A DNA stretch of 64,000 nucleotides. Origin: Mesorhizobium loti (lineage in GTDB: Bacteria > Pseudomonadota > Alphaproteobacteria > Rhizobiales > Rhizobiaceae). Where the stretch lies: the NCBI RefSeq assembly GCF_013170705.1, contig NZ_CP033334.1:5557501-5621500 (forward strand), read 5' to 3'. This document shows, in pieces, positions 1 to 64,000 of this stretch. Within the stretch, counting starts at the first letter, position 1. Every line of letters begins with the position of its first letter. A program made the translations under genes and the position numbers. The notes below the pieces were generated by a model that was given only the letters and a program-made list of their open reading frames with translations, ran no database searches and was not told where the DNA came from.

Positions 1-151
1 GCAATCTCCATCCTTGGCGCGAGGCTAGCATATGGGCTTACGGCACATCTCGCCTTTTATTGTTCAAATATAAACATTCTCGCCCAAGCCGTGAAGGGCC
101 GCAAGCAGACAATCGCTTGGTGCAGGTCGCGCCCACGTCGATTTTTTGTTG

Positions 152-165
152 ATTGACCCGTCAAT
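152..165. promoter_or_regulatory. candidate BetI operator (palindrome)
   Basis: A perfect inverted repeat, ATTGAC-CC-GTCAAT, lies 35 bases before the betI start and is flanked by T/A runs. The half-sites resemble the ATTGA/TCAAT pattern of the Escherichia coli BetI box. BetI homologues repress their own operon until choline is present. Assigning the site to BetI is inference from position and half-site resemblance. Confidence 0.5.
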
Positions 166-199
166 AAAAAATAACCTCCGCGCAAAAATCGGGAACAAC

Positions 200-790
200 A
201 TGCCGAAAGTCGGAATGGAGCCATTGCGCCGCAAGGCGCTCATCGACGCGACGATCTCGGCGATCGGCGAGCGCGGGTCGCTTGACGTGACCATGTCCGA
301 GATCGCCGGGCGTGCGGGCGTGTCGTCCGCGCTTGCCCATCACTATTTCGGCGCCAAGGACGAGCTGTTGTTCGCGACGATGCGGCACATATTGGCTGAA
401 CTGACCGTCGATATGCGCCGTGCCCTGCAATCCACCGCCTCCCCGCGCGAACGCGTCTCCGCCGTGGTTGCCGTCAACTTCTCCGACATCCAGTTCCAGC
501 CCGAAACCATCGCCGCATGGCTCGCCTTCTATGTCGAGGCACAGAAATCATCGGCCTTGCGACGGCTGCTCAGGATCTATGCGCGGCGGCTGCATTCGAA
601 TCTGATGAGCGGGCTGACCGGCATCCTGCCCCGGGCAGAGGCTGACCGCGCCGCGGAGGCGACAGCCGCGATGATCGACGGGCTCTACATCAGGCGGGCG
701 TTGAAGGACGGCGTGCCCGACGCCGCGACCGCGATCGCGCTGGTCGAGGACTATCTCGAAACCAAACTCGGCGAGCGGCAAAAACAGTGA
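200..790 (+). CDS. betI: BetI, TetR-family choline-responsive repressor
   Basis: A 196-residue TetR-family regulator. The N-terminal helix-turn-helix (about residues 10-55) carries the family pattern with [12 protein letters not shown] followed by [14 protein letters not shown], which matches BetI proteins. BetI represses the glycine-betaine synthesis genes and is released by choline. I chose the ATG at 200 ([11 protein letters not shown]), where BetI homologues begin, rather than an in-frame start at 146 that would run through the palindrome at 152-165. The stop overlaps the GTG start of betC, so the two are translationally coupled. As first gene of betI-betC-x-betA-betB it fits autoregulation of the whole operon. 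Family identity is clear; the inducer is inferred from family knowledge. Confidence 0.93.
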
Positions 791-2316
791 CAGCGAAGCG
801 ACCCAATTTCCTGATCGTCATGGTCGATCAGCTCAACGGGACTTTTTTCCCCGATGGGCCAGCCGCGTTTCTGCACGCGCCGCATCTGAAAGCCTTGGCG
901 GCGCGTTCGGCGCGCTTTGCCAACAACTACACGGCGTCGCCACTCTGTGCGCCGGGCCGCGCTTCGTTCATGAGCGGCCAGTTGCCGTCGCGCACCGAGG
1001 TCTATGACAATGCCGCCGAGTTCGCCTCGTCGATCCCGACCTTTGCCCATCACTTGCGCGCCGACGGCTATCACACCGTGCTGTCGGGCAAGATGCATTT
1101 CGTCGGCCCCGACCAGTTGCACGGCTTCGAGGAGCGGCTGACGACCGACATCTATCCCGCCGATTTCGGCTGGACGCCGGACTACCGCAAGCCCGGCGAA
1201 CGGATCGACTGGTGGTATCACAATCTGGGCTCGGTGACCGGCGCCGGCGTCGCCGAGATCTCGAACCAGATGGAGTATGACGACGAGGTCGCCTTCCACG
1301 CGGTGCAGAAGCTCTATGACTTCGCCCGCGTCTCCGACGATGCCGCGCACCGGCCCTGGTGCCTGACGGTTTCATTCACCCATCCCCACGACCCCTATGT
1401 GGCACGGCGGCAGTACTGGGATCTCTACGAGGATTGCCCGGCGCTCGAACCAGAAGTGGGCTTCATCCCCTACGACCGCCAAGACCCGCATTCGCGACGG
1501 CTCTACAAGGCTTCCGACTACGACAGTTTCGACATCACGGCAGAGCAGATCCGCCGCTCGCGGCGGGGTTACTTCGCCAACATCTCCTATCTCGACGACA
1601 AGGTGGGCGAATTGCTGTCGGTGCTCGAGCGCACGCGCATGCTCGACGACACGATCATCCTGTTCTGCTCGGACCATGGCGACATGCTCGGCGAGCGCGG
1701 CCTGTGGTTCAAGATGTGCTTCTTCGAAGGCTCGGCGCGGGTGCCGCTGATGATCGCCGGCAAGGGTGTGCCGTCCGGACTGATCGAGGCGCCGGTGTCC
1801 AATCTCGACGTGACGCCGACACTGTGCGACCTCGCCGGCATCGACATGAGCGCGATCGCGCCATGGACCGACGGCCAGTCGCTGCTGCCGTTGCTCCAAG
1901 GCAAGCCGCGTACGGCGCCGGTGCTGATGGAATATGCGGCCGAAGGCTCCAACGCGCCGTTGGTGGCGATCCGCGACGGCCGCTACAAGTTCGTCCACTG
2001 CGAAATCGATCCGCCGCAACTCCATGATATCGAAGCCGACCCACGTGAATTGAGCAATCTCGCAACCGATCCGGCGCATGCGGATCTGGTGGCGGCCTTC
2101 ACGGAAAAGGTCCGCGCGCGCTGGGACATGGCGGCTTTCGATGCTGCCGTGCGGGCCAGCCAGGCGCGGCGCTGGGTGGTCTATCCGGCATTGCGCAACG
2201 GCACGCACTACCCCTGGGAGTTCCAGCCGCTGCAGAAGGCTTCGGAACGTTACATGCGCAACCACATGGATCTCAACGTGCTCGAAGAGCAGAAGCGGTT
2301 TCCGCGAGGCGAATGA
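787..2316 (+). CDS. betC: choline-sulfatase BetC
   Basis: A 509-residue type I sulfatase that hydrolyses choline-O-sulfate to choline and sulfate, feeding the betaine pathway. The sulfatase signature CAPGRASF places the cysteine that becomes formylglycine at residue 54. DQLNG near the N terminus and the [16 protein letters not shown] segment near residue 295 are metal- and substrate-site motifs of this family. Length is typical for BetC. It starts with GTG overlapping the betI stop and ends directly against the next ATG (2317). Being inside a bet operon separates it from other sulfatases. Choline sulfate acts both as osmoprotectant precursor and as sulfur source. Confidence 0.93.
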
Positions 2317-3318
2317 ATGGCAGACCTTCTCGTCCCCTCCCTTGACCATCTCAAGCAGGCCTATGCCGTCACCTCCAAGGCGACACAGATCACGCCGCTG
2401 CTGGAATCGGCCGCACTCGCCAGGGAAACCGGTGCGGCCCGCGTCTTCATCAAGCCGGAATCGCTGCAATGGGCGGGATCGTTCAAGATACGCGGCGCCT
2501 ATTGGCGGCTGAAGCGACTTTCGGCAGACGAGGCGAGGAAGGGTGTCGTTGCCTACTCCTCCGGCAATTTCGCGCAAGGGCTGGCCGCCGCCGGCCAGGC
2601 GCTCGGCATTCCCGTCACCATCGTCATGCCGATCGATGCGCCCGCCGCCAAGCGTGACGCGACCGCCGGCTACGGCGCACGCGTCGTGCTGACCGACCAT
2701 GGCGAGCGCGCGCGTGAGGAAGTAGCCGCCGCCAAGGCCCGCGAGATCGCCGAGATGGAAGGGCTGGCACTGCTACATCCGTTCGACGATCCCGAGATCA
2801 TCGCCGGCCAGGCGGGGGCCGGCCTCGAAGCGCTCGACCAGCTTGCCGCCAAGGACGCCAGCGCCGACCTGTTGTTCTGCTCGGTCGGCGGCGGTGGACT
2901 GATCGGCGGCGTTTCGCTCGCCTTCCACTATCTGTCGCCCGCAACCGAGATCATCGGCGTCGAGCCGGAAGGTTTCAACGGCATGGGTTCGTCGCTGGCG
3001 CATGGCAGCATCGAGACGATGCCGATCGGTCCGCGGTCGATCTGCGACGGGCTGATGTCGCGGCGGCCGGGCGATGCGCCGTTCGCCGCGGTCAAGACCG
3101 CTGGCGTTCGCGGCATCACCGTCGACGATCAATCGGTGCGCCGCGCCATGAGGATTGCTTTCGAGCGCATGAAACTGGTGCTCGAACCGTCCGGGGCTGC
3201 ATCACTGGCGGCACTGCTCGGCGGCAAGGTGGATGTGAAGGACAGAAACGTCCTTGTTGTGGCTACCGGCGGCAATGTCTCGCTCGCCGATTTTATGGCG
3301 CATATGAACCATGCTTGA
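2317..3318 (+). CDS. PLP-dependent serine/threonine dehydratase-like protein inside the bet operon
   Basis: A 333-residue fold-type II PLP enzyme. SFKIRGA gives the Schiff-base lysine (Lys57), [10 protein letters not shown] the substrate/cofactor loop (about 87-96) and [10 protein letters not shown] the phosphate-binding glycine loop (about 189-198). This pattern is shared by threonine/serine dehydratases and serine racemases; there is no C-terminal ACT domain, so it would be of the catabolic, non-isoleucine-regulated type. It sits between betC and betA with no spacer upstream and an 8-base overlap with betA, so it is clearly part of the operon. A link through betaine demethylation to glycine, serine and pyruvate is possible but inferred; the true substrate cannot be read from the sequence. 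Confidence 0.82.
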
Positions 3319-4963
3319 AGCGGATTTCGTCATCATCGGCTCCGGCTCGGCCGGTTCGGCCATGGCCTATCGCCTGTCGGAGGACGGCAAGCATTCGGTC
3401 ATCGTCATCGAATTCGGCGGCAGCGATATCGGACCGCTGATCCAGATGCCGTCGGCCTTGTCGATCCCGCTCAACATGAGCCTCTACGACTGGGGGTTTG
3501 CCAGCGAGCCGGAGCCGCATCTCGGTGGCCGCGTGCTGGCGACGCCGCGCGGCAAGGTCATCGGCGGCTCGTCCTCGATCAATGGCATGGTCTATGTGCG
3601 CGGGCATGCGCGCGATTTTGATCACTGGGCCGAGCAAGGGGCTGCCGGATGGAGCTTTGCCGACGTGCTCCCCTATTTCAAGCGCATGGAAGACTCCGAT
3701 GGCGGCGAGGACGGCTGGCGCGGGCACGGCGGCCCCCTGCATGTCCAGCGCGGCTCGCGTAAAAACCCGCTCTATGGCGCCTTCGTCGAGGCCGGCCGCC
3801 AGGCCGGGTTCGAACTGACCGACGACTACAATGGCGCCAAGCAGGAAGGCTTCGGCCCAATGGAGCAGACCATTCGCGGCGGTCGTCGCTGGTCGGCCGC
3901 ATCAGCCTATCTGAAGCCGGCGCTCAGGCGGAAAAACGTGAGTCTGGTCAAGGGCTTTGCGCGCCGGGTGATCATCGAGAATCAACGCGCCATCGGCGTC
4001 GAAATCGAAGCTCACAAACAGATTCAGGTCGTTAAGGCGCGACGCGAGGTAATCGTCGCCGCGTCGTCGATCAACTCGCCAAAGATCCTGATGCTGTCCG
4101 GTATCGGGCCGGCTGAGCATTTGCGCGAAAACGGCATCGCCGTCGTGGCCGACCGGCCCGGCGTCGGCCGCAATCTGCAGGATCACCTGGAGCTCTACAT
4201 CCAGCAGGAATCGACCAAGCCGATCACCCTGAATTCGGTGCTCAACCCGTTTTCCAAGGCGATGATCGGCGCGCAATGGCTGTTCTTCAAATCCGGCCTC
4301 GGCGCCACCAACCATTTCGAGGCGGCGGCCTTCGTGCGCTCCCAGGCCGGCGTCGACTATCCCGACATCCAGTACCATTTCATCCCCGCGGCAGTGCGCT
4401 ATGACGGCAAGGCGGCGGCGAAGTCGCATGGCTTCCAGGCCCATGTCGGACCGATGCGGTCGAAGTCGCGCGGCTCGGTGACGCTGCGCTCGCCGGACCC
4501 CAAAGCCAAGCCGGTCATCCATTTCAACTACATGTCGCATCCCGACGATTGGGCGGAGTTCCGCCACTGTATCCGGCTGACGCGCGAAATCTTCGGCCAG
4601 AAGGCCTTCGACGCCTATCGCGGCCAGGAGATCTCGCCAGGCAGCCATGTGCAGTCGGACGACGATCTCGACGTCTTCATCCGCGACCACGCCGAAAGCG
4701 CCTACCACCCCTGCGGCACCTGCAAGATGGGCCGCGCCGACGACCCCATGAGTGTCGTCGATGCGGAATGCCGGGTGATCGGTGTCGGGGGACTGCGGGT
4801 CGCGGACTCCTCGATCTTCCCGCGCGTCACCAACGGCAATCTCAATGCACCGTCGATCATGACCGGTGAAAAGGCGTCCGACCACATTCTTGGCCGCACG
4901 CCGCTGGCGCCGTCCAACCAGGAACCATGGATCAATCCACGCTGGCAGGCGTCGGACAGATAG
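3311..4963 (+). CDS. betA: choline dehydrogenase BetA
   Basis: A 550-residue FAD-dependent GMC oxidoreductase that oxidises choline to betaine aldehyde at the membrane. The N terminus has the dinucleotide-binding GSGSAGS motif (about residues 9-15). [14 protein letters not shown] (about 90-103) is the first GMC signature and [16 protein letters not shown] the second. HPCGTCKMG near residue 470 contains the catalytic-region histidine. Length fits BetA (about 550). The ATG overlaps the preceding stop by 8 bases. The TAG stop runs into TAGAGCATGATCC, the first half of a palindromic repeat common in rhizobial genomes, so the 3' end was probably shaped by an old repeat insertion. Confidence 0.95.
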
Positions 4964-5025
4964 AGCATGATCCACGCATAGATTGAGCCGCCCAATTTCG
5001 CGGCGCCGGACCATCGGAGACTCCC

Positions 5026-6489
5026 ATGCGCGCCCAACCCACGGCATCGCACTATGTCAACGGACGCTATATCGACGACGAACAAGGCGCGCCGCTGCCC
5101 GTCATCTACCCGGCAACCGGCGAGACCATCGCCATGCTGCGCTCGGCGACGCCGAACGTGCTGGAACTCGCCATCGAGGCCGCACGGGCCGCGCAGCCCG
5201 CCTGGGCACGGCTGAAACCGGTCGAGCGCGGCCGCATCCTGCGCCGCGCCGCCGACATTCTGCGCGCCCGCAACGCCGATCTGGCCCGCATCGAGACGCT
5301 CGACACCGGCAAGGCGATCCAGGAGACGCTGGTGGCGGACGCGCCTTCCGCCGCCGACTGCCTTGAATATTTCGGCGGCGCGGTCGCCGCCTACAATGGC
5401 GAGGCCGTCGATCTCGGCGGTCCTTTCGCCTACACGCGGCGCGAAGCGCTCGGTGTCTGCGTCGGCATTGGCGCCTGGAATTATCCTATCCAGATCGCCG
5501 GCTGGAAATCGGCACCGGCGCTGGCCATGGGCAATGCCATGGTGTTCAAGCCGTCGGAAAACACGCCGCTTTCAGCACTGGCGCTGGCCGAGATATACAG
5601 CGAGGCCGGCTTGCCCGACGGGTTGTTCAATGTGGTGCAGGGCTATGGCGATGTCGGGGCCGGTCTGGTGGGACACGATGTCGTCGCCAAGGTCTCGGTG
5701 ACCGGCTCGGTGCCGACCGGACGCAAGGTGCTGTCGCTCGCCGGTTCGAAGATGAAGCACGCGACGATGGAGCTCGGCGGCAAGTCGCCGCTGATCATCT
5801 TCGACGACGCCGACATCGAAAACGCCATTGGCGGCGCCATGCTCGGCAATTTCTACTCGACCGGCCAGATCTGCTCCAACGGTACGCGCGTCTTCGTGCA
5901 AAGCGGCATCCATGACCGCTTCGTCGACCGGCTAATTGAGCGGACGAAAAAGATCCGCATCGGCGATCCGCTCGACCCCGAGACCCAGATGGGGCCGCTG
6001 GTCTCGAAAGCACAGCATGAGAAGGTCGTCGGCTATATCGGGATCGGCAAGCAGGATGGCGCTGTTCTGGCCTGCGGCGGCAACGTGCCTTCGCTGCAAG
6101 GCTTCGACGGTGGCTTCTTCGTCGAGCCGACGGTGTTCACCGGTGTCACCGACATGATGCGCATCGCCCGCGAGGAAATTTTCGGGCCGGTCATGAGTGT
6201 GCTGAAATTCGACGGCGAGGACGAGGTGATCGACCGCGCCAACGACACCGAATTCGGCCTCGCCGCCGGCGTGTTCACACGCGACCTGCCGCGCGCCCAC
6301 CGTGTCATCGCCGAATTGCAGGCGGGCACCTGCTGGATCAATGCCTACAATCTGACGCCGGTGGAAATCCCCTTCGGCGGTTTCAAGCAGTCCGGCATCG
6401 GCCGCGAGAACTCGCTGGCGGCACTGGCGCTCTATTCGCAGCTGAAGTCGATCTATGTCGAGACGGGGGACGTGGCGAGCCCGTATTGA
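5026..6489 (+). CDS. betB: betaine aldehyde dehydrogenase BetB
   Basis: A 487-residue NAD(P)-dependent aldehyde dehydrogenase that turns betaine aldehyde into glycine betaine, the last step of the operon. The active-site glutamate lies in MELGGKS (Glu249) and the nucleophilic cysteine in GQICSNG (Cys283). Residues around [11 protein letters not shown] and [10 protein letters not shown] form the cofactor site. The start is supported by GGAG seven bases before the ATG. It is separated from betA by 62 bases holding half of a repeat-like sequence. The stop lies seven bases from the convergent manC-AGE gene. Position and length make BetB the firm choice among aldehyde dehydrogenases. Confidence 0.95.
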
Positions 6490-6496
6490 GCCCAGC

Positions 6497-8734
6497 CTAA
6501 GCCGTCTTCTCCGCCGTGCCGTCCAGATACTGCGTCAGCGCACAGACCAGATGATAAAATATGCTGGCCGGGACATCCGACGCCAGCGAGCGGCCGCGTT
6601 CGTCTATACGGTCTATCCACAGGCCGAGCGGCGCCGGGTCGATGTGCCAGCGGAACAGCCGGCCGACCCGTTCCTCTATCTCCGGCTTGAGATCGGGGCC
6701 GCCCGAACCATCCAGCGCGATAGCCGCCTTGACCGCTTCGGCCTGCGGCCAGCTGCGCGAAATCAGGTCCAGCGGCAGGCCCTGCCGCGAAACCGCGCCG
6801 TAGGCAAGGCCGGTGGCGCGGTTGAGGCCATTGGCGATGGCCGAGGCATAGAGTTTTCGGGCGAAGCCGCTCAGTTCGGCCTGACCGCTGCGTCCGGCGA
6901 AATCGACCAGCAGAGAAGCCCATTCGAAGTGATGGCCGGGCTCGGTCCACGCGCCCTTCTCACCAGCCGGCCTCCATTCGTCATCGAAATATTCGCCCAG
7001 TGTCCAGCTTTCCCGGTCGAAGAAATGGCTGCGGAAGAGATCGATGATGCGTGCCGCCCGGCGCAGGTGGGCACGCTCGCCGGTTGCCTGGTGCCAGGCC
7101 AGGAACGCCTCGAGCAAATGCATGTGCGGGTTGGAGCGCCGCTCGCCCTTCCCGTCCGATGTTTCGAGGAAACCGGTCATGCGATGATCCTCGAGATGCG
7201 CATCGAGGAACGCGAAGGTCTCCTCGCCGAGCCGCAAGGCATCGGGATTGCCGGACATATGGGCATGGGCGAGCGCCAAGAGCACGCAGGAATGATCGTA
7301 TGCATCCTCGGTGGCATCGGCGACCGACCCGTCGACATGGAGCGTACGCACCCAACCGCCTTTGTCGGTGCGGCCATTCCTGGCCATGAACTCGATACCA
7401 TGGCTGATCAGCCGGTCGGCCGGACCATGCCAGCCGCGCGCGCTGGCGACCGCGAAGGCATAGACCTGCCTGGCCTGGGTCCGCATGCGCTTGGGCTTCA
7501 TGAGCGGGTTGGTATCGAAGCCCAGCGCTTCATGGAAACCGCCATGGCGCTCGTCTACGCCCGATGTCGACCACAGCGGCAACGTCTCCTGAAACAGCCA
7601 GTGGTGCACACGCCGCCGCCAGGCGCCGCTTTCGATGACGCGGTCATGCGCCGGCGTGAACCTGGTTTCCAGGCGGCCTGATTTCTCGAGCTGTTCGACG
7701 ATCTTCTTGACGTGCTGGCTGTGACTGACCGGCGCGACGAAAGTCGCATCGGCGGTGGAAACGATCGCCACATCCTTCATGGCGATCGCCGACAACAGGC
7801 GGCCGTCGCTGCGGATGTAGGAGTTCTCGCAATCGATGGCGACGACATCGCCGATGACGACATTGCCTTGTTCGTCGGCCGGACCGACATCGAGCAGCGA
7901 CTGCCAGGAGCCGAGATCGTTCCAGCGGAAGTCGGCCGGCACCATGGCAATGCCTTGCGCCCGCTCCATGATGGCATAGTCGATCGAGATCGAGGGGATG
8001 GCCTCATAGAGCTCCAGCGGCATATAGAGGCCGGACAGGTCCGATGTCGCCGCCTTGTAGGCGGCCGCGGTGGCCCGCCAGATGTCCGGCCGGAACGCCG
8101 CGAAGGCATCGCGCATGGCGCCGGCTCGAAACAGGAAGATGCCGGTGTTCCAGTAAAAGTTTTCCGCCCTGAGATAGCTCTGCGCCGTCGCAAGGTCCGG
8201 CTTTTCGACGAAGCGCGTGACGTCGAAGATGCCGCCCTGCGCACCTGCCACCTCGATATAGCCATAGCCGGTCTCGGGCTGCGTCGGCTTGATGCCGAAC
8301 ACCACGAGCCGCCCCGCCGCCGCCGCCTCGGCGCCGGCCTCGATGCTCTGCCAGAATTGCCCTGCGGTCGATATTTCGTGGTCTGATGGCACAACCAGGA
8401 CGAGGCTGTCGCCGAATTCGGACAGGGTGCGCAGCGTTGCCAGTGCGATCGCGGCGGCGGTGTTGCGCCCCGTGGGCTCGAACAGCGGACCCCCGCCCGC
8501 AAGATCCAGGCCGGCCAGGTCGGCATGGACACGCTCGGCATGGCGCTCGGAGGCGATCAGGAAGATCGGCGTTTGGCCCGCGGGCCTTGCCGTCAGCCGG
8601 CGCAAGGTCTTGGCCAGCATGGAACCGTCGCCGGACAGGTCGTGAAACTGCTTGGGATTGTCCTCGCGCGACAGCGGCCAGAGCCGCGAGCCGACGCCGC
8701 CGCTCATGACAAAACTGACGATGCGCTGGCTCAT
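6497..8734 (-). CDS. fusion: mannose-1-phosphate guanylyltransferase + AGE-family isomerase/epimerase
   Basis: A protein of about 745 residues with two parts. Residues 1-350 are a mannose-1-phosphate guanylyltransferase: SGGVGSRLWPLSR is the nucleotide-binding loop and RFVEKPDLATA the sugar-phosphate motif. Residues 370-745 are not the usual cupin phosphomannose isomerase but an (alpha/alpha)6 AGE-type domain (N-acylglucosamine 2-epimerase/YihS/mannose isomerase family), with GGFHEALG, KPKRMRTQARQVYAFA and PGHHFEWASLL carrying catalytic-type histidines. The logical role is coupling Man-6-P/Fru-6-P isomerisation or mannose epimerisation to GDP-mannose formation; the second activity is inferred. 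I start at MSQRIVSF; a start 13 codons upstream (8773) is possible. A conventional ManC lies at 55019-56434 in the same window. Confidence 0.88.
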   Translation of the reverse strand: MSQRIVSFVMSGGVGSRLWPLSREDNPKQFHDLSGDGSMLAKTLRRLTARPAGQTPIFLIASERHAERVHADLAGLDLAGGGPLFEPTGRNTAAAIALATLRTLSEFGDSLVLVVPSDHEISTAGQFWQSIEAGAEAAAAGRLVVFGIKPTQPETGYGYIEVAGAQGGIFDVTRFVEKPDLATAQSYLRAENFYWNTGIFLFRAGAMRDAFAAFRPDIWRATAAAYKAATSDLSGLYMPLELYEAIPSISIDYAIMERAQGIAMVPADFRWNDLGSWQSLLDVGPADEQGNVVIGDVVAIDCENSYIRSDGRLLSAIAMKDVAIVSTADATFVAPVSHSQHVKKIVEQLEKSGRLETRFTPAHDRVIESGAWRRRVHHWLFQETLPLWSTSGVDERHGGFHEALGFDTNPLMKPKRMRTQARQVYAFAVASARGWHGPADRLISHGIEFMARNGRTDKGGWVRTLHVDGSVADATEDAYDHSCVLLALAHAHMSGNPDALRLGEETFAFLDAHLEDHRMTGFLETSDGKGERRSNPHMHLLEAFLAWHQATGERAHLRRAARIIDLFRSHFFDRESWTLGEYFDDEWRPAGEKGAWTEPGHHFEWASLLVDFAGRSGQAELSGFARKLYASAIANGLNRATGLAYGAVSRQGLPLDLISRSWPQAEAVKAAIALDGSGGPDLKPEIEERVGRLFRWHIDPAPLGLWIDRIDERGRSLASDVPASIFYHLVCALTQYLDGTAEKTA

Positions 8735-8777
8735 TCGGGTCTCGCTCGGAAGTTGGTCTGGGGTAGAAACCATGCCT

Positions 8778-9677
8778 TTAAGCCGTGTTTACCCGATTGG
8801 AAATGCGCTCGGCCGCCAAGTCGATGAAGGCCTTGACCAGTGGGGAAAGGTGCCGGCTGCTGGGATAGAGAACGTGCAGGCCACCGGCCGGTGTCGCATA
8901 GCCGTCGAGCACGCGCCGCAACCGCCCCTCGTTGATCAATCCCTCCGCTATCGGCTGTGGCAATTGAGCGATGCCGAAGTCCGCGAGCGCGGCCGCCACC
9001 ACCGCCTGCATCTCATTGGCGGCGAAGCGCCCGGCGACCACGACAGTTTCCTGGCCTTGCGGGCCATCCAGCACCCAATGAGCGCCTGAGGCCGACTGGC
9101 CCTCGATGACGCATCGATGGCGGGCGAGATCGGCCGGGCTTTCCGGCATCCCGTATCGCGCGAGATAGGCGGGGCTGGCGCAGAGCAGCCTGTGCGTGGA
9201 GCCGAGCTTGCGGGCAATCAGCGTCGAATCCTCGAGTCTCCCGGTACGGAAGGCGAGATCGATGCCGTCTTCGACCAGGTTGAGCTTGTCGTCGGTGAGG
9301 CGAAGTTCGACATTGGTCTTCGGATACAGCGTCAGAAAGTCGACCACGGCACGGATGAGGAAGTGCCCCCCAAAACCAACCGGGGCCGAGATGCGGATCG
9401 TGCCCGAAGGCTCCGCCCTCGCCTCGGCGAGGTGCAGATTCGCCTCTTCTATCGTCCGCAGCCCCTGGCTGCTCCGTTCATAGTAGAGACGCCCGGCATC
9501 CGTCAGGTTGAGGCTGCGCGTGGTGCGCTGCAGCAGGCGCACGCCGACCTCGCGTTCGAGCGCGGCGACACGGCGGCTGACCGTCGTCTTGGGCATGGCG
9601 AGCAGGCGCGCCGCGGCGGTGAAACTTCCGGCTTCGACGACGCGGGCAAACACGACGATATCGTTGAGGTCGATCAT
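8778..9677 (-). CDS. LysR-family transcriptional regulator
   Basis: A 299-residue LysR regulator. Residues 1-60 hold the winged helix-turn-helix (FARVVEAGSFTAAARLLAMP, then KTTVSRRVAALE); the rest is the effector-binding domain. It resembles the large group of LysR proteins that pair with a divergently transcribed oxidoreductase. I start at MIDLNDIVVF because this is the usual N terminus; the longer frame to 9707 would cross the candidate operator at 9685-9703. It is divergent from the NmrA-like gene, with about 100 bases between starts, so control of that gene is likely. The effector is unknown. Confidence 0.9.
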   Translation of the reverse strand: MIDLNDIVVFARVVEAGSFTAAARLLAMPKTTVSRRVAALEREVGVRLLQRTTRSLNLTDAGRLYYERSSQGLRTIEEANLHLAEARAEPSGTIRISAPVGFGGHFLIRAVVDFLTLYPKTNVELRLTDDKLNLVEDGIDLAFRTGRLEDSTLIARKLGSTHRLLCASPAYLARYGMPESPADLARHRCVIEGQSASGAHWVLDGPQGQETVVVAGRFAANEMQAVVAAALADFGIAQLPQPIAEGLINEGRLRRVLDGYATPAGGLHVLYPSSRHLSPLVKAFIDLAAERISNRVNTA

Positions 9678-9684
9678 TACATTC

Positions 9685-9703
9685 AAAACTGGGACAAAGT
9701 TTT
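9685..9703. promoter_or_regulatory. candidate LysR-type operator in divergent promoter
   Basis: AAAACT-N7-AGTTTT is an inverted repeat just upstream of the LysR start and inside the intergenic region shared with the NmrA-like gene. LysR proteins usually bind such dyads in the shared promoter. The assignment rests on position and symmetry only. Confidence 0.4.
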
Positions 9704-9776
9704 CCAACTATATACAATTATGCATCAATGCGATAGGCGCTAGCTTTGCTCCAGACAAACAGATGGAGCAGATCAG

Positions 9777-10661
9777 ATGACCAGCAAACGAAACATTCTT
9801 GTGACCGGTGCCACGGGCCAGCAAGGCGGGGCGGTGGCGCATGCCCTCTTGTCCAGGGGCCATCGCGTCAAGGCATTGACACGCAAGCCGGACAGCGAGG
9901 CCGCACGGCAACTGGCGGCCGCGGGCGCCGACATCGCCGCCGGCGATCTCGGCGACGCGGCCTCTGTCGTGAAGGCCGCAAAAGACGCCGACACCATGTT
10001 CCTGATGGGCAACAGCTACGAGGCCGGTCTCGAGGAGGAAATCCGCCAGGGGATTCTTGCCGCCGATGCGGCAAAGGCCGCCGGCATCGGACACCTGATC
10101 TACTCATCGGTTGCCGACGCCGACAAGAAGACCGGGATTCCGCATTTCGAAAGCAAATACCTGGTCGAGCAGCATGTCAGGCAGCTCGGCATTCCCTATA
10201 CGATCAGCGCGCCGGTCGCCTTCATGGAGAATGTCGTCGCCCCGTGGTCGATCGCAGCGCTCAGCCAGGGCAGCCATGCCTTCGCCATGCCGCCGAAGCG
10301 CGTCCTGCAGCTGGTTTCGCTGGCGGATATCGGGGCGTTCGTCGCCACTCTGGCCGAGCGGCGCGAAAGCGTCTTCGGCAAACGCTTCGATTTCGCCGGG
10401 GACGAATTGTCCGGTGAAGAGCAGGCAAGAATCCTGTCCGAGGCCATCGGCCGCCCGATCCGCTATCAGGAGATCCCGATCGCGGCTGCCCGCCAGCAGA
10501 GCGAGGACGCGGCATTGATGTTCGAATGGTTCGACCGCGTCGGCTACGACGTTGACATCGCCGCCTTGCAAAGGGAGTTCCCCGAAGTGCGCTGGCACGG
10601 TTTTGCCGATTGGGCGCGCGCATTTAACTGGAGCATCAGCGGCCTGCGCGGCGAAAGCTGA
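9777..10661 (+). CDS. NmrA-like/SDR NAD(P)-binding protein
   Basis: A 294-residue atypical short-chain dehydrogenase of the NmrA/HSCARG type. The N terminus NILVTGATGQQGGAVA has the GxxGxxG dinucleotide motif (about residues 10-17), followed by LTRKP, the stretch that selects NADP in this group. No YxxxK catalytic pair is evident, which is normal for NmrA-like sensors, while quinone-reductase relatives act as enzymes. GGAGC lies before the ATG. It is divergent from a LysR regulator, a common arrangement for redox or aromatic-compound response genes. I cannot tell whether it is a sensor or an enzyme. Confidence 0.85.
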   Translation: MTSKRNILVTGATGQQGGAVAHALLSRGHRVKALTRKPDSEAARQLAAAGADIAAGDLGDAASVVKAAKDADTMFLMGNSYEAGLEEEIRQGILAADAAKAAGIGHLIYSSVADADKKTGIPHFESKYLVEQHVRQLGIPYTISAPVAFMENVVAPWSIAALSQGSHAFAMPPKRVLQLVSLADIGAFVATLAERRESVFGKRFDFAGDELSGEEQARILSEAIGRPIRYQEIPIAAARQQSEDAALMFEWFDRVGYDVDIAALQREFPEVRWHGFADWARAFNWSISGLRGES

Positions 10662-10736
10662 TGAAATGCGACAGAAGTGCTGCCATTGCCGCTTGCAGGA
10701 ATGAAGTGTGGCAGCTATAAGCCCGCCGTCTGGTCA

Positions 10737-10813
10737 CGGAGTGTAGCGCAGCCTGGTAGCGCACCTCGTTCGGGACGAGGGGGTCGCAGGTTCAAATCCT
10801 GCCACTCCGACCA
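10737..10813 (+). tRNA. tRNA-Pro (anticodon CGG)
   Basis: A full cloverleaf of 77 bases. The acceptor stem CGGAGTG pairs with CACTCCG, followed by discriminator A and an encoded CCA. The anticodon arm is CCTCG-TTCGGGA-CGAGG, giving anticodon CGG, so it reads the proline codon CCG. The T arm has GGTTCAAATCC. It is a stand-alone gene between the NmrA-like gene and the small-gene island. Confidence 0.97.
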
Positions 10814-11062
10814 GAAAAACAACGTGTTAGCGCATCCCGACTTTGGCGCTTGAACTGACATACACCTCAAAACCTGGCGAGATGATACGCATCCTCAGTT
10901 GAGTTGGCTGAGAGCCATAACCAACGCGCTACGCAAGAAGAGGAGCCATAGGCTCCCTGCCGCCATTGGCTTTCGGCCGTCAGCCTACGGCGCTTTCCCA
11001 GCATCCGCTTTGGCTGATCACATGCCGACAAAAAGTGTCGACGAACCTCACTCCCGTCACAC

Positions 11063-11137
11063 TTACCGGAGGCCAAAGAAGCTCAATATCGCCAACACGA
11101 TGACTATAGCTCCAACGAGCCAGATGATGTTGTTCAT
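11063..11137 (-). CDS. 24-residue single-pass membrane microprotein
   Basis: A very short frame encoding MNNIIWLVGAIVIVLAILSF then FGLR, ending in TAA. Residues 3-21 form one hydrophobic helix closed by a C-terminal Arg. A strong ribosome site, GGAGAGAG, lies seven bases before the ATG, and an EcfG-type promoter (minus strand, 11273 to 11249) lies about 100 bases upstream, with a stem-loop in the leader. Together these support a real gene despite its size. Short one-helix proteins of this form are known in rhizobia and often escape annotation. Function unknown; membrane stress response or modulation of a membrane complex is speculation based on the promoter. Confidence 0.75.
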   Translation of the reverse strand: MNNIIWLVGAIVIVLAILSFFGLR

Positions 11138-11162
11138 GATCTCTCTCCTGTCGCCTGGGAAG

Positions 11163-11188
11163 CCCGCGCCTCTGGCGGAGGACGCGGG
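11163..11188 (-). other. stem-loop in the leader of the 24-aa gene
   Basis: CCCGCG-CCTC, a five-base loop, then GAGG-A-CGCGGG forms a ten-pair stem with one bulged base. It sits about 25 bases before the start codon of the 24-residue gene, between its promoter and ribosome site. There is no T-run, so it is not a terminator. It could affect translation or RNA stability. Confidence 0.5.
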
Positions 11189-11248
11189 CCGATCAGCCTT
11201 TGCCGGCCGATCTTCGGCAGACACCGAGGCGTCCGCCGCAGGGAGTAG

Positions 11249-11273
11249 AACTATTAGATGGGCCTAATGTTCC
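11249..11273 (-). promoter_or_regulatory. EcfG-type general-stress promoter for the 24-aa gene
   Basis: On the minus strand GGAAC (11273-11269) is followed after 16 bases by AGTT (11252-11249). This fits the GGAAC-N16/17-CGTT pattern recognised by EcfG sigma factors of Alphaproteobacteria, with one mismatch in the first base of the -10 element. It points toward the microprotein gene at 11137. Confidence 0.6.
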
Positions 11274-11448
11274 ACAGCATGGCAAGCCGGATGTTGCGAA
11301 TTTTCGAGTTCGGATCGTCGTGCCGACTGAACAAGCGCAACCGATGGATCGGGCCACTTCGAAAAGCGCCCTCTTCTCTCCCCCCGGGCACTGCGATCGC
11401 CCAAACTTCGACTGTCCAAAGGCATTCCTACAGCCTTGGGAAAACCCT

Positions 11449-11473
11449 GGAACCAAAGCGGCCAGCCGCAGTT
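11449..11473 (+). promoter_or_regulatory. EcfG-type promoter for the His-rich gene
   Basis: GGAAC at 11449-11453, a 16-base spacer, then AGTT at 11470-11473. It lies 41 bases before the ATG of the His-rich protein and has the same form as the other three sites in this island. Confidence 0.6.
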
Positions 11474-11514
11474 GTATCCACCGAAGGGCTATTCAAGTCA
11501 GTGGAGAAACTACA

Positions 11515-11802
11515 ATGAAAACAATGATCATGTGCGCTTTGGCGCTTTCCGTGGGATTGCCGGTCGTGGCCTCGGCCGCCGAGGCCGATGTGGTTATCAG
11601 GACCCACCATCGACACCACCACCAGGTCAGGATCATCAACGAGGATGGACAGCGCCTGCATCACCGTCACCACGGCACGGTCGCGTTCTATGACCATGGC
11701 CGCCGGTATCATCACCATCGTCGGGATGCCCTCGTGGTCAGCGGTTCCGTCTCCACACACCATCACCGCCATCCCGTGGTGATCGAGAACAGCGGCTACT
11801 GA
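11515..11802 (+). CDS. small secreted histidine-rich protein
   Basis: A 95-residue protein with a clear signal peptide (MKTMIMCALALSVGLPVVASAA, cleavage near residue 22). The mature part of about 73 residues holds 17 histidines, in clusters such as THHRHHHQ, LHHRHHG, RRYHHHRR and THHHRHP, together with many arginines. It has no cysteine. Such composition suggests binding of metal ions or polyanions in the periplasm, but I recognise no named family. GTGGAG precedes the ATG at a normal distance. The reading frame is open upstream to 11200, but the signal peptide, ribosome site and EcfG-type promoter all place the start at 11515. Confidence 0.8.
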   Translation: MKTMIMCALALSVGLPVVASAAEADVVIRTHHRHHHQVRIINEDGQRLHHRHHGTVAFYDHGRRYHHHRRDALVVSGSVSTHHHRHPVVIENSGY

Positions 11803-12102
11803 TAAGCAGCCGCTGGCCCGGCTCATCACAAGGAGTCGGGCCAACTCGGCTTTGTCCAGGGCCCTGACTGGGAACGGGATTCCAGTTTGCGGTTTCGTAG
11901 TGGGTTGGTCGCGGAAGTCCGTGCAATCCCACCACTTGTTGTGGAAGTTCTGATCGTTCAGCCCAACGCGTGACATGCCATTTTAGTGATGGCCGCTATT
12001 CAGCCCTTCTTCCACGCTGCGCGACGGTACTGGCCCATTCCCCTTCGCCTCGTTAGTCGCCGCTGAGCTTGACTTACCTATCGGCAGGCTGGGCCGCCAG
12101 GG
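11803..12102. other. intergenic stretch with one copy of a degenerate repeat
   Basis: No gene is supported here. It holds CGGAAGTCCG (11912-11921) and a 23-base segment at 11991-12013 that recurs with one mismatch at 12458-12480. In both places they occur in the same order after a GATTCC motif, so this looks like an old duplicated intergenic element. Confidence 0.45.
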
Positions 12103-12297
12103 TCAGGGGTGCGATCGGCGGCGTCTTTCGAAGATGTCGATCTTGCGGCTGTATGTCATCTGAATTTGATTGTCACAACCTTCACAGGTCAGAGACTTGA
12201 CGCTCTTTATCAGGCGGCCTTTACGGATCATCATTCGGTTGCATCGAGGACATTGGATCATCATGTCATCGTCATACCGGTCCGGTGAAAGTGCCAT
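12103..12297 (-). CDS. small CxxC-CxxC zinc-ribbon-like protein
   Basis: A 64-residue protein with two cysteine pairs, CPRC (Cys16, Cys19) and CEGC (Cys38, Cys41), spaced as in a zinc ribbon, followed by a basic C terminus (FERRRRRSHP-like end). The cysteine layout supports a real gene on the minus strand. A start at Met12 or Met13 is possible. I do not recognise a named family; similar small zinc-binding proteins are common hypothetical proteins in rhizobia. No EcfG-type promoter was found upstream. Confidence 0.55.
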   Translation of the reverse strand: MALSPDRYDDDMMIQCPRCNRMMIRKGRLIKSVKSLTCEGCDNQIQMTYSRKIDIFERRRRSHP

Positions 12298-12592
12298 ATT
12301 CGCCTCCCAATGATGCTGTGAAGCAACTTGCGTGCCGCATGGATATCTCGAATGTAATGTGTGGAGCGGCCAGCGTTAATCGAGCGTGATTTGTTGGTTC
12401 ACTATCCGCGATTCCGGCCTGGCATCGGGCTGGTGACGGAAGTCCGCGCAGGTGCGTGGCCGCCATTCAGCCCTTCTTCCGTTCTCCGATTTGAGACTGA
12501 GGGTTCGCTCGCCGCCATGGTAGCGGCGGGCGAACCCTATCGGCGCAGGAAGGGACGTAGCTGCGCCAATCTGCAAGACATTCGTGCTCGGG
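12298..12592. other. intergenic stretch with second copy of the degenerate repeat
   Basis: No gene is supported. It holds the second copy of the element seen at 11878-12013: GATTCC near 12409, CGGAAGTCCG at 12437-12446 and the 23-base segment at 12458-12480. This copy is about 60 bases shorter between the last two motifs. Confidence 0.4.
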
Positions 12593-12685
12593 TCAGCCAA
12601 GAGTTAATCCAATCGCCATGAAGGTGATGGCCACAGCGAAGATCAACGCGAGCAACCAGCGTGCTTGGTCAACACTCTTCTCCAT
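12593..12685 (-). CDS. 30-residue single-pass membrane microprotein
   Basis: A short frame reading MEKSVDQARWLLALIFAVAI then TFMAIGLTLG, ending in TGA. The first nine residues are polar and charged; residues 10-29 form one hydrophobic helix. GGAGGAAG stands four bases before the ATG, an almost ideal ribosome site. A perfect EcfG-type promoter (GGAAC-N16-CGTT) lies 27 bases upstream of the start codon on the same strand. These three signals make it a probable gene in spite of its length. No family is recognised and its function is unknown. Confidence 0.75.
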   Translation of the reverse strand: MEKSVDQARWLLALIFAVAITFMAIGLTLG

Positions 12686-12711
12686 CACTTCCTCCCGAAC
12701 ATGCAGCGGAC

Positions 12712-12736
12712 AACGACTGCGGACGGGGGCTGTTCC
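12712..12736 (-). promoter_or_regulatory. EcfG-type promoter for the 30-aa gene
   Basis: On the minus strand GGAAC (12736-12732), a 16-base spacer and CGTT (12715-12712) match the general-stress consensus exactly. The start codon follows 27 bases downstream, leaving a short leader with GGAGG. Confidence 0.7.
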
Positions 12737-12815
12737 GGGCAGAATCACCGGTAGGACCATTGCATTTTACAGCCAGACTTAAGTCCGGCGCCCTATCGGA
12801 CCGAAGCCCAACCAG

Positions 12816-12840
12816 GGAACGATTGCGCTTCGACCCTGTT
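12816..12840 (+). promoter_or_regulatory. EcfG-type promoter for the 12878-13547 unit
   Basis: GGAAC at 12816-12820, 16 bases, then TGTT at 12837-12840. It differs from the consensus only in the first base of the -10 element. It points to the two small genes that follow. Confidence 0.6.
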
Positions 12841-12877
12841 CGGTTGACTGGGCGCGAGGGCGATCAAGCGGAATTGG

Positions 12878-13105
12878 ATGAAAGTCACCATGTCGAACAG
12901 TGAGGCCGCAAGATCCGATGCATTGGGGACGCGCGTAGCCGACCTCAAGGCCAGGATGCAGCAAGCCCGGATTACCATGAGCGAAATGAAGACCTTCCAA
13001 AAGGTAGCGGCCATGATGGAAGACGGACAGGGCGGCATCGATGGCGACGATTTGATCGCCGCGTCCTTCGTGACCGACACGTTGCTCGACAAGGAAACGC
13101 CCTGA
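12878..13105 (+). CDS. hypothetical small protein
   Basis: A 75-residue soluble protein rich in Ala, Met and charged residues, with a helical middle (RVADLKARMQQARITMSEMK) and an acidic C-terminal part (MEDGQGGIDGDD). No family is recognised. The start at 12878 has CGGAA in front; the ATG at 12890 is an alternative. An EcfG-type promoter lies 38 bases upstream. The stop is four bases before the next gene, so the two form one unit, which suggests a stress-related role shared with the membrane protein that follows. Confidence 0.6.
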   Translation: MKVTMSNSEAARSDALGTRVADLKARMQQARITMSEMKTFQKVAAMMEDGQGGIDGDDLIAASFVTDTLLDKETP

Positions 13106-13109
13106 GACC

Positions 13110-13547
13110 ATGCGGACTATCAGCAGGCTTTTTGATTCCCATGCCGAAGCGGGCCGGGTTGCTGGAGAACTGGTGGCGGCTGGTGTTCCTCACGTTCAGA
13201 TTGCCATTATCGGCCCCTACCAGGATGAAGTCGGAGTTCTGAAGTCTCCGAGCGTCATTTTCGGTTTGGTCGGTGCGGCATTGGCGTGCCTTGGCGCCAT
13301 GGCCGTCTACGGTATCACTTCCCTTCAGGTCGGATTACCGGCAACAGCCGTGATTTGCGCGGTCTGTGGCGGTGCTGGCGGATTGATCGGCTCATTCATC
13401 ACGACTGCTGCCCAACCCGACGATCGGAGCGTCGCCGAGGGGATCGTCCTGGTGACGGCGCATGTCGATGAAAACAAGAGTGATATCGCCCAGACCGTGC
13501 TCCGCGGTGACGCCGACATGGCCGGGCTTGTCGCCGAGACTGCATGA
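13110..13547 (+). CDS. general-stress-type small membrane protein
   Basis: A 145-residue protein with the layout of the YflT/general stress 17M-like and DUF1269-like group. Residues 1-35 (RTISRLFDSHAEAGRVAGEL) form the N-terminal alpha/beta half found in those proteins. Two glycine-rich hydrophobic helices follow at about 50-68 and 74-98, and the C-terminal part IVLVTAHVDE returns to a beta strand. Family placement is by overall pattern, not by a signature residue. It follows the hypothetical gene by four bases and is probably driven by the EcfG-type promoter at 12816. Confidence 0.6.
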   Translation: MRTISRLFDSHAEAGRVAGELVAAGVPHVQIAIIGPYQDEVGVLKSPSVIFGLVGAALACLGAMAVYGITSLQVGLPATAVICAVCGGAGGLIGSFITTAAQPDDRSVAEGIVLVTAHVDENKSDIAQTVLRGDADMAGLVAETA

Positions 13548-13727
13548 GAATCCCCTGAAGATGACAGGCCGACAAGCCGCGCGAACGAGCGAGCGCCGGC
13601 AGACGGCATCTCGTCACGACCGGCGCGGATTGCGATCAGGCTCGACAGCAGGCGCAAACTTTGTCGAAATGGACATCGGCTCTAGGCAATTCGATGAAAG
13701 CCGGTAAGCTGGCGACCGGATGCGGAC

Positions 13728-14072
13728 ATGAATTTTATCTCGACGACAGCCTCGACACCGGTTCTTGTGATTGCCGTGCTTCTCGTGGCCGGCTGCTCCT
13801 CGATCAGCAGAACGATAGATCCGGCGAAGTACGACAAGATGACCTGTGTCGAGCTCAACAGCGCGCTGGGCGAAACCGCCAGAGAAATCTCGCAAACCGC
13901 GATTACGCGCGGCAAGGTCGCCAGCACCAATGTTCCGCGCTGGCTGCTTGGTGGCTCACGCGTGAAAAACGCCGTCGCCAATCGGGAAACAGCCAGGATA
14001 GACCGGCTCAAACAGCAGCAGGATGCCATAACCGCTGCGCGTGCACGCAAGTGCCCAAGGTCCGCGGGCTGA
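13728..14072 (+). CDS. small outer-membrane-type lipoprotein, hypothetical
   Basis: A 114-residue protein with a lipoprotein signal: hydrophobic residues 11-20 and lipobox LVAGC, so Cys23 would be acylated. Residue +2 is Ser, which favours sorting to the outer membrane. The mature part is basic and helical, with SRTIDPAKYDKMTCVELN near its start and RIDRLKQQQDAI near its end. Similar short lipoproteins are common in rhizobia, but I know no function. It converges with the peptide transporter operon; the two stops are 46 bases apart. No EcfG-type promoter was seen upstream. Confidence 0.65.
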   Translation: MNFISTTASTPVLVIAVLLVAGCSSISRTIDPAKYDKMTCVELNSALGETAREISQTAITRGKVASTNVPRWLLGGSRVKNAVANRETARIDRLKQQQDAITAARARKCPRSAG

Positions 14073-14118
14073 GCGAACGGAGGCCGCCACGATTATTGCC
14101 TTCAGTTGAAGCGCCGCC

Positions 14119-14132
<14 letters not shown>
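14067..14132. terminator. possible shared stem-loop between convergent genes
   Basis: GGCTGAGCG (14067-14075) and CGCTCAGCC (14124-14132) are inverted copies spanning the two convergent stop codons, and GCGCC-N6-GGCGC lies inside at 14111-14126. There is no T-run on either strand, so a terminator role is only a possibility. Confidence 0.25.
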
Positions 14133-15738
<1,606 letters not shown>

Positions 15739-15754
15739 ATCACCGGTCCCCATC

Positions 15755-16876
15755 TCAGCGATCCCTTGGGTCGAGCGCGTCGCGCAGGCCGTCGCCGACG
15801 AAATTCAGGGCGAACAGCGTCGAGACGAGGAAGAAGGCGGGGAACAGGAGCAGCCAGTTGGCGGTGCCGATGTTCTTGGCGCCCACCGAAATCAGCACGC
15901 CCCAACTGGTCATCGGCTCCTGCACGCCGAGCCCGAGGAACGACAGGAAACTCTCCAGGATGATGACCTGCGGCACCAGCAGCGTCATGTAGATCACCAC
16001 CGGACCGAGCAGATTGGGGATGACATGGCGCAACAGGATGCCACGCTGGCCGACGCCCATGGCTTCGGCCGCCTGGACATATTCCTGGCGGCGGATCGAC
16101 AGCGCCTGGCCACGCACGATGCGGGCCATGTCGAGCCACAGCACCGCGCCCACGGCCAGGAACATCAGCACGAAGTTGCGGCCGAAGAACACCACCAGCA
16201 TGATGACGAAGAAGATGAACGGCAAGGAATAGAGTACATCGACGATGCGCATCATCACCTCGTCGATCTTGCCACCGGAAAAGCCGGCGGCGGCGCCATA
16301 GATCACCCCAATCACCACCGCGACGACACCGGCGAGCAGGCCGATGGCAAGCGAGATGCGCCCAGCCATCAGCGTGCGCGACAGCAGATCGCGGCCGGTG
16401 TTGTCGGTGCCAAACAGGAAATATTGCTGCTTGACCGATGTGCTCATCGTCACCTCGAGCCCGTCAGGCGATTTGTTCTCGATCTTGGTGTCGTCAAAGG
16501 CATCGGAGCGGTCGAGGTAGCGGATGTTGCGATCATCGATCGGTTTGGTCGAGGTGACCCTGACCGTGACGCGGCTGCCTTCCTGATGCCATTCCTTGAG
16601 GTCGACACGCATGCGCTTGATGGCGTCCGTGAGTGTGCCCTGAATCATGTCTGGCTTCGGGTAGGCCGACAGGCTTGGCGGCATGCGCACATAGTCGGCA
16701 TAGATGGTCGTGTATTGATGCGGCACGAACCAGGGGCCGAACACGCTGACGATCCCGATCAAAGCGAGATAGTAGAGGCTGAACATAGCGGCGCGGTTGG
16801 CCTTGAGGCGCGCCCAGGCATCGCCCCAGAGCGAGCGTCCAACGATGGTGGGAGCCGCGGCTGCGATGTCAGTCAT
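15755..16876 (-). CDS. oligopeptide ABC transporter permease, OppC/DppC/YejE type
   Basis: A 373-residue inner membrane permease. TM1 lies at about residues 29-48. A long periplasmic insert (about 50-150) follows, then five more helices. The binding-protein-dependent transport signature EAMGVGQRGILLRHVIPN, which contacts the ATPase, is at about residues 267-284. It is longer than the usual OppC (about 300) because of the insert, a feature seen in YejE-like permeases. The start overlaps the end of the oppB-like gene by eight bases, showing translational coupling. Confidence 0.88.
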   Translation of the reverse strand: MTDIAAAAPTIVGRSLWGDAWARLKANRAAMFSLYYLALIGIVSVFGPWFVPHQYTTIYADYVRMPPSLSAYPKPDMIQGTLTDAIKRMRVDLKEWHQEGSRVTVRVTSTKPIDDRNIRYLDRSDAFDDTKIENKSPDGLEVTMSTSVKQQYFLFGTDNTGRDLLSRTLMAGRISLAIGLLAGVVAVVIGVIYGAAAGFSGGKIDEVMMRIVDVLYSLPFIFFVIMLVVFFGRNFVLMFLAVGAVLWLDMARIVRGQALSIRRQEYVQAAEAMGVGQRGILLRHVIPNLLGPVVIYMTLLVPQVIILESFLSFLGLGVQEPMTSWGVLISVGAKNIGTANWLLLFPAFFLVSTLFALNFVGDGLRDALDPRDR

Positions 16877-17792
16877 AGCGCACCCTCGGATCGACGACCG
16901 CGTACATGACGTCGACGATCAGGTTGAAAACGATGGTGAAGATGGCGATCACCACCACCGTCCCCATCACCAGCGTGTAGTCGCGGTTGAGCGCCGCATC
17001 GACGAAATAGCGGCCGACGCCGGGAATGGAGAAGATCGTCTCGACAATGACCGAACCGGTCAAAAGGGCCGCCGCCGCGGGGCCGGTAAACGAGACGATC
17101 GGCAGGATAGCGCCGCGCAGGGCATGCTTGACCACCACCGACCAGTCGGAAAGGCCGAGCGCGCGCGCCGTGCGGATGTGATGGGAGCGCAGAGATTCGA
17201 TCATCGAGCCGCGCATCAGGCGGGCAACGATGGCGATCTGCGGCAAGGCAAGGGTGAGCACCGGGCCGACCTTGTTGATGAAGGCGCCATCGCCCCAGCC
17301 GCCGATCGGCAAAAGCTTCCAGGTCAGCCCGAAAAGGAGCTGGATCACCGGCGCGATGACGAAGGTCGGGATGGTGCTGCCGGCGGTCGCCAGCGCAATC
17401 ACCGTGTAGTCGCCAAGCTTGTTCTGGTTGAGTGCGGCGATGGTGCCGAGCAAGGAACCCAGCAGCAACGCCAGGATCAGCGCCGACGCACCGAGTTGCA
17501 CCGAAATGGGCAGGCCCTTGGCGAACAATTCGGTGACGGTGAAGTCCGGCATGTTGTAGCTCGGGCCAAAATTGCCGCGCAAGAGATTGCCGAGATAGTG
17601 GAGATATTGCAGCCAGAGCGGGTCGTTGAGGCCGAACTGGGCTTCAAGGTTGGCCTTGATCTCGGGGCTCAGCCCCCGCTCCTGGTTGAATGGGCCGCCT
17701 GGCGCGACGCGCATCAGGAAAAACGCCATCGTCACGATGACGAACAGCGTCGGTATGGCGGTCAAAAGCCGCCGGAATACGTATCGCAGCAT
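16869..17792 (-). CDS. oligopeptide ABC transporter permease, OppB/DppB type
   Basis: A 307-residue membrane permease with the N-terminal hallmark YVFRRLLTAIPTLFVIVTM, six predicted helices and the EAA-type loop RTARALGLSDWSVVVKHALRGAILP near residues 208-231. It is the usual partner of OppC. It lies 162 bases downstream of the binding-protein gene, beyond a strong stem-loop, and overlaps the next gene. The substrate is probably an oligopeptide; the family also moves nickel or opines. Confidence 0.88.
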   Translation of the reverse strand: MLRYVFRRLLTAIPTLFVIVTMAFFLMRVAPGGPFNQERGLSPEIKANLEAQFGLNDPLWLQYLHYLGNLLRGNFGPSYNMPDFTVTELFAKGLPISVQLGASALILALLLGSLLGTIAALNQNKLGDYTVIALATAGSTIPTFVIAPVIQLLFGLTWKLLPIGGWGDGAFINKVGPVLTLALPQIAIVARLMRGSMIESLRSHHIRTARALGLSDWSVVVKHALRGAILPIVSFTGPAAAALLTGSVIVETIFSIPGVGRYFVDAALNRDYTLVMGTVVVIAIFTIVFNLIVDVMYAVVDPRVRYD

Positions 17793-17917
17793 CGGTGCCC
17801 CGCTTGATCCGGAACACGCCCATCCCGTTGGATGATTGTGCTCCAGCCTTCAAATCTTCGCACCGGATCTTCCGAAAATCGATTGCGCTTCCCGGCCGAT
17901 GCGATGGCAAACCAGCA

Positions 17918-17942
17918 CCGCCGCGCATGGAATGCGCGGCGG
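17918..17942 (-). other. intercistronic stem-loop after the oppA-like gene
   Basis: CCGCCGCGCAT-GGA-ATGCGCGGCGG is a perfect 11-pair hairpin starting 12 bases past the stop of the binding-protein gene. There is no T-run. Hairpins here commonly protect the upstream message, giving more binding protein than permease. Confidence 0.65.
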
Positions 17943-17954
17943 CTTGGCCAGGGA

Positions 17955-19547
17955 TCAGTCCTTGCTGACGAAACGCGACGGATGGACGTCCATCACATTG
18001 TCGACGAAGCCATGCAGCTTCGAGGACACGATGTCGTGGTAGCTGTAGTAGAGAAGCGGAATCTGGCCGACATCGTCGACAAGAATGCGCTCGGCCTCGG
18101 AGAGCTCCTTCATGCGCTCCTCGGGCTTGCCGCCGGCGGCGGCCGCCTTGTCCATGGCCGCTTCATAGGCCGGGCTGTTGTAATTCGAGTAGTTGTTGCC
18201 GCTCGCCTTGCGCGAGATGCCGAGGAAGGTTTCCGGATCCTTGTAATCGGCGATCCAGGCGGCACGCGCCACGTCATAGTCGCCCTTCTGCTCAAGGAAG
18301 GAGTAGTGGGTCTTGGTGTCGGTGTTGAGCAGCGTGACGTCGACGCCAAGCGGCTTCAACTGCTCCTGGATGGCAACCGCGGTGTTCTTGTGGTTCTCCG
18401 AGGTGTTGTAGCGGATTTCCATCTTCAGCGGATGTTCGGGCGTGTAGCCAAGCTTCTCGAGGATTTTCTTGGCGGCGTCCTCGCGGTCGATCTGCGGCAT
18501 GTCGGCGTATTTGGCCATTGCGGGCGTGTAGCCCTCGATGCCGGGAGGCACCATGGAATAGCCGGGCAGCATCGAGTTCTGCCAGACCTTTTCGGCGATG
18601 AAGTCGCGGTCGATCGCCATCGAAATGGCGTTGCGCAGTTCAGGGTTGTTCCACGGCGCCTTGTCGGTCTTGATCGCGTAGTAATAGGTGCCGAGATATG
18701 GGCCGACATGGATCTGGTCGCCGAACTTGGTCTTGAGGTCGGCGAGCTGTTCGGTCGGCAGATCGTCATAGCTGTCGAGCTCGCCGGCTTCGAAGCGCTT
18801 CATGGCCGAAGAGCGATCTTCGGTCGGGATGTAGTTGACGACGTCGAACTTGACGGTCGCCGCGTCCCAGAATTTCGGATTCTTGACCAGTTTCATATGG
18901 TCGTTGGGGACCCATTCGGCCAGCGTATAGGCGCCGTTCGAAACAAGGTTGCCGGGCTTGATCCAGTCAGCACCGAGCTTTTCGATCGAGGCCTTGCTGA
19001 CCGGATAGGTCGCCTGATGGGTCAGCATCTCCAGGAAGTAAGGCGTCGGCGCCTTCAGCGTCACTTCCAGGGTGTTGGCATCGATCGCCTTGACGCCCAT
19101 GTCCTCGGGCTTGCCCTTCTTGGTGTTGACGTCCTCCGCACCCTTCACCGGATAGAGCATCGAGGCATATTCGGCACCGGTCGCGGGGTCTTCCAGCCGA
19201 TGGAAGGCGTAGACGAAGTCGTCGGCCGTCACCGGGCTGCCGTCCGACCACATGCCGTCCTTGCGCAGCTTGAACGTGTAGACGGTGCCGTCATCCGATA
19301 CCGTCCAGCTTTCGGCGGCGCCCGGAATGAGGTTCGCCTTCTCGTCCTGCATGACCAGCCCCTGGAACAGGTCACGCAACACATTGGCCTCATAGACCGT
19401 CGAGGTCTTGTGCGGATCGACCGATTCCGACTCGGCGGCGGTGCCCCTGTTATAAACGGTCTCCGCGAAAGCCGGTGTGTAGAATGCACCGGCGGCTACG
19501 GCCATGGTGGTGGCGAACACCGTCGCCTTCAGCATTTTTTTCAGCAT
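17955..19547 (-). CDS. periplasmic oligopeptide-binding protein, OppA type
   Basis: A 530-residue solute-binding protein of family 5 (SBP_bac_5). A signal peptide covers residues 1-28 (LKATVFATTMAVAAGAF, cut after AFA). The mature N terminus NRGTAAESESVDPHKTS is typical of OppA. Features such as LVMQDEKANLIPGAAESW and TYTFKLRKDGMWSDGSPVTADDFVYAFHRLEDP are strong family marks. It begins an operon with two permeases and a double ATPase. GGGAGAA stands before the ATG. Peptide chain length specificity cannot be read. Confidence 0.92.
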   Translation of the reverse strand: MLKKMLKATVFATTMAVAAGAFYTPAFAETVYNRGTAAESESVDPHKTSTVYEANVLRDLFQGLVMQDEKANLIPGAAESWTVSDDGTVYTFKLRKDGMWSDGSPVTADDFVYAFHRLEDPATGAEYASMLYPVKGAEDVNTKKGKPEDMGVKAIDANTLEVTLKAPTPYFLEMLTHQATYPVSKASIEKLGADWIKPGNLVSNGAYTLAEWVPNDHMKLVKNPKFWDAATVKFDVVNYIPTEDRSSAMKRFEAGELDSYDDLPTEQLADLKTKFGDQIHVGPYLGTYYYAIKTDKAPWNNPELRNAISMAIDRDFIAEKVWQNSMLPGYSMVPPGIEGYTPAMAKYADMPQIDREDAAKKILEKLGYTPEHPLKMEIRYNTSENHKNTAVAIQEQLKPLGVDVTLLNTDTKTHYSFLEQKGDYDVARAAWIADYKDPETFLGISRKASGNNYSNYNSPAYEAAMDKAAAAGGKPEERMKELSEAERILVDDVGQIPLLYYSYHDIVSSKLHGFVDNVMDVHPSRFVSKD

Positions 19548-19698
19548 GAAGTTCTCCCTGTCGGCGCTGCCGTCGGCGCGCCTTTTCGTGTTGACGCCCC
19601 GGGACCGATATCTGGTTCCTTCAAGCGCGCCGCCGGTTCCCTCCGGCAGCTGGTGGCAGGAGACTAGACAGGCGGTAAGCTGTTTTCAACCGAGTACT

Positions 19699-19717
19699 GA
19701 TTGACCCTAAGTCAATC
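19699..19717. promoter_or_regulatory. palindrome upstream of the peptide transporter operon
   Basis: GATTGAC-N5-GTCAATC lies about 150 bases before the oppA-like start, in the region shared with the tadE-like gene. The half-sites are the same as those of the palindrome before betI, but the spacing is five instead of two. The binding protein is unknown. Confidence 0.4.
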
Positions 19718-19830
19718 CTTCCAACCGAAGAAGCAACGGCTAAATTAGAGCGGCTTTTTCAATTGTACGCACCCTCTGGTTGCACCCAGAGTTTTCGCTT
19801 TCTGCATGCGCATTTTGGCATGCTGCTATC

Positions 19831-20277
19831 ATGGTTCAGAACCTCATTTCCAGGGCCCGAAAGCGCGCATTCCGAACAGACAATTCGGGAACTTCGGCGG
19901 TCGAATTCGCTTTACTGTCGCCGCTCTTTATCCTCTTGCTACTCGGAATGGTTGCATACGGCATCTATTTTGGCGCCGCCAACTCGATCCAGCAGATCGC
20001 GGCCGACGCCGCCAGGACGGCCATTGCCGGATTGAACCAGACCGAGCGGCAAACGCTGGTGGCCTCCTTCCTCGCCAACAATGCCGGCGGCTACCCCTTC
20101 GTGGACGCCAGCAAACTAACCTACCAGGCCAATGACAGCACAGCCGATGGAAGCCAGTTCGTGGTGTCCATCTCCTACGATGCGCGCAACCTGCCGATCT
20201 GGAATCTCTTCCCGGGCATAGCCATGCCGGGGACCACCATCAAGCGCCAGTCAACGATCAGGGTCGGGGGTATCTGA
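19831..20277 (+). CDS. TadE-like pilus assembly protein
   Basis: A 148-residue TadE-family minor pilin-like protein. The N-terminal motif NSGTSAVEFALLSPLFILLL (about residues 18-37) has the conserved Glu after the processing region and one transmembrane helix, as in TadE/TadF. The remainder is a small extracytoplasmic domain. I start at MVQNLISRARKR (19831) because upstream sequence lacks the family pattern. It is followed directly by a TadG-like gene. No other tad/cpa genes (ATPase, secretin, prepilin peptidase) are near, so the pair depends on machinery elsewhere. Confidence 0.82.
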   Translation: MVQNLISRARKRAFRTDNSGTSAVEFALLSPLFILLLLGMVAYGIYFGAANSIQQIAADAARTAIAGLNQTERQTLVASFLANNAGGYPFVDASKLTYQANDSTADGSQFVVSISYDARNLPIWNLFPGIAMPGTTIKRQSTIRVGGI

Positions 20278-22035
20278 ATGCCGCAGCGTCGGGGCAAGGG
20301 CATCGGCCGGCTTGTACGATCGATGCTGGGAGACAGGAATGCGAACTTTGCCGTCATGACGGCACTGAGCGCACCAGTCGCGCTGGCGCTGGCCGCGGTG
20401 GCTATCGATGAAGCCTCGATCTATACCGAACGCCGCGAGGCCCAGGCGATGGTCGATCTGGCGGCGATAACCGCCGCCTCGAACATCAACAATGTCAACA
20501 CGGCGGTCGTGACCACGCTCACCGACAACGGCATGCCGGGTGTCGTCGTTCAAGCCTCGGACCAGACCATTTCCCCGGCCGTCGGAAAGACGGTGGTGAC
20601 GGTCACAAAGGGCCGATATGCCTCATCAACCGCCAATGTCACCCAGCGCTTCCAGGCGGGCGTGACACCTTACAATGCAGTGCGTGTCACGCTGGCGAAA
20701 ATCCCCGCCCGCTATTTCGCGAGCTCGCTCATCCCCACTCCGGTCATCGGCACCCAAGCCACGGCCAGCATGACGCCGCAGGCCGCGTTCTCGGTCGGGT
20801 CGAGACTGCTCAGCGTCAACGGCGGCATCCTCAACGCGCTTCTAAGCGGGCTTCTCGGCGGCAACATTTCACTCAGCGTCATGGACTATAATGGGCTGAT
20901 CTCGGCCGACGTCAGCGTGCTCTCCTTTGTCAGTGCCTTGGCCACACAACTGAACATCACCGCCGGCACCTATTCGAACGTGCTGGCCTCGAAGGCGACT
21001 GTCGGCCAGATCGCCACCGCCATGGCCAACGTTCCTGGTCTCGGCAATACGGCCAAGGTCGCCCTGCAGACCATCGCCACCAGGTCGACGAGCACGGTCA
21101 AGATCCCGCTCAGCAGCCTTATCGACCTTGGTTCCGTCGGCAGCCTGGGCCTCGGACAACAGCCGTCTGGCCTTGGGGTCGACGCAAGCGCCATGGGGAT
21201 GCTGACCGCCGCCGCCGTGCTCGCAAACGGCACCAACCAGGCGGCGGTCGATCTCGGCGCCACCATCCCCGGGCTGCTCTCCACCAAGCTCAACATCGCC
21301 ATTGGCGAGCCGGCGCAATCCTCGCCCTGGCTGGCGGTCGATGGCATCGGCACCGTCGTGCGGACCGCCCAGACGCGCATCAAACTGACGGCCTCAGTCG
21401 GTGTCGGCACGCCGGGCATCGGCGGCGGCGTCAATCTGGTGGCCGTCAATCTGCCGCTCAATGTTGAAGTCGCCTATGCCGAAGCCAAGCTGACCGACAT
21501 TACCTGTCCAACAGGACCGTCCAGCATCAGCGTTTCCATCGCCGCACACCCGGGTGTTGCCCAGCTGAACCTGGCCAACAGCAACAATCCCTCCGGCTTC
21601 GCCGATTTCAGCCAGCCACAGACCTTCACCGATGCGGACATCGCCGATGTGAAGCTGCTGTTGATACAGCTGATCCAGGTGATGGGTTCGGCCGCGACCG
21701 CGATCACCAACAACAGCCCGCAGACCCTGACCTTCAACGCGACCGACATCGCCAACAAGACGATCAAGACCGTTTCGACGCGCAACATCTCGCAGTCGCT
21801 CACCACGTCGCTGGTCAACAATTTGTCGCTTTCGGTCAAGGCGCTCGGTCTCGGCATCGATCTGACGGCCCTGCTCGGAACGGTCAAACCAGCAGTTGTG
21901 GCCCTGCTCAACACCGTAACGGCGCCCGTCGACGACTTGCTCTACAATGTGCTGGCGGCCCTGGGTGTCGGCGTCGGCCAGGCCGACGTGCGTGTCACCG
22001 GAGCAACCTGCGGACGGGCAGTGCTCGTCCAGTAG
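20278..22035 (+). CDS. TadG-like protein
   Basis: A 585-residue protein. Residues 20-50 (GDRNANFAVMTALSAPVALALAAVA) form the TadG/TadE-like N-terminal helix followed by the typical IDEASIYTERREAQAMVDLAAITAA. The rest is a long extracytoplasmic part rich in Ala, Thr, Asn and Leu, without a von Willebrand domain that I can see. Only a few cysteines occur, one pair possible near the C terminus (TGATCGRA). The start follows the TadE stop without a gap. TadG proteins link the pilus apparatus to the outer membrane. It converges with the alpha-glucosidase gene. Confidence 0.8.
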   Translation: MPQRRGKGIGRLVRSMLGDRNANFAVMTALSAPVALALAAVAIDEASIYTERREAQAMVDLAAITAASNINNVNTAVVTTLTDNGMPGVVVQASDQTISPAVGKTVVTVTKGRYASSTANVTQRFQAGVTPYNAVRVTLAKIPARYFASSLIPTPVIGTQATASMTPQAAFSVGSRLLSVNGGILNALLSGLLGGNISLSVMDYNGLISADVSVLSFVSALATQLNITAGTYSNVLASKATVGQIATAMANVPGLGNTAKVALQTIATRSTSTVKIPLSSLIDLGSVGSLGLGQQPSGLGVDASAMGMLTAAAVLANGTNQAAVDLGATIPGLLSTKLNIAIGEPAQSSPWLAVDGIGTVVRTAQTRIKLTASVGVGTPGIGGGVNLVAVNLPLNVEVAYAEAKLTDITCPTGPSSISVSIAAHPGVAQLNLANSNNPSGFADFSQPQTFTDADIADVKLLLIQLIQVMGSAATAITNNSPQTLTFNATDIANKTIKTVSTRNISQSLTTSLVNNLSLSVKALGLGIDLTALLGTVKPAVVALLNTVTAPVDDLLYNVLAALGVGVGQADVRVTGATCGRAVLVQ

Positions 22036-22086
22036 CGCATTTGTGCTCAAACAGCCCGCTTGGCCGAAACCCGGTCTGATCGCCAG

Positions 22087-23745
22087 TCAGTCCAGCCGGC
22101 CAAGGAAGTGACCGAGAGCCGACAGCGAGAGCGCTTCGTCCCCGACAGCAGCTTCGCCATCCAAGACAGCCGCAATTGTTCCGATGCCCCCCGGCAATTG
22201 CCAATTCGCCGGCTCCCCGGCGAAATTGAAGACACAGAGCAGCCTCTCGCCGCCACCTTCGCGGATGAAGGCGAGCACATCACCCTCGGCGTCGAGAAAG
22301 CGGATCGAACCGCTGACCAGCGCTGGATGACGCCCGCGCAAGGCAAGCGTCGAGCGGTAGGCGGACAGCACAGACTGGTCGTTGCCGTTCTGCACATCGG
22401 CGGCACGAGCGCGATGGCTGGCCGGTACCGGCAGCCAGGGCCTGCCCGTCGAGAAGCCCGCATTGTCGGCGCCGGCCTCCCAGACCATCGGCGTGCGGCA
22501 ACCATCCCTGCCCTTCACGCCGGGCCAGAAGCGGATGCCGACCGGATCGCGCAGATCCTCATAGGCTAGCTCCGCCTCTTCCAGGCCAAGCTCCTCGCCC
22601 TGATAAAGGCAGATCGAGCCGCGCAGGCAGGCGAGCAGCATGATCGAGAATCTGGCCACCGTGTCGGGATCGCCGTCAGGTGCTGTCCAGCGGCTGACAT
22701 GGCGCACCACGTCATGGTTGGAGAACGCCCAGCAGACCCAACCGTCGACGACCGCATGTTCGAAAGCCTCGACGCAGCCGCGCACATGTGCCGCCGAAAA
22801 CTGCGAACCGAGCAGGTCGAAAGTGTAGCACATCTGCAGCTTGTCACCGCCGGAAGTATAGGCGGCCAGCGTCTGCAGCGAGCGGCCCTCGTCGCCGATC
22901 TCACCAACCGCGGCACGGCCCTCATACTGGTCCAGCAATGCCCGGAAACGTCTGAGGAAAGCCAGGTTTTCCGGCTGCGTCTTGTCGAACAGATGCTCCT
23001 GGTAGAGGTAGGTGTTTGTCTCGCCATTGGTGCCAGCGACACTCGACGCCAAGGGCGGATTGCTGCGTAGCCAGCGGTCGTGGAAATAGTAATTGACGGT
23101 GTCGAGCCGGAAACCGTCGACGCCACGCTCCAGCCAGAAGCGAACCGTGTCCAGCAGCGCATCCTGGACCTCGCGATTGTGGAAATTCAGGTCGGGCTGC
23201 GAAGCAAGGAAATTGTGCATGTAATACTGCCGGCGGGTCGAATCCCACTCCCAGGCAGGGCCACCGAAGACGGACAGCCAGTTGTTGGGCGCGTTGCCGT
23301 CGGGCTTCGCATCGGCCCAGACGTACCAGTCGGCCTTGGGGTTGTCGCGGCTGGCGCGGCTTTCGATGAACCATTCATGCTTGTCGGATGAGTGTGACAG
23401 CACCTGGTCGATGACGACCTTCAGGCCCAGCCGGTGCGCTTCGGCGATCAGTGTGTCGAAATCCTCCAGCGAACCGAACATCGGATCGACGTCGCGATAG
23501 TCCGACACGTCGTAACCCATGTCGGCCATCGGCGACTTGAAGAAGGGCGACAGCCAGACGGCATCGACGCCAAGCGAGGCGATGTGGGCCAGCCTTGCCG
23601 TGATACCCCTGAGATCGCCGCTGCCATCGCCGGTCGTGTCCTGGAAGGAACGCGGATAGACCTGGTAGATGACGCAGCCGCGCCACCACTCGGCCTCCCG
23701 CCCCGCTCCCGGGTCGGCCCAAGAGTTGGCATCTTCATCGGCCAT
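22087..23745 (-). CDS. alpha-glucosidase / GH13 glycoside hydrolase
   Basis: A 552-residue GH13 enzyme. The nucleophile motif is GVDGFRLDTVNYY (Asp near residue 210), the acid region AAVGEIGDEGRS, and the third catalytic Asp lies in FSNHDVVR. YQVYPRSFQDTTGDGSGDLRGI is the N-terminal hallmark of oligo-1,6-glucosidase/AglA-type enzymes, as in the Sinorhizobium alpha-glucosidase AglA. Lack of a signal peptide puts it in the cytosol. I start at MADEDANSW, whose ATG overlaps the glgX stop by one base; an upstream extension would run inside glgX. As last gene of the glycogen operon it probably trims short glucans released by GlgX; maltose, sucrose or trehalose remain possible substrates. Confidence 0.88.
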   Translation of the reverse strand: MADEDANSWADPGAGREAEWWRGCVIYQVYPRSFQDTTGDGSGDLRGITARLAHIASLGVDAVWLSPFFKSPMADMGYDVSDYRDVDPMFGSLEDFDTLIAEAHRLGLKVVIDQVLSHSSDKHEWFIESRASRDNPKADWYVWADAKPDGNAPNNWLSVFGGPAWEWDSTRRQYYMHNFLASQPDLNFHNREVQDALLDTVRFWLERGVDGFRLDTVNYYFHDRWLRSNPPLASSVAGTNGETNTYLYQEHLFDKTQPENLAFLRRFRALLDQYEGRAAVGEIGDEGRSLQTLAAYTSGGDKLQMCYTFDLLGSQFSAAHVRGCVEAFEHAVVDGWVCWAFSNHDVVRHVSRWTAPDGDPDTVARFSIMLLACLRGSICLYQGEELGLEEAELAYEDLRDPVGIRFWPGVKGRDGCRTPMVWEAGADNAGFSTGRPWLPVPASHRARAADVQNGNDQSVLSAYRSTLALRGRHPALVSGSIRFLDAEGDVLAFIREGGGERLLCVFNFAGEPANWQLPGGIGTIAAVLDGEAAVGDEALSLSALGHFLGRLD

Positions 23746-25745
23746 CACGAACCCTTCCTGGCGCCGCCCTTTCCGGTTCGGCGCTCGATCATGAAATTGA
23801 CGCCGCGGCCCGGCATTGGCCGCGCAAGGTCGACCGCCTGCGTTTCGACCGCCGGCTGCCATTGAAACCCTTCCCGCGCGGGCAAGGTGAAGACGCATTG
23901 GCGGCGATCACCATTGATGATGACGGCAATGCGGCCGCCGCCCGCATCGCCCAACAGCATGACGAGGCGATGTCGGCCGGGATCGTTCCAGTCCGCCTCC
24001 GCAAGCGGCATGCCGGTCTCGGTCAACCAGGCGACGTCGGGGATGCCTGAAGCCTCGGCCGATTGTCCGGTCAGGAAATGCGTGTCCGACAATGCCGGGA
24101 CGGCGCGGCGGAGTGTGGCCAGCGCCGATACGTAACGCTCCAGCGCCTGGTCGCGGCCCGTCCAATCCAGCCAGGTGATGGCGTTGTCCTGCGCGTAGGC
24201 GTTGTTATTGCCCTTCTGGGTACGACCAAATTCGTCGCCGGCGGTCAGCATTATGGTGCCCCGCGAGCCAAATAGCGTGGCAAGCAGCGCGCACTGGTCT
24301 TCGAAGCGCGCCTTGCCGATCGCCGCGTTGTCCGTCTCGCCTTCGGCCCCATTGTTCCAAGACAAATTGTCGTTGTGGCCATCACGGTTCTGCTCGCCAT
24401 TGGCCGCGTTATGCTTACGCTCGTAGGCGACGATGTCGGCCAGCGTCATGCCATCATGCGCGGCGATGAAATTGACCGTGCGGCTAGCCGGCCGGCCGGC
24501 CTTGCCAAAAACATCGGATGAGCCGGCAAGCCGGGTCGCCAACGCTCCGACCGCGCCGACATCGCCACGCCAGAAGCGTCTGGCATCGTCGCGATAGCGA
24601 TCGTTCCATTCGAGGAAGCGCGCAGGGAAATTGCCGAGCTGATAGCCGTCCGGACCAATATCCCAGGGTTCGGCGACCAGCACCCGATCGGCAAGGACTG
24701 GATCGCCGGCGATAGCCTCGAGCAAGGGCGCGGCGGGATCGAACACGCCATCGACGCGGCCCAGCACCGGTGCCAGATCGAAGCGAAAACCGTCGACGCC
24801 GGCATGGCGGACAAAATGGCGAAGCGTGTCGAGCACCATGTCGCGCACCACCGGATGGTCGCACGCGACTGTGTTGCCCGTGCCGGTGTCATTGACCAGC
24901 CTGCCATCCGGCTGGTGCCGGTAGTAGGCTTGATTGTCGAGGCCGCGCAACGACAGCGTCGGCCCCAGCCTGTCGCTTTCGCCTGTGTGGTTGAAGACGA
25001 GATCGAGAATGGTGCCGATGCCGGCCTGGCGCAGCGTCGCGACGGTTTCGCGCAATTCTGCCAGACCGCCGGGCGCCAGCCGTGGGTCGAGCGCCATGAA
25101 GGTGACGGGGTTATAGCCCCAGGCGTTGCTCAGGCCCAGCGGTGGCAGATGCCGCTCGTCGATCGACGCCGTCACCGGCATCAGTTCGACGGCGGATACA
25201 CCGAGGCGCTTCAGATGCGCGATGATGGCGGGGTGGGCGAGCGCCGCGAGGGTACCACGCTGTTCGTCCGGCACATCCGGGTGGAGCTTCGTGAAGGAGC
25301 GGACGTTCAGTTCGTAGATCAGGCCGCCCGGACGAAACAGCGGCGGCGGCACAGGCACTGCCCTGGGCAAGGCCCTTGCCACGGTCTTGGGCATCAACGG
25401 CGCGGTGTCCGCGCCCTCGTTGCGCCGCGCGGCGAGCCGCCAGTGATAAGCATAGGGCCGGTCGATTTCCACGGCGTAGGGATCGGTCAGCAGCTTGTCG
25501 GGATCGAACCACAGCCCAAGCTCGGGCGCATAGTCGCCGTCGGCACGGAAACCATATAGCGAGCCCGCGGCAAGGCCTGAAACGAAGAGCGCATGCATCC
25601 CCTCGCCTTCCGGCTGGAGTTCCGCCCGGTCGATTTCCCGATTGTCTTGCTCGTCGAAGATCGAGACCCAGATGCGACGGGCCGACGAAGACCAGGCGGC
25701 AAAGCGGATGCCTTCGGGGGTGATTGTGGCGCCGAGACGGGTCAT
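23745..25745 (-). CDS. glgX: glycogen debranching enzyme GlgX
   Basis: A 666-residue GH13 isoamylase-type enzyme that removes alpha-1,6 branches from phosphorylase-limited glycogen. An N-terminal CBM48-like domain (residues 1-130) precedes the barrel. The catalytic motif is GVDGFRFDLAPVLGRVDG, with the family marks YELNVRSFTK, LDLVFNHTGES and NFIAAHDGMTL. I start at MTRLGATITPEG (25745). Longer in-frame starts would lie inside the palindromic repeat at 25757-25925, so they are artefacts of the repeat being open. The stop overlaps the next start. Position after pgm in the glycogen operon agrees. Confidence 0.92.
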   Translation of the reverse strand: MTRLGATITPEGIRFAAWSSSARRIWVSIFDEQDNREIDRAELQPEGEGMHALFVSGLAAGSLYGFRADGDYAPELGLWFDPDKLLTDPYAVEIDRPYAYHWRLAARRNEGADTAPLMPKTVARALPRAVPVPPPLFRPGGLIYELNVRSFTKLHPDVPDEQRGTLAALAHPAIIAHLKRLGVSAVELMPVTASIDERHLPPLGLSNAWGYNPVTFMALDPRLAPGGLAELRETVATLRQAGIGTILDLVFNHTGESDRLGPTLSLRGLDNQAYYRHQPDGRLVNDTGTGNTVACDHPVVRDMVLDTLRHFVRHAGVDGFRFDLAPVLGRVDGVFDPAAPLLEAIAGDPVLADRVLVAEPWDIGPDGYQLGNFPARFLEWNDRYRDDARRFWRGDVGAVGALATRLAGSSDVFGKAGRPASRTVNFIAAHDGMTLADIVAYERKHNAANGEQNRDGHNDNLSWNNGAEGETDNAAIGKARFEDQCALLATLFGSRGTIMLTAGDEFGRTQKGNNNAYAQDNAITWLDWTGRDQALERYVSALATLRRAVPALSDTHFLTGQSAEASGIPDVAWLTETGMPLAEADWNDPGRHRLVMLLGDAGGGRIAVIINGDRRQCVFTLPAREGFQWQPAVETQAVDLARPMPGRGVNFMIERRTGKGGARKGS

Positions 25746-25756
25746 GCCAGCGCCTC

Positions 25757-25925
25757 CCCTTCTCCCCTTGTGGGAGAAGGTGGTTCGGCGCTCAGCGCCG
25801 AGACGGATGAGGGGTGTGTGACGGAACGAGGCGTTGGCAATCTCGATCGAAGAACGCGCCAAGCTGGAGCACCCCTCATCCGACCTCGCTTCGCGAGGCC
25901 ACCTTCTCCCACAAGGGGAGAAGGG
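25757..25925. repeat. RIME-like palindromic intergenic repeat
   Basis: Two perfect 27-base inverted arms (25757-25783 and 25899-25925) enclose about 115 bases. Each arm is itself a hairpin (CTTCTCC ... GGAGAAG). A second inverted pair, GATGAGGGGTG and CACCCCTCATC, lies inside. This is the mosaic structure of RIME-type elements known from rhizobial genomes. It separates glgX from pgm and carries no gene. The arms would fold into a long structure in the operon message. Confidence 0.85.
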
Positions 25926-25944
25926 AAAGCCCTCACCGCCACCC

Positions 25945-27576
<1,632 letters not shown>

Positions 27577-29022
27577 TCAGGCAACCCTTTTCGAAAGCAG
27601 CAGGCGATAGAGTTCAACGTATTTTTCGGCGCTTCGATCCCACGACACATCGGTCTTCATGCCCTGGCGCTGGATGGTTTCGAAGACCGTGGGGTTGGCG
27701 TAGGCTTCGGCCAGGCGGTTTATGGCGTGCAGCATCGCGCCGCCGTTGTTGGGTGCGAACTGGAACCCCGTCGCCACGCCGGCCGCGATCGCGGCTTCAT
27801 TGGCGTCGATGATGGTGTCGGCGAGGCCGCCGGTGCGGGCAACCACCGGTACGCAGCCGTAGCGCAGGCCGTAGAGCTGCGTCAGTCCGCAGGGTTCGAA
27901 GCGTGATGGGATGACGATGGCGTCGCAGCCGCCCTGCATGGTGTGCGACAGCCCCTCATCATAGCCGACGACCACGCCAATGCGGCCACGATGGCGGGCG
28001 GCGGCGGCAAGCAATGCGCCTTCCAGGCCGGCATCGCCCGAGCCCAGTATGGCCAAGCGTACACCGGTCGCGACGACACCGTCGATCACGGTCGCCAATA
28101 TGTCCATGCCCTTCTGCCAGGTCAGCCGGCTGATGACGCAGACGATGGGGCTGTCGTCGCGGTCGAGGCCGAAGCGATCCTCCACGGCGGCCTTGTTCGG
28201 GGCCCGCGCCTTGAGCGTGGCGGCCGTATAGCTGGACACCAGATGCTTGTCTGTCTCCGGATCCCAGATGGCCGTGTCGATGCCATTGACGATGCCGTAG
28301 AGATCGCTGGAGCGCATGTTGATCAGTCCGTCGAGACCCATGCCGAACTCCGGCGAGCGGATCTCCTGCGCGTAGGTCGGGCTGACGGTGGTGATCGCCC
28401 AGGCGGCCTGCAGGCCGGCCTTGAGGAAGCCGACGCCGCCATAATACTCGACGCCGTCAAGCGCCATCGCGACCGCGGGCAGACCGAGCTCGCCGAAGAT
28501 GCCGGCGCCGAACTGGCCCTGGAAGGCGAGGTTGTGGACGGTCATCATCGACGGCGTGCCCACCGCCTTGCCGTAGCGCATATAGGCCAGCGTCATCGCC
28601 GACTGCCAGTCATGGGCATGGACGATGTCTGGCAGGTAGCCCGAGATGGCGCCGCCGGCGATATCGGCGCCGGCTTGGCTCAGCGCCGCGAAGCGCCGCC
28701 AATTGTCCGGCCAGTCCGCGCCCGAAGCATTGCCATAGGGACCACCGGGACGGTCGAACAGATGCGGCGCGTCGAGCACGAAAAGATCGAGCCCGGCAAG
28801 CTCGACAGAGTGGACCGAGGCCTTGCCGCCCTGCAGCAACGGATACTGGTAGACGGCCTTCCTTTTCTTGAAGCCTTCCATCACCGCGGGAAAGCCTGGA
28901 ATGAGCGTGCGCATGGCCACGCCCTTGGCTGCCAGCGCCACGGGCAGCGCACCGGTCACATCGGCCAGTCCGCCGGTCTTGATCAGCGGGAAGATCTCGG
29001 GCGTGACCGACAGAACCTGCAT
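27577..29022 (-). CDS. glgA: glycogen synthase GlgA
   Basis: A 481-residue GT5 glycogen synthase that adds glucose from ADP-glucose. The N-terminal KTGGLADV holds the ADP-glucose-binding lysine (Lys15). HAHDWQSAM and the C-terminal [16 protein letters not shown] (donor-site Glu) are diagnostic. I start at [13 protein letters not shown], the usual N terminus; a start 17 codons upstream is possible. It is separated from glgC by a short palindrome. Function with GlgC, GlgB and GlgP is well established for the family. Confidence 0.95.
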
Positions 29023-29043
29023 GCGTCTATCCGATCCTGTTGT

Positions 29044-29092
29044 GAGCAATTCCGGACGGGAAACCGTTCTCACACTTTTCCTGGAATTGCTC
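29044..29092. repeat. short palindromic repeat between glgC and glgA
   Basis: GAGCAATTCC (29044-29053) pairs with GGAATTGCTC (29083-29092), and GGAAA/TTTCC extends the stem inside. The distal arm supplies the bases right after the glgC TAG stop. Palindromes of this type are frequent in Mesorhizobium intergenic spaces. The message would form a stable hairpin between the two genes. Confidence 0.7.
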
Positions 29093-30357
29093 TAGAGCCC
29101 GAGTTTGTTGATCATGTCCTGTGTGACCAGGCAGATGCCTTTTTCCGAAACGCGGAAGCGCTTGGCGTCGAGCACGGGATCCTCGCCGATCACCAACCCT
29201 TCCGGTATCCTTACACCGTGGTCAATGACGACGCGTTTCAACCTTGCGTTCCGCCCGACATGAACGTCGGGCAGCATGACGACCTCTTCCAGCGTCGAAT
29301 AGGAATTGATGCGCGCGCCGGTGAAAATCAGGCTCTTCTTCAGCGTCGCGCCGGAGACGATGCAATCGCCCGAGACCAGGGAGGAAACGGCCGAGCCGCG
29401 CCGGCCATCCTCGTCATGGACGAATTTTGCCGGCGGCTTCAACTCGGCATAGGTCCAGATCGGCCAGTCGCGGTCGTAGAGGTCGAGCTCGGGCGTCACG
29501 TCGGTCAAGTCGATATTGGCTTCCCAATAGGCGTCGACCGTTCCCACATCGCGCCAGTAGGCTTCGTTCTCCGCGGTCGAGCGTACGCAGGACTTGGTGA
29601 AGCGGTGCGCGATCGCCTTACCATGCTCGACGATATAGGGAATGATGTCCTTGCCGAAATCGCGGCTGGAGCCGGGCTCGGCGGCGTCGCGGCGCAGCTG
29701 CTCCATCAGGAACTTGGTCTTGAAGACGTAGATGCCCATCGAGGCCAGGGCGAATTCCGGGTTACCCGGAATGCCGGGCGGATCGGCCGGCTTTTCGACG
29801 AAGGCGATGATGTTGTCCTTGGCATCGACATGCATGACGCCGAAGCCTGTCGCTTCCATACGCGGCACTTCGAGGCAGCCGACCGTGACGTCGGCATTGG
29901 CGTCGACATGCTGGCGCAGCATCATCTCGTAGTCCATCTTGTAGATGTGGTCGCCGGCGAGGATGACCATGTATTCCGGGCCATAGGCCTCGATGATGTC
30001 GATGTTCTGGTAGACGGCGTCCGCCGTGCCCTCATACCACTGCGTTTCCGACACGCGCTGGCTGGCGGGAAGGATGTCGAAGCTTTCGTTTCGTTCGGGC
30101 CTCAGGAAGTTCCAGCCGCGTTGCAGATGGCGGATCAGCGAATGCGCCTTGTACTGGGTGGCGACCCCGAGGCGGCGAATGCCCGAGTTGAGCGCGTTGG
30201 AGAGCGCGAAATCGATGATGCGAGTCTTGCCGCCGAAATAGACCGCCGGCTTGGCGCGACGATCGGTCAGTTCCTTGAGGCGGCTGCCGCGGCCGCCGGC
30301 CAGTACGTAGGCCATGGCATCACGCGCCAGCGGCTGGATCCGTTTCAAGTCTGCCAT
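29092..30357 (-). CDS. glgC: glucose-1-phosphate adenylyltransferase GlgC
   Basis: A 421-residue ADP-glucose pyrophosphorylase, the committed step of glycogen synthesis. [29 protein letters not shown] is the nucleotide and activator site, [10 protein letters not shown] the sugar-phosphate loop, and a left-handed beta-helix domain fills the last third. GGGAGGGTGG precedes the ATG at 30357; an in-frame GTG two codons earlier is weaker. Alphaproteobacterial GlgC is usually activated by fructose-6-P and pyruvate, which is family knowledge. Its TAG is formed with the palindrome at 29044-29092. Confidence 0.95.
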
Positions 30358-30409
30358 TTCCACCCTCCCAAATTACTCAGTCTCGCCATGTTGTTCCGGC
30401 CTTGACGGT

Positions 30410-32623
30410 TCAGTCGGCAACGAGTTCGAGCATGATCGTCGACAGCGGCGGCAGAAGCATCGTTGCCAAGATGCTCTTGCCTTCCGCCCTTGCCTCGACC
30501 ATGCCGCCATTGCCCATGCCGGAGCCGCCATATTCGGATGCGTCGGTGTTGATGATCTCGCGCCACTTGCCGGCGTTCGGCAACGGAACGCGATAATTGT
30601 CGCGCGGCACCGGCGTGAAGTTGGATATGACAGCCACCGGACTGCCGCCCGGCGCGTTGCGCAGCCAGGCGAAAACCGAATTCTGGCTGTCGTCGACGAT
30701 CAGCCAGGAAAACCCTTCCGGCTCGCAGTCGCGGCCGTGCAGCGCCGGGCGCGACCGGTAGAGATAGTTGAGATCGCGCACCGTCTGCCAGACGCCGCGA
30801 TGCGGGCGGAAATCGAGCAGGTTCCAGTCGAGCGCGCGTGCCTCGCTCCATTCGCGGCGCTGCGCGAATTCCTGTCCCATGAACAACAGCTTCTTGCCGG
30901 GATAGCCCCACATGAAGCCGTAATAGGCACGCAAGGTCGCGAATTTCTGCCAGTCGTCGCCGGCCATCTTGCCCAGCAGCGTGCCTTTGCCGTGCACAAC
31001 CTCGTCATGCGAGAGCGGCAGCACGAAATTCTCCGAGAAGGCGTAGGTCAGGCCGAAGGTCAGGTCGTTGTGGTGGTGCTTGCGGAAGATCGGCTCCTTG
31101 GAGAAATACTCCAGCGTGTCGTGCATGAAGCCCATGTTCCACTTGAATCCGAAGCCCAGCCCGCCCTCATGCACCGGCGCCGAGACCTTCGGCCATGAGG
31201 TGGATTCCTCGGCGATGGTCATGACGCCCGGGTGGTGGCCGTAGACCTCCTTGTTCATCCTTTGCAGGAAAGAGACCGCTTCGAGGTTCTCACGGCCGCC
31301 CTTCTCGTTAGGGATCCATTCGCCAGCCTTGCGCGAATAGTCGAGGTAGAGCATCGAGGCGACCGCATCGACGCGCAAACCGTCGACATGGTATTTCTCG
31401 GCCCAGAACAGCGCGTTGTTGACCAGGAAAGATACCACCTCGCGGCGACCGAAATTATAGATCGCGGTGTTCCAGTCGGGATGAAAACCCTTGCGCGGGT
31501 CGGCATGTTCGTAGAGGGCGGTGCCGTCGAAATGGGCCAGGCCATGCGCGTCGACCGGGAAATGCGCCGGTACCCAGTCGAGGATGACGCCAACGCCGGC
31601 GCGGTGCGCCCCGTCGACGAAACGGGCAAAGCCGTCCGGGTCGCCGAAGCGGGCCGACGGCGCGTAGAGGCCGGTCGTCTGATAGCCCCAGGACGGGTCA
31701 TAGGGATGTTCGGAGATCGGCATGAACTCGATGTGGGTGAAACCGGTTTCGACCACATAGGGGATCAGCCGGTCGGCCAGTTCGTCCCATGACAGGAACG
31801 TGCCGTCGTCACCAAGCTGCCAGGACCCGGCGTGGACTTCGTAGATCGAAATGGCTTCGCGCCGGTGGTCGGCATTGCGCCAGAAATTGCGGTGGGCCTC
31901 GTCGCCCCACTCATGCCCCGGCGGCACGGCAACGACCGAAGCCGTGGCCGGACGCAGTTCGGATTTGAACGCGAACGGGTCTGCCTTCAGCGGCAGTCTG
32001 ACGCCATCGGGGCCGATGATCTCGTATTTGTAGGGTCGGCCGGCACCGATGTCGGGCACGAACAATTCCCAGATGCCGGTATCGCGGCGATCGCGCATCG
32101 TGTGACGGCGGCCATCCCAGTCGTTGAAATCGCCGACCACCGAGACGCGCCGCGCATTGGGAGCCCAGACGGCGAAATGCACGCCGGTGGCACCCTCGTG
32201 CTCGATGACATGCGCGCCAAGCTTGTCGAACAGCCTGAGGTGCGAACCCTCGGCGATATAGTAGTCGTCCATCGGCCCGAGCACCGGGCCGAACGAATAG
32301 GGATCGGTCAGCCACCAGTCGCCGCCGGCATTGCGCGCGTGGTAGCGCAGCGGTTGCCGCTTCCTGATCGACAGCTTGCCTTCGAAGAAGCCGGCGTCAT
32401 CGCGCCTGGACAACTCTCCGGCCTCGATGCCCGTCAGCGTATAGGCGGCGACGGTTTCGGCATGCGGAACGAAGCAGCGGGCAAACAGGCTCTTGCCGAT
32501 CTCGTGGACGCCAAGGACTGCGAACGGATTCCCGTGCGTGCCGGCGACAATCGCCGCAACATCGCTGGCTGGCGCCAGTCCGTCCGGCCCGCTTGTCGCA
32601 GCGGTCGCGCGCGGCTTCCTCAT
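30410..32623 (-). CDS. glgB: 1,4-alpha-glucan branching enzyme GlgB
   Basis: A 737-residue GH13 enzyme that makes alpha-1,6 branches. It has an N-terminal CBM48-type region (about 20-220), then the barrel with [16 protein letters not shown], the nucleophile motif [19 protein letters not shown] and the acid motif MTIAEEST, and the HDEVVHGKG signature. I start at MRKPRATAA, with GGGAGGGA nine bases upstream; a start 19 codons earlier (32680) is possible. It lies between glgP and glgC in the operon. Confidence 0.94.
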
Positions 32624-32730
32624 CAGGCAGTGTCCCTCCCAGGGCACCAGGTGTTTGTTTCTGGTGATGTGAGCTGGCATTCAACCCGCATCACCTGGAC
32701 CACTTTGTTCGTGGGCCTCATGCAATCACA

Positions 32731-35199
32731 TCAGACAGGCACGTTCCAGATTTCTTTCGCGTATTGGCGGATCGTTCGATCGGAAGAGAACCAGCCAACG
32801 CGCGCGACATTGCGGATCGCCCGGGCGTACCAGTCCGGGCTGTTGCGCCAGACGGCATCGACCTCGCGCTGGGCAGCGGTGTAGGCATCGAAATCGGCGG
32901 CGACCATGAACCAGTCGCTGTCGTAGAGGCCGTTGATGAGATCGCGGTAGCGGTCCGGGTCGTCCGGCGAGAAGACGCCGGAGGATACGGCAGCGACCGC
33001 CTGCGCCAGCTCGGGGGAACCCTCGATCACGGCGCGCGGGTTGTAGCCATTGTTGCGCCGCTCGGCGACCTCGGCCGTTGTCAGGCCGAAGATGAAGATG
33101 TTGTCGTCGCCGACGCATTCCTTGATCTCGACATTGGCGCCGTCGAGCGTGCCGATGGTCAACGCGCCATTGAGCGCGAACTTCATGTTGCCGGTGCCCG
33201 ACGCCTCCATGCCGGCGGTCGATATCTGCTCGGACAGGTCGGCGGCCGGCATCATGATTTCGGCCAGGCTGACATTGTAATTCGGCACGAACACCAGCTT
33301 CAGCAAACCGCGAACGGCCGGGTCGCGATTGATGACCTTGGCGACGTCATTGGCGAGCTTGATGATCAGCTTGGCGTTGTGGTAGCTGGGCGCCGCCTTG
33401 CCTCCGAAAAACTTCACGCGGGGCATCCAGTCACGCTCGGGATGCGAGCGGATCTGGTCGTAAAGCGCAACCGCCTCGAGGATGTTGAGAAGCTGGCGCT
33501 TGTATTCATGGATGCGCTTGACCTGGATGTCGAACAGCGCCGACGGATCGACCTTGATGCCGAGCCGGTCGGCGACCAGATTGGCCAGCCGCGCCTTGTT
33601 CTGCCGCTTGACGCCCGCGAACTTCTCCCGGAACGCGCTGTCATCGGCAAAGCTGTCGAGCCCCTTGATGGCCTCGATGTCGTCCAGGAACCGGTCGCCG
33701 ATCGCCTCGCGGGCGAGCGAGGTCAGCCCGGGGTTGCACTGGATCAGCCAGCGCCGCGGCGTGATGCCGTTGGTCTTGTTGTTGATGCGGTCGGGATAGA
33801 GCTTGTGCAGGTCGGCGAACACCGTTTCCTTCATCAGCTCGGTGTGCAGCGCCGAGACGCCATTGATGGAGTGCGAGCCGACAAAAGCCAGATTGCCCAT
33901 GCGCACGCGGCGGTCGCCGTTTTCCTGGATCAGCGAGATGCGGCTGATCTGCTCGCCCGAGAACTGGTTGGTGGCGCGGGCCTCCAGAAGCACCTGCGCG
34001 TTGATGGCGTAGACGATCTGCATATGGCGCGGCAAAAGCCGTTCGAACAACGGCACCGGCCAGCTTTCCAGCGCCTCGGGAAGGAGCGTGTGGTTGGTGT
34101 AGCCGAAGGTGCGCTTGGTGATGTCCCAGGCCAGGTCGAAGTCCATGCCGTGGACATCCATCAGGAGCCGCATCAGCTCCGGCACCGCGATCGCCGGATG
34201 GGTGTCGTTCAAGTGGATCGCCGCCTTGTCGGGCAGCGACTTCAGGTCGCCATATTGGCTCAGATGCCGCTGCGCGATGTCCTGCAGCGAGGCGGTGGAG
34301 AAGAAATATTCCTGCCGCAGCCTGAGTTCCTGACCGGCGACGTGGGAATCGGCGGGATAGAGCACGCGGGACAAAGCGTCGGCCTTGTTGCTCTCGGCCA
34401 ACGCGCCGATGTGGTCGCCGGCATTGAACTTGTCGAGCAGGATCGGATCGACCGGCATGCCCGACCACAGCCGCAGCGTGTTGACGCGGTTTGCCCGCCA
34501 GCCGACGACAGGCGTGTCGTAGGCAACAGCCAGGACATGCTCGGTCGGCTTCCAGACATGGCGCTCGAGCCGGCCATCCTTTGACGTGATGGACTCCACC
34601 GAGCCACCGAAGCCGACCTCGAAGGAGCGTTCGCGCCGTTCGAATTCCCAGGGGTTGCCGTGATCGAGCCAGGTCTCGGGCAGTTCGACCTGCCAGCCGT
34701 CATGGATCTCCTGGCGGAACATGCCGTTGGCGTAGCGGATGCCGTAGCCATGCGCGGGAATGTCGACGGTCGCCATGCTTTCCATGAAGCAGGCGGCGAG
34801 CCGGCCAAGGCCGCCATTGCCGAGCGCGGCATCGGGCTCGAGCGCCGCGATGAGGTCGAGGTCGACGCCGAGAGACGACAGCGCCTCGCGCATATTGTCC
34901 ATCAGGCCGAGATTGGAGAAGGCGTCGCGCATCAGGCGGCCGATGAGGAATTCCAGCGACAGGTAATAGACTCGCTTTTCCTGCTGGTCATAGGCCTCTT
35001 TGGTTGCCTGCATCCAGTGATCGACGATCCGGTCGCGCACGACCTTGATCGAGGCGGTCAGCCAATCATATTGCGTCGCGACGGTGGTGTCCTTGCCGAC
35101 CCTGTATTTGAGGGCCATCAAGACTTCCCTTGCGAGCGTCTTCGGATCTGGATTTTCGAGCAGTGGCGGAAGGGTTTCGGATGTCATCGCGCGCGTCAT
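32731..35199 (-). CDS. glgP: glycogen phosphorylase GlgP
   Basis: An 822-residue GT35 phosphorylase that releases glucose-1-P. The family marks YYLSLEFLIGR, AALEPDAALGNGGLGRLAACF and the PLP-site EASGTGNMKFALNGALTIGTLDGANVEI are all present. The start at MTRAMTSETL gives the normal length of about 820; the frame stays open to 35766, but that part runs antisense through the frcA gene region and does not match phosphorylase. GAGAGG lies before the ATG. It is the first gene of the glycogen operon, so the main promoter should lie in 35200-35330. Confidence 0.94.
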   Translation of the reverse strand: MTRAMTSETLPPLLENPDPKTLAREVLMALKYRVGKDTTVATQYDWLTASIKVVRDRIVDHWMQATKEAYDQQEKRVYYLSLEFLIGRLMRDAFSNLGLMDNMREALSSLGVDLDLIAALEPDAALGNGGLGRLAACFMESMATVDIPAHGYGIRYANGMFRQEIHDGWQVELPETWLDHGNPWEFERRERSFEVGFGGSVESITSKDGRLERHVWKPTEHVLAVAYDTPVVGWRANRVNTLRLWSGMPVDPILLDKFNAGDHIGALAESNKADALSRVLYPADSHVAGQELRLRQEYFFSTASLQDIAQRHLSQYGDLKSLPDKAAIHLNDTHPAIAVPELMRLLMDVHGMDFDLAWDITKRTFGYTNHTLLPEALESWPVPLFERLLPRHMQIVYAINAQVLLEARATNQFSGEQISRISLIQENGDRRVRMGNLAFVGSHSINGVSALHTELMKETVFADLHKLYPDRINNKTNGITPRRWLIQCNPGLTSLAREAIGDRFLDDIEAIKGLDSFADDSAFREKFAGVKRQNKARLANLVADRLGIKVDPSALFDIQVKRIHEYKRQLLNILEAVALYDQIRSHPERDWMPRVKFFGGKAAPSYHNAKLIIKLANDVAKVINRDPAVRGLLKLVFVPNYNVSLAEIMMPAADLSEQISTAGMEASGTGNMKFALNGALTIGTLDGANVEIKECVGDDNIFIFGLTTAEVAERRNNGYNPRAVIEGSPELAQAVAAVSSGVFSPDDPDRYRDLINGLYDSDWFMVAADFDAYTAAQREVDAVWRNSPDWYARAIRNVARVGWFSSDRTIRQYAKEIWNVPV

Positions 35200-35330
35200 G
35201 CTGCCTCTCGTGCGGTTGCAACGATCATACCGGCTTTCACCATTCATCCCAGCCCATGTTACCGCATCGCAGCATACATTCAATCGATTTAGATGAAGCT
35301 CCGCCAGCTTACCTTGCGGCAATTTGACGG

Positions 35331-36113
35331 TCAGGCGGCCAGCGCGGCCTCCGGAGGCGCCTTCGCGCCGGTCATGAAGGCGACCGCATCGGACATCGTA
35401 TACTGCTTGGGATCGATGACGGCGAGACGACGACCGAGGCGGTGGATGTGGACACGGTCGGCCACCTCGAAGACATGCGGCATGTTGTGCGAGATCAGAA
35501 CGATGGGCAGGCCGCGCTTCTTGACGTCGAGGATCAGTTCGAGCACCCGGCGGCTCTCCTTGACGCCAAGGGCGGCCGTCGGTTCGTCCATGATCACAAC
35601 GCGGCTGCCGAAGGCAGCGGCGCGCGCCACCGCGACGCCTTGGCGCTGGCCGCCCGAGAGCGTCTCCACCGCCTGGCCGATGTTCTGGATGGTCATAAGG
35701 CCGAGTTCCGTGAGCTTGTCGCGGGCGCGCTTTTCCATCGCCGGACGGTCGAGCATGCGCAGCCATTGGCCGAGAAAGCCGGGTTTGCGGATCTCGCGGC
35801 CGAGGAACATGTTGTCGGCGATCGACAGTGCCGGCGAGAGGGCCAGGTTCTGGTAGACGGTTTCGATGCCGGCTTCGCGGGCTTCCATTGGCGACTTGAA
35901 GGCAACGGTTTTGCCTTCAAGCCGTATTTCTCCTTCGTCTGGCACGACGGCGCCTGAAATCGCCTTGATGAGCGATGACTTGCCGGCACCGTTGTCGCCG
36001 ATGACGGCGAGAATTTCGCCGGGGTAGAGGTCGAAGTCGGCATTGTCGAGGGCGGTGACGCGGCCATAGCGCTTGACCAAGCCACGCGCGGTGAGAATGG
36101 GCTCCTGGGTCAT
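35331..36113 (-). CDS. frcA: fructose ABC transporter ATPase FrcA
   Basis: A 260-residue single-domain sugar ABC ATPase. Walker A is GDNGAGKSSLIK (about residues 38-49), the signature LSGGQRQGVAVARA (about 143-), and Walker B VVIMDEPTAALG. Having one ABC domain, not two as in RbsA, is a hallmark of FrcA. It follows the permease by two bases. FrcBCA of Sinorhizobium imports fructose, and also mannose and ribose, by established work. The start is the ATG at 36113; the longer open frame runs through the permease gene. Confidence 0.9.
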   Translation of the reverse strand: MTQEPILTARGLVKRYGRVTALDNADFDLYPGEILAVIGDNGAGKSSLIKAISGAVVPDEGEIRLEGKTVAFKSPMEAREAGIETVYQNLALSPALSIADNMFLGREIRKPGFLGQWLRMLDRPAMEKRARDKLTELGLMTIQNIGQAVETLSGGQRQGVAVARAAAFGSRVVIMDEPTAALGVKESRRVLELILDVKKRGLPIVLISHNMPHVFEVADRVHIHRLGRRLAVIDPKQYTMSDAVAFMTGAKAPPEAALAA

Positions 36114-36115
36114 GA

Positions 36116-37177
36116 CTATGCCGAAACCTTTCTGATCCATTGGTCGACCGCCACGGCGCCGATGATCAACACGCCGGTGAGCAGCACTTTCCATTGCGGA
36201 TCGGCGCCCAGCATGTTGAGTCCCATCGAGACGACGCCGACGATCATGGCGCCGAACAGCGTGCCCAGGATCGAGCCGCGCCCGCCGAAGAGGGAGATAC
36301 CGCCGATCACCGTCGCGGTGATCGCCTGCAGATTGTAGTCGGTGACTGCCGCCGACGGCGAGATCGAACCGTTGCGGCCGATGGAAACCCAGGCGGCGAA
36401 AGCGGCGATCAGTCCGGCAAGGGTGTAGACAGTGACCAGCACCTTCTTGGTCTGTATGCCTGACAGCTTGGCCGCCTCCTGGTCGTCGCCGACGGCGTAG
36501 ACATGGCGGCCCCAAGCGGTGTGGTTGAGCACGTACCAGAGGAGCAGCACCAGTGCGACCATGGCGATGACACCGAGCGTCAGCACCGCGGTTCCGACCT
36601 TGAAGCTCAGAGCGAACAGATGCAGCAGCGGCGCCTGGGTGTCGACGTCGGTGTCTCGGATCGTCTCGTTGGCCGAATAGATGAAGTTCGTGGCCATGAC
36701 GATGTTCCAGGTGCCCAGCGTCACGATGAAAGGCGGCAGCTTCATGTAGGCGACCAGCAGCCCGTTGAGCAGCCCGCAGGCAGCACCGGCGGCAAGGCCG
36801 ATCGCCACCGCGAGCACGCTCGGCAGGCCGTAGCTGACGGCGCAATTGCCCATGATCACGGCTGAAATCACCATGATGACGCCGATCGACAGGTCGATGC
36901 CGGCGGTCAGGATGACCAGCGTCTGCGCGGCACCCAGAATACCGACGATGGCAATCTGCTGCAGGATCAGCGTCAACGTGTAGGACGAGAAGAAGCGCCC
37001 GCCAATGGTGATGCCGAAGATGACGATCGACAGGACCAGCACGATCAGCGGCACCGCCGCCGGTGTCGAATGCAGGAAATGCTGGATACGCCTGACGGCC
37101 GATTTGTGCTCGTCGAACGCAGCAACGCTGGTGTCGCTGCTCGAGAGAACTTTCTCGAATTCCTGAGCCTGAGACAT
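36116..37177 (-). CDS. frcC: fructose ABC transporter permease FrcC
   Basis: A 353-residue sugar permease of the RbsC/BPD_transp_2 type, with ten or so hydrophobic segments. LVILTAGIDLSIGVIMVISAVI and GTWNIVMATNF are family motifs. The cytosolic N-terminal extension (about 40 residues) and overall sequence match FrcC. GGGGAGGAAAC gives a strong ribosome site before the ATG at 37177; a start at 37222 is not needed. It is downstream of frcB after a hairpin-rich spacer and just upstream of frcA. Confidence 0.9.
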   Translation of the reverse strand: MSQAQEFEKVLSSSDTSVAAFDEHKSAVRRIQHFLHSTPAAVPLIVLVLSIVIFGITIGGRFFSSYTLTLILQQIAIVGILGAAQTLVILTAGIDLSIGVIMVISAVIMGNCAVSYGLPSVLAVAIGLAAGAACGLLNGLLVAYMKLPPFIVTLGTWNIVMATNFIYSANETIRDTDVDTQAPLLHLFALSFKVGTAVLTLGVIAMVALVLLLWYVLNHTAWGRHVYAVGDDQEAAKLSGIQTKKVLVTVYTLAGLIAAFAAWVSIGRNGSISPSAAVTDYNLQAITATVIGGISLFGGRGSILGTLFGAMIVGVVSMGLNMLGADPQWKVLLTGVLIIGAVAVDQWIRKVSA

Positions 37178-37280
37178 GTTTCCTCCCCGTAGGGTGTCAG
37201 CCACGCGCCAACGCCCGTCCACGCCTTTCCGGTCTATCGCCGGGATTGTTCGCGGTCACGCGAGCCATCGTCCACCCGAA

Positions 37281-37325
37281 GCGGCCGGGGATCAAGCCCC
37301 GACCGCTCGAGTTCGGTAATTACCG
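37281..37325 (-). other. intercistronic hairpins between frcB and frcC
   Basis: GCGG-C-CGGGG, loop ATCAAG, CCCCG-A-CCGC (37281-37306) forms a strong stem with one mismatch. Next to it CGGTAATTACCG (37314-37325) is a perfect palindrome 12 bases past the frcB stop. As with the oppA-like gene, this probably stabilises the binding-protein message. Confidence 0.6.
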
Positions 37326-37337
37326 GTCAGACCGGCA

Positions 37338-38372
37338 TCAGCCCCAGCACTTGGCGAGGCCTTCCTTGGTGTCGATGGATTTGACGCCCTTGGCCGGCTT
37401 GTCGGTCACAAGGTTGACGCCGGTGTCGAAGAAATTCTTTCCTTCGGTCGGCTTCGGCTTGGTTCCATCCTTGGCGAAGGCGGCGATCGCCTCGATGCCG
37501 AGTGCTGCCATCTGCAGCGGGTACTGTTGCGACGTAGCGCCGATGACACCCTCTGTCACCGACTTCACGCCGGGGCAGCCGCCGTCGACCGAGACGATCA
37601 GCACCTGCTTTTCAAGCCCGACGGCCTTGAGCGCCTGGTAGGCGCCGACAGCGGCCGGCTCGTTGATGGTGTGGATGACGTTGATGGTGTTGTCCTTCTG
37701 CAGAAGGTTCTCCATCGCCTTGCGGCCGCCCTCCTCGTTGCCGTTGGTGACATCGTGGCCGACGATGCGCGGATCGGTCTCATCGCCGATCTTGTTGGGA
37801 TCCTTCACATCGATGCCGTAGCCCATCATGAAGCCCTGGTCGCGCAGCACGTCCACCGTCGGCTGCGACGGCGTCAGGTCGAGGAAGCCGATCTTGGCGT
37901 CCTTGGCCTTGTCGCCGAGCGTCGCGGCGGCCCAGGCACCGATCAGCTTGCCGGCTTCCAGATTGTCGGTGGCGAAGGTCGCGTCGGCCGCGTCGATCGG
38001 GTCGAGCGGCGTGTCGAGCGCGATCACCAGCAGGCCGGCGTCGCGGGCCTTCTTGACGGTCGGCACGATGCCCTTGGTGTCGGAGGCGGTGATCAGGATA
38101 CCCTTGGCGCCGTCGGCGATGCAGCTTTCGATCGCCGCCACCTGGCTCTCACTGTCGCCGTCGATCTTGCCGGCATAGGTCTTGAGGTCGACGCCGAGCT
38201 CCTTGGCCTTCGCCGTGGCACCTTCCTTCATCTTGACGAAGAAGGGGTTGGTGTCGGTCTTGGTGATCAGGCAGGCGCCGACACCGGCCGCGGATGCGGA
38301 CGAGGCAAGCGCCATCAGACCCAGGGCAGCCGCGGCAAACACGGTCGATTTCAACAGTTTTGTATTGGTCAC
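37338..38372 (-). CDS. frcB: fructose-binding periplasmic protein FrcB
   Basis: A 344-residue type 1 periplasmic sugar-binding protein (peripla_BP_4). The signal peptide spans residues 1-28 ([20 protein letters not shown], cut after ASA). [20 protein letters not shown] and [33 protein letters not shown] form the sugar site typical of FrcB. It starts with GTG at 38372, preceded by GGGAGGAAGATC; the signal peptide begins there, while longer ATG frames lack it. First gene of frcBCA, divergent from frcR across a palindrome. Confidence 0.92.
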
Positions 38373-38485
38373 GATCTTCCTCCCAGTGGAACCATTCCGG
38401 ATGCCGGCCAACCGGCATCTACGGCGCATCCAACGAATTTCTCCCAGCGTGGACGCCCCTTCAACAGACACCAGACCGAGGGCTC

Positions 38486-38521
38486 TGTCAATAATTAAAT
38501 CACTCTTATTTATTATTGACA
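38486..38521. promoter_or_regulatory. candidate FrcR operator
   Basis: TGTCAATAAT (38486-38495) and ATTATTGACA (38512-38521) are perfect inverted arms. With one extra T the symmetry continues inward as AAAT/ATTT. The AT-rich dyad lies between the divergent frcB and frcR starts. ROK repressors such as NagC and Mlc bind AT-rich dyads of similar kind. It is probably the operator for both units. Confidence 0.6.
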
Positions 38522-38583
38522 GCCTTGCGTCCTTCACTCATTCTGGCCCAAAAGCATTGAGGGGAAACGACGGGAGGAACAGG

Positions 38584-39810
38584 GTGGAAACCGCCACTGC
38601 GAGGCACGGTTCGCCCGAAGCGAATGAGAGCCTGATTCACCGCGGCACCAACCAGAGCGGCATGCGCGACCACAACGAGCGGCTGGTGCTCTCGCTGGTG
38701 CGTCAGCATGGCAGCCTGGCGAAATCCGATATCGCGCGCATGACCGGACTGTCGGCACAGACGGTTTCGGTCATCATGCGCGAGCTGGAGGAAGAAGGCC
38801 TGCTCGTGCGCCAGGCGCCGCTGCGCGGCAAGATCGGCCAGCCCTCGATACCGATGGCGCTCAATCCGGAGGGCGCCTTTTTCATCGGCCTCAAGATCGG
38901 CCGCCGTAGCGCTGAACTGGTGCTGATCGATTTCCTCGGGAATGTGCGCTCGATGCTGCAGCACTCCTATCGCTATCCGGCACCGCGCGAGACGGTGGAA
39001 TTCGTCACCGATGGCATGAAAAAGATGCGCGGCGAACTGACGCCGGCGCAGGACAAGCGCATTGCCGGGCTCGGCATCGCCATGCCGTTCGAATTGTGGA
39101 ACTGGGCCGATACCGCCGGCGCGCCGCGCGACGTCATGAACGAATGGCGCCGCCGCGACATCAGGGGCGATATCCAGGCGCAATGCGATTTTCCGGTGTA
39201 TCTGCAAAACGACGCCACGTCGGCCTGCGGCGCGGAACTCGTCTTCGGCCAGGCGGGCGGCGCGCGTGACTTCGTTTATTTCTACATCGGCGCCTTCGCC
39301 GGCGGCGGCATCGTGCTCAACGGCCGGCTGTTCGGCGGCCCGACCGGCAATGCCGGCGCGCTAGGCTCCATGCCGGTGCCGGGGCCGGACGGCAAGCCGA
39401 CCCAGCTGATCGACGTGGCGTCGATCGCCATGCTGGAAAAGGCGCTCAATGCCCGCGGCGTCGAGGCTTCGCATCTGTGGACGTCACCAGAGGACTGGGG
39501 CGAGATCGGCTCCGAACTCGACGACTGGATCGCCAGTGCCTCACGGGCGCTTGCCTATGCCATCGTCGCGGCATCCTCGGTCATCGATTTCGAGGCGGCG
39601 GTGATCGACGGCTGGATGCCGCGGGCGGTGCGCCGTCGGCTGGTCAACGCCATTATCGCGGCCATCGCGACAATCGACGGCGAAGGCCTGAAACTGCCCG
39701 CGGTTCGCGAGGGAACCGTCGGCATCCATGCCCGGGCGCTCGGCGGCGCCAGCCTGCCGCTGTCCGAACGCTTCCTGATCGGTTCGACGACGATTTCCAG
39801 GAGCGCCTGA
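38584..39810 (+). CDS. frcR: ROK-family repressor FrcR
   Basis: A 408-residue ROK regulator. Residues 30-80 hold a winged helix-turn-helix (LAKSDIARMTGLSAQTVSVIMRELEEEGLLV). The ROK sugar-binding domain follows, with FVYFYIGAFAGGGIVLNGRLFGGPTGNAGALGSMPV. The zinc-binding Cys cluster typical of ROK kinases is not visible, consistent with a regulator rather than an enzyme. It starts with GTG at 38584, nine bases after GGGAGGAA; longer frames run into the promoter. In rhizobia FrcR represses frc genes and responds to fructose or its phosphate. First gene of frcR-fucU-like-frcK. Confidence 0.86.
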   Translation: METATARHGSPEANESLIHRGTNQSGMRDHNERLVLSLVRQHGSLAKSDIARMTGLSAQTVSVIMRELEEEGLLVRQAPLRGKIGQPSIPMALNPEGAFFIGLKIGRRSAELVLIDFLGNVRSMLQHSYRYPAPRETVEFVTDGMKKMRGELTPAQDKRIAGLGIAMPFELWNWADTAGAPRDVMNEWRRRDIRGDIQAQCDFPVYLQNDATSACGAELVFGQAGGARDFVYFYIGAFAGGGIVLNGRLFGGPTGNAGALGSMPVPGPDGKPTQLIDVASIAMLEKALNARGVEASHLWTSPEDWGEIGSELDDWIASASRALAYAIVAASSVIDFEAAVIDGWMPRAVRRRLVNAIIAAIATIDGEGLKLPAVREGTVGIHARALGGASLPLSERFLIGSTTISRSA

Positions 39811-40257
39811 ATGCTGATCGGGATCCCGGCGCTGCTCGGTCCGGAACTTCTGGCGACATTGCGCGCCATGGGCCATGGCGACGAGATCGCCCTGGTCGAC
39901 GGGAACTATCCGGCAGAGGAGCAGGCAAAGCGCCTCGTCCGGGCCGACGGTCATCCGCTCATTCCGGTGCTTGACGCGATCCTGAGCGTCCTGCCGGTGG
40001 ACGACGCGGTGCCGGAAGCGTTGTTCCGCGCATCCGTGAAAGGCGACCCGTCGCGCGCCGATCCAGTCCATCACGAGATAGAGGCGATCTGCGCCAAACG
40101 CGCTCCCGGCCGCAAGGTGGTTGCGCTGGCCGGCGCCGACTTCTATGCACGGGTCAAATCGGCGCATGCCATCGTCGCGACAAGCGAGCCACGGCTTTAC
40201 GCCAACATCATCATCCGCAAGGGCGTGATCTATCCGCCGGAGACGAGGAAACCATGA
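39811..40257 (+). CDS. RbsD/FucU-family sugar mutarotase
   Basis: A 148-residue member of the RbsD/FucU family, which interconverts ring forms or anomers of free sugars. GPELLATLRAMGHGDEIALVDGNYPA has the catalytic His and Asp, and GRKVVALAGADFYARVKSAHAIVATSEPRLYANIIIRKG is the C-terminal signature. It follows the frcR stop directly and overlaps frcK by four bases. It therefore probably supplies the ring form of the sugar delivered by FrcBCA to the kinase. Whether the substrate is fructose, fucose or ribose is open. Confidence 0.85.
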   Translation: MLIGIPALLGPELLATLRAMGHGDEIALVDGNYPAEEQAKRLVRADGHPLIPVLDAILSVLPVDDAVPEALFRASVKGDPSRADPVHHEIEAICAKRAPGRKVVALAGADFYARVKSAHAIVATSEPRLYANIIIRKGVIYPPETRKP

Positions 40258-41177
40258 TCCTTTGCTGCGGCGAAGCCCTGATCGACATGCTGCCGCGCAC
40301 CACGACGCAGGGCGAACCTGCCTTTGCTCCCTATGTCGGCGGCGCGGTGTTCAACACGGCGATCGCGCTTGGGCGGCTCGGCGCGTCGGCCGGCTTCTTT
40401 TCGGGCCTGTCGTCGGATCTTTTCGGCGGCCAGTTCAGGGACGCGCTGGGGGCGAGCAAGGTAAGCTCCACCTACGCCCATACCTCGCCCAGGCCGACGA
40501 CGCTGGCCTTCGTGAAGCTCACCAACGGCCAGGCGACCTATACCTTCTACGACGAGAACACCGCCGGACGCCTGCTTACCATCGATGACCTGCCGGCGCT
40601 TGGCAACGAGATCGAGGCCATGCTGTTCGGCGCCATCAGCCTGATCTCGGAGCCCGCCGGCAGTGCCTATGAAGAGTTCATGCGGCGCGAGCATGCGAGC
40701 CGTGTCATGATGCTCGATCCCAACATCCGGCCGAACTTCATCCCGGACAAGGCCAAGCACCTCAGGCGCATCCGGGAGATGATGGCGATGGCCGATATCG
40801 TGAAACTGTCGGACGAAGACCTCAACTGGTTCGGCGAAGCGGGTTCGCACGAAGATGTCGTGCGAAACTGGCTTGAGCGCGGTCCCAAGCTGATCGTCGT
40901 GACCCATGGCAGCGAAGGCGCCGTCGGTTACACCAAGGACCACGCCGTCACCGTGATGCCGGAAAAGGTCGAGGTGGTCGACACGGTCGGTGCGGGCGAC
41001 ACGTTCAACGCCGGCATCCTCGCCTCGCTGCATGAACAGGGCCTGCTGACGAAGGCGTCCATCGGCGGCCTCACGAAAGACGCGATCCGCAAGGCTCTGG
41101 CGCTTGGTGCCAAGGCAGCAGCGGTGACCGTATCACGCGCCGGTGCCAATCCACCGTGGCGGCACGAAATCGCCTGA
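40254..41177 (+). CDS. frcK: fructokinase, PfkB family
   Basis: A 307-residue PfkB-type sugar kinase that would phosphorylate fructose after uptake. The first PfkB signature region is FAPYVGGAVFNTAIALGRLGA and the second is DTVGAGDTFNAGILASL, containing the catalytic Asp and anion-hole GAGD. Its ATG overlaps the preceding TGA. Location in the frc locus supports frcK over ribokinase or KDG kinase. The 3' side is followed by 262 bases without a gene. Confidence 0.88.
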   Translation: MILCCGEALIDMLPRTTTQGEPAFAPYVGGAVFNTAIALGRLGASAGFFSGLSSDLFGGQFRDALGASKVSSTYAHTSPRPTTLAFVKLTNGQATYTFYDENTAGRLLTIDDLPALGNEIEAMLFGAISLISEPAGSAYEEFMRREHASRVMMLDPNIRPNFIPDKAKHLRRIREMMAMADIVKLSDEDLNWFGEAGSHEDVVRNWLERGPKLIVVTHGSEGAVGYTKDHAVTVMPEKVEVVDTVGAGDTFNAGILASLHEQGLLTKASIGGLTKDAIRKALALGAKAAAVTVSRAGANPPWRHEIA

Positions 41178-41439
41178 GCAACGTTCAACATAAGTTGAGC
41201 CAGTCGATCACTTTATGTTTCGCAGGACCGATCCTGAGGGCTATAAGAGCCGGATCGCGCCCGACGAGGCCCGGATTTCCGGCATCTGGCCAGTATCCGC
41301 CGGAAAGCAGTGGTAACAGACCGCGACAGCCGGGCAATCGGCGGCCCCGACTGTGCGCTTTCTCGGCAGGCGCAACTCTGGTACCAGCGGGCCGTTATCT
41401 GGCTAAACCGCCTTGTTAAAAAACGTTTTTGAGGCCGAC

Positions 41440-42582
41440 ATGCAGTTCATTGATCTTGGCGCGCAGCGCGAACGCATCCGCGACCGGCTGAAAGCCGCGA
41501 TCGACCATGTTGTCGAGGACGGCCGCTACATCCTCGGCCCCCAGGTCGCGGAATTCGAGAAGAAGCTCGCCGCCTATGTCGGCACCAAGCATGTCGTGGC
41601 CTGCGCCAACGGCACCGATGCGCTGCTGCTGCCGCTGTTCGCGGCCGGCATTGGCCCGGGCGATGCGGTCTTCGTGCCGAGCTTCACCTTCGCCGCCACC
41701 GCCGAAGTGGTGGCGCTGGCCAAGGCGGAACCCGTCTTCGTCGATGTCGATCCAGCAACCTACAACATCGACATCGCCAGTCTCGAGGCGACGATTGCCA
41801 TGATCAAGAAGGAAGGCCGGCTGAAGCCGAAGGCGATCATCCCGGTCGACCTGTTCGGGCTTGCCGCCGACTACGAGGCCATCATGGCCATTGCCGACCG
41901 CGAAGGACTGTTGGTGATCGAGGACGCCGCCCAGTCGATGGGCGGATCGCATGACGGCAAGATGTGCGGCGCCTTCGGCCATGTCGGCTCGACCAGCTTC
42001 TACCCGGCCAAGCCGCTTGGCTGCTATGGCGACGGCGGCGCGATGTTCACCAACGATGACGCGCTGGCGGACAAGTTGCGTTCCTTCGCCTTCCACGGCA
42101 AGGGCGAGACCCAGTACGACAATGTTCGCGTCGGCATCAATTCGCGGCTCGACACGCTGCAGGCGGCGATCCTCATCGAAAAGCTCGCCATCCTCGAAGA
42201 GGAGATGGTCGCGCGCCAGGTGGTGGCAAATCGCTATGCCGAAGGGCTCGGCGACATCGTCACGGCCGCCCGCAATCTCGATGGCAGCCGTTCCGCCTGG
42301 GCCCAATACGCGATCGAGACGCCCAAGCGCGACGGTCTGAAGGCGCATCTCGGCGAGAAGGGCATTCCGTCCGTCATCTACTACGTCAAGCCGCTGCATG
42401 CCCAGGTCGCCTATCGCGACTACCCGCGCACACCGACCGGCCTTGCCGTTTCGGAGGACCTGCCGAAGCGCATCCTGTGCCTGCCGATGCACCCCTATCT
42501 CAGTGAAGCCGACCAGGACCGGATCATCGAGACGATCCGTAACTATATCGGCTCGAACTCGGCGCAGGCCGCGGCCGAGTAA
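41440..42582 (+). CDS. WbpE-like DegT/DnrJ/EryC1/StrS aminotransferase
   Basis: A 380-residue PLP sugar aminotransferase. FIDLGAQRERIRDRLKAAID and ILGPQVAEFE match the WbpE/FdtB type. CANGTDALLLPL binds cofactor phosphate, IEDAAQSMGG carries the PLP-contacting Asp, and TSFYPAKPLGCYGDGGA holds the Schiff-base lysine (Lys in AKPLG). It would install an amino group on a keto-sugar nucleotide for lipid A or O-antigen. GAGG stands before the ATG at 41440. The oxidase partner (WbpB or GnnA type) is not next to it, so the product (a 3-amino or 4-amino sugar) is undetermined. Confidence 0.85.
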   Translation: MQFIDLGAQRERIRDRLKAAIDHVVEDGRYILGPQVAEFEKKLAAYVGTKHVVACANGTDALLLPLFAAGIGPGDAVFVPSFTFAATAEVVALAKAEPVFVDVDPATYNIDIASLEATIAMIKKEGRLKPKAIIPVDLFGLAADYEAIMAIADREGLLVIEDAAQSMGGSHDGKMCGAFGHVGSTSFYPAKPLGCYGDGGAMFTNDDALADKLRSFAFHGKGETQYDNVRVGINSRLDTLQAAILIEKLAILEEEMVARQVVANRYAEGLGDIVTAARNLDGSRSAWAQYAIETPKRDGLKAHLGEKGIPSVIYYVKPLHAQVAYRDYPRTPTGLAVSEDLPKRILCLPMHPYLSEADQDRIIETIRNYIGSNSAQAAAE

Positions 42583-42661
42583 TCGTCGCAAGCATCAGGT
42601 TCCGACGCGCATCGCTCGCGGTACCGACGGTCGATTACTCGCAGGCCCCCGCTCGGCATAA

Positions 42662-43924
42662 CTATTCGCGCAATGGCGCGATGCCGACCTTGATCCGATC
42701 ATCCGCTCTCGGCCGGATGATCGAATGGCTGTGCAGTATGCAAAGGCTCGCCGTGAAGACCAAAGCTCCCAAAACCCATGACAGCCAGATCCGATGGTCG
42801 ACCGACAACTCGACAACGGCTATGATCAGGCAGCTGCCGGACATGAAATGGGATGGGCCTCTCAGACGACCAATCATCCTCATGATCGCGGCCAGCACCA
42901 AAGCATAAGCGGTGATACCGACTACTCCCAGTTCGTACCACAAATCGAATACGACATTATGCGCGCTTGGGAGATCCGTTAGCGCGTAGTATGTGGGGTT
43001 CACGACAACGCCGACCGCGTTTCTCATAGTGTTCGCGCCATGGCCAAGAATCGGCTTTTCCGCAATATGGGGTGAAATCATCTGCCAGAGATCAAGCCGC
43101 GCGGCAAAGGTTCCAGGGTGGAAAGCCAACAATCCCTTCGTTTCGAGCAAGGTGAACAGCGAGGAGACAACGAACGGCGCAATTAAGGCGAAAACTATAT
43201 ACGCAGCAAAGAAGACGACGAAAGCGCGTTGGCGGAATCTCGCCGGAATGGCGAAAATCACCGCCACGAGGATTATTGCCACATCGACACCTGTCGATTG
43301 ACCGTACAGCAAGGTCAGCACGGCAAAGACAGCAGCAAGCCCCTTCCAAAGCAGCACCGGTTGGGAAAGGAGTATGGCTGCAAAAAACGCTCCGTAGACC
43401 GTAATCTTATGGAGCGTGAAAACATTTCCCACAAATCGTGGATTCTCGGTGCAAAACGCAAAATACAATTCTCGACCCGTCACGGCCAATACGCCGACCA
43501 GCAAGCCTGCCAATGACGCTTTCACCAGCCGGCCACGTTGCGCGTTTGGAAGCGTGAGGATGCACTGAAGCAGCAGGATAGCGGCGATCGAATAGCTGAA
43601 AACGTCTCTCGCCGCCGCGAGAGAGCGAGCCCTGTCGACTGACCACAGAACGCTCAAGCAGACAAAGAAAGACAAGGCACCGAGAGCTAGCGCAAGGGTT
43701 TTTATTCCCTCGTCAAAGCTTGAGCGCGTGGTCCACAGGGAAAGAACTCCGGCGAGAGCGGCGATGAATGCCAAGGCAGTCGGAGACATTTCTATGATGA
43801 CGAATAAGACAGGAGAGACGGTATAAACGCCGACCAATATCCGGAAAACTATTTCATCTTTATTTTTGGTATATACTGGAAATCCGCCGAAGATAACGGC
43901 ACGGCATTTTTTGAAAAAGGACAT
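42662..43924 (-). CDS. O-antigen polymerase/ligase-like membrane protein (Wzy_C type)
   Basis: A 420-residue protein with about ten to twelve hydrophobic helices and the large periplasmic loop of the Wzy_C/WaaL family, including PILGHGANTMRNAVGVV followed by PSAHNVVFDLWYELGVVGI, the His-containing motif near the C terminus. It acts at the inner membrane in joining or polymerising O-polysaccharide. The gene is visibly richer in A and T than its neighbours, which suggests separate ancestry. It converges with the aminotransferase gene. A second protein of this class lies at 48135. Which of the two is the ligase cannot be decided from sequence. Confidence 0.82.
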   Translation of the reverse strand: MSFFKKCRAVIFGGFPVYTKNKDEIVFRILVGVYTVSPVLFVIIEMSPTALAFIAALAGVLSLWTTRSSFDEGIKTLALALGALSFFVCLSVLWSVDRARSLAAARDVFSYSIAAILLLQCILTLPNAQRGRLVKASLAGLLVGVLAVTGRELYFAFCTENPRFVGNVFTLHKITVYGAFFAAILLSQPVLLWKGLAAVFAVLTLLYGQSTGVDVAIILVAVIFAIPARFRQRAFVVFFAAYIVFALIAPFVVSSLFTLLETKGLLAFHPGTFAARLDLWQMISPHIAEKPILGHGANTMRNAVGVVVNPTYYALTDLPSAHNVVFDLWYELGVVGITAYALVLAAIMRMIGRLRGPSHFMSGSCLIIAVVELSVDHRIWLSWVLGALVFTASLCILHSHSIIRPRADDRIKVGIAPLRE

Positions 43925-43961
43925 CGAATTACCGACTCAGCAACTGTCGGCACAGGATAAA

Positions 43962-44819
43962 CTACCGACCGGAATTTTTCACCACGGCGCCCGCAAGCGC
44001 TGTTGCCGGCTCCAGCCTGCCGCTGGCGATGAAATGCGGGTTGGCGAAATCCTCGTCGTCGGCCTGGTCGCGTTTGCCGTAGGCCAAGGGCTTGCCGTCC
44101 AGCGTGCGTGTCATGCCGCCCGCCGCGCGCAGCACTGCGTCGCCCGCCGCCGTGTCCCATTCCATGGTGCGGCCGAAGCGCGGATAGACATCCGCCTCGG
44201 CACTCGCCAGAAGGCAGAATTTCAACGAGGACCCGACCGAGACGATCTCGGCGGCGCCGAGGTCGCGAATGTAGGCTTCGGTTTCCGGCGTGTTGTGGGA
44301 GCGGCTGGCAACCACGGCCAACGGCACTGCTGCCGTTCTCACTGAAATTGGCCGGCGCGCGACGATCTGGTAATCACCATCGACTTCGAGGCTCTCCGCC
44401 CTGCCCGGCAGACCGGAAAAGAAACGGCCGGTGCAAGGGGCGAAAACGACGCCGACTTCCGGCACGCCATGGCGCACAAGCGCGATGTTGACGGTGAAGT
44501 CGGTGCGGCGATTGACGAATTCCTTGGTACCGTCGAGCGGATCGACGAGGAAGAAGGCGTCGCCAAGATCGGGCGGCATGACACCGGCCGCCGCCTCCTC
44601 CTCGGCCACGCAGGGAATCTCGGGAAATGCGCCGCGCAGGCCGGCGAGAATGATCTTCTCGCTTTCGCGATCCGCCTCGGTCACCGGCGAGGAGTCTGAT
44701 TTGCGGTCAACCGCGCAGCCGGCGTGGAACACACGCATGACCTCGCGTCCGGCCGCCAGGGCCAATTGCTCGAAGATATCGAGCATCGACTTGTCGTCAG
44801 ATACCGCCGCCGTTGTCAT
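43962..44819 (-). CDS. cysQ: 3'(2'),5'-bisphosphate nucleotidase CysQ
   Basis: A 285-residue inositol-monophosphatase-fold enzyme that hydrolyses PAP (from PAPS use) to [14 protein letters not shown], the EEE pair in [10 protein letters not shown], and the metal motif [26 protein letters not shown] followed by [12 protein letters not shown] are the diagnostic metal-binding motifs. It overlaps the end of cysNC by 23 bases when started at MTTAAVS; a GTG at 44840 is an alternative. Placement after cysDNC indicates a PAPS-producing operon with by-product removal. Confidence 0.92.
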
Positions 44820-46734
44820 ATTGGTCTTCGGCAATGTCACGCTCGTTCAGCCAGTGTTCCAGGGCATCTACCATCTCTTCAGCCGATCTGCCGAGCGTCT
44901 TTAGATGGATTTCCGGTTTTTCCGGCGCCTCGTAAGGGGAATCGACACCGGTGAAGTTCTTGATCTCGCCGTTCAGCGCCCGGGCATAGAGGCCCTTCGG
45001 ATCGCGCCTGGCGCACTCCTCGAAAGGCGTGTCGACAAACACCTCGATGAACTCGCCATCGGCCATCAGTTCGCGCGCCATGCGCCGTTCGGCGCTGAAC
45101 GGCGAAATGAACGAGACAATGACGATCAGCCCGGCATCGGCCATCAGCTTGGCCACCTCGGCCACGCGGCGGATGTTCTCGACCCGGTCGGCATCGGTGA
45201 AGCCGAGATCGCGGTTGAGACCGTGACGGACATTGTCGCCGTCCAGGATATAGGTGTGCCGGCCGGTGGCGAACAGCTTCTTCTCGAACAGATTGGCGAT
45301 GGTCGACTTGCCGGACCCCGAAAGCCCGGTGAACCAGAACACGGCGGGCCGCTGGTTCTTCATGTCGGCGCGCACGCGCTTGCCGACATCGAGCGACTGC
45401 CAGTGGATGTTTTCGGCACGACGCAGCGAGTGCACGATCATGCCGGCGCCGACGGTGGCGTTCGAGATGCGATCGATCAGGATGAAGGCGCCGGTGGTGC
45501 GGTTCTCGGCGAAGGGATCGAAGGCGATCGGCGCCCGCGTCGAGATGTTGCAGATGCCGACTTCGTTCATTTCAAGCGACTTGGCCGCTTCATGCGCGAA
45601 GTCGTTGACATTGATACGGTATTTCAGGTCGGTGACGGTAGCGCTGGTCTGGTCGGTTTCGGTACGCAGGATGTAGGACCGGCCCGGCAGCAGCGCATGC
45701 TCGTCAAACCAGACGATGTTGGCGGCGAACTGATCGGCAACCTGCGGCCTGGCGGCCGGCGAAACCAGCATGTTGCCTCTGGAGACCTCGACCTCATCGT
45801 CAAGAACGAGCGTGATGGCCTGGCCTGCCACCGCCTGTTTGAGATCGCCGCCATGGGCGACGATGCGTTTGACATGCGAGGACTTGCCGGATTTGGCGAC
45901 CACCACCTCGTCGCCTGGCGCAATGGCGCCGGACGCGATCGTGCCGGCAAAGCCGCGGAAGTCGAGATTGGGGCGGTTGACGTACTGCACCGGAAAACGG
46001 AACGGCTGCTCGACAGCCGCCTCTTCGACCGAAACGGTCTCGAGGTGCTCGATCAGCGTCGGGCCGGCATACCATTGCATGTTGTCAGAGCGGACGCTGA
46101 CATTATCGCCGTAGCGGGCCGACATCGGGATCGGCACGATGGTCTGGAAACCGAGAGCACGCGAGAATTGTCCGTAGTCTTCGACGATCCGGTCGAAAAC
46201 CGCCTGGTCGAAATCGACGAGATCGATCTTGTTGACAGCCAGCACGATGTGGCGGATGCCGAGCAGCGAAGCGATTATCGAATGGCGCCTTGTCTGGCGC
46301 AGCACCCCTTGCCTTGCATCGATCAGCACGATCGCCAGGTCGGCGGTCGAGGCGCCCGTCGCCATGTTTCGGGTATACTGTTCGTGGCCGGGCGTGTCGG
46401 CGACGATGAACTTGCGCTTCGGCGTGGCAAAGAAGCGGTAGGCGACGTCGATGGTGATGCCTTGCTCGCGCTCGGCCTCGAGGCCGTCCACCAGCAGCGC
46501 GAAATCGATGTCGTCGCCAGTGGTGCCGTGCTTGCGCGAATCGCGCTCGAGCGCGGCGAGCTGGTCCTCGAAGATCTGCTTGGTGTCGGACAACAAGCGT
46601 CCGATCAGCGTCGACTTACCGTCATCGACCGAACCGCAGGTCAGGAAGCGCAGCAGCGACTTCTTCTCCTGCGCGGCGAGGTAATCGCGGACGCTATCTG
46701 TGGGAGCAAGGCTTTTTGCCATGATATGACGCAT
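44797..46734 (-). CDS. cysNC: bifunctional sulfate adenylyltransferase subunit 1 / APS kinase CysNC
   Basis: A 645-residue fusion. Residues 25-440 form the EF-Tu-like GTPase Cys[16 protein letters not shown] (G1), [12 protein letters not shown] (G3) and NKIDLVD (G4). Residues 450-645 form APS kinase CysC with [18 protein letters not shown] as P-loop and [20 protein letters not shown] as the APS region. With CysD it makes APS and then PAPS. CysNC fusions (NodQ type) are common in rhizobia and serve cysteine synthesis or sulfation. It starts directly after the cysD stop and overlaps cysQ. Confidence 0.94.
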
Positions 46735-46736
46735 GG

Positions 46737-47642
46737 TCAGAAATACCCCTCGCGCTTCTTCTTTTCCATCGAGCCTGCCTCATCACGGTCGATCAAGCGA
46801 CCTTGTCGTTCAGAGGTGCGCGCGGTCAGCATCTCGCCAACGATGGCTTCAAGGGTGTCGGCATCGGATTCGATCGCGCCAGTGAGCGGATAGCAGCCCA
46901 AGGTGCGGAACCGGACCAGCCGGTTCTCGACCGTCTCGCCGGGACGCAGTTTCATGCGGTCGTCGTCCTTGAGGATCAGCATGCCGTCGCGTTCCACCAC
47001 CGGCCGTTCCTTGGCGAAATAGAGCGGCACGATCGGGATGTTCTCCTGCAGGATGTACTGCCAGATATCGAGTTCGGTCCAGTTCGACAGCGGGAAGACG
47101 CGGATCGATTCGCCCGATGCGATGCGAGTGTTGAATATCTTCCACATTTCGGGGCGCTGGTTCTTCGGATCCCACACATGCTGGGCATTGCGGAACGAAA
47201 ATATGCGCTCCTTGGCGCGCGACTTCTCCTCGTCGCGGCGGGCGCCGCCAAAGGCGGCATCGAAACCGTATTTGTCGAGCGCCTGGCGCAGCGCCACGGT
47301 TTTCATCACATGGGTATGGGTGTTCGAGCCGTGGTCGAACGGATTGATGTTGTCGCGCACGCCGTCTTCGTTGACATGGACCAGCAGGTCGAATCCGAGT
47401 TTTTGTGCCATCTGATCGCGAAAAGCGATCATTTCGCGGAATTTCCAGGTGGTGTCGACGTGAAGAAATGGAAATGGCGGCTTGGCGGGATAGAACGCCT
47501 TCATCGCCAGATGCATCAGCACGGATGAATCCTTGCCGACCGAATAGAGCATGACCGGCTTGGTGAAGGCGGCCGCAACCTCGCGGAATATGTGGATGGA
47601 CTCGGCTTCAAGCCGCTGCAGATGCGTAAGCGCTATGGTCAT
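46737..47642 (-). CDS. cysD: sulfate adenylyltransferase subunit 2 CysD
   Basis: A 301-residue ATP-sulfurylase small subunit of the PP-loop family. [19 protein letters not shown] is the PP-loop. [22 protein letters not shown] and [17 protein letters not shown] are CysD signatures. It pairs with CysN to activate sulfate. First gene of cysD-cysNC-cysQ, transcribed away from the O-antigen genes at 48135; the promoter must lie in the 490-base gap that follows it. Confidence 0.95.
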
Positions 47643-48134
47643 GGACTGTGAGCGTTCTCTCGTGCCTTGACAGAAGACCTTGCGTCAAATCATCGAGCGT
47701 TTTGCGCCCGGTTCAAGCTTCGCTTCTGGACAAAGTGTTTTCGTGCGGGCGTTCTAGCAGATCGGCGCACGGCAGAACAATGCAAGACGAGCCAGGCAGC
47801 GGTCAGTTCGAGAATGAATTTTCCATGCTTGCGCCAGAACCCGGAAATTTCTGTTCGCAGGGCCTCCAATCGAGAAAAGGCAGGGAAAATATTGCTCGTG
47901 AGAATGTGACGGCAAACGCTTCCGGAATCCTTTCCCAATCGACGGCCGCCGGTCGCCGATTTTCGGTGACAAGCAGCCCCGCCGCACTATCGAAAAGACA
48001 GTTCAGCCGCTATACAAGCCTCTGGAAGCGGGCAAGATGCATCATGAGGCATGGGCGATTTCGAGGCGAGCACATTCGGTTCCGCTAAACGGGATGTGCC
48101 GCATAAAGCTACTCGAGAATAGCGAGCCCGAAAC
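47643..48134. other. gene-free divergent intergenic region
   Basis: About 490 bases between the divergent cysD and O-antigen-ligase-like genes. Frames here of up to about 145 codons lack homology-like patterns and good ribosome sites, so I call none. It should hold both promoters. I found no clear palindrome. Confidence 0.5.
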
Positions 48135-49466
48135 TTGGACCGGCTTTCGTCTGTAAGACAGCAATTCACGCCTTCGCGGATCAATATCTACTTTTCCATC
48201 GTTTGCTTCTTTTTTCCCCCGGTTCTGGGGTCGGCGGTCAGCTTTGTGTTCAATGGTGGTGGCCTGTGGTCCATCCTGTTGATCGCATTCAGGAAAAGAC
48301 GCTTCAATACCGACCCGGCGATGATGATGCTGACGATCGCGATCTATGCCTATTGCGCGGCCAATCTCGTGGCCTCCATCGTCAACAACGCGATCGCCAG
48401 GGACGCGTCGCACCTGATTCCGCTCGTCACCTTCCTGTTTTTCCCCATCTCCTATTCGACCTGGAGCATTACACGGAAAACAACGCTTGTGCGCATCATC
48501 GTGCTGAGCAGCATGGCGGCCTGCTTTGTGGCGCTGTTTCTGGCGGTCTTCCAGCAGTATTGGCTTGGCAAGCGCGCCGAGGGCGGAGCCGGGAACGCAA
48601 TCGTGTTCGCGGAGGTCCTGTGCCTTGGAGTGATGGTCTGTGTGGCCGGTGCCCTGTCGGGCATCGAGCGAGGCCGGATGGCCCTCGTCTTCGCGGCACT
48701 CGGCGGGACGATCGCCATCATCTACTCCCAAACGCGCATCATCTGGCTGGCACTGCTGATCGCCGGCATCGCCGTTCTGCTGATCAACCAGCAGAAACTG
48801 AGGGGGAGAAATGCCGTGCGCCTGCTGTTGCTGTTGCTGGCAGTCGGCGCCGTGGTCGCTGCTGTCGGCTTCCAGACCATATCCGGGCGGGTCGAGTTTC
48901 TGCGCTCCGACTGGGATGCGCTCGCCACCCATGGCGACCACACGACACCCCTGGGATTGCGGGCCGCTCTATGGGATATCGGCCTCAAGGCGTTTCATGA
49001 GATGCCATTGTTCGGCCATGGAGTCGGTGCCACCCAGACCTTGATAAAGCAGGGCTTCCAGGATCAGTTCGGCATGGACGCCGGCTTCAGTCATTTCCAC
49101 AACGGCTTTCTGACCGCCCTGGTGCAGGCGGGAATACTGGGCGCCGTGGCGCTGGCGGCGATCTTCGTGGTTGCCGCCAGGAATGCCGCCCTGGTGCTGC
49201 GCAACAGCACGGATCCCATCGAGCGGTTCGGCGCTACCATGATCGTCATCCTTCTGATCACCTATCTGACCGCAGGGATGACGGGCATCCTGATCGGCCA
49301 TGACATTCTGGATTCGGTGCTGATGGTGTTCCTGGTGTCGGGAACCTATCTTGCCTCTGGGCGTCAGGCACCGTTGGCAAAGGACCGGGCACTTTCGCCT
49401 GCGACGGAAAAACAAATTCTTCCGCCGACGATGGAAGAGCAGGCGCTTCCATCCGCCATCCAATAG
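48135..49466 (+). CDS. O-antigen ligase/polymerase-like membrane protein
   Basis: A 443-residue multi-helix protein of the Wzy_C/WaaL class. The periplasmic loop contains RAALWDIGLKAFHEMPLFGHGVGATQTL, and the loop HFHNGFLTALVQAGILGAVALA has the conserved His of ligases. The start is the TTG at 48135; no nearby ATG keeps the first helix, so a rare start is likely. The last 35 residues are a polar, Pro/Glu-rich tail (ATEKQILPPTMEEQALPS) outside the usual domain. It precedes the reductase gene by 18 bases and is probably cotranscribed. WaaL or Wzy role undetermined. Confidence 0.8.
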   Translation: MDRLSSVRQQFTPSRINIYFSIVCFFFPPVLGSAVSFVFNGGGLWSILLIAFRKRRFNTDPAMMMLTIAIYAYCAANLVASIVNNAIARDASHLIPLVTFLFFPISYSTWSITRKTTLVRIIVLSSMAACFVALFLAVFQQYWLGKRAEGGAGNAIVFAEVLCLGVMVCVAGALSGIERGRMALVFAALGGTIAIIYSQTRIIWLALLIAGIAVLLINQQKLRGRNAVRLLLLLLAVGAVVAAVGFQTISGRVEFLRSDWDALATHGDHTTPLGLRAALWDIGLKAFHEMPLFGHGVGATQTLIKQGFQDQFGMDAGFSHFHNGFLTALVQAGILGAVALAAIFVVAARNAALVLRNSTDPIERFGATMIVILLITYLTAGMTGILIGHDILDSVLMVFLVSGTYLASGRQAPLAKDRALSPATEKQILPPTMEEQALPSAIQ

Positions 49467-49484
49467 CTGTTCCGGGCAAAGGTC

Positions 49485-50438
49485 ATGAAAGTTCTGGTGA
49501 CGGGCGCGACGGGCTACATCGGCCGTCAGGTGGTTCACCGGCTCCGCGAGGCAGGTGTCGAGCTTCGCCTCGCGTCCCGCCATCCCGAGAGGCTTGGTTC
49601 GGGACATGACGCCATGCGCATGCCCGGTTTCGATGCGCCGACCGCCGCCTTCCTGGCGCTTACCAGGGATGTCACGCATGTCGTCCACTGCGCGGGCCTG
49701 AACAACGATGAACGCAACGCCACCGAAGCCGATTTCCGGGCGGCCAATGCGGAATTGAGCGCGCGGCTGGCACAGGCCGCCGCCGAGCAAGCAAGCGGAC
49801 GCTTCATCCAGCTCTCCTCGATCCGGGCCGTGATCGGCGCGCGCGTCAGCGCAACGATCAACGAAGACACGATCCCCGATCCGCAATGCGCCTATGGGCG
49901 CTCGAAGCGCGAAGCCGAAATCAGGGTGCTGGACGCCTATGCGTCGCATGGCCGTTCCGACGGCACCGTATTGCGGCTGCCTCCAGTCTATGGAAGCGGC
50001 ATGAAGGGAAACCTGGCAACGCTGATGCGCCTGGCCGACACGGCCCTGCCGCTGCCGACCGGTGCCCTGACGGCAACCCGCTCCCTGCTGTCATCGCAAT
50101 CAGCGCCGGGAGCGATATGTCATCTGCTCGGCCGTTCGGGATCGCTACGCCCGATCTACATTGCCAGCGATGTGCCGCCGGTTTCGATCGCTGACATTGT
50201 GGGCGCCTTTCGCAGCGGTTTTGGACGGCCGAGGCGCCTGATGACCGTGCCGGCCGCGCCGTTGCGGGCAGCCGCGATCCTCTTGGGCAAGCGGATATTC
50301 TGGGACAGCATGACCGCGACGCAGATATGCGACCCTGCCCTGCTCGTATCCGAGGGCTGGCTGCCGGAAACCGGCACGCTGGAACGACTGGTCGAGATGA
50401 CGCGGTTCGCAAACGCTCAATCGCCTCCGTTGCGATAG
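49485..50438 (+). CDS. NAD-dependent sugar 4-reductase, WreQ/WbpV-like
   Basis: A 317-residue extended SDR. LVTGATGYIGRQVV is the dinucleotide site; the catalytic Ser is in IQLSSIRAV and the Tyr/Lys pair in AYGRSKREAE. With the 4,6-dehydratase and sugar-phosphate transferase next to it, the best match is a reductase forming UDP-QuiNAc from the 4-keto intermediate, as WreQ does in Rhizobium etli; 4-epimerase activity (FucNAc) is the alternative. Its 3' end overlaps the convergent transferase gene by 22 bases. Confidence 0.75.
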   Translation: MKVLVTGATGYIGRQVVHRLREAGVELRLASRHPERLGSGHDAMRMPGFDAPTAAFLALTRDVTHVVHCAGLNNDERNATEADFRAANAELSARLAQAAAEQASGRFIQLSSIRAVIGARVSATINEDTIPDPQCAYGRSKREAEIRVLDAYASHGRSDGTVLRLPPVYGSGMKGNLATLMRLADTALPLPTGALTATRSLLSSQSAPGAICHLLGRSGSLRPIYIASDVPPVSIADIVGAFRSGFGRPRRLMTVPAAPLRAAAILLGKRIFWDSMTATQICDPALLVSEGWLPETGTLERLVEMTRFANAQSPPLR

Positions 50439-51028
50439 AGCGTTCCAAACAGGATACGAAGGTCAAGCCAGAATGACGCCGCCCTGAGATAGGCGGCATC
50501 CGTTTCGGCCAAGAGGCGCGGGTTCGACATGTCGATGCCCCTGATCTGGGCCATGCCCGTTATGCCTGGAAGTGCTGTCAAAACCCCCAGCCGCCTGCGG
50601 TACTCGATCAATTCCGTCTGTGTCGGCAGGCAGGGACGCGGCCCGACCAGGCTCATCTCGCCTTTCAGGACATTCCAGAATTGCGGCAGTTCATCGAGCT
50701 TGAACTTCCGCAAGGTCCTTCCGACAGCAGTCACGGCATTCGCCGGCGCTTCATGCGAGGGCAAGGACGGCGTCCCCTGCACCATAGTCCTCAACTTGTG
50801 GCAGCGAAACAACGCGCCGTCACGACCGACCCGTGTCTGGGAAAAAATTGCTGGACCGGGTGACGATGCCCGCACGGCAAGCACGGCGAGCAATAGAACA
50901 GGAGATGTGGCCACCAGCAGCAGGGTCGCGCCGGCAAGATCGAAGATTTTCTTGGCTGCCTTCATGAATGGTCGATCGTGCTCCCTGCCAAAAGCCTCGC
51001 GGGACAACACCGCTGATGAAGCCGTCAT
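50417..51028 (-). CDS. initiating sugar-phosphate transferase, WreU/WbpL-functional type (small PHPT)
   Basis: A 203-residue bacterial sugar transferase (Pfam Bac_transf). One N-terminal helix (IFDLAGATLLLVATSPVLLLAVLAV) is followed by FSQTRVGRDGALFRCHKLRTM, RKFKLDELPQFWNVLKGEMSLVGPRPCLP and LPGITGMAQIRG, the complete catalytic core of monotopic phosphoglycosyl transferases with the Asp-Glu pair in KLDELP. It places the first sugar phosphate on undecaprenyl phosphate. In this setting the sugar is probably QuiNAc or its 4-keto form. It lacks the long N-terminal part of PssA/WbaP types, like WreU. Confidence 0.84.
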   Translation of the reverse strand: MTASSAVLSREAFGREHDRPFMKAAKKIFDLAGATLLLVATSPVLLLAVLAVRASSPGPAIFSQTRVGRDGALFRCHKLRTMVQGTPSLPSHEAPANAVTAVGRTLRKFKLDELPQFWNVLKGEMSLVGPRPCLPTQTELIEYRRRLGVLTALPGITGMAQIRGIDMSNPRLLAETDAAYLRAASFWLDLRILFGTLYRNGGD

Positions 51029-51192
51029 CCGGTCGACCTAGCACGTGGTCGCCTCTCGACCAAGCGCACCGCGCGGCCATTCAGGTTCAGGACATTTGGG
51101 GGTGCCGTTTGGTCCCGGCAAAAAGCTGATGGACATAGCTTTTGCGTTAGCGCCGACCAGATCTCAAGATTCAAGGATCGCCCGGCAACAGA

Positions 51193-53181
51193 TTAAGTCG
51201 CCTGCCCAGCCGTTTTCGGGATTGCCCGCTGGTCCGTGCTCCCCCGCGCCTTCTTGGCGCGGTCGAGACCCGCCAGCACGGCGAGCGAAGCGGCCTTGCC
51301 CTGGTTCTTCACCGATTGCTGAAGCGCGGCAAGTGCGACCTGGACGTCCGACCACTCCACAACGTCCGTGCTCAAGCCAAAAATCTTCGAAATGCCGAGT
51401 TCGACGAGTTCCTCGTCTTCACCATGCAGCGTTTCATGGAGCTTCTCGCCAGGCCTGATGCCGGTAAAGCGGATTGGGATGTCCGTGTACGGGCTCTTTC
51501 CCGACATGCGGATCATCGTTTCGGCCACTTCGAGGATCGGCACCGGCTTGCCCATGTCGAGCATGTAGACGGCATAATCTTCGCCGCTTGGCCGCGATGC
51601 GGCATCGGCCGCCGACATGATGACGAGATCGACGGCTTCGGCCACTGTCATGAAGTAGCGCGTCATACGCCGGTCGGTGATCGTGACGGGTCCGCCGGCC
51701 TCGATCTGCGACTGGAATATGGTCGCCACGGAACCGTTGCTGCCAAAGACGTTGCCGAAACGGACGGCGATGAACTTGGTGGCGGGGCGGCGCCCACCAG
51801 GATCGCTCGGGGGGGTCCCATGCAAGGCGCTGACGATCTGTTCGGCAGCCCGCTTCGTTATGCCAAGCACGGACGACGGATCCACGGCCTTGTCGCTCGA
51901 CACCAGGACAAACTGCGCCACTCCGCATCTGGCGGCAACCTCTGCGCAGACGAGTGTACCGAAAACATTGGTCTGGATGGCCGAGTCCCAATTCTCCTCG
52001 AGCAGCGGAACGTGCTTCAGCGCCGCCGCATGGAAGATGATATCCGGTTTGAATTCCGAGACGACGCGCGTTATCTGGCGCCGATCGGCGACATCGGCGA
52101 TGCGGACCTTGAGGCGGTCATGGTGCTGCTCGTCAATATATTGGCTCAACTGGAAGATGCCGAACTCGGAATTGTCGGCAACCAGGACCGCGTCGGCCCC
52201 AAGCTCCAGCGACCGTTTGACGAGGGTTCGACCGATGGAACCGGCACCACCCGTCACCAGAACACGCTTACCACCGACGAAGGCGCTGATGCGTTTGACA
52301 TCGGACGGCACCGTCGAGCGACGCAGGATCGTTTCCATCTCGACAGCGTCGAGAACGAGCTTTCCCTCCTGCCCCAGTTGCGAAAGCCCCGAGAACTGCA
52401 CGACCGCTATGTCGCCATGCCGGGCGACCCGAACGAGTTCGGAATACTCTTCGATCTCATGCTCGGCACCGCTGCCGAAAATAAGCAGGTCGAGACTTGC
52501 CGTCCCCTTTGCGTATTCCTCCAGCGCCTCGACCAAGCGGGGGCGAATGGCCACGACGGGCACGCCCTGGATACGAGTACCCTCGGGAGCCCCGTTTTCG
52601 ATCGCCAAGATTCCGACGATGGAATACTCCGCCGGCTGGGCTGTGCGGGTGAAACGGATGATTACGTCGGCCTCGCTCAACTTGCCGACGAACATCGCCC
52701 GCTTGATCGAGGTCTTGCCGGTGCCGCGGCTCAAGATGCGCCAACTCGCACCGTCGCGAAGGAACCGATAGAAAATCCGGGGCGCGGAGATGATGGTGAA
52801 AGAAACCAGGAAAAAGACAATAAACTGGCGCTCGTTAAGGCCCGCCACAGGCTGAAAGGAACGGACAACGAGCGAAACGCAATAAAGCGTGACAGTCAAA
52901 ATTGCGCAACTCTTCAAGATATTGAAGAAATCCGGCGTCGAGGCGAAACGCCACACGGTGTTGTAAAGGCCGCAATATCTAAACAGCAGGTGGCTGAGAA
53001 CAATGATGCTCGCCCAGCAAGCAAAACCCGCTGAGGAAAAGGCTTCGAACGACAGTCTCGATTGCGATAACGTCAGGCTGAGCGCCACCGCGATCAGGAC
53101 CATCACGATATCCAGAACCATGATGATAGCGCGACGCACCTTCGGTCGAAGTCCGGATACGGCTTCTATATGGGATGTCAT
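51193..53181 (-). CDS. membrane UDP-GlcNAc 4,6-dehydratase, WbpM/WreV/CapD type
   Basis: A 662-residue polysaccharide biosynthesis dehydratase. Residues 15-130 contain four transmembrane helices. An N-terminal CoA-binding-like Rossmann part follows, then the catalytic SDR domain with RVLVTGGAGSIGRTLVKRSLELGA (about 300-). The active-site stretch SSDKAVDPSSVLGITKRAAEQ has Lys443 but Leu439 where this family normally has Met (or Tyr in small forms). It makes the 4-keto-6-deoxy intermediate for QuiNAc or FucNAc. Length equals WbpM. Start at MTSHIEAVSG; an upstream extension is not family-like. Confidence 0.86.
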   Translation of the reverse strand: MTSHIEAVSGLRPKVRRAIIMVLDIVMVLIAVALSLTLSQSRLSFEAFSSAGFACWASIIVLSHLLFRYCGLYNTVWRFASTPDFFNILKSCAILTVTLYCVSLVVRSFQPVAGLNERQFIVFFLVSFTIISAPRIFYRFLRDGASWRILSRGTGKTSIKRAMFVGKLSEADVIIRFTRTAQPAEYSIVGILAIENGAPEGTRIQGVPVVAIRPRLVEALEEYAKGTASLDLLIFGSGAEHEIEEYSELVRVARHGDIAVVQFSGLSQLGQEGKLVLDAVEMETILRRSTVPSDVKRISAFVGGKRVLVTGGAGSIGRTLVKRSLELGADAVLVADNSEFGIFQLSQYIDEQHHDRLKVRIADVADRRQITRVVSEFKPDIIFHAAALKHVPLLEENWDSAIQTNVFGTLVCAEVAARCGVAQFVLVSSDKAVDPSSVLGITKRAAEQIVSALHGTPPSDPGGRRPATKFIAVRFGNVFGSNGSVATIFQSQIEAGGPVTITDRRMTRYFMTVAEAVDLVIMSAADAASRPSGEDYAVYMLDMGKPVPILEVAETMIRMSGKSPYTDIPIRFTGIRPGEKLHETLHGEDEELVELGISKIFGLSTDVVEWSDVQVALAALQQSVKNQGKAASLAVLAGLDRAKKARGSTDQRAIPKTAGQAT

Positions 53182-53588
53182 CAGGCAGTACTGAACTCCG
53201 GGCGTGAGAACTTCAACACTAGTACGGAGCCAGATCGAATACCATTCGTCACCGGCCACCTGTTATTAGCGCCAAATCCTCGGCCCCCGCCTTCTCTATC
53301 GCATAGCGTGGACTTGAGGCCATCGCCAGAGATTTTTTCACAGGCGGTTTGATTAGGACCGCGCATATCGATCAGGACCGCGTGCAACAGCAAGTGCAAA
53401 AGTAGCTCCCGCTTATACAAATCACGTGGCTCCCGGACCGATACGTACCAAGTGTCGTCTAAATCATTGCCAACGCACTATTTTGAAGATCACAAGGGAA
53501 ACGCTGGACTGCTGGCCAAGCGATTTTCGGTTGACAGAGGAGCCTACTGCAATATGACGGCCTTTCCTTCACCAGCCAAAGCGAAGTG
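53182..53588. other. divergent intergenic region before the D-rhamnose operon
   Basis: About 400 bases, richer in A and T than its surroundings, with no supported gene. It separates the minus-strand dehydratase gene from the plus-strand nucleotide-sugar operon and should hold both promoters. A 13-base tandem repeat is described separately. Confidence 0.5.
53351..53382. repeat. 13-base direct repeat with 19-base period
   Basis: GATTAGGACCGCG (53351-53363) and GATCAGGACCGCG (53370-53382) differ in one base and start 19 bases apart in the promoter region of the nucleotide-sugar operon. The spacing of about two helical turns would suit a regulator binding on one face of the DNA. No known site is recognised. 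Confidence 0.4.
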
Positions 53589-55019
53589 ATGAAATTTGGA
53601 TCGAGTGGCCTTCGAGGCCTGGCTTCGGAACTGGTCGGGAAGCCGAGTGGACTTTATACCGAGGCTTTCGCCTGGCGCCTGGCCGCCGGCGGGTGCCAGC
53701 CGAAAGCCAGGGTCCTGGTAGGCCGCGACCTACGCGACAGCAGTCCCACCATTGCCGCCAACTGCATGGCGGCACTGGCGGCAAGCGGACTTCAACCGAT
53801 CGATTGCGGCGCCATTCCGACACCGGCCTTGGCGCTCTATGGCCTGCAGCATGGCATGGCGGCGCTCATGGTGACGGGTTCGCATATTCCCGCCGACCGC
53901 AACGGCATCAAATTCTACAGCCCGCATGGCGAGATCAGCAAAGCCGATGAAGCCGCCATCGCACAGTATGCCGCTGAAAAGTCGGATTCCTATCGCTCGC
54001 CGCCGTCTGCAGAAACCGCACTTCCGACACACCATGATGAGGCGATGGCCGCCTATCGCGCACGCGCCGAGGATATATTGAAGCCCGGCTCCCTTTCGGG
54101 GTTGAGGATCGGCGTCTATCAGCACAGCTCGGTCGCGGCGGATCTCCTGGTCGAGATTCTCCGATCCTTCGGCGCCAGCGTGACGCCTGTCGGGAAATCC
54201 GATACTTTCGTGCCCGTTGACACAGAAGCTGTGAGCCCGACCACAATTGCAAAGTTCAGGGCTTGGACGCGAGAATTCAAACTCGATGCCATCGTGTCGA
54301 CGGATGCCGATGCCGATCGTCCACTCGTCACCGACGAGAACGGCGATCTGTTTCGCGGCGACCTGATAGGCCTCGCCGTAGCCTTGTATTTGCGGGCAGA
54401 TGTTGTCGTGACGCCGGTAACGTCCAATTCAGGCATTTCGAAAACCTTCGGTTTTGAGGTGCTGAGGACGAAGGTCGGGTCTCCGTTCGTCATCGAAGCC
54501 ATGGAAGCTTCATACCGCACCGGCGGCATCGTCCTTGGCTTTGAGGCCAATGGCGGCGTGCTCCTTGGGTCGGACTGCTCGCTGCACGGGAGAACATTGA
54601 CGGCACTGCCGACGCGAGATGCGATGCTCCCGATCCTTGCCGTCCTTGGCACGGTTGCGTCGACAGGAAAAAAGGTGTCGCATCTGCGCGAACTCTGGAA
54701 GCTCCCGGTGTGCGCGAGCGAGCGCCTTGAGAACTTCCCGGTGGAAAGTTCGAGCGGCCTGATGCTTCGGCTCGCCGACCGGGAACAATTGCAGCGATTT
54801 CTGGCCCCTTTCGGGACTGTCGCCGAAGTCGATGAGACCGATGGCCTCAGGACACGAATGGCGAATGGCGAGATCATCCATTTGCGGCCGTCCGGCAACG
54901 CGCCGGAACTGCGGTGCTATTCGGAGGCTGCAAACCAGGACAGAGCGGAAGCGATTGTGGCGCTTACGCTTGAAAGGGCGCGGGCAATCACATCCACAGA
55001 CGAAACAGAGGTCGTTTAA
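53589..55019 (+). CDS. manB: phosphomannomutase (ManB type)
   Basis: A 476-residue alpha-D-phosphohexomutase. The phosphoserine motif is VTGSHIPADRNGIKFY, the metal loop STDADADRPLV and the sugar loop FEANGGVLLGS (Glu-Ala-Asn-Gly), which favours mannose over glucose. It converts mannose-6-P to mannose-1-P for the next enzyme. The active-site reads SHIP rather than the more usual SHNP. The ATG at 53589 follows an in-frame GTG by one codon. Its TAA overlaps the manC ATG by one base, so supply of GDP-mannose is tightly coupled. Confidence 0.88.
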   Translation: MKFGSSGLRGLASELVGKPSGLYTEAFAWRLAAGGCQPKARVLVGRDLRDSSPTIAANCMAALAASGLQPIDCGAIPTPALALYGLQHGMAALMVTGSHIPADRNGIKFYSPHGEISKADEAAIAQYAAEKSDSYRSPPSAETALPTHHDEAMAAYRARAEDILKPGSLSGLRIGVYQHSSVAADLLVEILRSFGASVTPVGKSDTFVPVDTEAVSPTTIAKFRAWTREFKLDAIVSTDADADRPLVTDENGDLFRGDLIGLAVALYLRADVVVTPVTSNSGISKTFGFEVLRTKVGSPFVIEAMEASYRTGGIVLGFEANGGVLLGSDCSLHGRTLTALPTRDAMLPILAVLGTVASTGKKVSHLRELWKLPVCASERLENFPVESSSGLMLRLADREQLQRFLAPFGTVAEVDETDGLRTRMANGEIIHLRPSGNAPELRCYSEAANQDRAEAIVALTLERARAITSTDETEVV

Positions 55020-56434
55020 TGAAAGTGGTTCCCGTCATCATCAGCGGGGGAGCCGGATCGCGGCTATGGCCTGCCTCGAGGCAATCGCACCCCAAGCCTT
55101 TCCTCAAAGTGGCGGACGGACATTCTCTTATTCAGCACACCGTGTTGCGCGCGGCCTCGATCGAGGGCGTCGTGGAACTCGTTGCGGTGACATCAGGGGA
55201 CCACCTCTTCCTGACCAAGGACGACTTCGACGAACTGGACTCGGTCGTGCTGCCACGCACATTTCTGCTTGAGCCGGAAGGCCGGGATACGGCCGCTGCC
55301 GTTGCCGCCGCCACGGTCCACGCCAAGGCGACGCAGGGACCTGACGCAATCCTTTGCGTCTTTCCCGCGGATCACATGATTGGCAATCTGCCTGCGTTTC
55401 TGAATGTCATGGGCCGGGCCATCGACTACGCGAAGCTGGGCCGAATCGCGACCCTGGGCATAAACCCAACCAGGCCGGACACCGCATTCGGTTATATCGA
55501 GGCCGACGGCGAAAAAGTTGTCCGCTTCGTTGAAAAGCCAGACCTCGAGACCGCTCAAGCCTATCTCGCATCCAAGCGTTTCTTCTGGAACGCCGGCATC
55601 TTCTGCTTCAGCGCCCAAACCATGCTCAATGAAATGGCCTTGCATTGTCCCGCGGTCATCGAGGCGGTTTCCAGAAGCTATGAGAACGCCCGTTTCAGCG
55701 ACGGCGAAGGCTTTGCCAAAATCGAACTCGCGCCCGAGCATTTCGGCTCGGCTCCGCGGATCTCTCTCGACCACGCGGTCATGGAGAAGGCCGGCAATCT
55801 TGCCGTGATACCCTGCGACATGGATTGGAACGACATCGGATCCTGGAACGCGATGGCCGAATTGATCGCCCCCGACGAAAACGGAAACAGGATACGCGGC
55901 GATATTCACATGATCGGCACCGCAGGCAGCTATATCAGCTCCGACAGGCGGGTCATCGGCACCGTCGGCGTCAACGACCTGATAATCGTCGATTCCCCGG
56001 ATGCGTTGCTTGTCGCATCCCGCGACCGCGTTCAGGACGTCAAAAAGCTGTTCGAGGGTCTCAAGGCTTCCGGACATGGGGCGCATCTCCTTCACAGCAC
56101 GGTACACCGACCCTGGGGTACCTATACGGTTCTGGAGGAAGGCGAGCGATTCAAGATCAAACGCATCGAGGTGAAGCCTGGCAGGCGTTTGAGCCTGCAA
56201 ATGCATTACCATCGTTCGGAGCACTGGGTCGTGGTCAGCGGCTCCGCGAAAATCGTCAATGGCGACCAGGAATTGTTCCTGGCAACAAACGAATCAACCT
56301 ACATCCCCTGCGGCCATAAGCATCGGCTGGAAAACCCCGGCAGAATTGACCTGGTGATCATTGAAGTGCAAAGCGGCGATTATCTCGGCGAAGATGATAT
56401 CGTGCGCTTCGATGACGTATATGGTCGCGCCTGA
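55019..56434 (+). CDS. manC: mannose-1-phosphate guanylyltransferase / mannose-6-phosphate isomerase
   Basis: A 471-residue bifunctional type II PMI/GMP. Residues 1-340 are the guanylyltransferase with SGGAGSRLWPASRQSHPKPF and RFVEKPDLETAQAYL. Residues 355-470 form the cupin isomerase, with RPWGTYTVLEEGERFKIKRIEVKPGRRLSLQMHYHRSEHWVV and metal ligands in QMHYHRSEHW. It produces GDP-mannose. Same class as WbpW of the A-band locus. One base overlap with manB; 57 bases before gmd. Confidence 0.95.
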   Translation: MKVVPVIISGGAGSRLWPASRQSHPKPFLKVADGHSLIQHTVLRAASIEGVVELVAVTSGDHLFLTKDDFDELDSVVLPRTFLLEPEGRDTAAAVAAATVHAKATQGPDAILCVFPADHMIGNLPAFLNVMGRAIDYAKLGRIATLGINPTRPDTAFGYIEADGEKVVRFVEKPDLETAQAYLASKRFFWNAGIFCFSAQTMLNEMALHCPAVIEAVSRSYENARFSDGEGFAKIELAPEHFGSAPRISLDHAVMEKAGNLAVIPCDMDWNDIGSWNAMAELIAPDENGNRIRGDIHMIGTAGSYISSDRRVIGTVGVNDLIIVDSPDALLVASRDRVQDVKKLFEGLKASGHGAHLLHSTVHRPWGTYTVLEEGERFKIKRIEVKPGRRLSLQMHYHRSEHWVVVSGSAKIVNGDQELFLATNESTYIPCGHKHRLENPGRIDLVIIEVQSGDYLGEDDIVRFDDVYGRA

Positions 56435-57478
<1,044 letters not shown>

Positions 57479-57504
57479 GTTGAGCGGAGAACCCTTTTTG
57501 CGTT

Positions 57505-58461
57505 ATGGTCGATAGGTTGACGCATCGCATCCTGATAACCGGGGCAACAGGGTTTGTCGGCACGGCACTGTTGCGGCTGCTGGAGCGGGAACACGCTGAC
57601 TGCAAGGTGTTCCCGCTTGGCCATGGCGCGGGCCACCGAAACGCGATCGACCTGCAGGACCGAAAGGGGCTCGACGAGGCCATCCGCGAGGTGCAGCCCA
57701 CCGCGCTCATCCATCTGGCCGCGGTCGCCGCTCCTTCCGATGCACGCAACGCGCCACGGCATGCCTGGAACGTCAATTTCAACGGAACGATGAACCTCGC
57801 CCAATCCATGCTGCACCACGCGCCGGACGCCCGGTTCGTCTATGTGGGTAGTTCCGAAGCGTATGGCGCTTCCTTCCTGAGCGCGGCAGGTCCGGTGACG
57901 GAAGACGTGCCGCTTCGGCCGATGACGGTCTACGGCGCCACCAAGGCGGCCGCGGACCTGATGGTCGGGCAAATGGCATATGAAGGTCTGCGCGCCGTAC
58001 GCTTTCGTCCCTTCAACCACACCGGCCCCGGCCAGTCCGATGCCTATGTGGTTTCCGCCTTCGCACGCCAGGTCGCCGAGATCGTGTCCGGCAAGAGCGA
58101 GCCGGTCATTCACGTCGGGAATCTCGAGGCGGAGCGTGACTTCCTCGATGTTCGCGACGTGGTGCGCGCGTATGCCAGGTCCGCAGTGCTGAATCTGGAT
58201 GCCGCACCCGACCAAGTCTACAACATCGCATCGGGACAACCCCGGAAAATCCGTGATATCCTGGATACGCTTGTTGCGCAGTCGGGCATCGACATCGAAG
58301 TACGTGCCGACCCTGAAAAACTGCGCCCGAACGAGATTCCCACCGCATCAGGTGATGCTTCAAAGGCACGCGCCGAGTTGAATTGGCGGCCTTTGGTGCC
58401 ATTCGAGCAGACAATAGCCGACGTTTTCGGGTATTGGCACCGGCTATGCAACGCTCGATGA
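57505..58461 (+). CDS. rmd: GDP-6-deoxy-D-mannose reductase (GDP-D-rhamnose synthase)
   Basis: A 318-residue extended SDR with RILITGATGFVGTALLRLL, the active-site VYVGSSEAYG, and YGATKAAADLM. The stretch RPFNHTGPGQSDAYVVSAFARQVAEI is characteristic of Rmd rather than of GDP-fucose synthase, which lacks it and also epimerises. It reduces the Gmd product to GDP-D-rhamnose. Position directly after gmd and before wzm/wzt repeats the arrangement of the P. aeruginosa D-rhamnan genes. Confidence 0.88.
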   Translation: MVDRLTHRILITGATGFVGTALLRLLEREHADCKVFPLGHGAGHRNAIDLQDRKGLDEAIREVQPTALIHLAAVAAPSDARNAPRHAWNVNFNGTMNLAQSMLHHAPDARFVYVGSSEAYGASFLSAAGPVTEDVPLRPMTVYGATKAAADLMVGQMAYEGLRAVRFRPFNHTGPGQSDAYVVSAFARQVAEIVSGKSEPVIHVGNLEAERDFLDVRDVVRAYARSAVLNLDAAPDQVYNIASGQPRKIRDILDTLVAQSGIDIEVRADPEKLRPNEIPTASGDASKARAELNWRPLVPFEQTIADVFGYWHRLCNAR

Positions 58462-58494
58462 TGACATCACCGCAGCGCGCCAAAGGTTGAGCAC

Positions 58495-59280
58495 ATGTTT
58501 CGAAGCCTGTGGCAGTACCGCCATTTCATCATTTCCTCCATCAGGGGCGACCTGAAAGGGCGTTTCGTGCGGTCGCGTCTGGGCGGCCTGTGGTTCATCC
58601 TTCATCCGCTTGCGCAGGCGCTCATCTTCTCGATCGTCCTTTCGGAAGTTCTCAAGGCAAGGCTCCCGGACACGGACAGCCCCGCGGCCTATCCGATCTA
58701 TCTCCTGTCCGGCATGGCGGCCTGGACGCTGTTCAGCGAGATTCTGACACGCAGCATGACCGTCTTCATCGAGCAGGCACCCGTGATGAAGAAGATCGCC
58801 TTTCCGCGCTTGTGCCTGCCCGTCATCGTGGGGGGCACGGCGCTCATCAACCATCTGCTGCTGCTCATCGCCCTGTTTGTCATCTTCATCTTCCTCGGCC
58901 ATATTCCGGGCCGCGCCCTGGTCTTGCTGCCGATCGGGATCATCCTGATTGCAGCGATCGGCTTCGGCCTTGGCGTGATCCTCGGCGTGATGAACGTGTT
59001 CATTCGCGATGTGGCGCAAGTCATGATGATCGTGCTGCAGCTCTGGTACTGGCTGACGCCGATCGTCTATCCCGCCAATGTTCTGCCCGAAAAATATGCT
59101 TTTCTGATCGGCCTCAATCCGATCGCACCGCTGGTGGCGCTTTATCAGGACGCGTTGTTGTTCAACCGCTGGCCGAACCCTGAAAGCCTGATCGTGCCGG
59201 CGGCACTTGGAATTGTGAGCATGGCTTTCGCAATGATCTTCTTTCGGCGCGCAAGCCCCGAACTGGTCGACGTGTTGTAG
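58495..59280 (+). CDS. wzm: O-polysaccharide ABC exporter permease Wzm
   Basis: A 261-residue ABC-2 type permease with six hydrophobic segments. The N terminus RYRHFIISSIRGDLKGRFVRSRLGGLWFILHPLAQAL-like stretch (residues 6-45) is typical of Wzm/KpsM exporters: LKGRFVRSRLGGLWF is the family mark. It forms the channel that carries lipid-linked polysaccharide across the inner membrane. wzt follows after two bases. Its presence shows an ABC-transporter-dependent O-polysaccharide pathway. Confidence 0.92.
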   Translation: MFRSLWQYRHFIISSIRGDLKGRFVRSRLGGLWFILHPLAQALIFSIVLSEVLKARLPDTDSPAAYPIYLLSGMAAWTLFSEILTRSMTVFIEQAPVMKKIAFPRLCLPVIVGGTALINHLLLLIALFVIFIFLGHIPGRALVLLPIGIILIAAIGFGLGVILGVMNVFIRDVAQVMMIVLQLWYWLTPIVYPANVLPEKYAFLIGLNPIAPLVALYQDALLFNRWPNPESLIVPAALGIVSMAFAMIFFRRASPELVDVL

Positions 59281-59282
59281 CC

Positions 59283-60509
59283 ATGACCGTGCTTTCCGTC
59301 AGCCATCTGTCGAAACGCTATGCGAGCTACGCAAGCAATCTGGAAAGGTTTGCCGGCTGGTTCGGCGCGCCCGTCAAGCCCACGGAGGAATTCTGGCCGG
59401 TAAGGGACATCTCGTTCTCCCTGGCGGCCGGCGAGGCACTGGGCCTCATCGGCCAGAATGGTGCGGGCAAGAGCACGCTTCTGAAGCTGATCACCGGCAC
59501 CGTTCGGCCTACCGAGGGCACGGCAAGCGTTGGCGGCCGCATCAGCGCCATCCTCGAACTCGGGCTCGGCTTCAACCCCGAATTCACCGGACGCCAGAAC
59601 GCCTACCATGCCGGCGGACTGATGGGACTGTCGCAAACGCGGCTTGCCGAACTGATGCCGCATATCGAGGACTTTGCCGAGATCGGCGACTTCTTCGATC
59701 AGCCGCTGCGAACCTATTCGAGCGGCATGCAGGCGCGGCTGGCCTTCGCGCTCGCCACCGCCGAACGGCCCGAGGTGCTGATCGTCGACGAAGTGCTTTC
59801 GGTGGGCGACAGCTATTTCCAGCACAAGAGCTTCGACCGGATACGCAGCTTCAGGGCCGCCGGCACGTCGATCATTCTGGTCACTCACGGGATGGGCGAC
59901 GTCAGATCCTTGTGTGACCGGGTGATTCTGCTGGACAAGGGGCGCGTGCTGAAGGACGGGCCGCCCGACGAAGTGGTCGACTACTACAACGCCCTGATCG
60001 CGACCAAGGAGAACGCCAAGCTGACCATCGAGCAACGGCGCGAAAGGGACGATTGGCTTTACAGCAGGAGCGGAACCAAGGCGGCCGCGGTTGAATCCGT
60101 CGCGCTGATCGACGGCGAAAACGGGAAGCCGATCAAGACCGCCATCTCAGGACAGAGCGTGACAATTCGAGCCCGGATAGAGGCGAAGGAGGACATTCCG
60201 GAACTGGTCATCGGGTTCATGCTGAAAGACCGCGCCGGCCACACAGTTTGGGGAACCAACACCTGGCATACGGGCCAGGTGCTTTCAGGCATCAAGGCCG
60301 GAGACAAGGTGGAATGCAACCTGCGTCTTGCCTGCGCGCTTGGCCAGGGTTCATACGGACTTTCCATTTCGCTCCACACCGGAGACGTTCACATCGACAA
60401 CAATTTCGACTGGATCGAAAACGTCGAGGTTTTCGACGTCATCAATTCAGACCGCCCGTTTTTTGTCGGGACGAGCCGCCTTGAACACGTGTTCGAAATC
60501 GTCAGATGA
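59283..60509 (+). CDS. wzt: O-polysaccharide ABC exporter ATPase Wzt with C-terminal carbohydrate-binding extension
   Basis: A 408-residue protein. Residues 1-240 are the ABC ATPase: Walker A GQNGAGKST (57-65), signature YSSGMQARLAFALAT and Walker B VLIVDEVLSVGD. Residues 255-408 form a beta-rich extension that fits Wzt C-terminal domains. In E. coli O8/O9a that domain binds the modified non-reducing end of the glycan, so export needs a terminal cap. The gene overlaps the following methyltransferase by four bases, which fits cap recognition. Confidence 0.9.
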   Translation: MTVLSVSHLSKRYASYASNLERFAGWFGAPVKPTEEFWPVRDISFSLAAGEALGLIGQNGAGKSTLLKLITGTVRPTEGTASVGGRISAILELGLGFNPEFTGRQNAYHAGGLMGLSQTRLAELMPHIEDFAEIGDFFDQPLRTYSSGMQARLAFALATAERPEVLIVDEVLSVGDSYFQHKSFDRIRSFRAAGTSIILVTHGMGDVRSLCDRVILLDKGRVLKDGPPDEVVDYYNALIATKENAKLTIEQRRERDDWLYSRSGTKAAAVESVALIDGENGKPIKTAISGQSVTIRARIEAKEDIPELVIGFMLKDRAGHTVWGTNTWHTGQVLSGIKAGDKVECNLRLACALGQGSYGLSISLHTGDVHIDNNFDWIENVEVFDVINSDRPFFVGTSRLEHVFEIVR

Positions 60510-62011
60510 AAAAAACTTTCGATGATCTCTACAAGGCCTTCGAGGATCGCTTTCGCGGCTCGAGGGAACTCGTCAAGGATCGGCTGAAGATCTACCTGCC
60601 CTTGTTGGCGCAGGTACCGCGACAGGCCGAGGGACCGACCCTGGCGATCGATCTTGGCTGCGGACGCGGCGAATGGCTCGAGATACTCGCCGAGGCTGGG
60701 TTCGATGCCACGGGTGTGGATACCAATGCGCGTATGGCACAGGAGGCCACGGACCATGGCCTCAAGATCGAATTGCAGGACGCGATCGACTATCTCGGCG
60801 GCAGGCCGAACAACAGCGTGGCCGTCATTTCGGCTTTCCATATGGTCGAGCACGTACCGACGGATTACTTGATCAGACTATTGGATGAATGCAACAGAGT
60901 GCTGACCGATGACGGCCTGCTGATCCTGGAAACACCCAATCCGGAAAATATCTCGGTCGGTACGCATACTTTCCATCTCGACCCAACGCATAAGCGTCCC
61001 CTGCCGCCGGATTTGCTGGAATTTCTGGTGGGACAAGCTGAATTCGCGGAGACCGCGATCTTGAGGCTGAATGGCGCCCCGATGATCGACGCCGGACCGA
61101 TGGAACGCAGCATTCACCTGATGTTCGAGGTGGCGCGCGACTATGCCTGTCTGGCGAGAAAACACCTCGTGGAAGGACCCAATGCACTTGCGGCGTTTGT
61201 CGAGAGCGCATCGCAAATGGTGCCCACGGACACAAGGCAGATAAAGCAATGGTTGCGTTCCGCCGATGACGAAGTCGTCGACATATCGGGAGGCGTCAAG
61301 GCAATGATGACTTCGACCGCGCTCCAGCTTCAGCAACTGACCGATAATCTGGCTGCCCAGTCCGACATGATGCGAACGGGCAATATCGCGCTGACAAACA
61401 CCGTGGCTTCTCTCGGCAAACAGCTTAAGGACATCATCAAGGACAGAGCCGTGGCAGCGCGCGATACCGAGATCGAGCGCCTTCGTCACCATCTTGCCGA
61501 GGAAGAAATCACGGCGAGAGAACAGTCTTTCCTCAAGGATGCCGTCATAGAGGAGCGTGACGCCGAGATTGCCCGCCTGAGCCAAAGCATGGCGGCGCTG
61601 GCCGAACAGGTTGAGCAACTCTCGGCGCTTACGGACGCCTTCAAGAACTCGACCTCGTGGAAACTCGCAGCTCCCATCCGAGCAATGAAATACTTGTACC
61701 GCACTGCATTAGAGCGGCCAAAATACAATAGCCGTGACCTCGCCGCCCCCTCCCCCGCGTGGACGCTGGCGCCTGGTGCCAATACCAGGCTTCTGATGCA
61801 CCATGGCCTGCTGTGGTTGCGGCTGAGGCCGCGCCTGGCCGCTTCCGTACGGCGCGCAGTGCGGCTGGCTCCGCCGATCGAGCGCCGCCTTTTGGCTTTC
61901 GCACGCGCCCGAAGCGGATTGATCATCATCGACAAGGATTGGATGCTTGATCCGGACCCTGTCGCGTTCCGGGCCTGGAGCAAGCTTCTCATGACCGGAA
62001 AGTCGAAATGA
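60506..62011 (+). CDS. SAM methyltransferase with long coiled coil, putative chain terminator (WbdD-like)
   Basis: A 501-residue protein. Residues 45-200 are a class I SAM methyltransferase: AIDLGCGRGEW (47-57) binds SAM, VDTNARM is the acidic ribose loop, and SAFHMVEHVPTDYL and ETPNPEN complete the fold. Residues about 265-380 have a continuous heptad-like, charged coiled-coil (ERLRHHLAEEE, DAEIARLSQSM). The tail has SWKLAAPIRAMKYLYR, a link motif common in rhizobial polysaccharide proteins, then a basic region. WbdD caps O8/O9a chains with methyl and sets length by a coiled-coil ruler; WbdD's kinase is not seen here. The WbdD-like role is inference, supported by overlap with wzt. Confidence 0.75.
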   Translation: MKKTFDDLYKAFEDRFRGSRELVKDRLKIYLPLLAQVPRQAEGPTLAIDLGCGRGEWLEILAEAGFDATGVDTNARMAQEATDHGLKIELQDAIDYLGGRPNNSVAVISAFHMVEHVPTDYLIRLLDECNRVLTDDGLLILETPNPENISVGTHTFHLDPTHKRPLPPDLLEFLVGQAEFAETAILRLNGAPMIDAGPMERSIHLMFEVARDYACLARKHLVEGPNALAAFVESASQMVPTDTRQIKQWLRSADDEVVDISGGVKAMMTSTALQLQQLTDNLAAQSDMMRTGNIALTNTVASLGKQLKDIIKDRAVAARDTEIERLRHHLAEEEITAREQSFLKDAVIEERDAEIARLSQSMAALAEQVEQLSALTDAFKNSTSWKLAAPIRAMKYLYRTALERPKYNSRDLAAPSPAWTLAPGANTRLLMHHGLLWLRLRPRLAASVRRAVRLAPPIERRLLAFARARSGLIIIDKDWMLDPDPVAFRAWSKLLMTGKSK

Positions 62012-64000
62012 CAAATGCCCAGCCATTGAAACTCTGGGTCGACGGTCAGTGCCTGCAAACCCACAGCCGGAAGCGAGGCATCGGCCGCTACGTGCTGGAT
62101 CTGCTCCAAGCCCTCTCCGGCCAAGATGGCGACATCGAACTGCAGGTATCGCTGAATGCGGCGATGCCTGAGGCAGCCATTGCCGCGCGATCATTGCTCT
62201 CGGGCATCGTCCCCCCGGATCGAATTCATGTCTGGCACGGCAAGGTCGAAGGAGGCGAGGCCGATTTCGGTTACACGCCCTGGCGCCGCCGCAGCGAGAT
62301 TGCCCTCATCCATCACGTCAACCAACTCAACCCGGATGTCGCGTTGTCCGCAAGTCCGTTCGAGGGGGCCGTCGACCCCGCGGTTCCCTATCGAGGTGGC
62401 TCTTTGGCGACGGTCAAAACAGCCGCCATCTTCTACGACGCGATCCCATTCAGGTTTCCCGAAAAGTACATGCGCGACACTCGTCAGCGAGAATATTTTC
62501 ACAGGCGCCTCTCAGGGTATGGTAATTTTGACATCACCTTCACAATCTCTGAGTTTTCTTCTGAAGAATTTACAGAACTTGTCAAAAATTCTAATTATAA
62601 ATATATCGGAACCGGCATATCGGAAAATTTCGTCGACCTGATCGGCGAAAGCAACGAGATCCATCATAAAGAATACGATTATCTCCTCTATGTTGGTGGC
62701 TTCGATTGGAGAAAGAATCTCGATTTAATACCGCAAGCAATCGTCAATCTTTCAGAATCACTCCGCCATAACTTAAAGCTTGTGATTGCCGGGGAAATCA
62801 CACCCCGGGAGAGGGTCGAGTACTTCAACCTCTGGCAGTCTCATGGCTTGCGACCTGACCAGGTTGTATTCGCGGGCGCCGTCGACGATAGGACGCTGGT
62901 GCGTCTGTACAAGGGAGCGCTGGCGCTGATCCAACCCTCTTTCATGGAGGGTTTCGGGTTGACGGCGTTGGAAGCAATGGCCTGCGGAACACCAGCCCTC
63001 GCCGCCAGAGCCGGGGCGCTTCCCGAAGTTGTCGGAGACGACGGGCTGCTCTTTGATCCAACGTCCCCGCTGGATCTTGCGGAGAAGATCGATATCGCCG
63101 CCGCGGGCAAACTCAACGCGCGCAAGCTGAAAGAACTGGCGCGAGAAAGAATCGACACATTCAGCTGGCGAAGGGTGTCGGATCGTGTCGTTCAGGGTTT
63201 GCAAGGGCTGGACAGTCGCGCGGCTCCGCAGCGGCTCGGGCTTGTCGAAGCACTCGATGTCAAGAGAGGCGACGAACAGGACGCTTCGACCTTGATGGCT
63301 CTCGCCGAACCGGAGGCTACGCAGCGACGACTTCTGGTAGACGCCACGGCGACACTTCTGGAGGACCATCGGACAGGCATTCAACGCGTCGTTCGGCGCA
63401 TCTGTGAAAGCATGTTCCCACGCGGATCAAAGGGCGAGAGCAAATACATCTCCTTTTGCGACGACCAATCCGGCTGGTACGCGGCAAGAGAGTGGACGGG
63501 ACGGCCGCCGACAAAGCATTCATCGAACCGGCTGCGGCCGAACGCCGGCGATACAATCCTGATGCTGGACAGTTCGTGGCCCTTTCATACCCTGCATCCG
63601 GCATTTCTGCGCCCGGCTCTCATCAAGGGGGCGGAGGTCGTATCCTGTCTCTACGATACGGTTCCCTTGCGCTCCGCCGCCTTCTGTCATGAAGGCATGC
63701 CGCCCCTGTTCAGTGCATGGTTCCAAACCGCGCTCGCCTACTCCACCGGCTTTGTCTGCATTTCCCGGGCAGTCGCCGACGAATTGCTGGATTTGCTGGC
63801 GGGCATCCGGTTTCCGCGCCGAATGAAGGTTGGCTACTGGCAACTCGGCGCGGATTTCGCAATGGACGCGTTGCCATCGAAACCGCGAAGCAGGAGCGTG
63901 ATGCGACCTCGCTTCCTGATGGTTGGAACGCTGGAGCCGCGCAAGGGCCATCGTGTTGCACTGGATGCATTCGAGGCATTGTGGGCCGACGGATTTGATA
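62008..64000 (+). CDS. tandem GT4 glycosyltransferase, partial (runs off window)
   Basis: An open frame of 664 codons without a stop before the window end; the ATG overlaps the preceding TGA. Residues 1-400 are one GT4-type transferase: LWVDGQCLQTHSRKRGIGRYV at the N terminus, YVGGFDWRKN (about 228-) and EGFGLTALEA (Glu314, Glu322) of the donor site. Around residue 440 a second N-terminal half begins (LLVDATATLLEDHRTGIQRVVRR), reaching VGTLEPRKGH near 635. Such double transferases polymerise O-antigen (WbdA is one). It is probably the D-rhamnosyl or mannosyl polymerase; specificity is inferred. Residues about 170-245 are encoded by a markedly AT-rich stretch (62515-62740). Confidence 0.85.
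   Translation, partial: MTNAQPLKLWVDGQCLQTHSRKRGIGRYVLDLLQALSGQDGDIELQVSLNAAMPEAAIAARSLLSGIVPPDRIHVWHGKVEGGEADFGYTPWRRRSEIALIHHVNQLNPDVALSASPFEGAVDPAVPYRGGSLATVKTAAIFYDAIPFRFPEKYMRDTRQREYFHRRLSGYGNFDITFTISEFSSEEFTELVKNSNYKYIGTGISENFVDLIGESNEIHHKEYDYLLYVGGFDWRKNLDLIPQAIVNLSESLRHNLKLVIAGEITPRERVEYFNLWQSHGLRPDQVVFAGAVDDRTLVRLYKGALALIQPSFMEGFGLTALEAMACGTPALAARAGALPEVVGDDGLLFDPTSPLDLAEKIDIAAAGKLNARKLKELARERIDTFSWRRVSDRVVQGLQGLDSRAAPQRLGLVEALDVKRGDEQDASTLMALAEPEATQRRLLVDATATLLEDHRTGIQRVVRRICESMFPRGSKGESKYISFCDDQSGWYAAREWTGRPPTKHSSNRLRPNAGDTILMLDSSWPFHTLHPAFLRPALIKGAEVVSCLYDTVPLRSAAFCHEGMPPLFSAWFQTALAYSTGFVCISRAVADELLDLLAGIRFPRRMKVGYWQLGADFAMDALPSKPRSRSVMRPRFLMVGTLEPRKGHRVALDAFEALWADGFD

Follow-up and report, generated by a model that had tools for sequence, protein, structure and literature searches.

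A compact island of small genes in Mesorhizobium loti carries four EcfG-type promoters that are conserved across Mesorhizobium, and the class of promoter represented by one of them is coupled to a family of structured three-hairpin RNAs. EcfG governs the general stress response in rhizobia and other Alphaproteobacteria. We favour, at somewhat better than even confidence, a reading in which this is a conserved EcfG-type regulon island and the promoter 1 class makes stress-induced three-hairpin RNAs of two kinds, GsrN-like copies acting in trans and leaders that hide a Shine-Dalgarno sequence. The conserved promoters, the RNA family, its covariation and its copy classes were all read from sequence. 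The window referred to below is the whole stretch of 64,000 nucleotides that was analysed, and the coordinates are counted from its first letter.

Four EcfG-type promoters in a conserved island

The features of the island are as follows.

11063..11137, minus strand: 24-aa microprotein MNNIIWLVGAIVIVLAILSFFGLR, with a single hydrophobic segment as judged by reading
11142..11149, minus strand: Shine-Dalgarno sequence AGGAGAGA of the 24-aa microprotein, from sequence
11157..11248, minus strand: three-hairpin RNA, leader copy (match to model R2 at 11157-11247)
11241..11248, minus strand: pyrimidine tract CUACUCCC at the 5' end, with predicted pairing to the Shine-Dalgarno sequence (minimum free energy fold and comparison of 27 leaders)
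11249..11273, minus strand: EcfG-type promoter 1, GGAAC-N16-AGTT, serving the leader RNA and gene of the 24-aa microprotein
11253..11268, minus strand: palindrome ATTAG-N6-CTAAT in the promoter 1 spacer
11449..11473, plus strand: EcfG-type promoter 2, AGTT form, serving the His-rich protein gene
11515..11802, plus strand: open reading frame of the His-rich protein, 95 aa, with a signal-like N terminus by reading
12593..12685, minus strand: 30-aa microprotein MEKSVDQARWLLALIFAVAITFMAIGLTLG, likewise with a single hydrophobic segment as judged by reading
12712..12736, minus strand: EcfG-type promoter 3, canonical CGTT, serving the 30-aa microprotein
12816..12840, plus strand: EcfG-type promoter 4, TGTT form, divergent from promoter 3
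12878..13105, plus strand: 75-aa protein, encoded by the first gene of what is probably a two-gene unit
13110..13547, plus strand: 145-aa protein with a hydrophobic middle, second gene of the probable unit

The full EcfG promoter pattern has GGAAC at -35 and CGTT at -10, 16-17 bases apart. The sequence-only reading had claimed four sites of the form GGAAC-N16-NGTT, and we located all four at the positions and on the strands it gave, each with a 16-base spacer; no further exact match occurs in the 64-kb window. GGAAC and GTT were present at 4/4 sites and the full CGTT -10 at 1/4 (promoter 3 only). A short leader had been proposed at every site. This was true for sites 2-4 (41, 26 and 37 nt), but not for site 1, where the leader is 111 nt long.

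We considered whether the four sites could be a chance cluster rather than promoters. Shuffled windows contained a mean of 1.27 matches and at least four in 3 of 100 shuffles, so that the excess from the total alone is modest. The NGTT motif occurs at 223 sites genome-wide, against 318 for the pattern read backwards (it is thus rarer than its control), and the CGTT form at 89 against 142. Since the motif is not in genome-wide excess over the reversed pattern, many of its single occurrences there may be due to chance. The Poisson probability of four sites within 1,592 bp was 2.9e-7 (223 sites in 6.87 Mb); it became about 0.0025 once all genome windows were allowed for, and the NGTT form was picked after the sites had been seen.

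The sequence-only reading had proposed looking for the sites in other Mesorhizobium genomes. When we examined 33 Mesorhizobium loci including the window (a set that left out two duplicate loci and the 11 diverged loci L102-L112), counting sites at most 260 nt upstream and at a near-fixed distance, we observed that sites 1-4 were retained upstream of 24/24, 28/29, 28/28 and 26/33 orthologs, respectively. The reversed motif was found at 0/114 of the same orthologs. These near-fixed positions and the empty control indicate that the four sites are real, and a chance cluster is hardly credible. That chance clustering is improbable, as had been proposed, was therefore borne out by the clustering probability and by the positional conservation. 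Promoters 3 and 4 lie about 80 bp apart in most of the syntenic loci.

The same genome contains a NepR match (60.2 bits, over the cut-off). The ORFs adjoining nepR are ecfG- and phyR-like (names assigned from position and reading rather than from a model), and sites of the GGAAC/GTT form occur around this locus. The conservation in Mesorhizobium, the nepR locus, and the EcfG-type sites next to relatives of the 24-aa microprotein elsewhere all agree with the EcfG-type reading of the promoters, and putative control of the four window promoters by EcfG is well supported at the level of sequence.

The 75-aa protein was present at 33/33 syntenic loci, the His-rich protein at 29/33 and the 30-aa microprotein at 28/33. 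The 145-aa protein shows 74% identity to mll7603 of M. japonicum, and all its relatives listed with an organism name were from Mesorhizobium; we found no plasmid match, no credible PDB relative and, in one limited literature collection, no paper on mll7603. None of the island proteins was over the Pfam or NCBIfam cut-off, so the proposal of a dedicated envelope-stress module is not supported. Weak matches to a T4SS pilin, MreC and zinc ribbons fell below the cut-off and were set aside.

The 24-aa microprotein is common to many Alphaproteobacterial genera and often lies under EcfG-type sites. Relatives were found in 27 of the 122 genera of the order (E <=0.01; 66 genomes with a match). Only 29 newly found loci other than our own were read from these 66 genomes, and an EcfG-type site was present at 12 of the 26 non-Mesorhizobium loci examined within the order. 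The class-level search gave 11 matches outside the genus, one of which was dropped as not being a real relative; among relatives outside the order, elsewhere in Alphaproteobacteria, 6/10 had an EcfG-type site, in the CGTT form in four of those six. The string LSFFGLR from this microprotein occurred in no paper of one limited literature collection.

A three-hairpin RNA family and its promoters

The leader of the 24-aa microprotein (107-118 nt across species) is a conserved three-hairpin RNA of about 96 nt, which occurs in several dispersed copies in many Mesorhizobium genomes. Leader lengths differ between species by amounts that would break a reading frame, and we therefore rejected a coding leader. 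Neither this RNA nor the palindrome in the spacer of site 1 had been described in the sequence-only reading. The window copy scored 91.9 bits against model R2 (E 3.5e-21), its sequence having partly been used to build R2. The window leader folded with an MFE z of -5.08; of the three copies that were folded, one gave an unremarkable z of -1.4. An Rfam 15 search gave nothing at or above the gathering threshold for the window stretch and five other loci, which rules out a known Rfam family for these copies.

Model R1 was built from the transcribed parts alone, with the promoter excluded. Of 61 Mesorhizobium genomes, 34 contained matches to it, 94 copies in all, and 27 had none. A search of the bacterial family with R1 matched 1/121 genomes (the window's own), and a search of the order with R2 matched 8/297. 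The four R2 matches outside Mesorhizobium were marginal, with no EcfG site within 50 nt upstream.

We also evaluated covariation. The best 76 of the 94 R1 matches and six copies from other loci gave 67 non-redundant sequences, of which 54 were aligned; the 13 poor aligners left out included four that precede MKHQT-type genes, so that no copy of this type is in the alignment. We observed 103 cells changed on both sides, compared with 38.2 in shuffles (0/500 as high), the shuffles ignoring relatedness; 90.9% of cells were paired, compared with 35 to 42% when slid, for a structure drawn from the same 54 sequences. The existence of the RNA family, as read from these sequences, is well supported.

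An exact EcfG-type site was found upstream of 60/94 copies, and 59 of these 60 sites end -2 to +1 nt from the model start. Among the 77 copies with sequence outside the training set, some of which are close relatives of training copies, 44 had the site and 33 did not, as against about 0.04 exact sites expected from the motif density of the genome. The site was also present at 30/58 copies less than 80% identical to any training copy, and at 19/28 of those below 70%.

When we examined the spacers of the 44 non-training RNA promoters, positions 7-10 were complementary to positions 20-17 in 24 to 33 cases each, and the outermost palindrome pair, formed by positions 6 and 21, was complementary in only 6 of the promoters. 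Among 14 hand-picked other sites of the window's genome, complementarity at positions 7-10 was seen in 1 to 4 cases. The promoter 1 class can roughly be written as GGAACATTAG-N6-CTAAnnGTT, coupled to the three-hairpin RNA. The spacer palindrome of promoter 1 is possibly a regulator site or an extended sigma contact.

CGTT was found in 0/44 of these RNA promoters, compared with 89 of the 223 sites genome-wide. Since three of the four window sites and all 44 RNA promoters lack CGTT, the sigma factor here may be other than canonical EcfG. The palindromic promoters could instead be recognised by a non-canonical paralog of EcfG or controlled through a spacer-bound regulator, which would make the RNA family a separate sub-regulon. 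The genome has two EcfG-like sigma genes elsewhere (38% identity), and according to the part of a review seen by us (PMC8103513), it has still to be established which promoter pattern non-canonical EcfG recognises. The relatives of the 24-aa microprotein outside the order point the other way, with CGTT in 4/6 of their sites, and we consider this alternative rather unlikely.

Copy classes and a proposed mechanism

The copies were sorted by what follows them. Three unrelated small-gene types are preceded by 38 of the 94 (15 by the 24-aa gene, 14 by MTDK and 9 by MKHQT, a 143-aa protein for which no Pfam family was found), and the remaining 56 ('other') precede other sequence. A C-rich motif in bases 9-40 was present in 12/14 MTDK copies and 34/56 'other' copies, in 1/15 of the 24-aa leaders and in 0/9 MKHQT copies; it was not found in the window copy. 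Tails could be located for 92/94 copies (two were not found), and a T run of at least 3 directly after hairpin 3 was seen in 12/14 MTDK, 0/15 24-aa, 0/8 MKHQT and 23/55 'other' copies, so that 32/55 'other' copies do not have it. As the MTDK copies precede an ORF and yet in most cases retain the T run as well as the C-rich motif, the split between small RNAs and leaders is not a clean one.

In the 24-aa leaders, the Shine-Dalgarno sequence was predicted to be mostly paired in 24/27 cases, with strong pairing to the 5' tract in 11/27. Its mean unpaired probability over the 27 related leaders was 0.20, compared with 0.28 in shuffled leaders (p 0.02) and 0.38 when the first 10 nt were randomised (p 1e-7). 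Judged against the whole-leader shuffles (p 0.02), with the sequences being related, the support for the modelled sequestration is weak.

We infer EcfG dependence, termination, action in trans and a translational hold, which would fit together as follows. The four promoters would drive the 24-aa microprotein, the exported-looking His-rich protein, the 30-aa microprotein and the two-gene unit. Stress would free EcfG (or an EcfG paralog), and the RNA-coupled promoters would then make their RNAs. Those copies that combine a C-rich 5' hairpin with a T run behind hairpin 3 most likely terminate at this point, at least partly, and would act in trans on ribosome sites in the manner of GsrN; some of them precede a small gene (the MTDK type). 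In the 24-aa leader copies, which have no T run and nearly all of which are without the C-rich loop, transcription would read through. Their 5' pyrimidine tract would pair with the Shine-Dalgarno sequence and hold translation down until the fold is released or a partner RNA intervenes.

The RNA could also be a structured 5' leader only, a cis element or attenuator spread by gene duplication together with its promoter, in which case the gene-less copies would be inert relics. This is tenable, if short of probable. It would account for the 38/94 copies leading into repeated gene types and for the MTDK leaders that retain the supposed trans features, and some 'other' copies are followed by ORFs that look eroded (by reading). 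What weighs against it is that the T run marks 23/55 'other' copies and 0/15 24-aa leaders. Two trios of gene-less orthologous copies have hairpins 2 and 3 97-100% identical, a weaker point, as their flanks also reach 0.9-1.0. A more far-reaching idea takes promoter and RNA as a Mesorhizobium-specific cassette that spread through the genomes of the genus and works as a plug-in switch for stress. Copies with the C-rich loop would be small RNAs, and leader copies would silence unrelated microproteins until the general stress response, so that one RNA family would couple transcription with translation release. The CUCUCC loop could further be sponged, in some species, by a second short RNA that is driven by EcfG and has GGAGAGAG, and a TisB-like role as a membrane effector is conceivable for the 24-aa microprotein. 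TisB-like type I toxins cause membrane depolarisation or toxicity and are accompanied by an antisense RNA. What we observed of the 24-aa microprotein in this respect is its size, its hydrophobicity and a structured leader, and we consider the whole idea improbable.

Comparison with known systems

To our knowledge, few EcfG-dependent small RNAs have a known role. For Mesorhizobium, an RNA family is now at hand whose copies can be counted, whose promoter can be recognised and which includes variants that serve as leaders. As a kind, EcfG-driven rhizobial small RNAs are already known: according to the portion of the literature seen by us, S. meliloti RpoE2 was reported to activate seven noncoding small RNAs of unknown effect (PMC6180224). 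In comparison with these, R1 and R2 gave no promoter-bearing match outside Mesorhizobium in the genomes searched.

GsrN is a sigma-T/EcfG-dependent small RNA of Caulobacter (Tien et al. 2018, PMC5869019). In the sections of that paper available to us, BLAST homologs are confined to Caulobacteraceae and homologs elsewhere were sought by proximity to ecfG; GsrN-like genes lie near ecfG in most species, C. crescentus itself being an exception. By these descriptions, the Mesorhizobium RNA resembles GsrN in its EcfG-type promoter, its short structured form and, in many copies, a C-rich loop near the 5' end. Unlike GsrN, it occurs as many dispersed copies, some of them mRNA leaders, and the 19 kb surrounding ecfG contained no R2 match at E <=1.

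The EcfG (ECF15) promoters are given in the same partly seen review as 'AAC' at -35 and 'CGTT' at -10 (PMC8103513). Our sites share with this regulon the AAC at -35, the GTT within the -10, the 16-base spacing and a nepR with ecfG- and phyR-like genes. The RNA-associated promoters differ in their tendency to a palindromic spacer and in the absence of CGTT (0/44).

The SmelA075-type anti-Shine-Dalgarno small RNAs of Rhizobiales have, in the excerpt seen, three similar CCUCCUCCC loops (PMC3927594). Hairpin loops with a CCUCC-like anti-Shine-Dalgarno motif are common to both, but the architecture of the Mesorhizobium RNA is another one, as judged from the descriptions. The small RNA candidates of Mesorhizobium huakuii 7653R, given as coordinates, include unannotated intergenic RNAs (PMC5596092, seen in part); by description, these are similar to our family in belonging to the same genus and in being, for some, unannotated and intergenic.

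Promoter sites of the island and their conservation

The sequence-only reading had described four EcfG-type promoters of the form GGAAC-N16-NGTT (sites 1-4) between 11249 and 12840 of the window. All four were present, and they are the only exact copies of the motif in the 64 kb. EcfG promoters as such are already known. The window covers 5557501-5621500 of a genome that is a single contig of 6.87 Mb. The motif showed no genome-wide excess, since this genome had 223 sites, 89 of them with CGTT, against 318 and 142 for the respective patterns read backwards. The densest group noticed among the 89 spans 8 kb (1606850-1614603), with nine exact GGAAC-N16-CGTT sites, and surrounds a NepR gene. The genome has two EcfG-like sigma genes elsewhere, at 38% identity.

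Genes beside the NepR gene, named by position and reading
1608598-1609149, ecfG-like gene
phyR-like gene, beside the NepR gene

Conservation in other Mesorhizobium genomes, which the same reading had put forward as a check, was borne out. Across 33 syntenic loci each site keeps an almost constant spacing to the start codon of its gene. Site 1 precedes the 24-aa microprotein gene by 107-118 nt in all 24 of the orthologs found, site 2 the His-rich gene by 39-42 nt in 28 of 29, site 3 the 30-aa microprotein gene by 23-30 nt in 28 of 28, and site 4 the two-gene unit by 35-55 nt in 26 of 33. None of the 114 upstream regions of these loci contained the reversed motif. Among the seven loci missing site 4, L095, L098 and L099 also had no detectable 30-aa gene, L082, L100 and L101 kept a more distant same-strand site, and L083 had a near match instead. 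Site 4 was present in L088 and L097, where the 30-aa gene was absent at the threshold used.

We also observed a zinc-ribbon-like ORF inside the island (window 12103-12297, minus strand). It is found in the closest relative, L073, and is absent from the other syntenic loci compared; perhaps it is a recent insertion. Elsewhere, nine loci (L102-L106, L108-L111) had EcfG-type sites on both strands upstream of diverged relatives of the 145-aa gene, so the divergent promoter arrangement recurs; at L109-L111 these sites adjoin a relative of the 30-aa gene.

A three-hairpin RNA family behind palindromic promoters

Site 1 has a palindromic spacer, ATTAG-N6-CTAAT. When this spacer class was searched for as a pattern, with one mismatch allowed, four of the 297 genomes of the order contained it, at 2-3 places each; all four are Mesorhizobium, among the eight Mesorhizobium genomes in the set. 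Downstream of the palindromic promoters we observed related sequences of ~96 nt, followed by differing genes or none. An RNA model, R1, was built from the transcribed part only of 31 copies picked by promoter motif. It gave 94 matches in 34 of 61 Mesorhizobium genomes (1 to 12 each), and among 121 genomes of the family it matched only the window's own. In that genome a broader model, R2, matched five times with E no higher than 0.001: the window copy and one at 4283209 have an exact EcfG-type site, one at 1578852 has TGAAC in place of GGAAC, and the two weakest are without such a site. The window copy and copies at five other loci, compared with Rfam, had no match there.

An exact site lay directly upstream of 60 of the 94 R1 matches, and 59 of these sites end -2 to +1 nt from the model start. 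As the training copies had been picked by promoter, the fairer count is that of the 77 matches not identical to any of them, where 44 had the exact site; genomic motif density would give ~0.04 of 77 by arithmetic. The site was also present in 30 of 58 copies below 80% identity to any training copy, and in 19 of 28 below 70%. In the 44 promoters, spacer positions 7-10 were complementary to positions 20-17 in 24 to 33 cases each, as against 1 to 4 cases in 14 other, hand-picked sites of the genome; the outer pair 6-21 was complementary in six. The canonical CGTT is absent from all 44. These sequence comparisons support the tie between the RNA and its promoter. Palindromic EcfG-type promoters also precede genes without the RNA at L116, L117, L120 and L121 (including, at L116, a gene related to the 24-aa gene and, at L120, a 43-aa hydrophobic ORF), so the palindrome belongs with the promoter and not with the RNA alone. 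It could serve regulator binding or extended sigma recognition.

The RNA forms three hairpins, with 90.9% of cells paired in 54 copies against 35 to 42% with slid partners; pairing was least consistent in hairpin 1 (82.1%). Changes on both sides were seen at 14 pairs (7.6 in shuffles) and in 103 cells (38.2 in shuffles), with 0 of 500 shuffles as high, uncorrected for relatedness and with the structure drawn from the sequences on which it was scored. Folding energy was below that of shuffles by 5.1 SD for the window copy, 4.6 for L115 and only 1.4 for L114. Hairpins 2 and 3 were 97-100% identical in two trios of copies without a clear gene, a weak test, as the flanks are well conserved too.

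Copy classes and a proposed role of the RNA

The 94 copies fall into 15 before the 24-aa gene, 14 before a 53-aa type (MTDK), nine before a 141-143-aa type (MKHQT) and 56 others. A C-rich motif within bases 9-40 was found in 1 of 15, 12 of 14, 0 of 9 and 34 of 56, respectively, and a run of at least three T directly after hairpin 3 in 0 of 15, 12 of 14, 0 of 8 and 23 of 55. By these counts, the 24-aa and MKHQT leaders are unlike the rest. At their 5' end the 24-aa leaders carry a pyrimidine tract that could pair with the Shine-Dalgarno sequence (SD). Fold prediction had the SD mostly paired in 24 of 27 leaders; in 11 of the 27 it paired chiefly with the 5' tract. The mean unpaired probability of the SD was 0.20, compared with 0.28 in shuffled leaders (a small effect, p 0.02) and 0.38 with the first 10 nt randomised (a larger one, p 1e-7); as the 27 leaders are related, both p values are generous.

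Most likely, the RNA is a cassette that EcfG or a paralog would transcribe under stress; copies with the C-rich loop would function as sRNAs, and the copy in the leader would gate translation of the microprotein. We infer the identity of the sigma factor, termination, action in trans and gating. Taken as a whole, we lean only slightly towards this explanation, and a structured leader without any sRNA function is a less probable but substantial alternative. The MTDK copies favour that alternative, since they unite a downstream gene with both C-rich motif and T run and the division into sRNAs and leaders is thus not clean; so does the genome-wide surplus of the reversed motif. These two points shifted our weighting away from the first explanation and towards the second.

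GsrN is a known EcfG-driven sRNA with a C-rich loop (PMC5869019), RpoE2-dependent sRNAs are known in S. meliloti (PMC6180224), and sRNA candidates of M. huakuii are tabulated by coordinates only (PMC5596092). Among the papers listed by the literature searches, none was seen to describe a multicopy EcfG-linked RNA family that is also a leader for unrelated small genes.

Six genomes (L146, L148, L149, L151, L152, L211) may contain a second stress island, as their MKHQT-type copy and a gene distantly related to the 145-aa gene are only ~3-13 kb apart.

The 24-aa gene beyond Mesorhizobium and a fifth site

Searches at E up to 0.01 found relatives of the 24-aa protein in 66 of 297 genomes of the order, from 27 of 122 genera, with the L116 relative as query, and in 12 of 240 genomes of the class, the window's own included. 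Of the 29 order loci examined, 14 had an EcfG-type site within 150 nt, among them 12 of the 26 loci outside Mesorhizobium; the reversed control gave 0. In the class sample the site lay 25-46 nt upstream of 6 of 10 true relatives. Since the gap in these cases outside Mesorhizobium (25-72 nt) is less than the three-hairpin RNA needs, the 24-aa gene appears to be an EcfG target of long standing in part of the class, with the RNA apparently added before it in Mesorhizobium.

A fifth GGAAC-N16-NGTT site, not present in the window, was observed in 13 of the 33 syntenic loci.

Fifth site, by distance beyond the 145-aa gene start
~630 nt, minus strand, L074
540-632 nt, minus strand, L075, L076, L077, L078, L081, L084, L086, L091, L093, L096, L031, L035

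No ORF was found behind it in the 13 loci, and the one copy of the following stretch that was compared with Rfam (L038) had nothing over threshold there. In the nine of the 13 loci read, this conserved stretch of ~75 nt closes in a strong terminator-like hairpin, and seven of the nine contain GGAGAGAG. Judged from these features, the fifth site looks like the promoter of a second EcfG-driven sRNA gene.
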